52,286 bases of DNA from Clostridia bacterium (GTDB lineage Bacteria > Bacillota > Clostridia > Christensenellales > Aristaeellaceae), in the NCBI GenBank assembly GCA_017431005.1, contig JAFRLY010000030.1, positions 1 to 52,286 on the forward strand, in the 5' to 3' direction. Shown here one piece after another: positions 1-52,286 of the stretch (position 1 is the first letter of the stretch; each line of letters opens with the position of its first letter). The position numbers were made by a program, and so were the translations under genes. Below the pieces are notes generated by a model, which worked only from the letters and a program-made list of their open reading frames with translations, did not search any database and was not told where the DNA came from.

Positions 1-134
1 ACCGGGTTTGATCGATCCTCTTGCTTATTACCTGAGAAATACTTGAAACCATGCTACGATGTAGCGCCGTATACCTGACCGGTACGTACGGTGCAACGGG
101 AGGGGCGAGGGCTAACGCCCTCCCTCTACCCTAT
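1..134 (+). mobile_element. 3' end of a group II intron (domains V and VI)
   Basis: Positions 64-94 fold as a domain V hairpin: GCGCCGTA (64-71) pairs with TACGGTGC (87-94), a two-base CG bulge sits at 85-86, and an upper stem TACC/GGTA closes a short loop. The AGC triad lies at 63-65. Just downstream, about 98-131 fold as a domain VI stem with an unpaired A at 128, which would be the branch point seven bases from a 3' splice site ending in AT at 134. The reverse transcriptase and 5' part would lie left of the window. The fold and spacing are seen; identity is inferred from known group II intron structure. Confidence 0.72.
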
Positions 135-296
135 TACCTTCAGGCTGTGCTTTCAGCCGGTCTCACGGCGTGCCGGAGACTTCGCCGATGACTTCAGCGG
201 GCACAGGAATCCTGAACTTGTTCTTGACATCCACTCTGTTTTTTGCAAAACTCTATGCATATAAATATGGTTGAACACCCCGGAGGGTGAAACACG

Positions 297-1706
297 ATGC
301 AGCAGGGAAAACCCCGTCTTTTCCAGAACGTCAGGATCGCCGCAAAGCTGATCCGGGAAAACGGCATGGACCGTTTCAGGTTCGCCGATGACGGGATTAT
401 TGATCCTCTCGGGCAGGTACGCGACCGTTCCGGCCTGGATCGGCGCGTGATGTTCGGACGCATCGGCGGCAGCCTCTTCAGAATAGAAAACCGCAGGGAA
501 TATATCCCGCTCAGCGAAGTGCCGGAAGCTGTCCGGCGGGCTTTTGTTGACTATGAGGACGCCCGGTTCTTCCGGCACAGGGGCTATGATCTCCGGGGGC
601 TTCTGCGCGCCCTGGCCAACAACCTCGCCGGCCGGCGCCTGCAGGGCGGCAGCACCATTACGATGCAGCTGGCAAAGATGCTGTTCCTGTACCATTACGA
701 GCGCCGGATGAAGGATAAGCTGGCGCAGCTGTATCTGGCGGTTCTGTTGGAACGGCATCTGACCAAGGATGAAATCCTCGAGCTCTACCTGAATTCCCTG
801 TATTTTGCGAACCGGATTTACGGCCTCGAAGCCGCGGCCCGGTTCTACCTGGATAAAAGCGCCCGGGACATCTCCCTGTCCGAGTGCCTGTACCTGGGCG
901 CTGTTTCCCAGCGCCCCGCCCGGCTGGATCCCCTGAAGGCTCCGGAAGAGACGGAGCATTTCCGGCAGCAGCGGCTAAACTATTTTCTGCGCAACGGGCT
1001 GATTACGGAGGAGCAGTACCGGGAAAGCATCAGGGATGTCCCGGTGCTGCGTGTCCGGAAGGAGAGCCGCCCCGCTCCCGCCCGCTTTGATGAGGTTTAC
1101 TCCGTGCCGTTTGACGCGGCTTCCGGAAGGTTCGGTGAAGACGGTCAGCTCATATTTGAAAGGCTGCGGGAGGCCGGTTTCAGTGTACCCGTCATCGCGG
1201 GAATCATGGGCAACCTGTATGTGGAAAGCCTTTTCAGGGCGGACGCCGGTATCCGTTCGGGCAGCTGTGGCGCGGCCGGACTGGCCCAGTGGGCCGGGGA
1301 ACGGCTGCGGAGCCTGATAAACGCCTGGCCGGATGACTGGCATACCGCCGGCCGGCAGATGGATTTTCTCTTTTCCGAGTTCGGCGCCGGCGGCGGCCGG
1401 AAGGATGAACGGGCGGCAAAGTTTTACAGCCTGGCTCTCGCGGACGGAAGCGGCGCGCCGGAATACTGGTCAGATGTGTTCCAGGCCCTGGTGGAGCGGA
1501 ATATCAGCGCCGGCGCTTACGCGGAGGAAATCAGCACGAATACCGCCTCCGGCCGGGTCACCTTCCGGAACAGGCTTCCGGCGAAACCGAACGAATATGA
1601 CGGAAGGTATTACCTGGACGCCGACCGCAGAAGAAACTACGCGAAGATCCTTGCGTACTGCATAGGAATGATGAAGGAAAGCGGCGAACGCCATGACGGA
1701 GAATGA
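297..1706 (+). CDS. GT51 murein transglycosylase fused to phage-tail-type lysozyme domain
   Basis: The 469-residue product combines two opposing cell-wall activities. Residues about 70-250 match a penicillin-binding-protein transglycosylase (GT51) domain, with the catalytic Glu in VDYEDARFF (E87), the GGSTITMQ motif (117-124) and EILELYLN near 160. No transpeptidase domain follows. Residues about 275-460 resemble the phage tail lysozyme fold: GNLYVES with a candidate catalytic Glu (E310) and GLAQW (328-332). Unlike normal class A PBPs it has no N-terminal membrane anchor or signal peptide. The ATG is preceded by GGAGGG at a good distance, so a missed upstream anchor is unlikely. It overlaps the downstream deacetylase by 14 bases, indicating an operon. 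Family calls are confident; where the protein acts is unknown. Confidence 0.82.
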   Translation: MQQGKPRLFQNVRIAAKLIRENGMDRFRFADDGIIDPLGQVRDRSGLDRRVMFGRIGGSLFRIENRREYIPLSEVPEAVRRAFVDYEDARFFRHRGYDLRGLLRALANNLAGRRLQGGSTITMQLAKMLFLYHYERRMKDKLAQLYLAVLLERHLTKDEILELYLNSLYFANRIYGLEAAARFYLDKSARDISLSECLYLGAVSQRPARLDPLKAPEETEHFRQQRLNYFLRNGLITEEQYRESIRDVPVLRVRKESRPAPARFDEVYSVPFDAASGRFGEDGQLIFERLREAGFSVPVIAGIMGNLYVESLFRADAGIRSGSCGAAGLAQWAGERLRSLINAWPDDWHTAGRQMDFLFSEFGAGGGRKDERAAKFYSLALADGSGAPEYWSDVFQALVERNISAGAYAEEISTNTASGRVTFRNRLPAKPNEYDGRYYLDADRRRNYAKILAYCIGMMKESGERHDGE

Positions 1707-2394
1707 ACTGAAAAGCAGGCTGCGGGAAATTGCCCTTTCCTGCGGCGGCTCCGGGCCTGAAAGGACCCCGGCAGGCCCGGCCGTCTATCTGACCTTTGAC
1801 GACGGCCCGGGGCCGTACACTGCCGGCCTCCTGGACGTCCTGAAGGACTGCGGGGTTCGTGCGACCTTCTTTGTAACGGCTCAGAAACCGGACTGCCTGG
1901 ACCTGATCTCCCGGGCTTCCGCGGAGGGCCACAGCATCGGCGCTCATACGTTTTCCCACGAGTACAGGGAAATCTATGCCGGCGACGGAGCCTTTCTCCG
2001 GGATTTCCTGGCATGCGAGGAAATGATCCGCGCCCGGACAGGCCGATATACCAGGCTCTTCCGCTTTCCCGGCGGCAGCTCCAATACCGTCAGCCGCATC
2101 ACACCCGGCATTGTGACCCGTATGTCGGAAACGCTGACTGCCATGGGCTTCCGGTATTTTGACTGGAACGTGGACAGCGGGGACACCTCGGGAATCAGAG
2201 ACGGGGGAACGGTTCTGCGGAATATCACGGAAGGCTGCCGGGGACGGCAGGCCAGCATTGTTCTGCAGCATGACATCAAAAGCTTCAGCGTCGGGATCGT
2301 GCGGGACGTCATCGCCTGGGGCCGGGAAAACGGTTACTGTTTCCTGCCTTTGGGACCGGACAGCCCTGAGGCAAGGCTCCCCATCGCCAACTGA
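1693..2394 (+). CDS. polysaccharide deacetylase (NodB/CE4 family)
   Basis: A 233-residue carbohydrate esterase family 4 protein, predicted to remove N-acetyl groups from a polysaccharide such as peptidoglycan. All five family motifs are visible: TFDDGP (34-39), HTFSH with metal ligands H85 and H89, RFPGGSS, DWNVDSGD and a final LQHD. It begins inside the end of the preceding transglycosylase/lysozyme gene, so the two are probably translationally coupled. There is no signal peptide or membrane segment, although CE4 enzymes acting on the wall normally have one. It ends 16 bases before the convergent C39-like gene. The enzyme family is clear; the substrate is inferred from the neighbour. Confidence 0.9.
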   Translation: MTENELKSRLREIALSCGGSGPERTPAGPAVYLTFDDGPGPYTAGLLDVLKDCGVRATFFVTAQKPDCLDLISRASAEGHSIGAHTFSHEYREIYAGDGAFLRDFLACEEMIRARTGRYTRLFRFPGGSSNTVSRITPGIVTRMSETLTAMGFRYFDWNVDSGDTSGIRDGGTVLRNITEGCRGRQASIVLQHDIKSFSVGIVRDVIAWGRENGYCFLPLGPDSPEARLPIAN

Positions 2395-2410
2395 CGGGCC
2401 CGCAGAGCTT

Positions 2411-2941
2411 TTACGGCTGCGTCCTGCCGTCCGGGAGCCTGAACCAGCGGATCTCGAGAACCTTCGGGTAGCTGCTGAGCTTCCTTTCTCCGGCTGCCGG
2501 GTCAAAAATGTCCGCGTCCTCCGGCGTCAGCCGCAGCAGGCAGAGGAAATGCCTCTCGGCGTTGTGGCCCGGAACGGTCAGAAGGCACGGGAAACCGTTC
2601 CCGGCGATCCGTTCCAGCGCGTCCCGGGAATACGGAACCGGATCCTGATATTCCAGCGGATACAGGCCGCGGATTCTGCCGATATAAAGATCCGCCTCCG
2701 GAGAGAACGCGCCGATGGCCTGAAGGCTCCGGTTCAGCTCCCACGGGCTGAACGTTTCCGATGCTTCCAGCCCGCAGCGGCGCAGGAGAAGGGCCAGGGA
2801 GCATACCAGGCAGCCGGAATCGCGGAACAGGCTGAAACGGGCATACGGAAACAGGGCCTTCGGCCATGCTTCGGCCCGGTTCCAGCGGGGATTGTCCTGC
2901 CGCCAGAACACTTCCTCCTCTGCGCTGAGAATTTTGTTCAT
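2411..2941 (-). CDS. C39-like cysteine peptidase family protein
   Basis: This 176-residue protein matches the general layout of C39-like (Peptidase_C39_2) proteins: an early Q-D-NPRW segment, SGCLVCSLALLL with the candidate nucleophile Cys, then NAERHFLCLL with a candidate His and DIFDPAAG with a candidate Asp about 15 residues later. The start ATG at 2941 follows GGGAGGAAACAGT. No signal peptide is visible, so it may act in the cytoplasm. It is divergent from the ABC exporter gene starting at 3038 and convergent with the deacetylase. Such folds include bacteriocin-leader peptidases, but family members also have other roles, so the substrate is not predicted. Confidence 0.6.
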   Translation of the reverse strand: MNKILSAEEEVFWRQDNPRWNRAEAWPKALFPYARFSLFRDSGCLVCSLALLLRRCGLEASETFSPWELNRSLQAIGAFSPEADLYIGRIRGLYPLEYQDPVPYSRDALERIAGNGFPCLLTVPGHNAERHFLCLLRLTPEDADIFDPAAGERKLSSYPKVLEIRWFRLPDGRTQP

Positions 2942-3037
2942 ACTGTTTCCTCCCTGCGGACGTACCGGGCTTCATGCTGTCCTGCCCGGCGCGGTATCCG
3001 GAACGTCTGAAGAAAACCACCCCGGAGGTGTATTTGC

Positions 3038-5170
3038 TTGAATCTTTCAGTGGAAAACATCCACCTCGCCGTAAAGCAGGCCGGGAATTTCATGAAGGCC
3101 AACGGCGCCGACAGCGAACAGCAGCTGGATTACCGCCTGATCCTGGAGGATCTGCTGCTGGAATACCGGAAGCTGTACGGGGAAGAAACCGCCTTCCGGC
3201 TGGTTCTCAGACGCAAATGGAAAACGGTTGTGCTGTCCCTGCGCGTCGCCTGTGAAAGCCGCAACCTGCTTCTGGATCATGCAAGCGTCATCACCAGACA
3301 CCTGCTGGACAATATTTCACTTGGGCTTTCCTGGAGCTACTCCAGGCATGAGAATGTCATCACCTGTTCCTATACGACGCCCATGATGGACTACAGGAGC
3401 ATCCGGTACATCTGGCAGTATATGCGGGATGAGCGGAGCACCTTCCTGGGGGCGGTTGCCCTGCGCTTTGTCAACATGGGCCTGTCCGTCCTGGAGCCTC
3501 TTCTTTCCGCCTGGATTGTCGTGGCGTATTCCGGCGCGGAGATCAGAAAAATCATGCTGCTGGCGCTGCTCATCCTGGGACAGGGCGCCCTGAGAAGCTC
3601 GATCAACTATGCCGCGAGCCGGCTGCTCCGGAGATCGTATGCCGTTATGCTCAAGCGGATGCAGACGGATCTGGCGGAACGGATTCTGCGGATCCGGACG
3701 GAACGGATGGACAAAACAGGCAGCGGCGTCTTCTCGAAGCGTCTGCTGAGCGACACTGCCGGTGTGGTGGACGGTATTGACGACCTCCTGGGAACGTTCA
3801 CGGAGGCTTTCCACCTGGTGAGCCTGCTGATCTGCTATCTCGTGGTTTCGCCTACGATGTTTTTCTTTGAGCTGGCGCTTTTCACGGCTTATTTTCTTAT
3901 CCAGCGGGCGCACAGCAAAAGCCTGCAGCAGAACGGCCGTGAAACCAGCGTCGCAGATGACAGGCACAGCGGCTTTGTCAGCGAAATGGTCCGCGCCCAC
4001 CGCGATATCAAGCTTCTTCACTGTGAGGACAGCTTTATGGACAGGTTCAGCGAAAGCGTCCGGGAAAGCGTGGACCTGGCCTCCAAAATGCGGCGCAGGT
4101 CCATGAACTTCATTCTGCTGCGCTCCCAGTTTATCAGCTGGACAAGCTTCGCGTATATGGGGCTTCTGGCCCTTATGATGGTGAAATACGGCATGACGCC
4201 TTCCACGGCCCTGGTTCTGTTCAACTATAACGGCAAGGTCTATACCTGCGCCTGGGACCTCGCGAACCTGATGAAAACCGCGTACAGCCTGGGCCTGTCC
4301 GTCGAGCGGATTTACCAGCTGATGAACAGCCCCGACTATGAGTGGGAAAAGTTCGGCAGCGGGCATATCGGCAGGGTCCGCGGCGACCTGGAAATGCGCA
4401 ATGTGCACTTCACCTACCGCCAGCAGGACGGCAAGGAAAACAAGGTGCTCAACGGCGTCAGCCTGAAAATTCACGCCGGTGAATCGGTCGCCCTGGTGGG
4501 ACGCAGCGGATGCGGGAAAACGACGATTCTGTCGCTCTTTTCCCGCCTGTATGATCCTGACAGCGGGGAGATCCTGATCGACGGCGTTCCCGTGGAGACG
4601 CTGGATCAGGAAACCGTCCGCGGAAGCATCACCATGGTCAGCCAGATGCCTTACCTGTTCAATATGAGTATCCGCGACAACCTGGCCCTTGTGAAGAAGG
4701 ATATGACGGACGCGGAAATGCTGGAGGCCTGCAGGATCGCTTGTATTCACGACGATATCATGGCGCTTCCGGACGGCTATGACACTGTGGTCGGTGAAGG
4801 CGGCGTGCAGCTGTCCGGAGGTCAGCGCCAGCGCCTGGCTCTGGCCCGAAGCCTGCTGCGGGATTCACCCGTCATCATGCTGGATGAAGCGACCTCCGCG
4901 CTGGACAACGTGACCCAGTCCGAAGTCACCCGGGCCATTGAAAATATGCGCGGCAGCCGTACGATCATCATGGTTGCCCACCGGCTGTCCACGGTCATCG
5001 GCTGTGAGCGCCTGTTCTTCATTTCGGAGGGCAGGGTTCTGGCGTCCGGCACGCACCGGGAGCTGATGGCAGGCTGCGAGGAGTACCGCAGTCTCTACGG
5101 CGAGGAGGACCGCGCCGCCCGGGCGGCCGGCGGCAGTGCAGACGGGGACGGTCCCCGGCCGCACGGATGA
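3038..5170 (+). CDS. ABC exporter (membrane + ATPase) with N-terminal GHKL-like domain
   Basis: A 710-residue type I ABC exporter half-transporter. Residues from about 125 to 400 form the transmembrane region, followed by the ATPase with GRSGCGKTT (Walker A), LSGGQRQR (signature), VIMLDEATS (Walker B) and a switch His in VAHRLST. The first about 110 residues are not part of an ordinary exporter. They run helix, then RLILEDLLLEY, then alternating strands (FRLVLRRKW, VVLSLRV) and end WSYSRHENVITC, which resembles a degenerate RsbW-type GHKL domain. It is not a C39 peptidase domain. Translation appears to start at TTG 3038 after GGAGG. Its TGA abuts the STAS gene stop so that TGATCA serves both genes. 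The exporter call is secure; the N-terminal domain is inference. Confidence 0.88.
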   Translation: MNLSVENIHLAVKQAGNFMKANGADSEQQLDYRLILEDLLLEYRKLYGEETAFRLVLRRKWKTVVLSLRVACESRNLLLDHASVITRHLLDNISLGLSWSYSRHENVITCSYTTPMMDYRSIRYIWQYMRDERSTFLGAVALRFVNMGLSVLEPLLSAWIVVAYSGAEIRKIMLLALLILGQGALRSSINYAASRLLRRSYAVMLKRMQTDLAERILRIRTERMDKTGSGVFSKRLLSDTAGVVDGIDDLLGTFTEAFHLVSLLICYLVVSPTMFFFELALFTAYFLIQRAHSKSLQQNGRETSVADDRHSGFVSEMVRAHRDIKLLHCEDSFMDRFSESVRESVDLASKMRRRSMNFILLRSQFISWTSFAYMGLLALMMVKYGMTPSTALVLFNYNGKVYTCAWDLANLMKTAYSLGLSVERIYQLMNSPDYEWEKFGSGHIGRVRGDLEMRNVHFTYRQQDGKENKVLNGVSLKIHAGESVALVGRSGCGKTTILSLFSRLYDPDSGEILIDGVPVETLDQETVRGSITMVSQMPYLFNMSIRDNLALVKKDMTDAEMLEACRIACIHDDIMALPDGYDTVVGEGGVQLSGGQRQRLALARSLLRDSPVIMLDEATSALDNVTQSEVTRAIENMRGSRTIIMVAHRLSTVIGCERLFFISEGRVLASGTHRELMAGCEEYRSLYGEEDRAARAAGGSADGDGPRPHG

Positions 5171-5476
5171 TCATTCCACTGAAAGGATATCCAGAAAGCC
5201 TGTAATATCAAAAATATGACGGATCGTGCTGTTCGCGTTCACAACCTTAACCTGCGCCGCGCCCTTATCCTCCATCACCTGTTCGGCGGCCAGAAGCACC
5301 CGCAGGCCGGCGGAGGAGATGTATGAGAGCTTTGCGAAGTCGATAGTCAGCGAATCAGCTTCCGCCAGCAGCGGCTGCAGCTCTGCGTCAAAATCCGGAG
5401 AGCTCAGCGTATCCAGCTCTCCCTCCAGCGCGAAGAACAGCGCGCCGTTTTCCAGTTTCCTTTCTGTCTTCAGCAT
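5171..5476 (-). CDS. STAS-domain anti-sigma factor antagonist (SpoIIAA/RsbV-like)
   Basis: The 101-residue product is a single STAS domain. It shows the family core DFAKLSYISSAGLRVLL, in which the Ser at 54 or 55 is where RsbW-type kinases phosphorylate SpoIIAA/RsbV proteins. An in-frame start lies upstream, but the ATG at 5476 has AAGGAGAAATCACC directly before it and is preferred. The gene sits between two ABC ATPase genes that each carry a GHKL-like appendage, and no sigma factor or SpoIIE phosphatase is in the window. A partner-switching role with those appendages is therefore plausible but unproven. Confidence 0.9.
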   Translation of the reverse strand: MLKTERKLENGALFFALEGELDTLSSPDFDAELQPLLAEADSLTIDFAKLSYISSAGLRVLLAAEQVMEDKGAAQVKVVNANSTIRHIFDITGFLDILSVE

Positions 5477-5565
5477 GGTGATTTCTCCTTGTTTCATATG
5501 ATGGATTCCATTATACATTTTTACGTCCGGGATTTCCAGAATGGGAAAGCAATGAAGCCCAGAAA

Positions 5566-5602
5566 GTCCTGCCGCGCCGCAGCAGCCTGCGCGCGGCAGG
5601 TC
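5566..5602 (-). terminator. possible terminator after the importer ATPase locus
   Basis: GTCCTGCCGCGC (5566-5577) pairs with GCGCGGCAGGTC (5591-5602) across a 13-base loop. On the minus strand the hairpin lies just after the TAA at 5610-5612. The T tract that follows is short, so termination may be partial. Confidence 0.5.
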
Positions 5603-5609
5603 TTTTCCG

Positions 5610-6266
5610 TTACCGGATGACGATATGAACGCAGTTGGAATACCCGTCCTCCCGGACCGGCGTATAAACCATCTCCGATACCGTACCCCGGAGCAGCCTG
5701 TAGGCGAGCGCGTTTCCGCCGGCAGCCGGATCCAGGGAACCGCCGTTGTAGCGCACGTCTATCGCGGCCTCGCCGCTTTTCCTGTCATATTCCACCACCG
5801 CATGGATCTTCGGATCCGGAAGCGCCGGAAGCAGGATCTGCTGGATCAGCTCCTCCAGCACCAGGATGATCGCATAGCCCTTCTCATACGACAGCTCATG
5901 CTTTGCGCAGTAGGCCCGTATCCGGGAGCCCGCGTCGTACAGGTCGATGTCCTGCCCTTCGAAATGCAGCTCCAGCACCTTGAGCTGCCGGATGAACCGC
6001 CGGGTCTTTTCCCGCCGCGGTTCCTCAAAAATCTGCTCCGGCGTGCCTTCCTCATAGATACCGCCTTCGTCCATATAAAACACGCGGTTGCAGACAGCGC
6101 GGGCAAAGTTCATTTCGTGGGTCACAATCATCATGGTTTTGCCGCCGGCGGCCAGCTGCATAATGACCTCCTGAACCTCGCCCACCATGGTCGGGTCGAG
6201 GGCGCTCGTGGGCTCGTCAAGGAGGAGCACCTCCGGGTTCATGGCCAGCGCCCGGGCGATCGCCAC
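5610..6266 (-). CDS. C-terminal fragment: ABC ATPase rear half plus RsbW/GHKL-like domain
   Basis: This is the open stretch downstream of the TAG; a GTG at 6264-6266 could restart translation, but no good ribosome site is evident. After the Walker B and H-loop region, residues from about 90 onward are foreign to importer ATPases. The order is a helical segment, ILVLEELIQQ (position of an N-box), a strand pair ending DVRYNGGSLDP (position of a G1-type box), then NALAYRLLRG and a last strand SNCVHIVIR. This is the layout of anti-sigma kinases such as RsbW, but the usual N-box Asn and G-box Asp are not conserved. It may therefore bind a partner without kinase activity. The fold call is inference from motif order. 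Confidence 0.7.
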   Translation of the reverse strand: MAIARALAMNPEVLLLDEPTSALDPTMVGEVQEVIMQLAAGGKTMMIVTHEMNFARAVCNRVFYMDEGGIYEEGTPEQIFEEPRREKTRRFIRQLKVLELHFEGQDIDLYDAGSRIRAYCAKHELSYEKGYAIILVLEELIQQILLPALPDPKIHAVVEYDRKSGEAAIDVRYNGGSLDPAAGGNALAYRLLRGTVSEMVYTPVREDGYSNCVHIVIR

Positions 6267-6698
6267 CCGCTGCTACTGCCCGCCGGACAGCTCTTCGGGA
6301 TAGCACAGGGCACGCCCTGCCATCCCGACCTCAGTCAGCAGGCGGATGCCTTCGTCATATGCTTCCTGCCGGGTCCTGCCCAGCAGCCTGACCGGCGCGT
6401 ACATGACGTTCTCGATCACGGTCATGTGGCTGAACAGGTTGAAATGCTGGAATACCATGCCCATCTTCTGGCGGACGCGGCTCAGGTCGCATTTCGGATC
6501 GGTGATTTCCTCACCGTCCAGGAGGATCTTTCCGTCCGTCGGAGCCTCCAGCAGATTCAGGCAGCGAAGCAGCGTGCTTTTTCCTGTACCGGAGGGACCG
6601 ATGACGGAGATCACGTCTCCCCGGTGAATCTCCGCGTTCACGTCTTCCAGCGGTGTGACATCGGGATAAGCCTTTTTCAGGTGCTCGATCTTAATCAT
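5610..6698 (-). pseudogene. amino-acid ABC importer ATPase with RsbW-like C-terminus, interrupted by in-frame TAG
   Basis: Read as one 362-codon frame this is a polar-amino-acid importer ATPase with a C-terminal extension. The front part (6698-6273) has GPSGTGKST and GMVFQHFNLFSHMTV and reaches ELSGGQ. The next codon is TAG (6270-6272), then the same frame continues QRVAIARALA, VLLLDEPTSALDP and IVTHEM. The stop replaces exactly one residue of the LSGGQxQR signature, so a single base change (for example from CAG or AAG) explains it. The ATG overlaps the permease stop by eight bases, as expected for an operon. Alternatives are sequencing error, a true null allele, or readthrough. TAG is a genuine stop elsewhere in the window (9125-9127). 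Confidence 0.85.
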
Positions 6699-8958
6699 GG
6701 GTATTCACCCCCTTCAGAACTGCCTCGCGGCTGCGTTTCCGGGGATCGATCCGGTCGATCACCCTTCCGACCGCAAAATTCGTCAGCGCTGCCAGAAGAA
6801 TATAGATGACTGCCACGACCAGCAGCGGGAAAAAGGCCTCGTAGGTCCGGCTGCGGACAATATCTCCCATCTTGGTCAGGTCCTGCACCGCGATATAGCC
6901 CACGATCGATGTGCTCCGGATGAGCGAGCCGATTCCTCCCTTATAGGAGGGAAGGATATGCGGGATCGCCTGGGGAAGAATGATATCAAAGAACGTCCGC
7001 CGGTTCCCAACCCCGAGCGCGTACGCGGCTTCCGTCTGTCCGCGGTCCACCGTTTCCACACCGGTGCAGAGCATCCCGTACACGGAGGCGCCGAAGACGA
7101 TCGTGAAGCCAATGACGGCGACGGCGGTTCCGCTGACAGAGGCCTTGCCGACGAATATCAGATAGTACAGCACCATCAGGAACACCAGCACCGGCATGGC
7201 CTGCACAAGCCACACCGCGGCGCGGGTCACCCGGTTCGCGATCCGTCCGCCGCGCCGGCAAAGCATATACACGCAGAAGCCCAGCGCCGTGCCGAGCAGA
7301 ATGGCTGAAACCGCGATCAGCAGGGTGTTGCCGATGCCCCGCAGGAAGAGCAGCCAGCGGTTTTCCCGGATGAACGTCTTCTCAAAGCTGGCCGCCAGCC
7401 CCCGGAAAAAGCCTTCGTCCCTGCTGCCGGCAGTTGTGCGGACCGCCAGAACGACGCCCGTTTCAAAATGCGGTTCGGAAAACAGCATGGATTTGGCGCG
7501 CTCCTCGGAGATGGCCATTGCCGCCGCGCCAAGGTCGAATTTGCCACTCTGCACCGAGGCCAGCACCGCGGCGAAGCTCATATCCTCCAGCTCCAGCGCA
7601 TAGCCCCGGGCCGCGCAGAAGCGGGTCAGAAGGTCGACCTCATAGCCCACGAGAGCATTGTCCTTCACATAAACCATGGGCATGCTCTCAGAGCTCACCG
7701 CCGCGCGGAGGGTCCCGTTCAGCGCGGGCAGCGATTCGTAACCGGTGGGTTTCTTCTGCTCCTCGTCCGCTCCGAGCCAGATCCTGTTCAGTTCGTCAAG
7801 CGTCCCGTCCTCAGCCGATTCCCGGATGAATTCGCTGATCTCCGCGCACAGGGACTCACCCTCTTCATTTTTGCAGAAGGCGAACGCCATCTTCACCGTG
7901 TCCAGATATTCAGGGATCCAGGATACGCTGTCGTCGCCCGCCGACATGATGCGGATGATCATCTCATCCTCCGCGTATGCTTCCACCTTGCGGGCTTTCA
8001 GGGCCTGAAGCATGTCCGGACTGCCGTTGTAATACGCGAGCTTTGCCGTGGGGATCGCCGCGGACACGAGTTCCGGATGCTCCGATCCTGTGAGAACGCC
8101 GACGGGAAGCCCTGCCAGCTCCTCAGCGCGCGTGTATTCCAGCCCGGAACCCGCGGACGCGGTGTCCCGCACCATGACGCCTGCCGCCTCGGAAAACAGG
8201 ATATCGGAAAACGGCAGCTCCTGTCTGCGCTCCTCCGTAACGTTCAGATCGGCCATGATACAATCGACATCCCCGCTCTGAGCCGCCGCGACGATGGAGC
8301 CGTAATCATATATTCTGAAGGAAAGATCGGCGTTCAGCCATGCCGCAAAGCGGGCGGCAAGTTCGATATCGTATCCTGTGAGCCCGTTCTCCCCGTAGTA
8401 GCTGAAGGGCTCCGCGATTCCGGACGTTCCGACCGTCAGATGCTCCGTCGGGGACGCGGGGACGGGGATATCCGGCATTGCGGTGTTCCCTTCTGCAACC
8501 CACCGGCGGAACATATCGTCCAGCGTGCCGTCCGACCGGAGCTCCGCGATAAAGGCATTGATCCGCTCCTCCAGTCTGTCGATTTTTGAGACGGGCGAGA
8601 TCCCGGCCGCGATATCGATCGGCTCAGCCAGCGTCCCGTCCAGAAGGCGCACGCCGGTGAGCCCGTTTTCAATGGCGATCTCCATCTGCCTGCGGTCGTA
8701 AACGAACGCATCCACCTTTCCGTCCGCGACGGCCCGGTAGCCCATAAACTTGTCGGAGTAATAGGCAAAGGATGCCTCGGGAAAAGCTTTTTCCACGATC
8801 AGGTCCGCCGCGCTGCCCTGATCGACACCGATGGTATACCGGCTGTCGTTCAGCTCTTCAGCGGAAGTAATATTTCCCTTCTCCCCGGCGGCGCAGCCTG
8901 CCAGCAGCCATACAAGTACAGCCGCCAGTACCGCGGCGGCAACAGTTCTTTTTTTCAA
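6691..8958 (-). CDS. fused amino-acid ABC lipoprotein / binding domains / permease
   Basis: This protein of about 755 residues fuses periplasmic-type binding modules to an amino-acid permease. The N-terminus has a lipobox (LLAGCAAG). Residues about 25-150 look like only the second lobe of an SBP_bac_3 domain (GVDQGSAADLI, GKVDAFVYDR, GTLDDMFRRW). Residues about 170-400 are a complete SBP_bac_3 domain. Residues about 415-520 are only a first lobe (GYEVDLLTRF, FDLGAAAMAIS). The permease domain then follows with EAAYALG and PQAIPHILP. TTG 8958 is preferred because GGAGG lies six bases before it; ATG 8964 abuts the GGAGG. It is the first gene of an operon with the interrupted ATPase. The fusion resembles GlnP-type importers but with an unusual lobe order. 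Confidence 0.87.
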   Translation of the reverse strand: MKKRTVAAAVLAAVLVWLLAGCAAGEKGNITSAEELNDSRYTIGVDQGSAADLIVEKAFPEASFAYYSDKFMGYRAVADGKVDAFVYDRRQMEIAIENGLTGVRLLDGTLAEPIDIAAGISPVSKIDRLEERINAFIAELRSDGTLDDMFRRWVAEGNTAMPDIPVPASPTEHLTVGTSGIAEPFSYYGENGLTGYDIELAARFAAWLNADLSFRIYDYGSIVAAAQSGDVDCIMADLNVTEERRQELPFSDILFSEAAGVMVRDTASAGSGLEYTRAEELAGLPVGVLTGSEHPELVSAAIPTAKLAYYNGSPDMLQALKARKVEAYAEDEMIIRIMSAGDDSVSWIPEYLDTVKMAFAFCKNEEGESLCAEISEFIRESAEDGTLDELNRIWLGADEEQKKPTGYESLPALNGTLRAAVSSESMPMVYVKDNALVGYEVDLLTRFCAARGYALELEDMSFAAVLASVQSGKFDLGAAAMAISEERAKSMLFSEPHFETGVVLAVRTTAGSRDEGFFRGLAASFEKTFIRENRWLLFLRGIGNTLLIAVSAILLGTALGFCVYMLCRRGGRIANRVTRAAVWLVQAMPVLVFLMVLYYLIFVGKASVSGTAVAVIGFTIVFGASVYGMLCTGVETVDRGQTEAAYALGVGNRRTFFDIILPQAIPHILPSYKGGIGSLIRSTSIVGYIAVQDLTKMGDIVRSRTYEAFFPLLVVAVIYILLAALTNFAVGRVIDRIDPRKRSREAVLKGVNTHD

Positions 8959-8989
8959 AGCCATCCTCCCTGCTGATTGTGTTTTTATC

Positions 8990-9019
8990 ATAATACAGGC
9001 TGAGGCGGGCGGAATGCAA
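8990..9019 (-). promoter_or_regulatory. sigma-A-type promoter of the fused importer operon
   Basis: On the minus strand TTGCAT (9014-9019) is separated by 18 bases from TATTAT (8990-8995), about 30 bases upstream of the TTG start at 8958. Confidence 0.55.
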
Positions 9020-9056
9020 GGGGGTGCAGGCTCCGCTTCCGCAAGCCGCTGAAAAT

Positions 9057-9091
9057 AAAACGGTATCCTGCGCTGTGCAGGGTACCGTTTA
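9057..9091 (-). terminator. terminator of the two-component operon
   Basis: Read on the minus strand, AAACGGTACCCTGC pairs with GCAGGATACCGTTT around a short loop, followed by TTATTTT. It lies about 35 bases after the response regulator stop and fits a rho-independent terminator. Confidence 0.75.
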
Positions 9092-9124
9092 TTGGATAAA
9101 TATGATTCAGTCTCCTTGTACGGA

Positions 9125-9862
9125 CTATGAATCCTTTCCGGTCTTTTCCCTGCGCCAGGCGGCAGGGGAGAGGCCGGTTTCCTTCTGAAAGCAGGCAACG
9201 AGATATTTGCTTTCGGCGAAGCCTACCCGGTCGGCAATCTCATAGATATGCAGGGAGGTTCGCTCAAGCAGTTCTTTGGTCCGCTCAATCCGTACGGTCA
9301 TCAGATACTGCCGGATTGTCATGTTCATGGCTTTCCGGAAAACCTGGCCCAGATAGGCTGGGGTGACGAACAGTGCGGCCGCAATACCGGCGACGGTCAC
9401 CGGTTCCATGTAGTGAGTATCGATGTAGCGCCTGGCGCTTTCCGCCAGGTCCGGAACAGGTTCCATCTTTTCTTCCGGATGCCTGAGCGCCAGCCTGTTT
9501 GCAATTTCAATCAGATATTCCGCGATTTCATCCTCGTCCAGAGGTTTGTTGAGATAGCCTATGGCGCCGTATTTCATCGCGGTGATGGCATAGTCGAATT
9601 CGCTGTATCCGGTCAGAATGAGCACGTTCGTTTCCCTGTAAGGGGAATCGTGCAGCCATTTCAGAAAATCCAAACCGTCCATAACAGGCATCCGGATATC
9701 CAGCAGAATCAGATCCGGGCAGCACTCCCGGGTCTTGTCCATGGCTTCCTTTCCGTTGGCGGCGGTAGCTACGACCTCAAAGCCGTACTGGGCCCATTCG
9801 AAAGCGACGGGAAGCTGCTCCCGGATCGTGGTTTCATCATCCACAATCAGAACCGGATACAT
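9125..9862 (-). CDS. AraC-type response regulator (YesN family)
   Basis: The 245-residue product has an N-terminal receiver domain with the acidic pocket VDDE (8-10) and the phospho-acceptor D55 in LLDIRMP. The C-terminal part from about residue 150 is an AraC DNA-binding domain with two helix-turn-helix segments (VAGIAAALFVTPAYLGQVF and IYEIADRVGFAESKYLVACF). The chosen ATG at 9862 has AAGGAGGATTTCC before it and overlaps the kinase gene by 26 bases, so the two are coupled. It ends in TAG, one of very few such stops in this window. It probably activates the adjacent sugar importer genes. Confidence 0.92.
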   Translation of the reverse strand: MYPVLIVDDETTIREQLPVAFEWAQYGFEVVATAANGKEAMDKTRECCPDLILLDIRMPVMDGLDFLKWLHDSPYRETNVLILTGYSEFDYAITAMKYGAIGYLNKPLDEDEIAEYLIEIANRLALRHPEEKMEPVPDLAESARRYIDTHYMEPVTVAGIAAALFVTPAYLGQVFRKAMNMTIRQYLMTVRIERTKELLERTSLHIYEIADRVGFAESKYLVACFQKETGLSPAAWRREKTGKDS

Positions 9863-11606
9863 GGAAATCCTCCTTTTTCCAGCGGACCGGAACAATCAGC
9901 GTAAAGACGGTGCCTCCGTTCCGGCGGGATTCAACGTCCAGGCGGGCGGCGTCTCCGTAATACAGCCGGCAGCGGATCAGCACATTGTTCAGCCCCACGC
10001 TGTGCATGCTGTTATCTCCGTTCTGCAGCAGCCGGTGAACCTCCTGAAGCCGCTCGGGAGTCATGCCTTCACCGCGGTCCGCGACGACGACCTTCATGCT
10101 GTCCCCCTCGCGGGTGATGGTCAGCCCGGCATCCTGGGCTCCCTCATCTGTCCAGACGCCGTGGACGCACGCGTTTTCCACCAGCGGCTGGATCAGCATT
10201 TTCGGAATATAGTTGTCAAGCAGCTCTTCATCCGCCTTTACCTCGAAGGCGAAGGCATGATCATACCGGTACTTCTGAATGGCCAGGAATTCCTGCACAA
10301 AGCCCAGCTCCTCCCTGAGGGGGATCAGATCGTCGTGCCAGTCCAGCAGACGGCGGAACATCCGGGACATATAGGTGATCATCCGGGCGGTTTCGGTTTC
10401 CCCGCGGGCACGGGCCTTCAGGCGGATGGCCTCCAGCGCGTTGAACATGAAATGCGGATTAACCTGCGACTGCAGGGCATGGAGTTCCGCGGTGGCCTTC
10501 TCCCGCTGCAGCTGTGCGTGCTGAATTTCGTTGAGATATTCCTTCTGGATATAGTCGTCCAGCTGCCGGCTCATCTGGTCAATATCCCGGGCCAGCTCTC
10601 CGACCTCGTCCTGTCCCATTTTCGTTTCGTCAAGAATGCCGAATTTCCCTTCTGCGATCCCTTTCGTGTGATTGCCGATGGTCTGAAGGCGGCCCGAGAT
10701 GTTCCTGGCCACCAGGGCGGCGAAGAACAGCCCCAGCCCCGTCAGCAGAAGAGAGAGAAGCAGGTAGGGGAGCAGGATACGGGAAACCTCCCGCGTGATG
10801 CTGCTGAGCGGGTAAACGCTGACCAGCCGCAGGGAGGGGCAGGCGCTGAGGGGGAGCTCCATGGTCTGCTCTCCCGAACGGGTCAGAAGCGCGGAATCCG
10901 CGGCCGCAGAGGAGGAGGACAGAAGCACGTGCCCGGCGTCGTCCATGAGCAGGAAGCTGTCGAAGAGATCCGGGTTTTCCAGCTCTGCCCTGAGAACGCT
11001 CAGATTGACGGAAAGACGGAGAATCCGGCTGTAGGTCCGGTTATAGGAGATGGTGTTCATCCGCCGGATGATGCTGATGTCCGGGCCTGGGAAATCGACT
11101 GTGCTTCCGGTGGAAACGCGCAGGAAAAGATCCTGTCCCGAGATGGACCGGAGACTGACCGCATCTTCGGATTCCCCGAAGGAATAATCGACCGGGGACT
11201 GCACACAGATATATTTGCCCGGCAGCAGGGTGGGATTGTCGGTATACACCATCATCCGGCTGACGGCGGAATATACCGGGCTGACGTCCAGCCTGTCCCG
11301 GATATACTCCTGATAAGCCAGCAGGAACTGATAGGGAGAGGAATAGGTCGCGTCCAGGGAGCGGTTCAGGCTGGAGTCCGCGACCACGTCCAGGGAAAGG
11401 GTCACGGCCTGCGTGAACAGCGCGTCCAGCTGATCGCGCCGGTGCTCCATGGACCGCTGCATTTCCTGAATGCGCGCCTCCCGGTTGTCAGTCAGCAGCC
11501 GGTCGACCATCAGGACGGTCAGCAGTGTCATCGGCAGTACAAAGCCGACGATCAGAATGAAGGCCAGCTTTCCCCGCAGGTGAAGCCGGTTCAGCCAACG
11601 TGCCAT
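9837..11606 (-). CDS. sensor histidine kinase (YesM family)
   Basis: A 589-residue membrane sensor kinase. Hydrophobic segments at about 15-35 and 275-300 flank an extracellular region of about 240 residues, followed by a HAMP-like linker (AEGKFGILDE) and coiled region. The kinase core has the His_kinase signature SQVNPHFMFNALE with phospho-acceptor H385. The ATP-binding domain shows PLVENACVHG (N-box) and DRGEGM (G1). It follows the importer permeases with a 43-base gap and overlaps the response regulator, giving binding protein, permeases, kinase and regulator in one transcript. It likely senses an oligosaccharide, perhaps through the co-encoded binding protein; the ligand is unknown. Confidence 0.92.
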   Translation of the reverse strand: MARWLNRLHLRGKLAFILIVGFVLPMTLLTVLMVDRLLTDNREARIQEMQRSMEHRRDQLDALFTQAVTLSLDVVADSSLNRSLDATYSSPYQFLLAYQEYIRDRLDVSPVYSAVSRMMVYTDNPTLLPGKYICVQSPVDYSFGESEDAVSLRSISGQDLFLRVSTGSTVDFPGPDISIIRRMNTISYNRTYSRILRLSVNLSVLRAELENPDLFDSFLLMDDAGHVLLSSSSAAADSALLTRSGEQTMELPLSACPSLRLVSVYPLSSITREVSRILLPYLLLSLLLTGLGLFFAALVARNISGRLQTIGNHTKGIAEGKFGILDETKMGQDEVGELARDIDQMSRQLDDYIQKEYLNEIQHAQLQREKATAELHALQSQVNPHFMFNALEAIRLKARARGETETARMITYMSRMFRRLLDWHDDLIPLREELGFVQEFLAIQKYRYDHAFAFEVKADEELLDNYIPKMLIQPLVENACVHGVWTDEGAQDAGLTITREGDSMKVVVADRGEGMTPERLQEVHRLLQNGDNSMHSVGLNNVLIRCRLYYGDAARLDVESRRNGGTVFTLIVPVRWKKEDFHVSGSDCG

Positions 11607-11649
11607 TTTATTTCCTCATCCTTCGCTTCTTTCGGAAAAGCCAGATTGA

Positions 11650-12561
11650 TTAACCCTTGACGGCTCCGAGCATAACGCCCTTGACAAAGTACTTCTGCAG
11701 GAACGGATAGACCACCAGGATCGGCACGGAGGCGACGATGGTGACGGCCGAGCGGATGGAAACGGGCGTGATGATATTGGCCTGCTCCGAGTTGTTTCCG
11801 AAAACGCTTGAGGTGTCGCGGCCGGTCTGCATGGAGGAAGAAAGAAGCTTCATCATCTCATACTGCAGCGTGGTCATATGATCCGCGTTCGGCGCGTAGA
11901 GGAAGGTGTCGAACCAGGAGTTCCAGGCGCCCACGGCGCACCAGAGGGCTACCGTGGCCAGCACCGGCTTGCAGCAGGGGAGCACCACGTTCCAGTAGCA
12001 GCGGAAGTGTCCGGCGCCGTCCACGATGGCCGCCTCGGTCAGACTTTCAGGAAGCGACTGCATAAAGGCCTTGATGACGATCACGTTGAATACGGAGATC
12101 ATGCCGGGGAGGATATAGACCATGAAATTGTTCAGAAGCCCCAGGGATTTGATCAGGAAATAGTTCGGAATGAGACCGGCGGAAACATACATGGTGACCA
12201 GAAAGTAAGCGGTGATGAACTTCCGGCCTACCAGCTCCGGCCGGGAAAGCACATAGCCGACCAGCGAGGCGAAAAAGACGCTCAGCACCGTTGCCAGAAG
12301 TGTACGGGCCACGGAGTTGAAGGCGGCCGTCAGCATCAGGCGGCTTTTGAAAACCATTTCATAGCTGTAGGCCGAGAAGACCCGGGGCCACAGTCCGATT
12401 CCGCCGCGCAGGGTGTCCTGGGCATCGTTGAAGGAGATGGCGACGGTATTCAGGAAGGGATAGAGCATCACAACGATCACAAACAGCATGATCAGCACGT
12501 TGATCATGTCGAAGACCGGGAGCTTAAAGCGCTTTTTATGCAGGGTATTCGTTTGAGACAT
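11650..12561 (-). CDS. carbohydrate ABC permease (LplC/YtcP type)
   Basis: A 303-residue inner-membrane permease with about six hydrophobic segments and the conserved cytoplasmic loop SLPESLTEAAIVDGAGHFRCYWNVVLP (EAA motif), which docks the ATPase. The ending FVKGVMLGAVKG is typical of the LplC/YtcP branch. It starts 14 bases after the stop of the partner permease, with GTAAGGAGG forming its ribosome site. No ATPase is in the operon, which is usual for this class because a shared MsmX-like ATPase serves several importers. The transported sugar is not determined by sequence. Confidence 0.92.
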   Translation of the reverse strand: MSQTNTLHKKRFKLPVFDMINVLIMLFVIVVMLYPFLNTVAISFNDAQDTLRGGIGLWPRVFSAYSYEMVFKSRLMLTAAFNSVARTLLATVLSVFFASLVGYVLSRPELVGRKFITAYFLVTMYVSAGLIPNYFLIKSLGLLNNFMVYILPGMISVFNVIVIKAFMQSLPESLTEAAIVDGAGHFRCYWNVVLPCCKPVLATVALWCAVGAWNSWFDTFLYAPNADHMTTLQYEMMKLLSSSMQTGRDTSSVFGNNSEQANIITPVSIRSAVTIVASVPILVVYPFLQKYFVKGVMLGAVKG

Positions 12562-12574
12562 CTTCTTTTCCTCC

Positions 12575-13504
12575 TTACATCAGACTGGTTTCGCCGAACC
12601 GGTTGGCAATGGCGTTGGCTCCGAAGACCAGGGTGACGGAAATGACAGTCTTGAACATACCCGCAGCCGTGGCCAGGGAGTAGTTCCCGATGCTCATGCC
12701 GTATTTCAGGACGAAGATGTCGATGGTCTGTGATACGTCAACCAGCAGGCCGTTGCTGCCCAGCAGGTACTGCACCTCAAACCCGGCGTTGAGAATCGAA
12801 CCCAGGTTCATGATCAGCAGAACCACGATGGTGGAACGAATTCCGGGAAGGGTGACGTGCCACATCCTGCGGAAGCGTCCGGCACCGTCGAGCTCCGCCG
12901 CTTCGTAGAGGGCCGGATCGATCCCGCTGATGGCGGCGATGTAGATGATGGAGTTCCAGCCCATTTCCTTCCAGACGTTGGCGAAAACCACCACCCACCA
13001 GAAGTAGCCGGGTTCCCCGAGGAAGAGGATGGGTTTATCCGTTATTCCGAGCGCCCGGATGACATTGTTGACGATTCCGTCGGAGGCCAGCATGCTCTGC
13101 ACCAGGGCGCAGACGATTACCCAGCTCAGGAAGTGAGGCAGGTAGGACACGGTCTGTGTGATCCGCTTGAAGCCGGTGTGGCGGATTTCGTTCAGCAGCA
13201 GCGCGAACACGATGGCGAACAGGAACCCGAAGACCAGGTTCAGCAGAGACATGGCCACAGTGTTGCGGAATGCGCGCCAGAATTCAAAATCGTCGAACAG
13301 AAAGCGGAACTGATCCAGACCCACGAATTTCGAACCCCAGTATCCCTTGGCCGGCTTGAAATTTTCAAAGGCCATGATCCAGCCGGTCAGCGGATAATAG
13401 GAAAAAATGAAGGTGAAGATCATGCACGGGAGGATCATGACATAAAGCGATCTGCTTTTGTTTATGCGCTTCGCGAGGCTTGCCTTCCGCATATGGTTCT
13501 CCAT
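12575..13504 (-). CDS. carbohydrate ABC permease (LplB/YteP type)
   Basis: A 309-residue partner permease with the N-terminal segment SRSLYVMILPCMIFTFIFSYYPL, further membrane helices and the EAA loop DPALYEAAELDGAGRFRRMWHVTLP. The C-terminal NRFGETSLM resembles the LplB/YteP branch. The ATG at 13504 has GCAGGTG upstream. It is separated from the upstream binding-protein gene by a strong hairpin, so its level is probably lower than that of the binding protein. Together with the following LplC-type gene it forms the membrane pore of an oligosaccharide importer. Confidence 0.92.
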   Translation of the reverse strand: MENHMRKASLAKRINKSRSLYVMILPCMIFTFIFSYYPLTGWIMAFENFKPAKGYWGSKFVGLDQFRFLFDDFEFWRAFRNTVAMSLLNLVFGFLFAIVFALLLNEIRHTGFKRITQTVSYLPHFLSWVIVCALVQSMLASDGIVNNVIRALGITDKPILFLGEPGYFWWVVVFANVWKEMGWNSIIYIAAISGIDPALYEAAELDGAGRFRRMWHVTLPGIRSTIVVLLIMNLGSILNAGFEVQYLLGSNGLLVDVSQTIDIFVLKYGMSIGNYSLATAAGMFKTVISVTLVFGANAIANRFGETSLM

Positions 13505-13535
13505 AAGGTCACCTGCTTTCCAGGAAAATAATCAA

Positions 13536-13569
13536 AAAGGACAGAAGGAGCGGGCTCCTTCTGTCCTTT
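13536..13569 (-). terminator. intercistronic hairpin / attenuator between binding protein and permeases
   Basis: AAAGGACAGAAGGAG (13536-13550) and CTCCTTCTGTCCTTT (13555-13569) form a perfect 15-bp stem with a four-base loop. On the minus strand it is followed by T residues. It lies ten bases after the binding-protein stop and 32 bases before the permease ATG, and could give partial termination or 3' mRNA protection. Confidence 0.8.
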
Positions 13570-13579
13570 ATCAGTGAAC

Positions 13580-15274
13580 TCAGAATCCCATCTTGAGGGC
13601 AATCTGACGGGTTACCTCATCCTTGAGGGCGTCAAGATTGATGGCATGGAACTCGGTCAGGAATTCTTCCCAGATCTTGTCGAAGGCGGCGTCGTCTTCA
13701 GCAAGCACCAGGCGGGAGTCATACTTGGTGGTCACGTCGGTGATCTTCGCATTGGCAACAGCCGCGGGGCTGCCGTCTTCCAGAGACATGGCCCAGACCG
13801 GGAAGTAGTCGGGACGGACGATGGGCTCAGAATGCATTTCGGCCGGATATTCGATGCCGTAGCCCTTCAGGAAGCTCTGGTCATATTCGGACTGGGAAGC
13901 CAGATACTCACCGGCGGAATCGTCGTTACGGACGGGCGCTCCGTCAGACTTGTACAGGCCCTGCCAGGCGGGGGAATAGTTCCAGACGGTGTAACCGGTC
14001 TCGTCACGGCGGCGGGCGCTGTCACGCCACAGGGCACGGCGCGCGTCGGTGAACGCCTTGGAACCGGATTCGGTTTTGACCCAGTCTTCGCCTTCGACAC
14101 CCCAGAGGATGTAGTCCTGCACATCACGCTGCAGCAGCCAGTCATAGAACTTCAGCAGACGTTCGGGGTTCTTGCACTTGGTGGTGATGCCGATGCCGTT
14201 CAGGCCGGTGGGCAGAGCACCGTCGGGGTTCTTGCCTTCGATGTAGCCGTCACGGACGCCGGGGTTGGTGATCGGGACGGACACGAAGGTACGGTTGAAC
14301 TTGCCGTCAGCCTTCAGCAGATCCACGGCGGAACCGAAGTTCCAGCCCTGATCATAGAAGCCGAGCACAGCGCCGGTGGTCAGCTTGGAGATGTACTGGT
14401 CATAGCTCATCGTCAGGGTCTCGGCGCTGATGACGCCCTTGCGGAATTCTTCATTCAGCTTCTTGTAGAGGTTGTAGGCGGTTTCGGTGTCCTGATAGAA
14501 AGCGGGCTCATAGGTCTGATAGTCCACGAACATCGCGCCGTCGTTGGCGTCGCCCATCAGGTTCTGCGCCGGGTTCAGCAGCGCCCAGTTGCGCCATCCG
14601 TCGCAGAGAATTTCGAAGCCGGAGGTCTTGACGCCGTCGATTTCCGGATACTTGGCCAGATAGGCCTCGATGATGTCAAAATACTCGTCCAGCGTGCGGG
14701 GAATGACGTAGCCGGCATCCTCCAGCACGGCCTTCTGAATGTAGAAGCCCAGGCCGCATTCAAAGATCGGGCTCTGATCCACGACGGTGTTGCCGCGGAA
14801 CACGGAATACATTTCCAGCTCATAGGCATGGCCATCTTCCGCCTTCAGGGAGTCGATGCATCCGCCGTACATGGCGTTCAGGTTCTGATACTTCGGGATT
14901 TCATCCTCCAGCGGGATGAAAGCGCCGGCATCAATCAGTCTCATGGAGGCGTCTCCGGCGAACACGGCGTCCGGATATTCCTCACCGGCCATCATCACGC
15001 CCAGACGAGTGTCCAGATCGCCGACCAGGAATTCGAACTTGATGGTTACGCCGGTCAGCTCAGCGATCTTCTTCAGCACGGGGTTGTCAGCCGCGGGTTC
15101 CGTGCCGGGGTCGCGGACAAAAATGGTGAAGGTGATGGGATCGCCGGCATCATCCAGCGGGGCAAGACCTCCGTAAATATTAGTGGGATCTGAGGAGGCT
15201 TCGCCGCCTGCCACGCTGACGAGGCTGAACAGCATTACCAGGGACAGCAGGATTGCAAGAAAACGCTTTGACAT
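13580..15274 (-). CDS. extracellular carbohydrate-binding protein (LplA type)
   Basis: The 564-residue product is a large ABC solute-binding protein (family 1) of the LplA type, heading an operon of two permeases and a two-component pair. The N-terminus is a clear signal peptide, LAILLSLVMLFSLVSVAGG, but it lacks a lipobox Cys, which is unusual for a Gram-positive binding protein. Interior segments such as EYPDAVFAGDASMRLIDAGAF and GINGIG-like GLNGIGITTKCKNPERLLKF fit the fold. The ATG at 15274 has AAAGGAGCCCTGATC upstream and is preferred to earlier in-frame starts. It probably binds an oligosaccharide; which one is unknown. Confidence 0.9.
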   Translation of the reverse strand: MSKRFLAILLSLVMLFSLVSVAGGEASSDPTNIYGGLAPLDDAGDPITFTIFVRDPGTEPAADNPVLKKIAELTGVTIKFEFLVGDLDTRLGVMMAGEEYPDAVFAGDASMRLIDAGAFIPLEDEIPKYQNLNAMYGGCIDSLKAEDGHAYELEMYSVFRGNTVVDQSPIFECGLGFYIQKAVLEDAGYVIPRTLDEYFDIIEAYLAKYPEIDGVKTSGFEILCDGWRNWALLNPAQNLMGDANDGAMFVDYQTYEPAFYQDTETAYNLYKKLNEEFRKGVISAETLTMSYDQYISKLTTGAVLGFYDQGWNFGSAVDLLKADGKFNRTFVSVPITNPGVRDGYIEGKNPDGALPTGLNGIGITTKCKNPERLLKFYDWLLQRDVQDYILWGVEGEDWVKTESGSKAFTDARRALWRDSARRRDETGYTVWNYSPAWQGLYKSDGAPVRNDDSAGEYLASQSEYDQSFLKGYGIEYPAEMHSEPIVRPDYFPVWAMSLEDGSPAAVANAKITDVTTKYDSRLVLAEDDAAFDKIWEEFLTEFHAINLDALKDEVTRQIALKMGF

Positions 15275-15700
15275 GATCAGGGCTCCTTTCATCATTTTTT
15301 ATTTCCAAATCTTTCCGGCCGGAATATATCTCCGGCCCGGTCTCTGCATTTATTGTAAGAGAGGAGTTTCTGAGATTCCATCTTATGATTATGGAAAAAA
15401 TACCAAAAATTATGGATTTTATCCAATACAGACAATGGAAAACCAAAAAATCCATTTATTGCAGGATGCCATTGACCAGCTGGAAGCCGGCAGCGAACGA
15501 TATATTTATGATATATACGGGATGCAGGAAGAATGATACACCCGGAGGCAGAATCCGCCATGACAAAGGAAACAAAAAAATTTTATATAAATTTGGAGGA
15601 AAAACACTGCCACCCGGGAAATAAAAACGTATACACATATGTCCGGCGGGAAACAGGCCGGAACATAAAATACAATCAAATGTATAAGGAGGAACTGAAA
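15275..15700. other. AT-rich intergenic region between divergent transcription units
   Basis: About 425 bases hold the upstream region of the minus-strand importer operon and of the plus-strand small membrane gene. A weak minus-strand -10 (TACAAT near 15356) is possible. A 33-codon frame at 15435-15536 lacks a ribosome site and is not called. An inverted repeat TCCGGC/GCCGGA sits near 15642-15662. No RNA gene is recognised. Confidence 0.4.
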
Positions 15701-15934
15701 ATGAATTTCAAAGGTGTGGGAGCTATCTTCTGTCTGATCGCAGCGATTCTTGGCGGTGTCCGTTACATTGCAGCGGCCATCTGCATGGCCGGTTCGCCTA
15801 CCATCAGTGCGGAAATCTTCGAGGTCGCGCTGCTCTCTGTCGGCACGCTTCCGATGATTGCCGCCATCGTGGCGCTGGTTCTCGGCGTATGCTTCCTGAT
15901 CCTGGGATTCGCCAAGGACGGGAAAAAGGCGTAA
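15701..15934 (+). CDS. small two-helix membrane protein
   Basis: A 77-residue protein consisting mainly of two hydrophobic helices (GVGAIFCLIAAILGGVRYIA and MIAAIVALVLGVCFLILGF) with a short charged tail FAKDGKKA. The ATG follows TAAGGAGGAACTGAAA, a strong ribosome site, which supports a real gene. It is followed 61 bases later by a DUF2500-like gene on the same strand. I do not recognise the family and assign no function. Confidence 0.7.
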   Translation: MNFKGVGAIFCLIAAILGGVRYIAAAICMAGSPTISAEIFEVALLSVGTLPMIAAIVALVLGVCFLILGFAKDGKKA

Positions 15935-15995
15935 GACTTCCGTCCGGGCACAAACTGCAGACATTGAAACAAGCTGAAGAAAGGACCGGCCGAAA

Positions 15996-16397
15996 ATGAT
16001 GAGCTTTGAAACAACATGGGGTTCTGAAGGAGCGTTCAGCCCCCTCATGACCGCACTGATCGCAGTCTTTGCGGTGATTCTGATCGGAACCATCGGAAGA
16101 GCGCTTTATGTCTGGTTCCGGAACAACCGCTCACCGCAGGAAACCGCGGATGCCCGGGTCATCACAAAAAGAACGAAGGTTACAGGGCACGGCGGACATG
16201 CGGGGGTAAGAAACGCCGCAGGCATGAACACGTTCAGCTCATCGACATACACCCGGTACTTTGTGACGTTTGAACTGGATAACGGCAAACGTCTGGAGTT
16301 CAGCGTGAAGGATCCGGAATACGGCATGCTTGCCGAAGGCGACCGGGGCCGTCTTTCCTGGCAGGGCACAAGATACCTCGGATTCGAACGGGTATAA
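15996..16397 (+). CDS. DUF2500-family membrane protein
   Basis: The 133-residue product has one N-terminal transmembrane helix (LIAVFAVILIGTIGRALYVWF) followed by a soluble beta-rich domain. Segments such as ADARVITKRTKV, TRYFVTFELDNGKRLEF and YGMLAEGDRGRLSWQGTRYLGFER match the DUF2500 family closely. No biochemical role is established for that family. A second ATG directly follows the first (15999); AAAGGA lies upstream of both. A good terminator follows at 16420, so it is probably the last gene of the unit begun at 15701. Confidence 0.85.
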   Translation: MMSFETTWGSEGAFSPLMTALIAVFAVILIGTIGRALYVWFRNNRSPQETADARVITKRTKVTGHGGHAGVRNAAGMNTFSSSTYTRYFVTFELDNGKRLEFSVKDPEYGMLAEGDRGRLSWQGTRYLGFERV

Positions 16398-16419
16398 ACG
16401 GACTCAGCCGGCGCTTTAT

Positions 16420-16450
16420 AGCCCGGGCCGCATGACGCGGTCCGGGCTTT
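16420..16450 (+). terminator. rho-independent terminator after DUF2500 gene
   Basis: AGCCCGGGCCGC (16420-16431) pairs with GCGGTCCGGGCT around a short loop, followed by TTCACGTTTT. Confidence 0.75.
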
Positions 16451-16468
16451 CACGTTTTGAATGTGCCA

Positions 16469-16497
16469 TGAACAAATACAGATGATTGTGATATATT
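16469..16497 (+). promoter_or_regulatory. promoter for the CD3324-like fusion gene
   Basis: TGAACA (16469-16474) and TATATT (16492-16497) are 17 bases apart, about 50 bases before the ATG at 16546. The -10 matches five of six and the -35 four of six consensus positions. Confidence 0.5.
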
Positions 16498-16545
16498 TTT
16501 ACGGACAGGAATATCATATGATCTTTCCGGAAGGAGGGCATGCCC

Positions 16546-17292
16546 ATGGGATACCGGAACGCGCAGGATATTTTCCCGGAGGGACTCCTGAGACAGATCC
16601 AGCGGTATGTGGCCGGTGAGACGATTTATATTCCGGCCGGAGACGGGCGGAAAGCCTGGGGTGAAACATCCGGATATCAGCGCTATATCCGGGAAAGAAA
16701 CGAAGAAATCCGCACAGGCTTTGCTGCCGGCCTGACGATTGAGGAATTGATGGACAAATATGCGCTCTCCTACGATTCCATCAAACGGATCGTGTATAAC
16801 AGGAAGGAGACCGCGATGCTGAAATACAGCGCCACACTGTCCGCCGCGAAAGCTTATGCTGACGCAGGAAAACTGGACGCCTGGATCCATTTATACCTGA
16901 ATGAGGAAGGACGGAATATTCCTTTTTCTGACGGCCTCAAACTGTTTGACCGGTACTACTTCAGTCCGGCGCTGTTTCCGGTCAGTTTCTTCACGCGATG
17001 CACCGGACCGGAACCGGATATGAAATACCGGATTGACCGGGATTGGTGGGAGCAACGAATTAAGGAATTGGAAAAGGCCATCCCGGAAGATGACGATCTG
17101 CCGCCGCTGATCGTTCATTACGTGGACGGGGTATTTGAACTGAACGACGGGAATCATCGCCATAAGGCATATGAAAATCTGGGAATTGAAAAAGCCTGGG
17201 TGATCATCTGGATTACGGAAAAGGAAGAACTGGATGAGTTCATGCAGAAATACGGCGATTATGTCAAAGACTGCAGAGTCATCCGAAGATAA
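16546..17292 (+). CDS. CD3324-like helix-turn-helix protein fused to ParB/Srx-like domain
   Basis: The first about 85 residues (MGYRNAQDIFPEGLLRQIQ, then YIPAGDGRKAWGE and LTIEELMDKYALSYDSIKRIV) match small CD3324-type proteins with a C-terminal helix-turn-helix. The remaining about 160 residues are a second domain containing PPLIVHYVDGVFELNDGNHRHKAY, reminiscent of ParB/sulfiredoxin-like nuclease or nucleotide-binding folds with a GNHR motif. An ATG six bases upstream (16540) is possible, but AAGGAGG is better spaced from 16546. The next gene, a small P-loop kinase, starts 16 bases downstream. The domain split is visible; the joint function is unknown. Confidence 0.72.
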   Translation: MGYRNAQDIFPEGLLRQIQRYVAGETIYIPAGDGRKAWGETSGYQRYIRERNEEIRTGFAAGLTIEELMDKYALSYDSIKRIVYNRKETAMLKYSATLSAAKAYADAGKLDAWIHLYLNEEGRNIPFSDGLKLFDRYYFSPALFPVSFFTRCTGPEPDMKYRIDRDWWEQRIKELEKAIPEDDDLPPLIVHYVDGVFELNDGNHRHKAYENLGIEKAWVIIWITEKEELDEFMQKYGDYVKDCRVIRR

Positions 17293-17308
17293 GGCGGTGA
17301 GGGACAAT

Positions 17309-17836
17309 ATGAGACTGTATATGATTACCGGTACCTGCGGGGCCGGGAAATCCACCATGAAGGACAGACTGGCGGAAACGCTCGATCCGGAACGGTACGT
17401 GTGTGTTGATTCGGATGAGACCGGTCTGAACTGGTGGGATTACGCCGGGACAGACCGGGAAGCTCAGTATGGGGCGGATACCCTGAAGGAAGCTTTCCGG
17501 ATGGCCGGTGGAAGAGACCTTGTGTTTGTCACCTGCATGGTACCGCAGGATTACATGACAAAAACAACGGTGCCGGACGAACTGAAGGCAACGTACTGTA
17601 TCGCCCTGTGGGCACCGGACGCGGTGATTGAACAGCGCCTGCGCGCCAGGCCGAAGGAGCGGGGATTCACCTCGGACGAAGCGATCCGGCCGCACATTGA
17701 ATATAACCAATGGATCGGAAGGAACCGGGGCAAGTATCAGCTGTTTATCAACAACGAAGCGCAAAATGAGAAAGAGACCGCAAAGATCATTATGCAATAT
17801 ATCACTGCTTTGCCTGACGCTGATACAGTCAGATAA
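17309..17836 (+). CDS. small P-loop (AAA-type) nucleotide kinase-like protein
   Basis: A 175-residue P-loop NTPase with a Walker A motif GTCGAGKST beginning near residue 7 and a D-E pair in CVDSDETGLNWWD. The later ALWAPDAVIEQRLRARPKERG contains arginines in the position of a lid in small-molecule kinases. A longer in-frame start exists, but the ATG at 17309 places the P-loop at the N-terminus as in this family and has GAGGG upstream. It follows the CD3324-like fusion gene closely and is probably co-transcribed. The substrate is not predictable from sequence. Confidence 0.78.
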   Translation: MRLYMITGTCGAGKSTMKDRLAETLDPERYVCVDSDETGLNWWDYAGTDREAQYGADTLKEAFRMAGGRDLVFVTCMVPQDYMTKTTVPDELKATYCIALWAPDAVIEQRLRARPKERGFTSDEAIRPHIEYNQWIGRNRGKYQLFINNEAQNEKETAKIIMQYITALPDADTVR

Positions 17837-18136
17837 CCCGGAGAAATATACCTGTCCGGAATAGAATAACAAACAAAGCAGTGACAGAGTTGTATAATTT
17901 ATAAGCGTTTGTCAGAATACTGGTGATTAAAATCTCATTTATCTGCCACGGCAACACTTCCTATCAATAGGGATTTACGTGACCGGAGGCGCACTTATCG
18001 CGGCAAATCGTGTCGGTAGTAATTGGTTTTACTACCAATTTACTACTTTCCAGCAAAGATAAATATTTTATGGTTTTCCCGCCGCGTCTGGTACAATACC
18101 GGCGGAGAACCCGAATCCGGGAGGAGTGTTTTTGAT
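17837..18136 (+). other. intergenic region with recombination-like repeats
   Basis: No gene is seen in these 300 bases. They hold one copy of a 20-bp direct repeat (17937-17956) and an inverted pair GGTAGTAA/TTACTACC (18015-18036) followed by TTTACTACTTT, motifs that recur at 19855-19895 and 20145-20170 near an integrase remnant. Confidence 0.55.
17937..17956 (+). repeat. 20-bp direct repeat, copy 1
   Basis: ATTTATCTGCCACGGCAACA occurs here and again, identical, at 20048-20067, 2111 bases away. The copies flank an HD protein gene, a tail-anchored protein gene and an integrase remnant, so they may be old attachment-site or terminal repeats. Confidence 0.75.
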
Positions 18137-18712
18137 ATGGACCTGAATATCGAGGCGCAGAAAAAGGAATTCCTGACGGTCTGCCGCGCGGAAATCAGCC
18201 GGGAAGGACTGGAGGACCTGCTGGGCTGGCTGGAGAAGGCGGATTTCTATACGGCGCCGGCCAGCACGAAATACCACGGGGGCTATGCGGGCGGCCTGTG
18301 CCAGCATGCCATCGACGTTTACCGGTACGCGAAGCGGCTGACTTTCCTGATGCCCAAGGCGCCGTCGGATGAATCCGTGGCGATCGCCGCCCTGTTCCAC
18401 GACCTGTGCAAGGTAAACCTGTACAAGACGGAGAAGCGGAACCAGAAGATCAACGGGGAATGGCAGGAAGTCCCGTATTACGTCATCGACGAGAAATTCC
18501 ATTTCGGCGGCCACGGCTCCAAGTCCGTTTTCCTGATCCAGCAATTCATGAAGCTGACGACGGAGGAAGCCGCGGCGATCAACTGCCATATGGGTTTCTC
18601 GGACGGAAACCCGAACGCCGTCCGGGATGTGGGGAACGCGTACCACCAGTTCCCGCTGGCCTGGATCATCCACGTGGCGGACGAGGCCGCCACGTTCCTG
18701 CTGGAAAGGTAA
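18137..18712 (+). CDS. HD-domain phosphohydrolase
   Basis: A 191-residue HD-domain protein. The metal-binding residues are visible as QHAIDVYRYAKRL (H), ALFHDLCKV (HD pair) and, later, HGSKSVFLIQQF and a terminal IIHVADEAATF (D). Such enzymes hydrolyse phosphate esters of nucleotides or nucleic acids. GGGAGGAG lies upstream of the ATG. The gene stands between the two 20-bp direct repeats, with mobile-element remnants downstream, and could be cargo. Small HD proteins of this kind are common in phages and integrative elements, but a chromosomal role is equally possible. The physiological substrate is unknown. Confidence 0.85.
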   Translation: MDLNIEAQKKEFLTVCRAEISREGLEDLLGWLEKADFYTAPASTKYHGGYAGGLCQHAIDVYRYAKRLTFLMPKAPSDESVAIAALFHDLCKVNLYKTEKRNQKINGEWQEVPYYVIDEKFHFGGHGSKSVFLIQQFMKLTTEEAAAINCHMGFSDGNPNAVRDVGNAYHQFPLAWIIHVADEAATFLLER

Positions 18713-18889
18713 GGCCTGATATTGCCTGCACACAGCGCACAGGCGCCGGGTGCGTTTTGTTCGGCGGGGAAGAACGGAAAGAAAAATAAGCCCGGTTATT
18801 TCTCGGTTCCGGTCCTGTATTGTTTCCGGGAAACCGGGTATGATCCGGATAACGGGAGAGATAAGATCCCGGCGAAAGGAGGGGTTTCG

Positions 18890-19249
18890 GTGGCAGGGTT
18901 GGTGCGTAAGGAGAAAGGTTTTTTCAGGGACGCCAATTACGCGGACAGGAACGCCCAGGTCATCCCCAGCGCGCAGAAGGAATTCCCCGGAGAGGTAGTT
19001 TTCCGGGACAGAAATGCACAGGCTGCGGGCGAAATCGTCTTTAAGGACAGGAACGGCCGGTACACGGCGGACAGCGCCGTCACTCCCGGGCAGGAAACAA
19101 TTGTAATCCTGGACGAAACCCCGGATACGAGGCGCAAAGAAGAAACGCAAAGCCCCAAAAAAGAAGCCGGATCCGGCGTGCCCGCCGGGCTGATCTGGTT
19201 TGTGTGCCTGCTGGCCGCGGCGGCGCTGCTGGCGCTGCGGTTCTTGTGA
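18890..19249 (+). CDS. tail-anchored protein with repeated F-x-DRN motifs
   Basis: The 119-residue product starts at GTG 18890 after AAAGGAGGGG. Its first about 65 residues carry imperfect repeats of a short beta-like motif: FFRDANYADRNAQVIP, VVFRDRNAQAAGE and IVFKDRNGRYTADS. A charged, proline-poor linker follows (DTRRKEETQSPKKEAG). The protein ends with a single hydrophobic helix, LIWFVCLLAAAALLALRFL, at the extreme C-terminus, so it is probably tail-anchored with the repeats in the cytoplasm. I do not recognise the family. It lies between the HD gene and the integrase remnant. Confidence 0.6.
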   Translation: MAGLVRKEKGFFRDANYADRNAQVIPSAQKEFPGEVVFRDRNAQAAGEIVFKDRNGRYTADSAVTPGQETIVILDETPDTRRKEETQSPKKEAGSGVPAGLIWFVCLLAAAALLALRFL

Positions 19250-19437
19250 GAAAAGGCAGAGGCTTTTTGAGACGGCCCGGAGCGGCTGGGATGCTGCGGG
19301 AAGAGATTCCCGCAGTTTTATATTTTCCGGGCAGGATCCGGTTACTATTCACAGTTTTTCAAGGGAAGAATAAAAGGAACCGCCGGTGGCAATCAGCCGC
19401 AGGCGGTACAGAGTTCCTGAAGTGAATAAGGAATATT

Positions 19438-19743
19438 TTGCGTCAGGCGGAGAAGCGCCTGGAATACATTCACGCCGTTTCTGGCACAGGTTTCGATGTA
19501 AGTCCGGATACCTACTGCAGTATTCAGGCGCGGGCAGGCATGTACCCGAAGACGTTGCAGTACCTGATGGGACATAGCGACATCAGTGTGACAATGAACA
19601 CGTACACTCACCTGGGACTGGAGGATGCAGTGGACGAAATGAACCGGATGCAGCAGCTGGAAAGCGCCAGGAAGGAACAGGAGGCGCTGAGTGGAAAGAC
19701 GGACGAGGTGAAGCTTTCAAAGAAGCATTTCCGGGCAGGTTGA
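19438..19743 (+). pseudogene. C-terminal remnant of a tyrosine recombinase (integrase)
   Basis: Residues from about 30 onward read GMYPKTLQYLMGHSDISVTMNTYTHLGLEDAVDEMNRM, the end of a Tn916-family-type integrase, with the conserved GH and the catalytic Tyr in NTYTH. The region before it (QARAGM preceded by SPDTYCS) has lost the Arg-His box HxxR and the rest of the catalytic and DNA-binding domains. No upstream frame restores them, so this is a decayed, truncated gene. It lies about 300 bases before the second direct repeat and the TTTACTACT-rich region, consistent with one end of an old integrative element. Confidence 0.85.
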
Positions 19744-20047
19744 CCGGGAAAAATGACGATACCGACTGGAGCGAATCCAGCCGGTTTTTTATTGCCCGGG
19801 TTTTCTTTCTATGGTATTCTATGTCAAGAAAGAAACGGCTCTCAGAGCATTCCGAGTAGTAAATTGGAGGGCATTTTACTACTTTTCTACTACTTTTGAC
19901 GGCCGCGATAAGTCACGTTTTGCAACGAAAAGCGAAGCATGAATTTGGGCGGTTGAAAAAATGACCAGATCCGACATTCCCTGGGAGTGGCCTAAACGTT
20001 GCTTTTCGTGGCCGGAGGAGGCTTTACTGACCAATGACGAAGATTTT

Positions 20048-20067
20048 ATTTATCTGCCACGGCAACA
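20048..20067 (+). repeat. 20-bp direct repeat, copy 2
   Basis: Identical to 17937-17956 on the same strand; both are followed within about 45 to 60 bases by CGCGGCAAA and then by TTACTAC motifs. Confidence 0.75.
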
Positions 20068-20203
20068 GTGACTAAGGGGTTGGCAGGACATGCCTGAATC
20101 GCGGCAAAACGCTGCAAAACGTGGCAGGCAAAAAGGAAATTACTACTGTTTTACTACTACTGGTGAAATTTTGCCGAAAACATGAATATCAACGCCATAC
20201 GAA

Positions 20204-20241
20204 AAAGCGCTAGCCTTTGAAAAACAAGGGCTTAGCGCTTT
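20204..20241 (+). terminator. long hairpin, probable terminator at element end
   Basis: AAAGCGCTAGCCTT (20204-20217) pairs with AAGGGCTTAGCGCTTT around an A-rich loop, with small bulges, followed by CTTGG. Similar hairpins are common next to integrase genes of Clostridial elements. Confidence 0.55.
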
Positions 20242-20392
20242 CTTGGCGGTTATTCATATTTCCGGTCAAGCGGGTATGTTGTGGCTTTATCGGCTGAGTA
20301 GATTGATCAGTGCCAGCCGGATAAGGTTTATAGTTGACTTTGTTCGGCAGCAGAGTGATTACTACAACGATTCTATGGAGGAGGAGTAGTCA

Positions 20393-20668
20393 ATGAAAGT
20401 GCCGATCAATCAGAAATTCATGCTCACGATTACCGAGGCATCTGAGTACTTTGTGTTTTGCAACCCCTAAACGGATAAAGGTAAATCAATTATGCAACAA
20501 ATAGAGTACTTTGGTATAGGGGTAAAGGCGTTACGCAAATTTGTTGCAGATCATCAGGAGATATCAATTCACTATGGTAATCGCTGGAGAATTATCCGAG
20601 ACAAAATGGAGGACTATCTGGTAAGGGTTGGATTTGGAGAAGAAGGAACGAAAAGAAAAGTAAACTGA
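20393..20668 (+). pseudogene. Tn916-type excisionase (xis-like), split by a 60-bp insertion
   Basis: The frame opens at ATG 20393 after GGAGGAGGAG and reads INQKFMLTITEASEYF, the start of a Tn916-family excisionase, then stops at TAA 20471. The rest resumes in the same frame from 20504: EYFGIGVKALRKFVADHQEI then HYGNRWRIIRDKMEDYL. The ten bases GAGTACTTTG occur at both 20444-20453 and 20504-20513, so 60 bases (50 plus the duplicated ten) appear inserted. Removing them restores a continuous excisionase of about 71 residues. An internal ATG at 20492 could express the second part. No matching integrase follows. Confidence 0.78.
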
Positions 20669-20705
20669 ATGTACCCTAAGCATAATCAGAAAAGTGGAGG
20701 AAATC

Positions 20706-20891
20706 ATGAAACAGATATCAAACAAAGAATATGAACAGTACCAGCGGTACCAAACAGATAAGTTGTATGGGAGAATACTCACCCCGGATGGATTGCGTTT
20801 GATCTGTGCCGCTCTTGATTATGACCCTGAGAAGATCGGAAGGCATATGTTGGAAATGCTAGCGAAATTTAGAAGTGATGGAATTATATAA
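20706..20891 (+). CDS. small element-associated protein, unknown function
   Basis: A 61-residue hydrophilic protein starting MKQISNKEYEQYQRYQTDKL and ending in a helical segment ALDYDPEKIGRHMLEMLAKF. The ATG follows AGTGGAGGAAATC, a good ribosome site. It lies 37 bases after the split excisionase on the same strand, a position where integrative elements often carry small accessory genes. I do not recognise the family; a role with the excisionase is only suggested by location. Confidence 0.6.
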   Translation: MKQISNKEYEQYQRYQTDKLYGRILTPDGLRLICAALDYDPEKIGRHMLEMLAKFRSDGII

Positions 20892-20956
20892 ATATTTGTT
20901 GTCTGCATATTAAGGTAAAGTAGTACTACTTCCATCAAGGAAGCCTTTTCAGTAAT

Positions 20957-21973
20957 TTATTTCTCTGATAACAATTGTTTAACACTTTCCCGCTCAACCA
21001 TCCAGACTCCTAATAATGTTCGCTCTGGTGGAAGCTCTTTTTGTCTGATATGCCTTACCAGCATGTCGACAACCAAGTGCGCTTTTTGCGATATGTCCTG
21101 TGCAAGTGTTGTTAATGGGGGATAAGTTATTTCAGCAATAGGTAAATTATCAAATCCCATAACAGACACTTGTTCAGGGATTTTGATGTGCATCTTATGC
21201 AGCGTTTGCATTAGTTGTACTGCGACACGATCAGATGTACAGAAAAAGGCCGACGGAGCATTTGCTTTTGATAAAGTTTTGCCAACAAGGACTTCATCAA
21301 CCGCTGTTAATGGTGTGGGAAAAATATTTTCTTCCAGTAACTGGATCCCATATTTTTTAAGACCTGCTTTAAAACCTTGTAAACGGTGCTGATCAACTTC
21401 GCTATCTTCCAGGTAATTGGCAATGAAGGCAACCTGACGGTGACCCATTTGGCCTAAATATTCACCTGCCATTTGTCCACCGGCATCATCATCGACTCCA
21501 ACATGATTTATACCAGGGATCCGGAAGTAGCAATCTGTAAATACTGTTGGAATTGATGGTAAAGAATGAATACGCTGGAGTTGTTTACTGAAAGAACCAT
21601 TGAAAATGGCACCTGCTACATTCCATCCCCGTAAATCACTTTCAACTTCCTGAAAGTCATCTGTAAATCGAATAAGGGGATAATAACCTTTTCGATATAG
21701 TTCAACAGTCAGAGCTCCGACATATTCGGCAGTATACGGGTTTCGAAATATATTTTCTCCCTCAGAAGCCTGAACAATAATGGCAATTACATATGATTCA
21801 CGTTGTGCTAAAGAACGAGCAGCTTGGTTTGGAACATATCCTGTTGCTTGAATAATAGCCTGAATACGTTCAACAGTATCGGAAGATACGCGACTGTAGT
21901 TGCCATTTATTACATTGGATACAGTTGCCATGCTGACCCCTGCAGCTTGAGCGATTTCTTTTAGCGTCTTCAT
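20957..21973 (-). CDS. LacI-family transcriptional repressor
   Basis: A 338-residue LacI-type regulator. The N-terminal helix-turn-helix and hinge read TLKEIAQAAGVSMATVSNVINGNY and GYVPNQAARSLAQ, followed by a periplasmic-binding-like sugar domain with ICTSD-like FFCTSDRVA and VMGFDNLPIA. The ATG at 21973 has GAGG upstream; a GTG three bases earlier is less likely. It is divergent from the importer and hydrolase operon and near two operator-like palindromes, so it probably represses both that operon and itself until a sugar binds. The effector is likely an alpha-glucoside or related sugar by context. Confidence 0.93.
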   Translation of the reverse strand: MKTLKEIAQAAGVSMATVSNVINGNYSRVSSDTVERIQAIIQATGYVPNQAARSLAQRESYVIAIIVQASEGENIFRNPYTAEYVGALTVELYRKGYYPLIRFTDDFQEVESDLRGWNVAGAIFNGSFSKQLQRIHSLPSIPTVFTDCYFRIPGINHVGVDDDAGGQMAGEYLGQMGHRQVAFIANYLEDSEVDQHRLQGFKAGLKKYGIQLLEENIFPTPLTAVDEVLVGKTLSKANAPSAFFCTSDRVAVQLMQTLHKMHIKIPEQVSVMGFDNLPIAEITYPPLTTLAQDISQKAHLVVDMLVRHIRQKELPPERTLLGVWMVERESVKQLLSEK

Positions 21974-22044
21974 CACAATACCTCTTTATGAAAAATACCA
22001 TTATAAATTTAACACAATGCATGCGATGAATCAAGATATAATAG

Positions 22045-22058
22045 GTAAAGCGATTAAC
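22045..22058. promoter_or_regulatory. LacI-type operator near the repressor promoter
   Basis: GTAAAGCGATTAAC shares its left half with the perfect operator at 22233. It lies directly next to a minus-strand TATTAT (22037-22042) that may be the repressor -10 box, so binding would block repressor transcription. Confidence 0.6.
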
Positions 22059-22195
22059 CTTTCATTTACCTTTAATGCCATCTTATCGTTTTCTTCCATT
22101 GTTTTTTGTTGATTGGACACAGCGGCTAAATTCCTTGTAAATACTTGTGTATTTAAAAATTTACGGCTTTTTTGAAGCATGTGCTAAAAAAACGC

Positions 22196-22224
22196 TTGAC
22201 ATGAATTTGTGGTGGTGATATATT
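22196..22224 (+). promoter_or_regulatory. strong promoter of the sugar importer operon
   Basis: TTGACA (22196-22201) is exactly 17 bases from TATATT (22219-22224). It lies 41 bases before the first permease ATG, with the operator immediately downstream. Confidence 0.88.
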
Positions 22225-22232
22225 CTCATCAG

Positions 22233-22246
22233 GTAAAGCGCTTTAC
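22233..22246. promoter_or_regulatory. perfect LacI-family operator
   Basis: GTAAAGCGCTTTAC is a perfect 14-base palindrome centred on CG, the usual LacI-family form. It begins nine bases after the -10 box, overlapping the expected transcription start, so a bound repressor would block initiation. A catabolite-control site would look similar. Confidence 0.82.
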
Positions 22247-22264
22247 TTAAAGGGGAGCGATTAT

Positions 22265-23188
22265 ATGAAGCCATCATTGCAAAGAGTTGGTCGGCAGATT
22301 GGACACAACTGGGGTCTGTATCTTCTTCTGCTACCTTCCCTCATTCTGTTGATTATTTTCTCATACAAGCCGATGTATGGCGTGGTCATTGCTTTCAAGG
22401 ACTATAAAAACTCTTTGGGAATAATGGGCAGCCCTTGGGCGGATCCGCTGTTTAAACATTTCAGCAGGTTTTTCAATTCATTCCAATGTGGGACCACTAT
22501 ACGAAACACTTTGGCATTAAGCCTGTATAGCTTGCTGGTAGGTTTTCCGATTCCTATTATCCTTGCACTCATGATTAACCAGATCAGTGCCAAGCGCTTC
22601 CGGAAAGGATTCCAGACAGTTCTTTACTTGCCTCACTTTATCTCTACTGTTGTAATGGTTGGCTTGCTGCTCATCTGGCTTTCTCCTTCCCGTGGACTGC
22701 TTGGTGCAATTTACGGGTTGTTTGGCAAAACAGCACCGAACATCATGGGTGAAGCTTCCGCTTTCCGAAGTATATATGTATGGTCTGATATTTGGCAGCA
22801 TGCTGGCTGGGATTCCATTGTATATCTGGCCGCTTTGTCTTCCATTGATCCGACATTGTATGAAGCAGCGGTTGTGGATGGCGCAACCAGATGGCAAAAA
22901 CAGATCTACATCGATCTTCCACTTCTTCTGCCGACTGCTTGTATCCTCCTGATTCTCCGGGTTGGCGGCATTATGAACGTTGGGTTTGAAAAAGTTTTTT
23001 TGATGCAGAATTCTCTGAATCAAACTACTAGCGAAGTGATTGCTACCTATGTATATAAAATGGGTCTAAAGAACAACCAGTACTCTGTTTCTACAGCTGT
23101 CAATCTGTTCAATAACGTGATTAATTTTGCTCTGCTGGTGCTGGTAAACGGTATTACAAAGAAGCTTGGCGATACCAGCCTGTGGTAA
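22265..23188 (+). CDS. carbohydrate ABC permease (LplB/YteP type)
   Basis: A 307-residue permease, first gene of the LacI-controlled operon, with the N-terminal YLLLLPSLILLIIFSYKPMYG segment and EAA loop DPTLYEAAVVDGATRWQKQIYIDLP. It ends TKKLGDTSLW, typical of the LplB branch. AAAGGGGAG precedes the ATG. Its codon use and base composition are AT-richer than the first importer operon at 11650-15274, so it is not a recent duplicate of that operon. It pairs with the LplC-type permease 12 bases downstream. Confidence 0.93.
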   Translation: MKPSLQRVGRQIGHNWGLYLLLLPSLILLIIFSYKPMYGVVIAFKDYKNSLGIMGSPWADPLFKHFSRFFNSFQCGTTIRNTLALSLYSLLVGFPIPIILALMINQISAKRFRKGFQTVLYLPHFISTVVMVGLLLIWLSPSRGLLGAIYGLFGKTAPNIMGEASAFRSIYVWSDIWQHAGWDSIVYLAALSSIDPTLYEAAVVDGATRWQKQIYIDLPLLLPTACILLILRVGGIMNVGFEKVFLMQNSLNQTTSEVIATYVYKMGLKNNQYSVSTAVNLFNNVINFALLVLVNGITKKLGDTSLW

Positions 23189-23200
23189 GGAGGCAGTTGT

Positions 23201-24100
23201 ATGTCCCATATGCGTCAGAAGGTTCGTTCCCAGCGTAGCGATGTTGTCTTTAACATCATTTTATATACCGTTTGTGCTTTGTTGCTCCTGATTATTCTTT
23301 ATCCGTTATGGTTTATTGTCATTGCCTCTTTTTCTGATCCATCAGCTGTGGCAAGTGGTCATGTCTGGCTGTTACCTGTCGGCTTTACGTTTGACGGTTA
23401 TGAAGAACTACTGAAACAGGCAAATGTGTGGGTAGGGTATAAGAATACGATTATATATACACTGGTCGGTACATTTATTGCTCTTGCAGTAAACATCCCT
23501 GCTGCTTATGCCCTGTCACGTAAAGATCTGTGGGGCCGAAAAATACTAATGGGACTTTTCGTTTTCACAATGTTTTTTTCCGGCGGACTGATTCCAACGT
23601 TCCTTACGGTTCAGGAAGTTGGCTTGTACAACTCCTTCTGGGTAATGGTTCTCCCCTTTTCAGTCAGCGCCTATAACATGATTGTTGCAAGGACATTCTT
23701 TATGAATAGCCTGCCTGGGGAATTATGGGATGCAGCACAAGTGGATGGATGCGGTAATCTGCGGTTCTTCTTTACAATGGCACTTCCGCTTTCAAAGGCG
23801 GTCATTTCTGTGATTGCCTTGTGGACAGCGGTAGGACAGTGGAACTCCTATTTCAATGCCCTGATTTATATTCGGGATGCTGAGCTGTATCCGCTGCAGC
23901 TTATTATGAGGAATATCCTAATCACCAATCAAAGTTTTGCTGCACTCGGAACCGGCGAGGCCGCGATTATCGCTATGAGAAAAGCAAGCCTTGTCAGATA
24001 CTCGATGATTATTGTTTCCACAGTTCCCATTATGTGTGTTTATCCTTTTATCCAGAAGCATTTCGATCAGGGTGTCATGATCGGATCTGTAAAGGGATAA
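23201..24100 (+). CDS. carbohydrate ABC permease (LplC/YtcP type)
   Basis: A 299-residue partner permease with six predicted membrane helices and the loop NSLPGELWDAAQVDGCGNLRFFFTMALP (EAA-like). It ends FDQGVMIGSVKG as in the LplC branch. It starts 12 bases after the first permease with TAAGGAGG across the junction. As in the other importer, no ATPase is encoded nearby. Its binding protein follows 60 bases downstream. Confidence 0.93.
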   Translation: MSHMRQKVRSQRSDVVFNIILYTVCALLLLIILYPLWFIVIASFSDPSAVASGHVWLLPVGFTFDGYEELLKQANVWVGYKNTIIYTLVGTFIALAVNIPAAYALSRKDLWGRKILMGLFVFTMFFSGGLIPTFLTVQEVGLYNSFWVMVLPFSVSAYNMIVARTFFMNSLPGELWDAAQVDGCGNLRFFFTMALPLSKAVISVIALWTAVGQWNSYFNALIYIRDAELYPLQLIMRNILITNQSFAALGTGEAAIIAMRKASLVRYSMIIVSTVPIMCVYPFIQKHFDQGVMIGSVKG

Positions 24101-24160
24101 AAAAATCAGAGCCTGAACGGTCGTGTAAACCGTTTAGAAAATAATTAAGGAGGGTTTCTC

Positions 24161-25732
24161 ATGAAAAAGTTCCTGTCACTGTTCCTGGCCATGCTGCTGA
24201 TTTTCTCGGCTTCTGCAGCTTTGGCGGAGACCCCTGGGTTCCATGCTGAAGGTATGCCCATTGTTGATGAACCCATTACCATCAAAGTACTGACAATGCG
24301 CTGGGCGGATATGGGCGATTCCTTTGCTGACAACCCCTTCCTGGTCAACCTGGAAAAAGAATCCAATGTAAAAGTAGACTGGCAGATCGTTTCCTCCAAT
24401 GACTGGGGAGATCAGAAACCGATCCTGCTGGCTGGTGGAACTGATGTGCTTCCGGACGTAGTCCTTGGTTTCCAGACTTTCAACGAATCTGATATCATGA
24501 GCAACGTCGAGTACTTCATCCCCCTGGAGGACCTGATCGACCAGTATATGCCCAACCTGAAAAAAGCTTTCGAAGAAATGCCTGCCCTTAAGGCTATCTC
24601 CACATCTGCAGACGGGCACATTTATTCCCTGCCGTCCCGGATGCCCAAGCGGCCTATCTCCTGCAACGTTCCTGTCATCAATATGCAGTGGCTGAAGAAC
24701 CTGAACCTTGAAGTTCCGAATACCATTGAAGAGCTGGAAGCTGTCCTGACCGCTTTCAAAGAACAGGACGCTAACGGAAACGGAGATCCCAACGATGAAA
24801 TCCCCTTTACTGGCATCGGTCTGGGAACCGACTTCCTCATGCCCTTTGGCATCAACGATCCGAACGGAACTGGCTACATGATCAATGAAGATGGATCTGC
24901 TTCCTATCTGTATACCAGTGAACAGTACAAAGAAGGCATCAAGTGGGCTCATAAACTGTATGAAGCCGGCCTGATCGACAACGAAACTTTCACACAGGAC
25001 CAGAGCATCCGCGATGCAAAGTGTGACGATCCTGAAGTATCCCGCGTTGGTTTCGGTTATGCCTGGAGCTATGATGCTATTTTCCGCCGCTGGATGAATG
25101 AATATGCTGTTATCGCGCCTCTGGCCGGTCCGGATGGCGTCCGTTATCAGCAGGGCGACAAAAATGGTGTATCCTCACTGAAATCCAACCAGCTGTCCAT
25201 TACTACAGTGTGCAAGTGCCCCGAAGTGGTTCTGCGCTGGGCAGACCAGTTCTATACCGGCGAAGCCAGCATCCAGAATTTCTGGGGCGGCCTTGGCGAG
25301 GTAACCAGTGATAACGGAGACGGTACTTATTCGCTGAACAATCCGCCGGAAGGCACCAGTGCTGATGCTTGGTATTGGGCACGTTCCCTGCGTGACTTTG
25401 GTCCCAAGTACTCTTCTCTCGAATTCGATAGCAAGATCGTTCTTGATCCGACCCAGGGTGACGGACTGAAAGTTGCCATGGATGCCGAAACCGCGCAGTA
25501 TGTACATGACTGCTTCCCGGAACTGAAGTATACACCTGAAGAATACAATGAACTGTCCTTCCTCGGAGCAGACATCAATTCCTATGTGGATACCATGCGT
25601 GCCAAGTGGGTTACCGAAGGCGGCGTTGATGAGGACTGGGATGCCTATGTCGCGCAGCTGGATGCAATGGGCCTGCAGGACATGAACAAGATCTACTTGG
25701 GAGCTTACGAGCGTTATCTGGCAGCACAATAA
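24161..25732 (+). CDS. extracellular carbohydrate-binding protein
   Basis: The 523-residue solute-binding protein has a signal peptide (FLSLFLAMLLIFSASAALA before ETPG) with an AxA cleavage site and no lipobox Cys. The mature part has family features such as GGTDVLPDVVLGFQ and a calcium-loop-like stretch FKEQDANGNGDPNDEIPF (about residues 205-220) often seen in LplA-type proteins. It follows AAGGAGGG and is more GC-rich than the hydrolase that follows. It presumably captures the oligosaccharide later cleaved by the two GH31 enzymes and the GH13 enzyme. Confidence 0.92.
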   Translation: MKKFLSLFLAMLLIFSASAALAETPGFHAEGMPIVDEPITIKVLTMRWADMGDSFADNPFLVNLEKESNVKVDWQIVSSNDWGDQKPILLAGGTDVLPDVVLGFQTFNESDIMSNVEYFIPLEDLIDQYMPNLKKAFEEMPALKAISTSADGHIYSLPSRMPKRPISCNVPVINMQWLKNLNLEVPNTIEELEAVLTAFKEQDANGNGDPNDEIPFTGIGLGTDFLMPFGINDPNGTGYMINEDGSASYLYTSEQYKEGIKWAHKLYEAGLIDNETFTQDQSIRDAKCDDPEVSRVGFGYAWSYDAIFRRWMNEYAVIAPLAGPDGVRYQQGDKNGVSSLKSNQLSITTVCKCPEVVLRWADQFYTGEASIQNFWGGLGEVTSDNGDGTYSLNNPPEGTSADAWYWARSLRDFGPKYSSLEFDSKIVLDPTQGDGLKVAMDAETAQYVHDCFPELKYTPEEYNELSFLGADINSYVDTMRAKWVTEGGVDEDWDAYVAQLDAMGLQDMNKIYLGAYERYLAAQ

Positions 25733-25756
25733 GGTAAGAAAATATCTATTACTCAG

Positions 25757-25798
25757 GACGGCGGATACAAATGGATACAATCCTTTGTATCCGCCGTC
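25757..25798 (+). terminator. intercistronic hairpin after the binding-protein gene
   Basis: GACGGCGGATACAAA (25757-25771) and TTTGTATCCGCCGTC (25784-25798) form a perfect 15-bp stem, and GGA/TCC may pair inside the loop. No T tract follows, so mRNA stabilisation or partial attenuation is more likely than full termination. The other importer has a hairpin at the same place (13536-13569). Confidence 0.72.
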
Positions 25799-25825
25799 TA
25801 TCAAATAAGAGAAGGAACGATTGCT

Positions 25826-28153
25826 ATGGTCACCACCTTTACAGAGGCTCAATATCGGATCACGTTTATGACTGCTCGATTGGTTCGCTTTGAATATCAA
25901 GAAAATGGCATCTTTGAGAACCGATTAACTACGAGTGTTCAGAACCGGGAGTTTCCTGATGTTAAGGTGGAGATGTGCCGAAACAGTAAGGGATTAGTTC
26001 TGGATACTGATTACTTACATATTATCTATGACGAAAAACCCTTCTCCATCAACGGTTTATGTATTTCTGTCAAAGGAAATCTTACTGCCTATCATAGCAC
26101 TTGGAGATATGGAGAAAAAATCACAACACTAGGCGGCACTGTCAGGACATTAGACGGTGCAGATGGCGAGATTCCCGTAGAAAACGGATTAGTATCTCGT
26201 AGTGGTTATTCTGTTCTTGATGACAGTCAGAGCATGATTCTGACAAATAGCGGTAAATTCATTCCACGCGAACAGTCAGAAACTGATTTTTATTTCTTTG
26301 GTTATGGTCATGATTATCAACAATGCTTACGAGATTATTACTGGCTTACCGGTACAGTTCCAATGCTTCCCAGATATGCACTTGGAAATTGGTGGAGTCG
26401 GTTTCATGAATATACTGAAAAAAGTTATTTGGAATTGATGGATCGTTTCGAGCAAGCTGCTATTCCCCTTTCTGTTGCTGTCATTGATATGGATTGGCAC
26501 TTAACAGATGTTCCTGGCAATAGCGGATGGACTGGGTATACCTGGAACAAATCATTGTTTCCAGATCCACATCGATTCTTATCTGCCCTACACAAACGTA
26601 GAATGCATACAACGCTAAATTTACATCCTGCTGGAGGTGTAGAAGCATATGAAGATGCTTATCCCGCGATGTGCGAATCGTTAGGAATTAACCCAGAACA
26701 AAAAAAACGTATTGATTTTGATGCATCAGATGAAAGATTTTTACATGCATACCTTGAATACCTGCATCATCCACTTGAGGAGGAGGGTGTAGATTTCTGG
26801 TGGATCGACTGGCAACAAGGGAAAGAAAGTTTAGTAAAAGGACTCGATCCATTATGGGTACTAAATGAAAGGCATTTTCAAGATAGTCAGAGAAAAGGGA
26901 AAAGAGGATTAATCCTTTCTCGCTACGCAGGCCCAGGCAGTCAACGGACTCCTGTCGGCTTTTCTGGTGACACTATTATGAGCTGGGCTTCTCTGGCTTT
27001 TCAGCCAAAGTTTACAGCAATGGCAACAAATGCAGGATACCCTTGGTGGAGCCATGATATTGGCGGACACATGCGGGGAATTCGTAATGATGAACTGTCA
27101 GTTCGCTGGTTGCAATTTGGTGTTTTTTCTCCAATTTTACGTCTTCATTCTGGAAAAATGTGTTTTGCTAGCAAAGAGCCTTGGACATACGGAAAAGAAG
27201 CTGAGAGGATCATGGGAGATTATCTGCGCCTTCGTCATCGCTTGATCCCATATCTTTATACAGCAGCTGAACGCACACATCACTGTGGAGAAGCATTAAT
27301 CAGGCCCATGTATTATCAGTGGCCAGATTCTGAAGAAGCTTATCAAGTACCAAATCAATATATGTTTGGGCCTTCGCTTATGGTTTGTCCCATTACAGAA
27401 CCCATGAATCCAGAGTTGAAAATGAGTAAAACAACTGCATGGCTGCCAGAAGGAACATGGTTTGATACGATGACGGGACAGGTTTATTCCGGTGATCGTA
27501 TGTTGTCAATATGGCGGGGACTAGATGATTATCCCGTATTTGCTCCATCTGGTACAATTCTCCCTTTGGCAGATAGCATGATTGCTGATGAAAATCCATC
27601 CGAGATGACATTACGAGTATTCGGCGGAGCAAGTGGTAGTTTTGATCTGTACGAAGATGACTGTGTATCGCTTAACAGTAATGCAGTATGGACACATATC
27701 TCGTTTGACTGGGAAAACAAGGTACTTCGTTTTTCCATAGAAGGAGATCGTTCGCTATTACCAGATAAACGAGTATGGCATATAGAATGTGTAGGAATTA
27801 ACAAAACAAATACCTGGTATAACAATGTAATACTTTCATGTTCCTGTAAGCCTAGTATGAACGGTTTCTGCTTCTCTATAGAAATGAACTGTTCAGAGAC
27901 GTGTGCAACCATTTCTTTTGACGAACTAACCTTGGTACAGGATGACTGGCTAATGCGAGCGGCTCAAAGACTACAAATAGCGCAGACTAGCAATGACGAA
28001 AAAGAGATGATCTGGCACCTGCTTAACAGCAAGGGAAATACTCCTTCAGCGTTTGGCACAATGAAAGCAAAATGTACAACACCAGTCCTGATAGACTGCC
28101 TTGAGGAAATTCTTTTTGCACAGGATGAAGAGAAAGGGGAAAGAAGAAAGTGA
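25826..28153 (+). CDS. GH31 alpha-glycosidase (alpha-glucosidase/alpha-xylosidase)
   Basis: A 775-residue family 31 glycoside hydrolase that removes terminal alpha-linked glucose or xylose. A beta domain leads into the catalytic barrel with the nucleophile in FWWIDWQQG (D328) and the acid/base in GFSGD (D382); HDIGGHMRG and RLRHRLIPYLYT also fit. There is no signal peptide, so it acts on imported oligosaccharides. Its DNA is markedly AT-richer than neighbouring genes, which suggests a different origin. Its TGA overlaps the next gene by GTGA. The exact substrate cannot be read from sequence. Confidence 0.93.
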   Translation: MVTTFTEAQYRITFMTARLVRFEYQENGIFENRLTTSVQNREFPDVKVEMCRNSKGLVLDTDYLHIIYDEKPFSINGLCISVKGNLTAYHSTWRYGEKITTLGGTVRTLDGADGEIPVENGLVSRSGYSVLDDSQSMILTNSGKFIPREQSETDFYFFGYGHDYQQCLRDYYWLTGTVPMLPRYALGNWWSRFHEYTEKSYLELMDRFEQAAIPLSVAVIDMDWHLTDVPGNSGWTGYTWNKSLFPDPHRFLSALHKRRMHTTLNLHPAGGVEAYEDAYPAMCESLGINPEQKKRIDFDASDERFLHAYLEYLHHPLEEEGVDFWWIDWQQGKESLVKGLDPLWVLNERHFQDSQRKGKRGLILSRYAGPGSQRTPVGFSGDTIMSWASLAFQPKFTAMATNAGYPWWSHDIGGHMRGIRNDELSVRWLQFGVFSPILRLHSGKMCFASKEPWTYGKEAERIMGDYLRLRHRLIPYLYTAAERTHHCGEALIRPMYYQWPDSEEAYQVPNQYMFGPSLMVCPITEPMNPELKMSKTTAWLPEGTWFDTMTGQVYSGDRMLSIWRGLDDYPVFAPSGTILPLADSMIADENPSEMTLRVFGGASGSFDLYEDDCVSLNSNAVWTHISFDWENKVLRFSIEGDRSLLPDKRVWHIECVGINKTNTWYNNVILSCSCKPSMNGFCFSIEMNCSETCATISFDELTLVQDDWLMRAAQRLQIAQTSNDEKEMIWHLLNSKGNTPSAFGTMKAKCTTPVLIDCLEEILFAQDEEKGERRK

Positions 28154-30321
28154 TTCGACATGTTCCAGAGGGTATTGTTCCCTTCGAAAACTGCGGATAT
28201 GCCAGAATACCTGCTTATCCCTTTATCGGTCAGGAGATTAGGCTGGATTGCTTATGTGACAGCGAAACCGCGCCGGTTCTTGAATTTGATCATCATCAGG
28301 TGGAAACACCCGTTGCTTCATCATTCGGAGAAGGACGCTGGCGATTTACGATTCCTGCATTTTTAACAGCGCAATCAATGCAATATCGTTTTGTGTGTGA
28401 AAGAGAGCATACTCCCTGGTTTTCTTTGGATGTTCTGGAAAAGGTCACTTTCTCTTCTCCAACCGAAACAGGAGAAGGATGGATAAAACTGAACGAGAAT
28501 ATCTATTTGAATTTTACCGCTTCTGATGCATCCTTTACTGTTTCTACGGATAACCATAATGTGAATCAATCAGTACCGTTTTCTCATCTATGGACTTTAG
28601 AAGCCGGGAACCATCATCTGTGGAGCCTGTTGTACAAAGGAGAAAGGAAGGTTACCTGCTGTGAAATTACCCTTGGATTACGCAAGGATCATTCTGTTGC
28701 ATGGCAGGAAATGATTATCGAAGGCACACAAAAGCATATCTGGGGAACAGGTGAACGATTTGATTATGTGGATCAGCAGGGGCATGGAACCTGCGGCCAG
28801 GTTGTTGAGCATTTTACCCGGCAGGGGCAATGGTCTTACATCCCTGTCCCGTTGTTTACGACCGATGCAGGCTTCGGTTTTTTCCGGAATACAGGCTGCA
28901 ATGTTGAGATGATATTTGATAAAAAAATAAGGATTTCATCTCTGGTTTCGCCTGGTATGCAGGATAACTGGTTATTGGGTACGCCTGCAGAACAGCTGGC
29001 AGCGTATATGCGCATAACTGGAAAACCCAAATTGCCCCCGGAATGGGCTTTCGGGTTATGGATCAGCGCCAACGGCTGGTGCTGTGATACGGATGTGGAG
29101 GAACAACTAAATGCCCTTAAGAAGTATGACTACCCCGCATCTGTAATGGTTCTTGAAGCCTGGAGCGATGAAAGTACTTTTTATCGCTGGAGTGACAAAT
29201 GGAAAGATCCGGGAAAAATGGTATCGAAAGTCCGGGAAGCCGGACTGCACCTTGTTTTATGGCAGATTCCGGTGCTGAAGGCAGTTAAGGACAGTCCTGA
29301 TCAGGATGCTGTACGGAGAGACCGGGAAGAAGCTGTAGCGAACGGATGGGTTGTTCGCCGCACCGATGATTCCCCTTATGAAATTCCGGAGAAATGGTTC
29401 GCGGGAAGCTTGCTGCCTGATTTTACAAATCCCGAAGCCTGTGAATGGTGGTTTTCCAAGCGCGAGCATCTTTTATCTTCCGGGATTGAAGGCTTTAAAA
29501 CCGATGGCGGAGAATTCCTCTTTGGAAGTAATGTCATACTGTATGACGGGACAGCCGGAACAGATGCGCATAATCTTTATCCGATGCAATATGTACAGGC
29601 TTATAGCGATTGGATGAGGCGGCGGGGTGTCGAAGGCGTTACTTTCAGCCGTGCAGGCTATGCCGGTGTGCAGACAGTCCCCATTCATTGGGCGGGAGAT
29701 CAGCTGAGCACATGGCAGGAGCTGAAGGCACAGCTGACTGCCGGTATATCGGCCGGCCTTTCTGGTATCCTCTTCTGGGGTTTTGATATCGGTGGGTTTG
29801 CAGGTGAATTGCCGGACGCGGAATTATATCTTCGTGCGACAGCGCTGGCATGTTTTTGCCCTGTTATGCAATGGCATGCTGAACCAAGAAACGGCCAGTT
29901 TTATGCGACGCATGACCAGGCCTTCAACAATGACCGTAGTCCGTGGAATCTGGCGGAGAAGCTGAACAATCAGGAAATCATCAGGGTTGCATGCTCTTTT
30001 GCAAGGCTGCGGGAGCAATTGCGTTCATATTTGTGGGGGGAAGCCCAATACTGTGTTAAGAATTCCCGTCCCATGATGGCTCATCTGTGCATGGATTATC
30101 CGGATGACCCAAATGCTCATAACTGTAATGATCAATATATGCTGGGCAGAAAGCTTTTAGTTGCTCCGATCGTTGAAAAAGAAGTGTCCGGAAGAGAAGT
30201 ATTTTTCCCTGCAGGTAAGTGGAGACACTACTTTACACAGGAAATGATCCATGGAGGGAAAAAACAATACATAAACTGCCCTGTTACAGAAGCGCTTGTG
30301 TTTGAAAAGGTGGGGGATTGA
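28150..30321 (+). CDS. GH31 alpha-glycosidase (YicI-like alpha-xylosidase type)
   Basis: A 723-residue second GH31 enzyme, only distantly like the first. It starts at GTG 28150 inside GTGA shared with the upstream stop, so it is translationally coupled. The catalytic nucleophile is in GFKTDGGE (D452) and the acid/base in HWAGDQLSTW (D517). The layout PPEWAFGLWISANGWCCDTDVEEQL recalls the alpha-xylosidase/oligosaccharide branch. There is no signal peptide. With the GH13 enzyme that follows four bases later it forms an intracellular oligosaccharide-degrading set. Substrate assignment to alpha-xylosides is inference. Confidence 0.92.
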   Translation: MIRHVPEGIVPFENCGYARIPAYPFIGQEIRLDCLCDSETAPVLEFDHHQVETPVASSFGEGRWRFTIPAFLTAQSMQYRFVCEREHTPWFSLDVLEKVTFSSPTETGEGWIKLNENIYLNFTASDASFTVSTDNHNVNQSVPFSHLWTLEAGNHHLWSLLYKGERKVTCCEITLGLRKDHSVAWQEMIIEGTQKHIWGTGERFDYVDQQGHGTCGQVVEHFTRQGQWSYIPVPLFTTDAGFGFFRNTGCNVEMIFDKKIRISSLVSPGMQDNWLLGTPAEQLAAYMRITGKPKLPPEWAFGLWISANGWCCDTDVEEQLNALKKYDYPASVMVLEAWSDESTFYRWSDKWKDPGKMVSKVREAGLHLVLWQIPVLKAVKDSPDQDAVRRDREEAVANGWVVRRTDDSPYEIPEKWFAGSLLPDFTNPEACEWWFSKREHLLSSGIEGFKTDGGEFLFGSNVILYDGTAGTDAHNLYPMQYVQAYSDWMRRRGVEGVTFSRAGYAGVQTVPIHWAGDQLSTWQELKAQLTAGISAGLSGILFWGFDIGGFAGELPDAELYLRATALACFCPVMQWHAEPRNGQFYATHDQAFNNDRSPWNLAEKLNNQEIIRVACSFARLREQLRSYLWGEAQYCVKNSRPMMAHLCMDYPDDPNAHNCNDQYMLGRKLLVAPIVEKEVSGREVFFPAGKWRHYFTQEMIHGGKKQYINCPVTEALVFEKVGD

Positions 30322-30324
30322 GTC

Positions 30325-31587
30325 GTGAATTTAAGGAATATGACTTTGTATTCCGTCTTTATCCGTAATCACGGAGGAACATTTAACGCTGTCGAGAAGG
30401 ATATTCCCCGCATCAGATCACTCGGTGCTGATATCATCTGGCTCTTGCCTGTTCACCCTATCGGAAAAGCGCAAAGGAAAGGAACGCTTGGCTCACCATA
30501 CGCCATTTCTGATTATCGTAAAGTCAATCCGGAATATGGCACTTTTGATGATTTCTGCCGGTTGGCGGATATTGTTCACGCGAACGGCATGAAGCTGATG
30601 ATAGATGTGGTTTATAACCATACTTCTCCTGATTCATGGCTGGCTGAGCACCATCCGGAGTGGTTCTATCATAAACCGGATGGCAGCTTTGGCAATCGAA
30701 TCGGTGACTGGTCGGATATTGTTGATTTGGATTACACCCACAGGGAATTATGGGAGTATCAGGCAGAAACGCTGAAAATGTGGGCTGGGATTGTTGACGG
30801 CTTCAGATGTGATGTGGCCCCGTTAGTTCCCCTTGATTTCTGGTTATATGCCAGAAAAGAAGTAGAAAAAGTACGTCCCGGCTGCATCTGGCTTGCGGAA
30901 TCTGTAGAACCGGAATTCATCCGTGAAAACAGGAACCGCGGAATGATCAGCCACAGTGATGCAGAATTGTATCAGGCCTTTGATATTTGTTATGATTATG
31001 ACGTCTATGGTGATTTTATCCGATATGTGCAGGGTATAAGCAACCTTCCAGATTATGTGGCAGCTTTGCTTCGCCAGGAAAGTATCTATCCTGCAAATTA
31101 TGTTAAACTGCGCTTTTTGGAAAACCATGATCGTGTTCGGATGGCATTCCTGTTTCCTGATACCAAAGCACAGCGAAATTGGCTGGCCTGGATGTTTTTT
31201 CAAAAAGGGATGCCCCTTCTTTATGGAGGGCAAGAATGGGCAGCAATTCATAAACCGGATTTGTTTAATCAGGATCCGGTGTTAATGAATGGAGAAGCAT
31301 GTTATTCGGATTTAATACAAAGACTATCAACCTTAAAGAAAAACATTATTTTTTCAGAAGGCATCTATTCCATCAATGCATTTCCTAATGATCTATTGCT
31401 GGCTGAATGGAGTAGAGGAAGTGATAAAATCATTGGCGCTTTCAGTTTAAAAGCCAAAAATACGGTTATTCCTATTGCTTTACCAGATGGTGAATATGTT
31501 AACTATCTGGATGATAGACCAGTACAAATTGAAGGCGGCATTCTGTCTTCTAACGGCGAGCCGATTATTATATTTGTACAAAAGTAA
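30325..31587 (+). CDS. GH13 alpha-amylase-family glycosidase (intracellular)
   Basis: A 420-residue compact GH13 enzyme without signal peptide. Family regions are DVVYNHT (region I), GFRCDVAPLVP with nucleophile D163, WLAESVEPEF with acid/base E192, and FLENHDRVR with the transition-state Asp. The protein is short for the family, with no large C-terminal domain beyond a small beta segment. It starts at GTG 30325 after GGGGGATTGAG, three bases past the GH31 stop. It likely cleaves alpha-glucan oligosaccharides with the GH31 enzymes. Confidence 0.9.
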   Translation: MNLRNMTLYSVFIRNHGGTFNAVEKDIPRIRSLGADIIWLLPVHPIGKAQRKGTLGSPYAISDYRKVNPEYGTFDDFCRLADIVHANGMKLMIDVVYNHTSPDSWLAEHHPEWFYHKPDGSFGNRIGDWSDIVDLDYTHRELWEYQAETLKMWAGIVDGFRCDVAPLVPLDFWLYARKEVEKVRPGCIWLAESVEPEFIRENRNRGMISHSDAELYQAFDICYDYDVYGDFIRYVQGISNLPDYVAALLRQESIYPANYVKLRFLENHDRVRMAFLFPDTKAQRNWLAWMFFQKGMPLLYGGQEWAAIHKPDLFNQDPVLMNGEACYSDLIQRLSTLKKNIIFSEGIYSINAFPNDLLLAEWSRGSDKIIGAFSLKAKNTVIPIALPDGEYVNYLDDRPVQIEGGILSSNGEPIIIFVQK

Positions 31588-31600
31588 TGTGGAGGACTTT

Positions 31601-31795
31601 ATGCTGAGTAGAAAATATCAGGAATACTTACGATGGACAATTGACTGCCATTTTCATTCTCTCCTGTCTGATCTGTGGATGAATATTTTTGCTGTTTCGC
31701 ACGGACAATACTATAGTATGCCCTGCGCTTTATTTCCAGCATGCAGCTGCAATATCCGGTGTCATGCCGATCCCTCCTGTTCCATTTTGATCTGA
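31601..31795 (+). CDS. short reading frame at the end of the sugar operon, possibly truncated gene
   Basis: Starting at ATG 31601 after TGTGGAGGACTTT, a very good ribosome site 13 bases past the GH13 stop, this frame encodes 64 residues: MLSRKYQEYLRWTIDCHFHS, then a Cys-rich tail (CALFPACSCNIRC). The ribosome site and first codons look like the start of a real operon gene, but the tail has no family resemblance and composition changes sharply within it. I interpret it as the 5' stub of a gene cut at the island border, with a random continuation. A true small Cys-rich peptide cannot be excluded. Confidence 0.4.
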   Translation: MLSRKYQEYLRWTIDCHFHSLLSDLWMNIFAVSHGQYYSMPCALFPACSCNIRCHADPSCSILI

Positions 31796-31913
31796 CATGA
31801 AGAGGAACCGGGGAATGGGTCAGGGGAGCACCGGACAAGGCAGACAAAAAGAGCGGACGGATGAATTCCGGCCGCAAAAGGCAGGGAAAAGCCCGCGGGC
31901 TTTCCGCTTCGGT

Positions 31914-33584
31914 TTATTCCCCGGCGCTGGTGAATACGATGCGGCCCTGCCCGTAGGGCGCTGCGTATTCCTCGCCGATCACACCGCCAAGGGTTCCGGT
32001 GATGTAGTCCAGCAGTACCTGGTTGTCCAGCTTTACGGATTCCTGCAGCACATTGGCACCGGCGTACATGGTGTAGCCATCCCCGTTGTTCAGCAGCTGA
32101 TAATCGACGGAAACCAGCTTGTACAGTTTTTCCGGATCCAGCGGCTCGCCCTTCACCAGCACATTGCGGATACGGCGCTCCCTGGTTTCATCCACATGGC
32201 TGAACATTGTGTTCTCATCCATGACGCAGGGGGACTCAATGGTGGGATCCACTTCAAAGGTGATGCCTGCCACCTGATTGAATCCGCCGAACTCGCCCGG
32301 CAGGGAGTGCACGGACCACTCCAGCGCATCCAGTACCTGCTGCCCGGTGACTTCAATCACAGTTAAGCTGTTGCCGAAGGGATGAACCTTCAGGATGTCA
32401 TTGCGGGTGATATCACCCTTGCTGATTGTTATGCGGATGCCGCCGCCGTTGACAAAGGCGATGTCCGCACCGCCGCTCTGGTCCAGATAGGCGTCAGCGC
32501 ACAGGTCGCCGAGGTTGGTTTCCGTTCTGCGGATGATACGGACCGGTCTTCCGTCATCCGTTCTGGCCTTGGGATCGTTGATGAGCAGATCCGCGGAGGT
32601 CTTTGCCACCACCTCGGACAGCGCTTCATTCAGCTCGTCCGTCGCAGCCGCGACTGCCCTGGCGGCTTCGTTATCCAGGTTCAGCAGCTTCGGTGCGGGT
32701 ATGCGGGAGTTCCAGCCGAAGAGCTCCGAGCTGATCGTTCCGTCCGTTTTGATGGTCAGAGCGCCGATATTGGCCAGCTTGGTGCCGCAGGCGCTGCGGA
32801 CGACGTCCTCACCGTTCTTGTTCTTCATAACGACCTGCTCCGTATCGTGGCTGTGGCCGTCCAGCCAGGCGTCGATGCCGGTGGTGTTCGCGATCACTTC
32901 GGAATACATCCAGGGGGAAACCTCCGCTTCGTCACCCAGGTGCCCGATCACGATCACGTACTGCGCGCCTTCCGCCCGGGCGTCATCCACCGCCTTCTGC
33001 ACGGCGGAGTAGAGGAGCTCTCCTGTCTCATCCTGCAGGAAGCCGTAGATGAATTTTCCTTCGTCGTTCATGAAATACCTGGGGGTGGAGGAACGGGGGG
33101 CCATCGGGGTGGTCACGCCCACAAAGGCGATCTTCACGCCGTCCGCTTCTTTGATGATGTAGGGATCAAAAACGAATTCCCCTTCCTTGTTGAAGTTGCA
33201 GCTGATGTAGGGATAATTCGCCTTTTCCGTCAGCTCCAGGAAACGTTCCATGCCGTAATCGAACTCATGGTTGCCGGGGATCGCGATATCATACCCCACT
33301 GTGTTCATGATGTTGATGATCGCCTCACCGCGGGTCATGGTGCCGATCGGTTCACCCTGAATGGCGTCGCCGTCGTCCACCAGGAACACATGATTCGAGG
33401 CGGACAGGCTTTCCTTGATCGTGTACAGTCCGGCATATCCCCAGCCCTGGTCAACGCCGCAGTGCACGTCGCTTGTGTAAAGCACAATCACGTCCTTCTC
33501 CAGCGCCGGAGCAGCGTTCTCCGCCGTTGCGGCGCAGGACAGGAACAAACACAATACCAACAGAATTCCAAGCAGTCTTTTCAT
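31914..33584 (-). CDS. secreted 5'-nucleotidase / metallophosphatase
   Basis: A 556-residue bifunctional 5'-nucleotidase-type enzyme that releases phosphate from nucleotides outside the cell. A signal peptide (LLGILLVLCLFLSCAATAE) is followed by the metallophosphatase domain with YTSDVHCG, DDGDAIQG, PGNHEFDYG and GHSHD. The C-terminal nucleotidase domain has LCADAYLDQSGGADIAFVNGGGIR and a long Tyr/Asp-rich end. The signal contains FLSCAAT, so lipid anchoring is possible but not certain. AAGGAGAATAAGGAAA precedes the ATG and a promoter lies at 33644-33672. It appears monocistronic. Confidence 0.93.
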   Translation of the reverse strand: MKRLLGILLVLCLFLSCAATAENAAPALEKDVIVLYTSDVHCGVDQGWGYAGLYTIKESLSASNHVFLVDDGDAIQGEPIGTMTRGEAIINIMNTVGYDIAIPGNHEFDYGMERFLELTEKANYPYISCNFNKEGEFVFDPYIIKEADGVKIAFVGVTTPMAPRSSTPRYFMNDEGKFIYGFLQDETGELLYSAVQKAVDDARAEGAQYVIVIGHLGDEAEVSPWMYSEVIANTTGIDAWLDGHSHDTEQVVMKNKNGEDVVRSACGTKLANIGALTIKTDGTISSELFGWNSRIPAPKLLNLDNEAARAVAAATDELNEALSEVVAKTSADLLINDPKARTDDGRPVRIIRRTETNLGDLCADAYLDQSGGADIAFVNGGGIRITISKGDITRNDILKVHPFGNSLTVIEVTGQQVLDALEWSVHSLPGEFGGFNQVAGITFEVDPTIESPCVMDENTMFSHVDETRERRIRNVLVKGEPLDPEKLYKLVSVDYQLLNNGDGYTMYAGANVLQESVKLDNQVLLDYITGTLGGVIGEEYAAPYGQGRIVFTSAGE

Positions 33585-33643
33585 TTTCCTTATTCTCCTT
33601 TTCTCTCCGGAATTCCCCTGACAGGCCGATTCCCATCAGGATT

Positions 33644-33672
33644 ATTATATCAATAAACGGCGACTGTTACAA
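33644..33672 (-). promoter_or_regulatory. promoter of the 5'-nucleotidase gene
   Basis: On the minus strand TTGTAA (33667-33672) and a perfect TATAAT (33644-33649) are 17 bases apart, about 60 bases upstream of the ATG. Confidence 0.7.
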
Positions 33673-33761
33673 TGCATCTGCGCTGTCTGCGATTATACCG
33701 AACCGGCAGTATTGCCGGCCCCGATGCTGCTGGTGCCCCAATGACTGCCGCGTCAGTCATC

Positions 33762-34085
33762 TTACCTGTTTTCATTGCCCCATGTGCAAAGCTGGTCGAG
33801 CACCTTCATTAACGAACGGCCCCGCTCCGTCAGAGTATATTCCACCTTTGGAGGGATTTCCGGATACATCTTCCGGTGAATCAGACCGTCATGCTCCAGC
33901 TCCTTCAGATTCATGCTTAAAGTCTTGTCTGCGACCTTCCCGAGATATCTCTGCATTTCGTTGAAACGGACAGGCTCATACTCCATCAGGCAATAAAGGA
34001 TAATTGGTTTATATTTTCCGGAGATCAGTGATAAAGTATAGCTGTACCCTGTTTCTGCGAAATTCGCTTCGTCAATGCGGTTCAT
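33762..34085 (-). CDS. HxlR-family transcriptional regulator
   Basis: A 107-residue winged-helix protein of the HxlR/MarR-like group, with the typical SGKYKPIILYCLMEYEPVRFNEMQRYLG, ADKTLSMNLKELEHDGLI and VEYTLTERGRSL segments. It usually acts as a dimer sensing redox or electrophile stress. GCGGAGGTAAGCGCAG precedes the ATG. It is divergent from a flavin reductase-like gene and separated from it by an inverted repeat (34104-34130) that fits its operator. Confidence 0.93.
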   Translation of the reverse strand: MNRIDEANFAETGYSYTLSLISGKYKPIILYCLMEYEPVRFNEMQRYLGKVADKTLSMNLKELEHDGLIHRKMYPEIPPKVEYTLTERGRSLMKVLDQLCTWGNENR

Positions 34086-34103
34086 CTGCGCTTACCTCCG
34101 CGT

Positions 34104-34130
34104 AAGTACCTTACAATAATGTTGGTACTT
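34104..34130. promoter_or_regulatory. inverted-repeat operator between HxlR and flavin reductase genes
   Basis: AAGTACC (34104-34110) and GGTACTT (34124-34130) are a perfect inverted pair with 13 bases between. The site lies in the divergent intergenic region, as HxlR-family operators do. Confidence 0.72.
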
Positions 34131-34204
34131 GTTGAAATTACGGAGGCATGATAGCATACATCTGCCGTGAAGGCAATCATATGATGAAAGGCTGGTAATC
34201 GTCT

Positions 34205-34789
34205 ATGAAGAAGGATCTGGGAGTCATTCAGGCTGTTTATCCGATGCCGGTGCTGATGGTGGCTGCCTACGATGAAACAGGCAAGGTCAATGTCATGAAT
34301 GCTGCATGGGGCATGATCTGCGCTATGGATAAGATTGCGCTGTTTATTGATGAGGATCATAAGACAACGCAGAACATTCTGAAAACGAAAGCCCTTACCG
34401 TCGCCCTGGCTGACAAGGCACATATGGATGCTGCCGATTTCTTTGGCATTGCTTCCGGCAACAAAATGGATGATAAATTCGAGCGTACGGGATATCATGC
34501 TGTAAAGAGCGGGCATGTGAACGCTCCCGTGATTGAGGAATTCCCGGTCGTCATGGAATGCGAACTTGCGGAGGTTATCAATACTGACAGCATGTACGCG
34601 ATTGTCGGAAAAATCGTCAACGTGGCAGCGGATGAAGCTGTCCTGGATGAAAAAGGCAAGATCGATCCTGCCAGACTGAACGCTCTGATTTTCGATCAGT
34701 TCAGGCATGGATACTATGTTTCCGGAGAACAGGTCGGGAAAGCCTGGAACGCGGGCGCGGGTCTGATGCGCCAGGGCAATACTCCCTGA
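34205..34789 (+). CDS. flavin reductase-like protein
   Basis: The 194-residue product matches the flavin reductase-like FMN-binding split-barrel family (YPMPVLMVAAYDETGKVNVMNAAWG at the start, then KALTVALADKAHMDAADFFG and FERTGYHAVK). These proteins use NAD(P)H to reduce flavins or are flavin-linked oxidoreductases. It is divergently paired with the HxlR regulator, a common arrangement for stress-induced reductases. The ribosome site is weak (AAAGGCTGG). A strong terminator follows at 34878. Confidence 0.9.
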   Translation: MKKDLGVIQAVYPMPVLMVAAYDETGKVNVMNAAWGMICAMDKIALFIDEDHKTTQNILKTKALTVALADKAHMDAADFFGIASGNKMDDKFERTGYHAVKSGHVNAPVIEEFPVVMECELAEVINTDSMYAIVGKIVNVAADEAVLDEKGKIDPARLNALIFDQFRHGYYVSGEQVGKAWNAGAGLMRQGNTP

Positions 34790-34877
34790 ACACTTTGTCC
34801 TGCACGGCTGAAGGTGTACTGATCGCTGCAAAAACATACCGCATGCGACTGAACGGCTTTGCCGGACGGACTCAGGG

Positions 34878-34904
34878 GCTGCTCCATGACGGAGCAGCTT
34901 TTTT
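34878..34904 (+). terminator. rho-independent terminator
   Basis: GCTGCTCC (34878-34885) and GGAGCAGC (34891-34898) form a perfect stem with an ATGAC loop, followed by six T. It ends the flavin reductase transcript. Confidence 0.9.
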
Positions 34905-34950
34905 GCGCGGGTGTTAACAAAACATTTTTTGCGCGGGTGTTAACAAAACA
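34899..34950 (+). repeat. 26-bp perfect tandem duplication
   Basis: The 26-base unit beginning TTTTTTGCGCGGGTGTTAAC and ending AAAACA occurs at 34899-34924 and directly again at 34925-34950 with no mismatch. The first copy supplies the T tract of the terminator; the second has a T tract without a hairpin. Confidence 0.93.
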
Positions 34951-35035
34951 CCGCTGGACAACCATCTGATTTTGTCATATCATGACAAAAGAAAAAAAGA
35001 CATATAACAGCTGTCCGGAACAGGGGGAACAATGG

Positions 35036-36367
35036 ATGAGGCTGAAAGAAAATAAAGTTTATATCAAAGCGGGTATTACCGCCTTTCTTGTGGTTGCCGC
35101 CGGGATTCTGTGCTATTTTCTGATCGACAAGCTGGACCAGGTGAGCAGCGCCTGGAATAAGGTGACGGCCATCCTGCGCCCGTTCATTGTCGGCGGCGCG
35201 CTGGCGTATCTGCTGACGCCGGCCTGCAACGCGCTGGACAGGTTTTTTCAGAAGTGCACCCGCGGCAGGGCTGAGAAGACCTGCAAGGGCTTTTCCATTG
35301 CCATCTCCCTGATCGTGACCATCGCGATCGTGACGCTGCTGACGTCGATCCTGGTGCCGCAGGTGATCCGGAGCCTGGTCAGCGTCGTGAACGCCCTGCC
35401 GGGGCAGATCAATGCCGCCCGGCAGCAGATCGACCAGTGGCTGGCGGACGAGCCGGACCTCCGGCAATGGTGGGACCGGATCTTCGCCCAGATTTCCAGC
35501 GCCATCACCACCTGGCGTGAGACCGGGCTGATGCCCATGGTCAGCTCCGTGCTGTCCGGCACCGCGTCCTATGTGACCGGCTTTGCCGTCGCGATCAAGG
35601 ATGTCCTGCTGGGCCTGATCGTGACCATATATCTGCTGGCGGCCCGCAAGCGCTTCGCGGCGCAGGCCAGGCTGACGCTGAACGGTATCTGCCCGGACAG
35701 ATGGCTGCCCAAGGTGGAGGAGGAGGTTCATTTCATCAACCACATCTTCCACGGCTTCCTGCTGGGCAAGCTGCTGGATTCGGCCATCATCGGCGTGCTC
35801 TGCTTCCTGGGCTGCCTGGTGATGGGCTTCCCCCAGGCGCCGCTGTTCGGCGTCGTGGTCGGCGTCACCAATATCATCCCCTTTGTGGGGCCGTTCATCG
35901 GCGCCATTCCCTGCGCGCTGATCCTGCTGCTGGCCAACCCGGTGCACTGCCTGATGTTCGTGATTTTCATCCTGATCCTGCAGCAGCTGGACGGCAACGT
36001 GATTGGGCCCCGGATCATCGGGAGTTCGACCGGCATCTCCGGTTTCTGGATCACCTTTGCCATCCTGTTCTTCGGCGGGCTGTGGGGGCTGGTCGGCATG
36101 CTGGTGGCCGTGCCGCTGTTTGCCGTGATCTATGACATTGTCCGGAAGCTTCTTTTCCGGCGGCTCAGAAGAAAAGGCCACGATCAAATGATCGCGGCCT
36201 ATGAAACAACCTATCATCCCGCGCCTGCGCCGGTGAAGAAAATCCGCAGGGCGAAAACAGAAACAGCAGATCCGACAGAGAAAACGGATCAAACAGAGGA
36301 AACCGGCAAAACAGAAGAGGCAGACAAAGCAGAGGAAACAGATCAGAAGCCGGAATCAGGGCGCTGA
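35036..36367 (+). CDS. AI-2E family (TqsA/PerM-type) membrane protein
   Basis: The 443-residue product has seven to eight hydrophobic segments and the family hallmarks LRPFIVGGALAYLLTP, a large soluble insert, FHGFLLGKLLDSAIIGVLCF, NIIPFVGPFIGAIP and QQLDGNVIGPRIIG. Members are called autoinducer-2 exporters or permeases; most have no tested substrate. It begins at ATG 35036 with GGGGGAAC upstream rather than the weaker ATG at 34982. It ends in a Glu/Lys/Thr-rich tail of about 35 residues with repeated ETD/EEAD steps. Its stop overlaps the convergent galactanase gene by 12 bases. Confidence 0.93.
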   Translation: MRLKENKVYIKAGITAFLVVAAGILCYFLIDKLDQVSSAWNKVTAILRPFIVGGALAYLLTPACNALDRFFQKCTRGRAEKTCKGFSIAISLIVTIAIVTLLTSILVPQVIRSLVSVVNALPGQINAARQQIDQWLADEPDLRQWWDRIFAQISSAITTWRETGLMPMVSSVLSGTASYVTGFAVAIKDVLLGLIVTIYLLAARKRFAAQARLTLNGICPDRWLPKVEEEVHFINHIFHGFLLGKLLDSAIIGVLCFLGCLVMGFPQAPLFGVVVGVTNIIPFVGPFIGAIPCALILLLANPVHCLMFVIFILILQQLDGNVIGPRIIGSSTGISGFWITFAILFFGGLWGLVGMLVAVPLFAVIYDIVRKLLFRRLRRKGHDQMIAAYETTYHPAPAPVKKIRRAKTETADPTEKTDQTEETGKTEEADKAEETDQKPESGR

Positions 36368-38296
36368 GTTCAGCTTCGCGTCGTCAATCTTGCCCCAGGC
36401 ACCGTTGCCGGCGCCCTGGCAGCGGACGTAGATCCCGACGGTGACCGGCTGCCCTTCCGTGTGCTCAAACGCCGGAACGGTGCCTGTATCCCAGCTGCCG
36501 TAGGATGTGATCTTCATCGGCTCGGATTTCAGCACGGTATCGCCCTCCTTCACGTAAGCGTATACCTCGTGCTCACCCGCGTCGCCGCCCATGACCGAAA
36601 TGCTGAAGGTATAGCGGCCGGCCGGCAGCTCCGCAGGCTGCTGCTCCAGCGTGAATTCCACGGAATCCCTGGCGGCGCTCCAGAAATGCGCGTGCTTTGT
36701 GCCGGTCAGGGAGTCGGTTTTCTTGTCTTCCACATACAGCTCGTCCGCCTTCTTCAGGTCGGTGAAGGTCCAGCCGGTATCGCCGTCCTCAAAGCTGTCG
36801 TTGACCAGATAGTTATAGTACACCATGGAGACCCAGGCGTGCGCCTGCATGCCGCCGGCCTCTCCCGTGATTTCATACACCGCCGGGCCGGAGGCGTGCA
36901 TCTCCTCCTCCTTTTCCGCCGGCAGCTCCCAGACGACCGGGACGGCCTGCCTGCTGTTGTCGTTCATAACGGCGTTGACGGTGTCCGGCAGCGCAACCGG
37001 CAGGCTCAGGTCGCACACCAGGTTCACGTCCTCCAGCGCGTCCGGAACCACCGGCACCTCGTGCCCCTCCCGCATATACCGGAACACCTGCAGGGAATCC
37101 AGCGGGCGCCCTGCAGGATCGAACATCGCCTGGTTGTCCACCGCGCAGCCGCCGTAGTATTTTCCGGCATCCGCGGGATCATAGCCCGCGGCGTGGCTGG
37201 TGGCCCAGCCGGAGCCGAAGGTTTCCCATTTTTCATGGTTCTCCTCCCAGGAGTTCGTGCCGACGGAAATCCAGGTGCCCTCCCAGTACACCACGCCGAT
37301 GGCGCCCGGCACCCGGCTGACCAGCGTGTCCGTGATGTTCCGGACGCTGTTGGCCTGCCCCTGCACGGTGAAGGGATAGTCCTTGATGATGGTGCCCCCG
37401 TCCCCGACGGTGTTGCCGAAGAAATCGGAATCCTCCGGCGTATACGCGTAGGAGGTTTCCATGACCATGACCTTTTTCCCGTAGGTTTCGGAAATCTCCG
37501 TCAGCACGGCGGCAAGGTTGTCCAGCGTGCCGTGCCAGTAAGGATAGTAGGAGGTCGCGAACACGTCGTAATCCACCTGGTAGTAATCCATCTTTTTGGC
37601 GTAGGTCGCGTAGCTGCCCGCCTTCTCCGGGTTGGCGAAGTGCAGGGCCACCAGCGCCTCCGGGAAAACCTCCCGGGTCGCTTTCGCGCCGGCCTGCATC
37701 AGGTACTGGATGTTGAACCAGGTTTTTTCGCCGCAGAGCAGGTTGTTGGTTTCATTGCCGGTCTGGACCATACCGACGTCCACTCCGGCGTCCTTCAGCT
37801 GCTTCAGGCAGTCCAGAGTATACTGATAAACGGCTTCCGTCTTTTCCTCAATGGCCATGCCGGCCCAGGCCTTGGGCACCATCTGCTTTCCGGGATCTGC
37901 CCAGAAGTCTGAATAATGGAAGTCCACGATCAGCTTCATGCCGCAGGCTGTTGCGCGCTTTCCGATCTCCACCGCGGTCCGGATATCGCAGTTGCCTCCG
38001 CCGTAGCCGTTTCCGTCTGCGTCGTACGGATCGTTCCAGACCCGGACCCGGATGTGCGTGATGCCGCTGTCCGCCAGCACCTGAAAAACGTCCGCCTCCC
38101 GGCCGGCCGCGTCATAGTATTTTACGCCGCTGGCCTCCTCGGCAATCACGGAGGAGGCGTCCATGCCGAAGATGAAATCCTCCGGCAGCCCCTCCACCTT
38201 CCGCACATAGAGCGGGGAGCCGGTCTCCTCACCGAGGGCGGGCAGGCAGAACAGAAAACTCAGGGCAAGAAGAACGGAAAACAGACAGCGCAGCAT
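36356..38296 (-). CDS. secreted GH53 endo-beta-1,4-galactanase with Ig-like and CBM modules
   Basis: A 646-residue secreted arabinogalactan endo-1,4-beta-galactosidase. The signal peptide ends LPALGEE. The GH53 barrel (about 35-400) has FIFGMDASS, VDFHYSDFWADPGKQ, the acid/base E182 in QTGNETNN and the nucleophile E280 in VMVMETSYAY. A beta-sandwich segment rich in strands (about 430-500) follows, and the last about 140 residues (NDSFEDGDTGWTF, then EHTEGQPVTVGIYVRC) resemble a CBM61-type galactan-binding module. ATG 38296 has AAGGAGGTTCTTCC before it; an earlier in-frame start is not used. It attacks pectic galactan outside the cell. Confidence 0.93.
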   Translation of the reverse strand: MLRCLFSVLLALSFLFCLPALGEETGSPLYVRKVEGLPEDFIFGMDASSVIAEEASGVKYYDAAGREADVFQVLADSGITHIRVRVWNDPYDADGNGYGGGNCDIRTAVEIGKRATACGMKLIVDFHYSDFWADPGKQMVPKAWAGMAIEEKTEAVYQYTLDCLKQLKDAGVDVGMVQTGNETNNLLCGEKTWFNIQYLMQAGAKATREVFPEALVALHFANPEKAGSYATYAKKMDYYQVDYDVFATSYYPYWHGTLDNLAAVLTEISETYGKKVMVMETSYAYTPEDSDFFGNTVGDGGTIIKDYPFTVQGQANSVRNITDTLVSRVPGAIGVVYWEGTWISVGTNSWEENHEKWETFGSGWATSHAAGYDPADAGKYYGGCAVDNQAMFDPAGRPLDSLQVFRYMREGHEVPVVPDALEDVNLVCDLSLPVALPDTVNAVMNDNSRQAVPVVWELPAEKEEEMHASGPAVYEITGEAGGMQAHAWVSMVYYNYLVNDSFEDGDTGWTFTDLKKADELYVEDKKTDSLTGTKHAHFWSAARDSVEFTLEQQPAELPAGRYTFSISVMGGDAGEHEVYAYVKEGDTVLKSEPMKITSYGSWDTGTVPAFEHTEGQPVTVGIYVRCQGAGNGAWGKIDDAKLNSAP

Positions 38297-38357
38297 GGAA
38301 GAACCTCCTTCATTTTTTACAGGCAATCCCCGGAAGATTCCGGAATTCACTGCGTCT

Positions 38358-38387
38358 ATTATACCCCCGGATGGGGCGCCGCTTCAA
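38358..38387 (-). promoter_or_regulatory. promoter of the galactanase gene
   Basis: On the minus strand TTGAAG (38382-38387) and a perfect TATAAT (38358-38363) are 18 bases apart, about 62 bases upstream of the ATG. Confidence 0.6.
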
Positions 38388-38434
38388 GCAGCGGCCGGCA
38401 ACGAACGATTTCTTTGAGAAAGGGAGTGCTGAAC

Positions 38435-40060
38435 ATGAAGAAAACCTGGAGCCTGATCCTGATCCTGCTGCTGACCCTCTGCCTGGCGGCCGGAACGGCG
38501 GAAAACGCCGGTGAGGTAGAAGAAAAGTGGGAAACAGAAACGGGAACAGAGAGTGTGAATGAATCAGAGTGGGATTTTATGGACAACAACAGGGTGTTTT
38601 ATGAGATTTTTGTGGGATCCTTCTCGGATTCCGACGGGGACGGCATCGGCGACCTGCGGGGCGTGATCAACCGGCTGGATTACCTGAACGACGGGGACCC
38701 GGAATCCGGAAAGAGCCTGGGCATTGAGGGGATCTGGCTGACGCCCGTATTCCCGTCTCCCACCTATCATAAGTACGACGTGACGGATTATTACGCCGTG
38801 GATCCGCAGTTCGGCACGATGGCCGATCTGGAGGAGCTGATCGCCGGGTGCCATGCCCGGGGCATCAAGCTGATCCTGGACCTGCCGCTGAACCATACGG
38901 GAGCGCAGTGCCGGTGGTACAAAAACTTCCTGAACGCGCATCTGATGCAGAATCCGGGCAACGCTTATTACGATTTCTATACCTGGCTGCCCGGGGAGGA
39001 GAAGGCCCCGGCGGGCCGGCATTTCACCCGGGCCAACAGCGGAAAGCTGCTGGTGGAGGCCAATTTCTCGGACACCATGCCGGAGCTGAACTTTGACAAT
39101 CCGCAGGTCCGGGAGGAGGTGCTGAAGATCGCCCGGTTCTGGCTGGAGAAGGGCGTGGACGGCTTCCGGTTCGACGCGGCCAAGTATCTGTATCTCGGCG
39201 ATGAGCCGAAGAATGTGGAATTCTGGATCTGGTATATGGAGGAGCTGAAAAAGATCAGGCCGGAGCTTTATACCGTGGCGGAGGTCTGGGACGGGGAAGG
39301 CGTGACGGACAGATACGCCGCGGCCCTGGACTGCTTCAACTTCTCGACCAGCCAGGCGGAGGGCCTGATCGCGGTCACCGCCAAGGGCGGGGACGCCAAC
39401 AAGTGGGCTTCCTACCTGGAGGCCCGGCAGAAAACCCTGCGGGGCATCCGTCCGGACAGCATGCTGCAGCTGTTTGTTTCCAACCATGACATGGACCGCT
39501 CGGCCGGGTATCTGACGGCGGCCAGCGGCCGCATGAAGATGGCGGCGAACCTGTACCTGCTGGCTCCCGGCTCTCCCTTCATCTACTACGGGGAGGAGAT
39601 CAACCTGCGCGGCTCCCGGGGCGGCGCCAATACGGACGCGAACCGGCGCCTGGCCATGCTCTGGGGCGACGGGGACACCGTGAAGGATCCGGCGGGGAGC
39701 ACCTATGACAAGCAGACGCCCTACAGCGTAAAGGATCTGCTGGGCATGCCCGGGAACCTGATCGACTATTACCGTCAGGTGATCGCCATCCGGAAGGCGC
39801 ATCCGGAGATCGCCCGGGGAGAGGTCAAAGCCCTGAGCTTCCCGGATACGAAGCTGGGCGGTTTCCTCTGCACCTGGGAGGGCAGCACGGCGGCCGTGTT
39901 CCATAACCCCGGAAGCAGCTCCCAGACGGTGGATCTGGCCGGCGCCGCGGATTTCACCTTCACCGCGGTGGCGGACTTCATCGGCGGCCCGGAGGCGAGG
40001 GTGGAGCTGAACGGCACGCTGCTGACCCTGGGACCCCAGACCAGCGCGGTCCTGAGATAA
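38435..40060 (+). CDS. secreted GH13 alpha-amylase-family enzyme
   Basis: A 541-residue secreted alpha-amylase-type enzyme. A signal peptide (LILILLLTLCLAAGTAE) is followed by an acidic linker and the catalytic barrel: DLPLNHTGAQ (region I), GFRFDAAKY with nucleophile D247, VAEVWDG with acid/base E283 and FVSNHDMDR with the third Asp. A C-terminal beta domain ends with GTLLTLGPQTSAVLR. It resembles enzymes acting on starch or maltodextrins with an alpha-glucosidase-like FSDSDGDGIGDLRG start. It is divergent from the galactanase gene. AAAGGGAG lies upstream of the ATG. Confidence 0.92.
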   Translation: MKKTWSLILILLLTLCLAAGTAENAGEVEEKWETETGTESVNESEWDFMDNNRVFYEIFVGSFSDSDGDGIGDLRGVINRLDYLNDGDPESGKSLGIEGIWLTPVFPSPTYHKYDVTDYYAVDPQFGTMADLEELIAGCHARGIKLILDLPLNHTGAQCRWYKNFLNAHLMQNPGNAYYDFYTWLPGEEKAPAGRHFTRANSGKLLVEANFSDTMPELNFDNPQVREEVLKIARFWLEKGVDGFRFDAAKYLYLGDEPKNVEFWIWYMEELKKIRPELYTVAEVWDGEGVTDRYAAALDCFNFSTSQAEGLIAVTAKGGDANKWASYLEARQKTLRGIRPDSMLQLFVSNHDMDRSAGYLTAASGRMKMAANLYLLAPGSPFIYYGEEINLRGSRGGANTDANRRLAMLWGDGDTVKDPAGSTYDKQTPYSVKDLLGMPGNLIDYYRQVIAIRKAHPEIARGEVKALSFPDTKLGGFLCTWEGSTAAVFHNPGSSSQTVDLAGAADFTFTAVADFIGGPEARVELNGTLLTLGPQTSAVLR

Positions 40061-40063
40061 TCG

Positions 40064-40092
40064 TTGTATACAGCGCGGAATCATGGTATACT
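40064..40092 (+). promoter_or_regulatory. promoter of the thrH-like gene
   Basis: TTGTAT (40064-40069) and TATACT (40087-40092) are 17 bases apart, 37 bases upstream of the ATG at 40129. Confidence 0.6.
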
Positions 40093-40128
40093 GCTGCCTG
40101 ATACCGACGAAAGCGAGGAAGTTACGGA

Positions 40129-40728
40129 ATGAATCTTGTATGCCTGGATCTGGAAGGGGTACTGGTGCCGGAAATCTGGATTGCCTTTTCAGAGGCCAGC
40201 GGGATCCCGGAGCTCAGAAGAACGACCCGGGACGAGCCGGATTACGACAAGCTGATGAAATGGCGGCTGGGCATCCTGCGGGAGCACGGCCTGGGCCTGA
40301 CGGATATTCAGCGGACCATCGCCACGATTGACCCCATGCCCGGCGCGAAGGAATTCCTGGACACGCTGCGCAGCGAGACCCAGGCGGTCATTCTGTCCGA
40401 CACCTTTACCCAGTTCGCTTCTCCCCTGATGAAGAAGCTGGGCTGGCCGACCATCTTCTGCAACGAGCTGGAGGTGGGGCCGGACGACAGCATCACCGGA
40501 TACCATATCCGCACCGCACAGAGCAAGCTCTCCACCGTGAAGGCCATGCAGAGCATCGGGTTTGACACGATCGCGGCGGGCGACAGCTACAACGACCTGG
40601 GCATGATCCAGGCCAGCAAGGCAGGCTTCCTGTTCCGCACCACGGAGCAGATCCGGAAGGACCATCCGGAGCTGCCGGCCTGCGAAACCTATGACGAACT
40701 CCTGGCGCTGATCCGCGGAGCACTGTAA
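40129..40728 (+). CDS. thrH: HAD phosphatase ThrH (phosphoserine phosphatase / homoserine phosphotransferase)
   Basis: A 199-residue HAD-superfamily protein closely matching ThrH, which dephosphorylates phosphoserine and can move the phosphate to homoserine. The start NLVCLDLEGVLVPEIWIAF contains the family's special DLEG form of the first HAD motif. VILSDTFTQF is motif II, and AAGDSYNDLGMIQ carries the metal-binding Asp pair. It serves serine and threonine metabolism. It is followed by a NUDIX hydrolase gene about 60 bases on, possibly in one unit. The assignment rests on the strong N-terminal and motif match. Confidence 0.93.
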   Translation: MNLVCLDLEGVLVPEIWIAFSEASGIPELRRTTRDEPDYDKLMKWRLGILREHGLGLTDIQRTIATIDPMPGAKEFLDTLRSETQAVILSDTFTQFASPLMKKLGWPTIFCNELEVGPDDSITGYHIRTAQSKLSTVKAMQSIGFDTIAAGDSYNDLGMIQASKAGFLFRTTEQIRKDHPELPACETYDELLALIRGAL

Positions 40729-40795
40729 AAAAAACTACGGACGGGAACATCCCGCCCGTTTTCGATTCCGGAAAAGAGAAAAAGGACTGATGACA

Positions 40796-41269
40796 ATGGA
40801 TTACATACATGATCTCCGCCCGCTGATCGGCAGCCGCAAAATCATCCTGAACTGCTCCGGCGTCCTGATCCTGAGGGATCATCAGATCCTGTTTCAGCGC
40901 CGCAGCGACAACGGTAATTGGGGACTTATTGGCGGCCTGGTGGAGATGAACGAAACCTATGCCGAGGCCGCGATCCGGGAGGCAAAGGAGGAAACCGGGC
41001 TGGACATCCGGCTGCAGTCCTTCCTGGGAATTTATCATAACCACGACATGGTCTGGTCCAACGGGGATCAGGCGCACGTCATCTCCGCCTTTTTCACCGC
41101 GGAGATCATGAAGGGGGAGCCCCGGATCGACGAGGAGTCCCTGGAGCTCCGCTTCTTCCCGGAGGATGACATCCCGCTCCTCGTTCATGAGGACCACATC
41201 GAGGTCATGAAGGCCTACAGGGCCGGCATCCGGTATCCGCTGCTGCAGGAGAACCCCTTCCGCGGATAA
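40796..41269 (+). CDS. NUDIX hydrolase
   Basis: A 157-residue NUDIX protein. The Nudix box is visible as GGLVEMNETYAEAAIREAKEETGL with the catalytic REAKEE core, which binds metal and hydrolyses a nucleoside diphosphate linked to another group. The segment NGDQAHVISAFFTAEI and ELRFFPEDDIP are typical of ADP-ribose-type members, but the substrate is not certain. Two ATGs are possible (40790 or 40796), and AAAGG lies upstream of both. There is no sign of further genes in the transcript. Confidence 0.92.
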   Translation: MDYIHDLRPLIGSRKIILNCSGVLILRDHQILFQRRSDNGNWGLIGGLVEMNETYAEAAIREAKEETGLDIRLQSFLGIYHNHDMVWSNGDQAHVISAFFTAEIMKGEPRIDEESLELRFFPEDDIPLLVHEDHIEVMKAYRAGIRYPLLQENPFRG

Positions 41270-41374
41270 ACGCGGGCTGCCCTGCTGCCCCGGGTGCCGT
41301 ACGGTGAACTGCTGACAATAAAACGGGAATCGCGGATACGGTTCCCGTGTGTTCTGAATACTGTGCTCTGATCC

Positions 41375-41521
41375 TTACCAGCCGCCGGTGGCGCCGCCGC
41401 TTCCGGACTCCTCATCATCGGGATGATAAGGTGTGCTTGGGAAATAGTGTCCGCCGCTCACCTTTTCCAGTTCCTTCTGATTCAGCTCTTTCAGGGCCTG
41501 TTCCTTCTGCCTGTTTTCCAT
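41375..41521 (-). CDS. double-glycine leader precursor peptide (putative bacteriocin or signalling peptide)
   Basis: A 48-residue peptide gene, too short for many gene finders. Its first 24 residues form a classic double-glycine leader: MENRQKEQALKELNQKELEK then VSGG, with the spaced hydrophobics and Glu/Leu pattern recognised by C39-type transporters. Cleavage after GG would release a 24-residue core, HYFPSTPYHPDDEESGSGG followed by ATGGW, acidic, with His/Tyr/Pro at the start and a Gly/Trp end. AGAGGAG lies seven bases before the ATG, and a minus-strand -10-like TATAAA lies at 41574-41579. No dedicated C39-ABC exporter is adjacent. The leader is seen directly; function is inference. Confidence 0.78.
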   Translation of the reverse strand: MENRQKEQALKELNQKELEKVSGGHYFPSTPYHPDDEESGSGGATGGW

Positions 41522-41641
41522 CTTTATTCTCCTCTCTGCTGCAAGGCAGCTGTCTGATTTCTGTTCTCACCTGTTTATACGCGGAGGGATGCCTGGATGG
41601 CAGCTGTGATTCCTGCTGTGGCTTGTTTTCGGCTTCAGCTG

Positions 41642-41670
41642 TTGACATCCCCGCCGGATGGAAATATAGT
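41642..41670 (+). promoter_or_regulatory. strong promoter of the L,D-transpeptidase gene
   Basis: TTGACA (41642-41647) is 17 bases from TATAGT (41665-41670), a near-consensus promoter about 87 bases before the ATG at 41757. Confidence 0.8.
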
Positions 41671-41756
41671 TGTTTCAGGGTTTTACAGACTTATTGATCA
41701 TTTCCGCCGCTCTGAAAAAGGTCAGCGGAAATGATACGGAACGGAGGAGACAAACG

Positions 41757-42500
41757 ATGAAGAAATGGATTCTGACCCTGATTGCCCTGGTCATGGCGCT
41801 GGCCCTGACCGGTACCGCGCTGGCGGAGGAGAGCTCGGACGGGCTGCACGCCAGCATCCAGCATGTGACGGATTCCCCCGCCTGGGTGGTGAACCTTCCC
41901 GCGGCGCAGGATGAAACCGTGACTCAGCTGTTTGTGGTAGCCGGCCTCGGCATGGACAAGACCACCGCAACCATCTCGATGCATCAGCGGGATGAGGCAG
42001 GGAATTGGAAGCAGATCCTCTCCACTCCCGGCTTTGTGGGCCTGAACGGTCTCTGCGCGGATGCGGACCACAAGGAGGGCTGTGCCCAGACACCGATCGG
42101 GGTCTATCACTTTAACAAGGCTTTCGGCATTGCCGCTGATCCCGGCTGTGCGATCCCGTACATTCAGGTGGATGACAACACCTACTGGTCCGGGGATCCC
42201 GACCGGCAGTACAACCAGATGGTGGACATCCGTGAGGTTCCGGAGCTCGTCATGGACGACAGCGAGCACATCGTGGACTATGAGTATCAGTACCAGTACT
42301 GCCTGAACATCAGCTTCAATGAGGAAGGCACGCCCGGCCGCGGTTCCGCGATCTTCCTGCACTGCTTCGGACCGCTCAAGCCTTATACCGGCGGCTGCGT
42401 GGCGCTTCCTGAGAACCTGATGAAGCAGGTGATGCAGACGGTTCAGGAGGACTGCGTGGTGGTTATCGACACGCTGGAAAACCTGGGCGGCAGCTTCTGA
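41757..42500 (+). CDS. secreted L,D-transpeptidase (YkuD family)
   Basis: A 247-residue exported protein. The signal peptide runs WILTLIALVMALALTGTALA. The YkuD catalytic region is at the end: FLHCFGPLKPYTGGCVALPE, with the conserved His and the Cys nucleophile in TGGC. Earlier TPIGVYHFNKAFG is the usual start of the YkuD core. These enzymes cross-link peptidoglycan peptides or attach proteins to it outside the membrane. The ATG has GGAGGAG upstream and follows a strong promoter. The next gene, another secreted protein, starts 47 bases later, so they are probably co-transcribed. Confidence 0.92.
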   Translation: MKKWILTLIALVMALALTGTALAEESSDGLHASIQHVTDSPAWVVNLPAAQDETVTQLFVVAGLGMDKTTATISMHQRDEAGNWKQILSTPGFVGLNGLCADADHKEGCAQTPIGVYHFNKAFGIAADPGCAIPYIQVDDNTYWSGDPDRQYNQMVDIREVPELVMDDSEHIVDYEYQYQYCLNISFNEEGTPGRGSAIFLHCFGPLKPYTGGCVALPENLMKQVMQTVQEDCVVVIDTLENLGGSF

Positions 42501-42546
42501 GATAATGAACCCGGCGGAACACCCGCTGAAGGAGGGCTGATCTGAG

Positions 42547-43386
42547 ATGCGGACGGCAGCTTTGCTTCTCGCCGCGGCGCTTCTGTTTACAGGCGCCGCT
42601 CAGGCGGCGGGGGCTGAAACCCCTCCGGCACTGACCCTGGAGGCTGACGGCTTCACTGAAAAGCCGGGCTTCGGGAATTACTCCTGGTCGTATCCTGTCA
42701 GCGGACAGGAGGAATGGACAGGCGTTGAAGCGTGCGGCATGGCTCCGACGGACCCGGCGGTGCCGGACACCTTCGGACATTTATATCTGACGGAGGATCA
42801 GACGTATACAATCGGCTGGGACGGGACGCCGCCGGATGAGCTGATTGTTTTTTCCTGGGACATCGCCGTCTTCACCGATCAGGAGCATATTGACGATTAT
42901 CAGGAGAATCCTGAGATCGTGGTCCGGAGAGCGGACGGAGAGATCACGCTCAGACCGGACAGGGTCTATGACTTTCAGGCAAAGTGGCAGCCGGCCGGCG
43001 GGGAGGACAGGCCGTACGGAAATGCCAGTTACTATCTTGTGACGGATCAGCTGATCATGCTGGACGGCCCCGGCTCCGTCATGACGGGCGGCTGGACGCC
43101 GTCCGCGGACTTCACCGTGACCGGGGAACTGAAGGAGCTCTTTGAAAAAGGAACGGAGACCCTGACGGGCGCCCGGTATATCCCCGCTGTTTATCTGGGC
43201 TCCCAGGTCGTTGCCGGAACCAACCATGCCTTCCTGTGCCAGGCGGCTGCGGCATATCCGGGTTCCCTGGAAACAGAACCGGCCTGGGCGATCGTCTGCC
43301 TGTATGAGGATCTGCAGGGCGGCGTGTCCGTTCTGAGCATAGCGGATCTGGACATAGGCTCCTTCTGCACCTGTGGGGACGAATAA
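42547..43386 (+). CDS. secreted protein with cystatin-like QVVAG motif
   Basis: A 279-residue exported protein with signal peptide LLAAALLFTGAAQAAGAE. The first two thirds are beta-rich without recognised family (LYLTEDQTYTIGWD, LIVFSWDIAVF). The C-terminal about 60 residues read ALYLGSQ-like VYLGSQVVAGTNHAFLCQAA and WAIVCLYEDLQGGVSVLSIADL. This matches the cystatin-like pattern in which QxVxG sits at the hairpin that blocks cysteine proteases. It follows the L,D-transpeptidase gene and may share its transcript. The cystatin-like end is inferred from the motif; target and role are unknown. Confidence 0.72.
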   Translation: MRTAALLLAAALLFTGAAQAAGAETPPALTLEADGFTEKPGFGNYSWSYPVSGQEEWTGVEACGMAPTDPAVPDTFGHLYLTEDQTYTIGWDGTPPDELIVFSWDIAVFTDQEHIDDYQENPEIVVRRADGEITLRPDRVYDFQAKWQPAGGEDRPYGNASYYLVTDQLIMLDGPGSVMTGGWTPSADFTVTGELKELFEKGTETLTGARYIPAVYLGSQVVAGTNHAFLCQAAAAYPGSLETEPAWAIVCLYEDLQGGVSVLSIADLDIGSFCTCGDE

Positions 43387-43422
43387 CCCTGCAGGGACCC
43401 CCGGACAATATTTTTCAGGACA

Positions 43423-44190
43423 TTATCCCGCGTATTTCTTAAAGAGTGAGACTGCTTCACCGGCAACAGCGGCGCTGGCTGCCAGGATGGCAGCGGAACG
43501 GTCATATCGCAGATCTCCGGAAGCCGGCTGGCAGAAAATGCCGCCGGCTTCCTGCACAATCAGGCTTCCCGCCGCGTAATCCCAGGGCTTCAGCGTCAGC
43601 TCGAAGTACGCGTCATGGCGCCCGCAGGCGAGATAGGCCAGATCAAGGGCGGCGGATCCGCTTCTGCGGATATCCGCGCAGGAATGCAGGAAGGCCAGGG
43701 CAATGCGCATGGTTTTCTCCGCGAGCTCAGCATGATACGGAGAGGTTCCGAATGCGACCAGCGCCTTATCAAAGGGATGCTCCGAAACATGAATCGGTTT
43801 TCCATTCAGGGTCGCGCCTTTTCCGGCTTCCGCATAGAACATTTCCTTCATATAGGGCTGCCAGATCAGCCCGGTCACGGGCCTGCGGTTCTCGCAGAGC
43901 GCGATTGACACGGCGCTGCAGCGGTAGTCATGAATCAGGTTGGTGGTTCCGTCCACCGGGTCCACGATCCAGGTCGGCGCGTCAGTCAGCGCGCCGTTTT
44001 CCTTTTCCTCGCCGATCATCTGCGAACCCGGGACCAGGGACAGAAGCGCCTCCTGCAGGTATTCCTCGACTTCGCGGTCGATATTGGTCACGAAGTTGGC
44101 GTGGCCTTCCTTCTGATCGATTCTTGACAGCGTTTCGGATGAAAACAGATCCCCCGCTTTTTGAGCGATCCTCATCAGTTCTTCCCGCAC
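43423..44190 (-). CDS. inositol monophosphatase-family phosphatase
   Basis: A 255-residue member of the inositol monophosphatase family, which hydrolyses a phosphate from inositol phosphates or related sugars. Metal-binding motifs are visible as IGEEKEN (Glu pair), WIVDPVDGTTNLIH and LKPWDYAAGSLIVQEAGG. GTG 44190 has GGAG eight bases upstream; another GTG at 44199 is nearer to that site. The gene is convergent with the cystatin-like protein gene and separated from it by 36 bases. The physiological substrate is not resolved. Confidence 0.92.
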   Translation of the reverse strand: MREELMRIAQKAGDLFSSETLSRIDQKEGHANFVTNIDREVEEYLQEALLSLVPGSQMIGEEKENGALTDAPTWIVDPVDGTTNLIHDYRCSAVSIALCENRRPVTGLIWQPYMKEMFYAEAGKGATLNGKPIHVSEHPFDKALVAFGTSPYHAELAEKTMRIALAFLHSCADIRRSGSAALDLAYLACGRHDAYFELTLKPWDYAAGSLIVQEAGGIFCQPASGDLRYDRSAAILAASAAVAGEAVSLFKKYAG

Positions 44191-44310
44191 AGCGCTCACT
44201 CCGTTTCTGATTTATACTCTTTCTGAGACCGGACCGGTGCGAAGCCCATTTTACCATTTCCCGCGCGCGGATGCAAAGGATCTGAACGAACGGACGGAAC
44301 GCGTTTTATC

Positions 44311-44339
44311 TTGTGAAACCCGGATATGCATGCTATGAT
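44311..44339 (+). promoter_or_regulatory. promoter for the small DMT gene
   Basis: TTGTGA (44311-44316) and TATGAT (44334-44339) are 17 bases apart, 75 bases upstream of the ATG at 44414. Confidence 0.6.
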
Positions 44340-44413
44340 GGGGACTGCGGACAGGCGCCTGCCGGCAGTCAGGCCGGACATATCTGCGGGAATACATCTT
44401 CAGGAGGAAAACC

Positions 44414-44845
44414 ATGCTGTCCTATATCTGGCCGATTGCTCTGATTGTGCTTTCCAATACGGTGTATCAGGTCTGCGCAAAATCAGTCCCGGAAGGAATG
44501 GATCCCTTTGCCTCCCTGACGGTCACCTATCTCGTCGGAGCCGTTTTCTCCGGCATTCTTTATTATGCGGTCGGCGGCCATACCGGTCTGCTGAAGGAAT
44601 ACAGCAGGCTGAACTGGGCGCCGGTGGTGCTCGGCCTTGTCATCGTCGGGCTGGAGGCGGGCTATATCTTCGCCTTCAAGGCGGGCTGGCAGGTCAGCAC
44701 GGCGCAGGTGGTGCAGTCGGCTGTTCTGGCCGGCGTGCTGCTCTTCGTCGGCTGGCTGCTGTATCATGAGGCCATGACCTGGAACAAGCTTGTCGGGATC
44801 GTGATCTGCCTGATCGGACTGGTGTTCATCAACCTGAAGGGCTGA
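44414..44845 (+). CDS. small DMT-superfamily (EamA-like) transporter
   Basis: A 143-residue membrane protein with four to five hydrophobic segments (YIWPIALIVLSNTVYQVCAKS, YLVGAVFSGILYYAV, VVLGLVIVGLEAGYIFAF, AVLAGVLLFVGWLLY, IVICLIGLVFINL). This is one EamA-type repeat, half the usual DMT transporter, so it probably works as a dimer. GGAGGAAAACC precedes the ATG. It is the first gene of a run on the plus strand through the aldo/keto reductase. The substrate cannot be told. Confidence 0.85.
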   Translation: MLSYIWPIALIVLSNTVYQVCAKSVPEGMDPFASLTVTYLVGAVFSGILYYAVGGHTGLLKEYSRLNWAPVVLGLVIVGLEAGYIFAFKAGWQVSTAQVVQSAVLAGVLLFVGWLLYHEAMTWNKLVGIVICLIGLVFINLKG

Positions 44846-44904
44846 GCCCGAAAAATCCGGAAAACAGCAGGGGAGTCCCGGATGTGCCTGAGGAGGGTGA
44901 AAAG

Positions 44905-45708
44905 ATGAAAAACGGACGTGTGGTTATCGGCAATACGGACATGGATTATGTGTCCTTCGGAGGCGGCCCCAAAAGCCTGGTCGTGCTTCCGGGCCTGTCG
45001 GACGGGCTCGCGACGGTGAAGGGAAAAGCACTGCTGCTCACGGCGCCTTACAAAAAGTTTCTTCGGGATTATACCGTCTGTATGTTCAGCCGGAAAAACA
45101 GCATGCCGGAGGGCTATACGATCCGGCAGATGGCGGAGGATCAGGCGCTGGCGATGAACAGGCTGGGCATCACCCGGGCCGCGGTGCTCGGCGTGTCCCA
45201 GGGAGGCATGATTGCCCAGTATCTGGCGGCTGACCATCCGGGACTGGTGGATAAGCTGATTCTCGCGGTCACCGCGCCGTACGCGAATGACACGGTGAGG
45301 CAGACGGTCGGCGCCTGGATTGAAATGGCGGAGCAGGGGGACCATGTCCGCCTGATGACGGATACCGCCGAAAAAATGTATTCTCCCGGATTTCTGGAGA
45401 AGAACCGGAAGCTGTTTCCGCTGATGGCAAGGCTTACCCGGCCGGGAAGCTATGAGCGCTTCTTCAGGAACGCCTTCGCCATCCTGGCGTTCGACGCGCG
45501 GGACGCGTTGCGGGAAATCCGCTGCCCTGTGCTTATTATTGCCGGGGAGGACGATCATACCGTGGGGAATGACGCGCGGGAGGAACTGCGCAGGGGAATT
45601 CCGCACAGCAGGCTGTTCGTTTATGAGGGCCTGGGTCACGGCGCTTTTGAAGAGGCAAAGGATTTTTATGACAGGGTGTACGCCTTCTGTGAGGACGGCA
45701 CAGCCTGA
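44905..45708 (+). CDS. alpha/beta hydrolase
   Basis: A 267-residue alpha/beta-hydrolase. The nucleophile elbow reads GVSQGGMIAQ with the Ser in GxSxG form, the acid is likely in IIAGEDDHTVG, and the late His in EGLGHGAFEEA. An early VLPGLSDGL holds the oxyanion-type segment. GGAGGGTGAAAAG lies upstream of the ATG at 44905, which is preferred to an earlier in-frame start. It is 59 bases after the DMT gene and 24 before the reductase gene, so these are likely co-transcribed. The substrate is unknown. Confidence 0.88.
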   Translation: MKNGRVVIGNTDMDYVSFGGGPKSLVVLPGLSDGLATVKGKALLLTAPYKKFLRDYTVCMFSRKNSMPEGYTIRQMAEDQALAMNRLGITRAAVLGVSQGGMIAQYLAADHPGLVDKLILAVTAPYANDTVRQTVGAWIEMAEQGDHVRLMTDTAEKMYSPGFLEKNRKLFPLMARLTRPGSYERFFRNAFAILAFDARDALREIRCPVLIIAGEDDHTVGNDAREELRRGIPHSRLFVYEGLGHGAFEEAKDFYDRVYAFCEDGTA

Positions 45709-45732
45709 AAAAAGGATACGGAGGAACAGAAC

Positions 45733-46887
45733 ATGCATTACAGAAGACTGGGAAAAACCAACCTGCAGGTCAGCGAGGTCGGCTTCGGCGGCGAATGGCT
45801 GGAGCGGCACGAGGTCAGCGAATCCGTCGCGCTGCTGAAATATGCCCACAGCAGGGGGATCAACATCATTGACTGCTGGATGCCGGATCCGAAGTCCCGG
45901 GATATCATCGGACAGGCCATCGCGGAGGACCGTGCCGGATGGTATGTGCAGGGCCATGTCGGCTCCACTTACCAGAACGGGCAGTACACCCGCACGCGGG
46001 ACGCCGCGCAGTGCCGGATTGCCTTTGAGGACCTGCTGGCGCGCCTGAAAACGGATTATGTTGATCTCGGCATGATCCATTATGTGGATGCGGAAAGCGA
46101 CTGGGAGACCGTCTCCCGTCCGGGCCCCTATCGGGATTATGTCATGGAGCTGAAGGCGCAGGGGAAGATCCGGCACATCGGCCTGTCCACCCACAACCCG
46201 GCGATCGCCCGGAAGGCGGCGGAAAGCGGCCTCGTGGAGATGATCCTGTTCAGCGTGAATCCCGCCTTTGACCTGATGCCTCCGACGGAGGACATCGATG
46301 ATTATTTCGAAGGCCGCTACGCAGAGGATCTGAACGGCGTCGATCCGGTCCGGGCGGAAATGTATAGGATCTGCGAGCAGCAGGATGTGGGGATCACCTG
46401 CATGAAGCCCTACGCGGGCGGACGCCTGTTCGACGCGAAGCGCTCTCCCTTCGGCGTGACCCTGACGCCGGTTCAGTGCATCCATTACGCGCTGAACAAG
46501 CCGGGAGTCGCCTCCGTCCTGTGCGGGTATGATACGCCGGAGCAGGTGGATGCCGCCCTGGCGTATGAAACCGCCGCGGACAGCGAGAAGGACTACGCCA
46601 GTGTACTCGCGAACGCGCCGAAGCATACCTTTGCCGGCGGGGAATGCACCTACTGCGGCCACTGCAAGCCCTGCCCCGCGGATATCGATATCGCCATGAC
46701 AAACAAGCTGTATGACCTGGCGGTCATGCAGCCGGAGGTTCCGGAATCCCTGCGGCAGCACTATCTTTCCCTGGAGCATCACGCGGACGAGTGCATCGGC
46801 TGCCGCGGCTGCGAAAGCCGCTGCCCCTTCGGGGTGAAGGTGGCGGACAGAATGAAGAAAACGGCGGAGCTGTTCGGAGGGAAATAA
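45733..46887 (+). CDS. aldo/keto reductase-like protein with C-terminal 4Fe-4S cluster motifs
   Basis: The 384-residue protein starts with an aldo/keto reductase barrel (YRRLGKTNLQVSEVGFGG, KTDYVDLGMIHYVD, GKIRHIGLSTHN) and ends in a ferredoxin-like region with CTYCGHCKPC and CIGCRGCESRCPFG, enough Cys for two 4Fe-4S clusters. At the place of the usual catalytic Tyr (D-TA-x-x-Y) it has DCWMPDPKS, and the Lys strand reads WYVQGHVG, so the classical Tyr/Lys pair is absent while the His remains. It may therefore transfer electrons rather than act as a standard reductase. It follows the hydrolase in an apparent operon. Confidence 0.9.
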   Translation: MHYRRLGKTNLQVSEVGFGGEWLERHEVSESVALLKYAHSRGINIIDCWMPDPKSRDIIGQAIAEDRAGWYVQGHVGSTYQNGQYTRTRDAAQCRIAFEDLLARLKTDYVDLGMIHYVDAESDWETVSRPGPYRDYVMELKAQGKIRHIGLSTHNPAIARKAAESGLVEMILFSVNPAFDLMPPTEDIDDYFEGRYAEDLNGVDPVRAEMYRICEQQDVGITCMKPYAGGRLFDAKRSPFGVTLTPVQCIHYALNKPGVASVLCGYDTPEQVDAALAYETAADSEKDYASVLANAPKHTFAGGECTYCGHCKPCPADIDIAMTNKLYDLAVMQPEVPESLRQHYLSLEHHADECIGCRGCESRCPFGVKVADRMKKTAELFGGK

Positions 46888-46891
46888 GGCC

Positions 46892-47650
46892 ATGAGACGC
46901 GACATATCGATCCTGCTGATCCTGCTTCTGTGCCTGACCGGCTGCGCCGCTGAGGGAACAAAGACCTGGCATCACATTTCCCAGGAGGAAGCAAGGGAGA
47001 TGATGGCCCGGGACGGCGGGCAGATCATCGTGGATGTGCGCCGTCAGGACGAATACGACAGCGGACATATCCCCGGCGCGGTCCTGATTCCGAACGAATC
47101 CATTTCCGGTCAGAAACCGGAGCAGTTGCCGGATCTGGACCAGATAATCCTGATTTACTGCCGCAGCGGCAGACGCAGCAGGGAAGCCGCGCAGAAGCTT
47201 GCGGATATCGGCTATACCAATATCTATGAGTTCGGCGGAATCATCGACTGGACAGGGGAGATTACAACGGACGTACCCGGAAAGGAGAAAAACGCCATGA
47301 TCCTGAAAATAGGAGGAACGGAGGTTCCGGTGACCTGGGAGGACAATCCTTCCGTGGATGCCCTGCGGGAGCTCCTGCCTCTGACGACAGAGATGTCCAT
47401 GTACGGCGGCTTTGAGCAGGTGGGTTCCATCGGGCGGGACATTGTCCGGGACGATGAGCCCACTGACACTGACCCCGGGGATATCGTCCTGTATGCCGGA
47501 AATCAGATCGTTGTTTTCTACGGAAACAATTCCTGGGCTTATACCCGGCTGGGCCATATAGAGCTCACGCAGCAGGAGCTGGAAGACCTGCTGGCCCACG
47601 GCGCCGTTACACTGACGCTCGGGGCCGGCGCGGAGAAACAGGCTGAATAA
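46892..47650 (+). CDS. rhodanese-domain lipoprotein fused to cyclophilin-like domain
   Basis: A 252-residue exported lipoprotein with a lipobox LLLCLTGCAAE. Residues about 25-130 are a rhodanese domain, with IIVDVRRQDEYDSGHIPGAVLIP and the active-site Cys loop YCRSGRRSREA. Residues about 140-240 (MILKIGGTEVPVTWEDNPSV, VGSIGRDI, DIVLYAGNQIVVFYG, YTRLGHI) match the bacterial cyclophilin-like domain. The pair suggests sulfur transfer or redox protein handling at the cell surface. The gene starts four bases after the reductase stop, so it is co-transcribed. Confidence 0.88.
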   Translation: MRRDISILLILLLCLTGCAAEGTKTWHHISQEEAREMMARDGGQIIVDVRRQDEYDSGHIPGAVLIPNESISGQKPEQLPDLDQIILIYCRSGRRSREAAQKLADIGYTNIYEFGGIIDWTGEITTDVPGKEKNAMILKIGGTEVPVTWEDNPSVDALRELLPLTTEMSMYGGFEQVGSIGRDIVRDDEPTDTDPGDIVLYAGNQIVVFYGNNSWAYTRLGHIELTQQELEDLLAHGAVTLTLGAGAEKQAE

Positions 47651-47863
47651 TCCGGACAGACGGCAAAGAACCGAAAACTGAATCAGTATGCCCCGATAAG
47701 TTCTGCCTCTGAGCAGAACTTATTCAGTTCCGCCTGAAAAGGCCGCCATCCTCCCGGGAAATGCGTACAAACAGATGTAAGCCTTCTGAAGGCTTACCTG
47801 AGAAGAAACCGGCAGGCGCCTGGAACGACAGGCGCAGAACAGTCAGGAAGGGAGAACCCAAAA
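47651..47863 (+). other. intergenic region with two perfect hairpins
   Basis: ATAAGTTCTGC (47696-47706) pairs perfectly with GCAGAACTTAT (47713-47723), and GTAAGCCTT (47777-47785) with AAGGCTTAC (47789-47797). Neither is followed by a T tract. No coding frame is seen. They may be part of a structured leader or small RNA for the gene at 47864, or only mRNA 3' structures. Confidence 0.5.
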
Positions 47864-48343
47864 ATGAACCGGAAGATGATTAATAACACAATCCGGGTGG
47901 TGCTGGCCCCGGAATTCCATGAGATGGACCCGGAAGAAAAAAAGAAGGTTTATGCCGGGTCGGCAGTGATCCCGGAATGGTGTGTGCGCGACCCGGAGCG
48001 GCATATGCTCTTTTCCGCCTCCTGGAAGCAGATGAACGGCATCCTTGCCATGATGGCCTGCTCCATGGACGGGGCGAAGGGGCTTGAAAAGCGGATGAGA
48101 ATGGCGCTGCGGGACCGGAATTACAGGCCCGGTGAATACATCCGGGAGGAGCTGGGAGGCAAAAAGGTCTTCGGATTCACCTTCCGTTACCAGGGAAAGG
48201 AAGGGGAGCTGCTGAGCCGCACCGTGATGGTCCGTGACGGAGGCTGCATCTACTATCTGACGTCCCAGATCCGGGCGGAAGACGAAAAGGAAGCAGAAGC
48301 GGTCATGGATGAAATCTGGGGTTCGCTTTCCTGGAACAGTTGA
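47864..48343 (+). CDS. hypothetical protein
   Basis: A 159-residue cytoplasmic protein without signal or membrane segment. It starts NRKMINNTIRVVLAPEFHEM and contains the segment YAGSAVIPEWCVRDPERHMLFSASWK and a basic stretch around KGLEKRMRMALRDRNYRPGEY. The second half is beta-rich (FGFTFRYQGKEGELLSRTVMV). AAGGGAGAACCC lies upstream of the ATG. The gene is isolated, after a hairpin-rich intergenic region and before the flavodoxin-type gene. I do not recognise the family. Confidence 0.75.
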   Translation: MNRKMINNTIRVVLAPEFHEMDPEEKKKVYAGSAVIPEWCVRDPERHMLFSASWKQMNGILAMMACSMDGAKGLEKRMRMALRDRNYRPGEYIREELGGKKVFGFTFRYQGKEGELLSRTVMVRDGGCIYYLTSQIRAEDEKEAEAVMDEIWGSLSWNS

Positions 48344-48545
48344 ATTCCCACGGTATCGAAGATCTCCGCATTCTCTTTCCAACCTGTTCTTCGCCGGAAA
48401 CCAAAAAAATGAATGACGGTTCTGCCTGGTCAGGGAAACCCGGAAACAGGCGAAAATTTATCTGAAAAAAGCCAGAGGATATGCTATCATTGAAACCGGG
48501 AAGACTGCGGCATAAATGACAGTTCATCTGCGGAGGTTCAGAAAC

Positions 48546-49184
48546 ATGAAAACGATCATCATAAACGGCAGCCCCAGAAAAAACTGGAATACGGCGATGA
48601 TGCTGAAGGAAGCGCAGAAGGGCGCGGAGTCAGCCGGCGCTGAAACGGAGTACATTGATCTGTTCGACCTTTCCTTTACCGGATGCAGGTCATGCCTCGC
48701 CTGCAAGCGGAAGGATGCCGAGCGGTGCAGATGCTTCTGGAAGGATGATCTGTCCCCGGTCATCGACCGTATCTTTGCGTCGGACGCGCTGATCATCGGC
48801 TCTCCGATTTATCTGGGAGATATAACCAGCCAGGTGCGCGGACTGATCGAAAGGCTGCATTTCTGCGCACTGTCCTATGACGATTATGCAAACTACTTTA
48901 CCGGCAGGGTTAACGCGGGCATCATCCTGACCATGAATGCCCCGAAGGCTTATTACAATCTCGCCTACAGGAAGAAGGCGAAGGAAATCGCGCAGGCCTT
49001 CAGGGCGCTGAACGGATCGGTGGATGTATATGCCTGCTGCGATACTCTGCAGGTGAAGGATTACAGCAGGTATAACATGGCCGGTTTCGATGAGAGCCAT
49101 AAGAAGGAAATGCGTGAAAAACAGTTTCCGCTGGATCTGGAGGAAGCCTTCCGGATGGGCGCGAAGCTGAGCGGAGGGAAGTAA
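48546..49184 (+). CDS. NADPH-dependent FMN reductase / iron-sulfur flavoprotein-like
   Basis: A 212-residue flavodoxin-fold protein. The FMN loop is INGSPRKNWNTAMML, followed by the Cys-rich motif FTGCRSCLACKRKDAERCRC typical of iron-sulfur flavoproteins of anaerobes, and IGSPIYLGDITSQVRGLIER. GGAGG lies upstream of the ATG. It is a single transcription unit closed by a strong terminator. Two further flavodoxin-like genes lie in the next 3 kb on the other strand. Electron donor and acceptor are unknown. Confidence 0.92.
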   Translation: MKTIIINGSPRKNWNTAMMLKEAQKGAESAGAETEYIDLFDLSFTGCRSCLACKRKDAERCRCFWKDDLSPVIDRIFASDALIIGSPIYLGDITSQVRGLIERLHFCALSYDDYANYFTGRVNAGIILTMNAPKAYYNLAYRKKAKEIAQAFRALNGSVDVYACCDTLQVKDYSRYNMAGFDESHKKEMREKQFPLDLEEAFRMGAKLSGGK

Positions 49185-49197
49185 GTTGTTTCAGACA

Positions 49198-49225
49198 CGC
49201 GCAGGATCTGCTGCGCGGTTTTTTT
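49198..49225 (+). terminator. strong rho-independent terminator
   Basis: CGCGCAG (49198-49204) and CTGCGCG (49211-49217) form a GC-rich stem with a six-base loop, followed by G and seven T. It ends the flavodoxin-type gene at 49184. Confidence 0.92.
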
Positions 49226-49241
49226 CAGGGTTTCCGGAGCT

Positions 49242-49781
49242 TCAGATGAGCCTGCAGAAAGCTTCGATCTCGTCTGTTCTGTCCTTGAGCGCGTCTTTAT
49301 ATTCAACAGAGCACAAACCGAGATGACCGCAGCACTCAATTTCCAGATGACCGTAAAAATGCTCTATGCTGCTGATGATTCTCTCGCATTCCTTCATTCC
49401 CGGACCGGTGCGCAGCGCAATCGCATATCCCTTTTTGCCGGAAGGACTTGTTTTATGCGGCTCATGAGTGTTGCACCAGGGGGTGCATCTGTCGATGAAG
49501 GCTTTGTACTGCCCGGGGATATCCGCCCAATACGAAGGTGAAACCGAAACAATGATGTCCGCCCGTGCAAACTCATCCATCAGAACGTCCACATCGTCAT
49601 GCTGAATGCATTCAGCGGTTTTATGACAGCTTCTGCAACCCTTGCAGAATGCAAAATGATAATCATCGATGCATACAGCCTTTGTTTCATATCGTGTACA
49701 TAACCTTTCTGATACCAGTCTCACGATTTCAGCTGTTGCTCCGTTTCGGACAGGACTGCAATTGATGATCAGTGCGTTCAT
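49242..49781 (-). CDS. flavodoxin-family NAD(P)H oxidoreductase
   Basis: A 179-residue flavodoxin-like oxidoreductase. The FMN-binding loop is IINCSPVRNGATAEIV and the Cys motif is FCKGCRSCHKTAECIQHDD, with PSYWADIPGQYKAFIDR in the position of the second flavin loop. The family reduces quinones, azo compounds or protein partners with NAD(P)H. GAGGGTGTCTGACC precedes the ATG. It opens a minus-strand run with the HD gene behind it. Its function in detail is unknown. Confidence 0.92.
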   Translation of the reverse strand: MNALIINCSPVRNGATAEIVRLVSERLCTRYETKAVCIDDYHFAFCKGCRSCHKTAECIQHDDVDVLMDEFARADIIVSVSPSYWADIPGQYKAFIDRCTPWCNTHEPHKTSPSGKKGYAIALRTGPGMKECERIISSIEHFYGHLEIECCGHLGLCSVEYKDALKDRTDEIEAFCRLI

Positions 49782-49829
49782 GGTCAGACACCCTCACTTT
49801 GGTAAAGAAAATTCAGGGTTCATGCTCCG

Positions 49830-50318
49830 TTACAGACTGAATACTTCCTGAATCAGCTTTTTTCCGCTTTCCGTCCTTGCATGTGTTTCCAGGAATTTCC
49901 GGAGATTCTCCCCGGGATATTCATTTTCAGATGCATTGACAATGAAATCTGCCTCCAGCAGAATCTGCCAGTCCAAACCATCCACACCCTCATATGTGTG
50001 ATGATGTCCGACAACAAAGGACACTCTTTCGACCTGCGATTCTGTCAGATCTGTATCAGAAAAGAAAGCAGAGATCAACGCGGGACTTTCCTTTTCCTGC
50101 AGTTTTCCATTGGCATTGCCGTATTTTTCACGGCACATCGGACAGGCAATGTCGTGGGTAATAGCTTCCGCCTCAAGAATAAACTGTGTTTCCGGATCGA
50201 GCTTTTCCAGCTCGCCGATCGTTTTTGCGTAAGACCACACCTTCATGAAGTGTTCAATATCGTGGATGTTTCCGCCTGAAGACCGGATCATTTTCTCCAT
50301 GATCTGTGAAACAGTCAT
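49830..50318 (-). CDS. HD-domain phosphohydrolase
   Basis: A 162-residue HD protein with the metal-binding signature DIEHFMKVWSYA (H), ITHDIACP (HD), FVVGHHHTYEGVDG (HH) and EADFIVN (D). This is the full set for HD-superfamily hydrolases acting on phosphorylated substrates. The ATG at 50318 (MTVSQIM) is chosen; an earlier start is possible and both ribosome sites are weak. Substrate unknown. Confidence 0.88.
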   Translation of the reverse strand: MTVSQIMEKMIRSSGGNIHDIEHFMKVWSYAKTIGELEKLDPETQFILEAEAITHDIACPMCREKYGNANGKLQEKESPALISAFFSDTDLTESQVERVSFVVGHHHTYEGVDGLDWQILLEADFIVNASENEYPGENLRKFLETHARTESGKKLIQEVFSL

Positions 50319-50341
50319 TCTGAAACACCGCCCTTTCCGCA

Positions 50342-50536
50342 TTATTGCACATCATCAGGATATGCGTTCAGGAATATGCCGGCAAGGATTTTCGGATCGA
50401 TATTTCTTTGTGCGTCATCGAATGAAAACCATTCGCGGGAATATTCTGCCTGCCGCATTTCAGACAGAAGTTTCTTGCGCTCAGGCTGCTCCTGCAGTAA
50501 CAATATCCCTGAAGACACATCAGCAGGCACGTCCAT
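50342..50536 (-). CDS. short hypothetical protein
   Basis: A 64-residue hydrophilic, Gln/Glu/Asp-rich frame (PERKKLLSEMRQAEYSREWF) between the HD and GNAT genes on the same strand. Codon use looks natural, but the ribosome site before its ATG is poor. In another frame just upstream on the same strand, near 50535-50600, a stretch ends YERFAANEAQRLKQMIHVD before a TAA; that could be the tail of a lost gene. I recognise neither and cannot decide whether this is a complete gene. Confidence 0.4.
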   Translation of the reverse strand: MDVPADVSSGILLLQEQPERKKLLSEMRQAEYSREWFSFDDAQRNIDPKILAGIFLNAYPDDVQ

Positions 50537-50593
50537 TGTTAATCCACGTGAATCATCTGTTTTAGCCTTTGGGCTTCATTTGCGGCAAACCGT

Positions 50594-51106
50594 TCATAAA
50601 AAGGAACCGGGGCGTCTGATGACCATACGGGTCAGGTCCCAGGATTCATCCTGATATACGAAAGCATTTCTCTCAGTTTTATCTTCAGTAAAACCAACGC
50701 TTTCATAGCACCTGACAGCCTGTGTGTTCCCTGCGAAAACACGCAGATAAACCGCGTCCGCTTTGCTGATCCCAAAGGCATAATCCACCGCCAAACGAAG
50801 CATGGCTTTTCCGATCCCGCGTCCGCGTACAGCCGGATCCACGATCACGAATTTCAGATATCCTTCGTTTGTTACCGGATGAAGGGAATAGCAGAAAAAA
50901 CCGACAGCTTCTCCGTCATCTCCGACAGCCACAAACGGAGTGTCTCCGCTCTGAATCCGGATATCCCGCAGCACTTCGTCAAGGTTCTTTTTGCACAACG
51001 GATAATCAAAACGGTTGGCGCACCATAACGCATGCGTTCTCGGATCTGTGATCCAAGTCCTGATCACCTCAAAGACTTTTTCCGGAATACAAGGTTTCAG
51101 TCTCAT
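50594..51106 (-). CDS. GNAT-family N-acetyltransferase
   Basis: A 170-residue GNAT acetyltransferase with the acetyl-CoA motif VDPAVRGRGIGKAMLRLAV, a preceding beta strand EGYLKFVIV and the C-terminal LRVFAGNTQAVRCYESVGF typical of the fold. GAGGTACAGATC precedes the ATG. Substrates of such enzymes range from protein N-termini to polyamines; the sequence does not show which. It lies in a minus-strand run of small redox and modification genes. Confidence 0.92.
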   Translation of the reverse strand: MRLKPCIPEKVFEVIRTWITDPRTHALWCANRFDYPLCKKNLDEVLRDIRIQSGDTPFVAVGDDGEAVGFFCYSLHPVTNEGYLKFVIVDPAVRGRGIGKAMLRLAVDYAFGISKADAVYLRVFAGNTQAVRCYESVGFTEDKTERNAFVYQDESWDLTRMVIRRPGSFL

Positions 51107-51166
51107 GATCTGTACCTCGCTGTGGTATAAAAATCAAAACAGGTAAGCTTTTCAGGAAATATCATA

Positions 51167-51736
51167 TCAGTAGTACATATCGAATCCGTTTTCAAGTCTG
51201 TCAATATAGGTTTTTCCTGCTTCAACCAGTGCCGGAAGAATGTAATCCCTGTTGTAGCGCACCACCGGGATCCGGTCATATATGCGCATGCCCATGTGTG
51301 TCAGACCGCGTTCCAACTGCGTCAGGCATTCCAGTACTCCTCTTCCTGTTCCGCCGGCACATGCAACCAGAACGCAGCGCTTGTCAGCAAGGAAATGATT
51401 ATGTGCCGCGTCACACCTGCGAAGTCTGTCAAAGAATGCCTTGAAGCACTCCGTCATATCGGACCAGTAGACGGCGCTGATCCAGACAATTCCATCAACC
51501 TCCCGGAGTGTCTGATAGATCTCAGCAAAATCATCGCAGATTACGCAATTGCCCGTTTTGTTACATGTGCCCCAACCATTTCCGCAGGCGCGGCAATGTT
51601 CCAGTTTCATTCGATTCAGATGGAATTCTTTTACCTCGGCACCGGCATCATTGAGACCTTCCAGAAACTGGTTTTTTGCAGAAGCAGTCAGGCCGCCCAA
51701 ATTGGGGCTTGACCACAAAACAACTACCTTTTTCAT
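51167..51736 (-). CDS. flavodoxin-family NAD(P)H oxidoreductase
   Basis: A 189-residue FMN reductase-like protein with the loop LWSSPNLGGLTASAKNQFL and the Cys-rich ACGNGWGTCNKTGNCVICDDF that could bind a cluster. The segment VYWSDMTECFKAFFDRLRRCD is the usual second flavin contact. The ATG at 51736 is preceded by AAGGAGAAGATCAAA and is better than an earlier in-frame start. It is the third such reductase within about 3 kb. Its physiological partner is unknown. Confidence 0.9.
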   Translation of the reverse strand: MKKVVVLWSSPNLGGLTASAKNQFLEGLNDAGAEVKEFHLNRMKLEHCRACGNGWGTCNKTGNCVICDDFAEIYQTLREVDGIVWISAVYWSDMTECFKAFFDRLRRCDAAHNHFLADKRCVLVACAGGTGRGVLECLTQLERGLTHMGMRIYDRIPVVRYNRDYILPALVEAGKTYIDRLENGFDMYY

Positions 51737-51811
51737 TTTGATCTTCTCCTTCATCTATGTTTATGTATCTTCCGAGTTTTCTTTCCAAGGGGTATCCCGA
51801 CAAACTGGAAT

Positions 51812-52270
51812 TTAGAGTTTCAAAACAAGAATCGCTTCTCCGTCTTCTATCTCGCCCGTTTCCCTGAAGCCCGCCTTGTGGTACACGTGCAGTCCAACCT
51901 CATTCTCAGGTGCAGTCGACAGATAGATCGTGTCCACACCGTTCTCTTTGAAATACTTGATGACCTCATGAAGTGCCGCCTGACCGTAGCCCTTGCCCTG
52001 TTCGTTTTTGTCAATCATCAAACGCCAGAGACAATACCTGTCGACGGGATTCTCATCCTCGGGGTCCAAGGCGAGCATACAGAAGCCGACAATCTTTTCA
52101 CCCGCATAGATCGCAAATGGCCTCGCCGTGCCGGGTGCCCTGGCATTGGCTTCATCTGCCTCGCTTAGTGAATAATCGTTCTGCGCGACAAAGGGTTGAT
52201 CTTCGCGCACTGTGAGCGCCAGCACTGCTTTGCGATTAGTATCGTTAATCGGTTCCAGTTTGATTTTCAT
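51812..52270 (-). CDS. GNAT-family N-acetyltransferase (spermidine-acetyltransferase-like)
   Basis: A 152-residue GNAT protein. LWRLMIDKNEQGKGYGQAAL is the acetyl-CoA loop, and VYHKAGFRETGEIEDGEAIL is the typical end of the BltD/PaiA-type branch that includes spermidine acetyltransferases. An early VREDQPFVAQNDYSLSEAD fits the same branch. TGGAGG lies ten bases before the ATG at the very right edge of the window. Polyamine acetylation is plausible but not certain. Confidence 0.88.
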   Translation of the reverse strand: MKIKLEPINDTNRKAVLALTVREDQPFVAQNDYSLSEADEANARAPGTARPFAIYAGEKIVGFCMLALDPEDENPVDRYCLWRLMIDKNEQGKGYGQAALHEVIKYFKENGVDTIYLSTAPENEVGLHVYHKAGFRETGEIEDGEAILVLKL

Positions 52271-52286
52271 ATCCGTATCGCCTCCA

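Follow-up and report, generated by a model that had tools for sequence, protein, structure and literature searches.

In the 52,286-nucleotide stretch of a Clostridia contig analysed here (the window), an ABC exporter and the ATPase of a GlnPQ-type importer each carry an appended domain that is predicted to be of the RsbW type, and a gene for a stand-alone STAS protein adjoins that of the ATPase. We consider it somewhat probable (roughly 0.57) that STAS proteins dock on such transporter-borne GHKL pseudokinase domains, that partner switching would in this way set transport directly, and that the STAS protein of the window would work with the importer.

Gene organization of the window

The exporter (3038..5170, plus strand, TTG start, 710 aa) combines PF00664 and PF00005 with a predicted N-terminal RsbW-type GHKL domain at 3038..3415 (plus strand), and its residues 1-126 have no Pfam match at E ≤ 1. 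On the minus strand, a GlnP-like subunit at 6691..9198, in which Pfam recognizes three stretches of SBP_bac_3 fused to BPD_transp_1, is followed by the GlnQ-type importer ATPase with a C-terminal extension (5610..6698, minus strand, interrupted by an in-frame TAG) and then by the STAS gene. The fusion of SBP_bac_3 to a BPD_transp_1 permease, with the ATPase gene adjoining, places the importer in the GlnPQ type on the basis of Pfam. GlnPQ importers of Lactococcus have substrate-binding domains fused to the permease and a GlnQ-like ATPase in the same way. The window ATPase differs from them in its C-terminal extension, a predicted RsbW-type pseudo-GHKL domain at 5613..5993 on the minus strand.

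The STAS protein (5171..5476, minus strand, with an open frame to 5518; PF01740, 7e-14) likely starts from the ATG at 5476, which is preceded by AAGGAG. It consists of a single STAS domain whose motif YISSAGL retains the phospho-acceptor serine, as the first-pass annotation of this DNA had stated. The gene adjoins the ATPase gene, with 133 bp between the importer stop and the STAS ATG, and of the two transporters only the importer is encoded on its strand. The exporter gene is convergent to the STAS gene and therefore falls outside an importer/STAS operon; the STAS protein of the window most likely belongs with the importer. A promoter-like site just upstream of the STAS gene (5510..5538, minus strand) is defined by 10 of 12 consensus matches only, and four such sites were found in the region versus 1.6 in shuffled sequences.

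Upstream of the exporter, at 297-1706, lies a gene that joins a transglycosylase to a lysozyme domain of phage type (PF00912 and PF18013), and a transglycosylase also neighbours the exporter relatives in loci L059 and L060. Near the exporter relative in L060, a small ORF (2947-3345) contains a stretch ending in Gly-Gly, which presumably resembles a bacteriocin leader and hints at peptide export. Positions 9125-15295 of the window hold a regulatory pair of the types Response_reg plus HTH_18 and His_kinase plus HATPase_c (Pfam), beside what appears from the open reading frames to be a lipoprotein-type ABC uptake operon.

Fold and ATP-site residues of the appended domains

Both the N-terminal appendage of the exporter and the C-terminal appendage of the importer ATPase model as RsbW-type folds, and profile comparison likewise shows them as predicted RsbW/SpoIIAB-type GHKL domains, in agreement with the original assignment. 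The profile of the importer family reached 94.7% against intact RsbW proteins and 96.8% against the profile that joins exporter domains with their relatives on SDF symporters (the exporter/SDF family). The latter profile reached 97.2% against intact RsbW proteins, and a STAS negative control gave 0.2% in each comparison. The five exporter domains alone, which make a thin profile, gave 10% against RsbW, and it was the addition of the SDF-borne relatives that raised this to the higher value. Neither window domain matches Pfam PF13581 (HATPase_c_2), which matched 2 of 23 importer-family members weakly (best E 0.013). Comparison of the importer-domain profile with PDB sequences returned chance matches only (best E 0.32), an NCBIfam search gave no consistent match, and a plasmid search gave no match.

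Residues of the ATP site were read at profile-aligned positions, relative to RsbW neighbours, in 69 importer-family and 14 exporter/SDF-family sequences. The catalytic-base glutamate, which faces the substrate serine, is present in all 69 importer-family domains, while the N-box asparagine is found in 3 (glutamine in 62) and the G1 aspartate in none (tyrosine in 67). The corresponding counts for the exporter/SDF family are 10/14, 2/14 and 0/14, and the exporter of the window itself has Asp in place of the catalytic-base Glu. RsbW-type proteins from nearby loci, in contrast, keep E, N and D together in 8 of 8 cases. The ATP-lid stretch of the importer domains is also shorter (median 35 versus 45-54 residues, by rough landmarks in the 59 of 69 sequences measured). 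The degenerate N- and G-boxes that were first noticed in the window are thus borne out, the N-box Asn and G1 Asp being lost in nearly all members of both window families. Because the residues that hold Mg-ATP are lost, the window domains probably no longer phosphorylate and would be pseudokinase-like. Retention of the glutamate while the nucleotide residues were dropped is the pattern expected of a domain on which STAS proteins dock.

Interruption of the importer ATPase gene

The ATPase frame opens at 6698 and meets the in-frame TAG at 6273..6275 (minus strand), in the region of the ABC signature. The product assigned to 5610 by the first-pass annotation, where it was treated as a whole ATPase, corresponds to the second half of the protein, the complete gene covering 5610-6698. 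Uninterrupted frames of 360-410 aa are present at 19 of 24 other places in the same genus. The 5 shorter frames include two that begin at a contig edge (L064 and L066) and three that look broken or fragmentary (L063, L043 and L065). Among the best 80 of 220 relatives in the genome contig collection, 72 have an ATPase frame of at least 362 aa. Intact copies exist, and the copy in the window has either a mutation or an assembly error, which may also hold for a few others. Reassignment of the stop codon was considered as a cause of the TAG and is disfavoured, as most relatives are open at this place and the ordinary gene at 9125-9895 ends in TAG. Since the frame is interrupted, the importer arm may be dead in this copy of the genome. 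The domain 3' of the TAG keeps its conserved Glu pair and aligns across the whole importer family, and the genome is an incomplete assembly of 63 contigs.

Spread across genomes and transporter families

The GHKL domain is mobile between transporters and occurs on four types, namely ABC exporters, GlnPQ-type importers, SDF dicarboxylate symporters and MATE pumps. Of 61 genomes, 18 have the importer appendage, which also recurs in 220 stretches from the genome contig collection (the best 80 of these were analysed). The exporter appendage was found in 4 of the 61 genomes, and the exporter-domain profile matched in 14 of 371 genomes of the class (the window's own genome is included in each of these genome counts). 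Exporter-type domains sit N-terminally on the ABC exporters L170 and L171, judged from sequence, and on SDF symporters, PF00375 being present in both of those scanned (L167 and L197). MatE and HATPase_c_2 lie in one chain in five of five MATE-type fusions scanned with Pfam, four of which are in the window's own genome (L083 and L183-L185). The fifth is that of L201, in which HATPase_c_2 stays below the Pfam cut-off (22.0 versus 27.4 bits). Three MATE-borne domains were read for their ATP-site residues: the N-box (EEMAGN) and a G1-position Asp are both retained in those of L083 and L183 but not in that of L201. Architectures that combine MATE with HATPase_c_2 may already be represented in domain databases.

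Linkage to partner-switching genes

Linkage of STAS genes to the importer is real but a minority pattern. In the sample of the best 80 of 220 importer relatives, which overlaps the same-genus set, 8 loci have a same-strand STAS gene no more than 800 bp downstream, compared with 0.45 expected from the density elsewhere in the loci (P 3e-8). These 8 include three near-identical loci whose STAS frames are without their first third (L131, L133 and L135), one STAS domain fused to an APH-like domain (L142) and one locus with a broken importer frame (L102). If 6, 5 or 4 independent cases are counted, P becomes 7.6e-6, 1e-4 or 1.2e-3, respectively, the strictest count of 4 comprising independent, intact and stand-alone STAS genes. 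Ordinary GlnQ-type ATPase loci have a downstream STAS gene in 0 of 28 cases and no switch gene in their 1.5-kb flanks (30 loci minus that of the window and another with the GHKL domain; 3 with less than 800 bp downstream). Switch genes were counted from profile scans, as greedy gene maps missed some of them (e.g. RsbW in L048). At least one switch-domain match was found in 19 of the 80 loci, and 40 of 41 STAS, RsbW or SpoIIE domain hits are co-directional with the importer. In L048, a same-genus locus, a gene for an RsbW-type kinase with intact motifs (6511-7029) lies directly 3' of the gene for the importer ATPase with its GHKL domain.

Occurrence of STAS genes independently of these ATPases had been named at the outset as an argument against a functional connection, and it was partly observed. 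No STAS gene was found in the fetched stretches of 24 same-genus importer loci (up to about 6 kb on each side, some limited by contig ends), nor in the locus of the closest relative, L087 (77% identity, among the best 80 of 220). In a class-wide draw from 371 genomes, a STAS gene directly downstream was found in none of the 17 importer loci other than that of the window, and 6 of the 17 have a same-strand switch gene within the fetched stretch. The exporter relatives L059-L062, L192 and L193 have no adjacent STAS gene, and two of these six have one about 5 kb away, in one case on the opposite strand.

Whole switch modules accompany GHKL-bearing transporters at several loci. In L197, genes for a STAS protein, a fusion of SpoIIE and RsbW that includes a 5TM sensor, an SDF symporter with an N-terminal GHKL domain and an SBP-permease-ATPase-GHKL chain lie on one strand, with frames that overlap or are at most 50 bp apart. 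L201 holds STAS, MATE-GHKL, SpoIIE with dCache and HAMP, and RsbW on one strand. In the window's own genome, L083 likewise holds STAS, RsbW, MATE-GHKL and SpoIIE-GNAT, the last of these (1947-4298) being a fusion between a SpoIIE phosphatase and a GNAT acetyltransferase. STAS, SpoIIE and RsbW are found near the importer in L123, L102 and L135, the importer frame of L102 and the STAS frame of L135 being defective. An RsbW-type kinase and a SpoIIE phosphatase share one locus in L197, L201, L083, L102, L123 and L135.

The contig of the window (C31) has no match to PF13581, SpoIIE or Sigma70_r2 (the latter two at E ≤ 0.001). The earlier statement that no sigma factor or SpoIIE phosphatase is present thus holds for this contig but not for the genome, which contains elsewhere 5 SpoIIE domains, 8 Sigma70_r2 matches and a pair of RsbW-type genes whose motifs are intact. 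With no match to an RsbW-type kinase or a SpoIIE phosphatase on the contig, these partners would have to act on the window from other parts of the genome. STAS genes on contigs C58, C53 and C48 are paired with genes for proteins of about 180-200 aa that look GHKL-like by eye (L080 7473-8039, L081 6827-7408 and L085 6626-7162); the L080 protein, the only one of the three scanned, has no Pfam match. Fusions of STAS with an APH-like phosphotransferase domain (PF01636) are encoded in L142 (870-2102) and L158 (10522-12129), the latter fusion also including HATPase_c_2.

Proposed mechanism and alternatives

RsbW-type kinases phosphorylate the serine of STAS proteins, SpoIIE-type phosphatases reverse this modification, and phosphorylated STAS proteins release. 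In the mechanism proposed here, a free RsbW-type kinase would phosphorylate the STAS protein on its serine, the phosphate would be removed by a SpoIIE-type phosphatase, and the transporter-borne domains would most likely be docking sites for STAS proteins. Only the unphosphorylated STAS protein would dock on such a domain, and the docked protein would change the state of the transporter, with the result that transport activity is set by partner switching. By analogy to MlaB and MlaF, we lean slightly towards docking that switches import on rather than off. The idea that partner switching controls transport directly gains from the GHKL-bearing transporters with whole modules in relatives, and loses from the partial independence of STAS genes and ATPases.

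Alternatively, the arrangement in the window could have decayed, the ATPase gene being a pseudogene and the STAS protein an orphan that serves a partner elsewhere, such as the GHKL-like proteins encoded on C58, C53 and C48. The in-frame TAG fits such decay, as do the promoter-like site that the STAS gene has for itself (a consensus match), the other STAS pairs in the genome and the broken appearance of L063, L043 and L065 in the same genus. We nevertheless find this doubtful, as the domain 3' of the TAG keeps its Glu pair and its alignment across the family, and a base error is possible in an assembly of this kind. It seems more doubtful still that sensing is done by the transporter, whose GHKL domain would capture or release the STAS protein according to the state of transport and so free the kinase for a sigma factor or another output, in which case transport would control transcription. 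STAS docking on the GHKL domain is common to this explanation and the preferred one, and the genome does hold Sigma70_r2, SpoIIE and intact-motif RsbW-type genes. However, no sigma factor is found on C31, and, according to Pfam, SpoIIE in L123, L201 and L197 is itself equipped with sensor-type domains (dCache, HAMP and 5TM-LYT), so that a transporter is not needed as the input.

A slightly less likely explanation again is that the domains are relics of the RsbW fold that serve in structural dimerisation or scaffolding with no contact to STAS proteins, the adjacency of STAS genes being local noise in genomes where STAS, SpoIIE and GHKL genes are abundant. As SpoIIAB and RsbW both form dimers, the domain could have such a role on ABC ATPases; moreover, the STAS gene is not adjacent in most of the GHKL-bearing transporters examined and the strict downstream count comes to 4 intact independent cases. 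Noise of this kind is at odds with the 8/80 downstream STAS genes where 0.45 were expected and controls gave 0/28, with the 40/41 co-directional hits, with the whole modules of L197, L201 and L083, and with a glutamate that is invariant in the importer family although the nucleotide residues are lost. Kinase activity of the appended domains towards STAS proteins is very improbable. The MATE-borne domains of L083 and L183 (2 of the 3 read) would fit such activity with their N-box and G1-position Asp, but in both window families these residues are nearly always lost (Asn 3/69 and Asp 0/69 for the importer, Asn 2/14 and Asp 0/14 for exporter/SDF), and the importer lid segment is shorter; on these residues, kinase activity of the window domains is disfavoured.

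Comparison with known systems

With STAS proteins docking on pseudokinase domains, the system of the window would be a new variant of partner switching that has its GHKL arm on transporters. It resembles the RsbV/RsbW/RsbU and SpoIIAA/SpoIIAB/SpoIIE switches of Bacillus in having a STAS protein with a phospho-acceptor serine, an RsbW-type GHKL fold and, in the wider system, a SpoIIE phosphatase. It differs from them in that the GHKL domain rides on transporters, that ATP-site residues are lost and that no sigma factor is encoded on contig C31.

In the SiaABCD system, SiaB is the kinase and SiaA the phosphatase. Precedents for direct control exist in the action of SiaC on SiaD and of MlaB on MlaF, as described in the accessible parts of the respective sources (PMC8457831, PMC7367683). 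In Pseudomonas aeruginosa, SiaC directly binds and activates SiaD; the output there is a diguanylate cyclase bound via its stalk, whereas the outputs here would be several transporter families (PMC8457831, accessible part). In MlaFEDB, a STAS protein is likewise paired with an ABC ATPase, and a phosphomimetic substitution at a conserved Thr of MlaB weakens binding to MlaF (PMC7367683, accessible part). According to the same part of that source, MlaB binds the ATPase itself including its C-terminal extension, whereas the presumed receptor in the window is a whole RsbW-type domain (PMC7367683). The window also differs from the Mla transporter in that it has BPD_transp_1 and SBP_bac_3 in a GlnPQ-like arrangement and no Mla-type permease or substrate-binding subunits.

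To our knowledge, archaea are without bacterial sigma factors, and a cluster of the rumen archaeon Methanobrevibacter ruminantium therefore fits a non-transcriptional output. In this cluster (mru0066-mru0071), an NRPS gene is surrounded by genes for two serine phosphatases, one anti-sigma factor antagonist and one efflux protein of the MatE type; the authors proposed that the cluster serves to sense the environment, to regulate expression of the NRPS and to export the NRP (PMC2812497, accessible part). Unlike for the transporters of the window, the accessible part of that paper mentions no GHKL domain for the MatE pump (PMC2812497). Among the literature matches listed, from a search mostly without subscription papers or bioRxiv, none described transporter-borne GHKL domains that act together with STAS proteins, and ABC, MlaB and MATE are all absent from the accessible part of the text of PMC8256260.

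Implications

Partner switching is known mainly from the control of sigma factors. We give about even odds that the RsbW-type GHKL domain, as a pseudokinase receptor in several families, has been transferred to transporters of at least four unrelated families, and that one switch would set several transporters with no sigma factor involved (its absence having been checked on contig C31). The locus L197, where the switch and two transporters lie in one run, makes this directly testable by reconstitution. If true, the proposal would give a rationale for STAS and SpoIIE genes that have no sigma factor nearby. If the GHKL arm is built into transporters, partner switching would rapidly connect a membrane sensor phosphatase with nutrient uptake and efflux in rumen and gut Clostridia.
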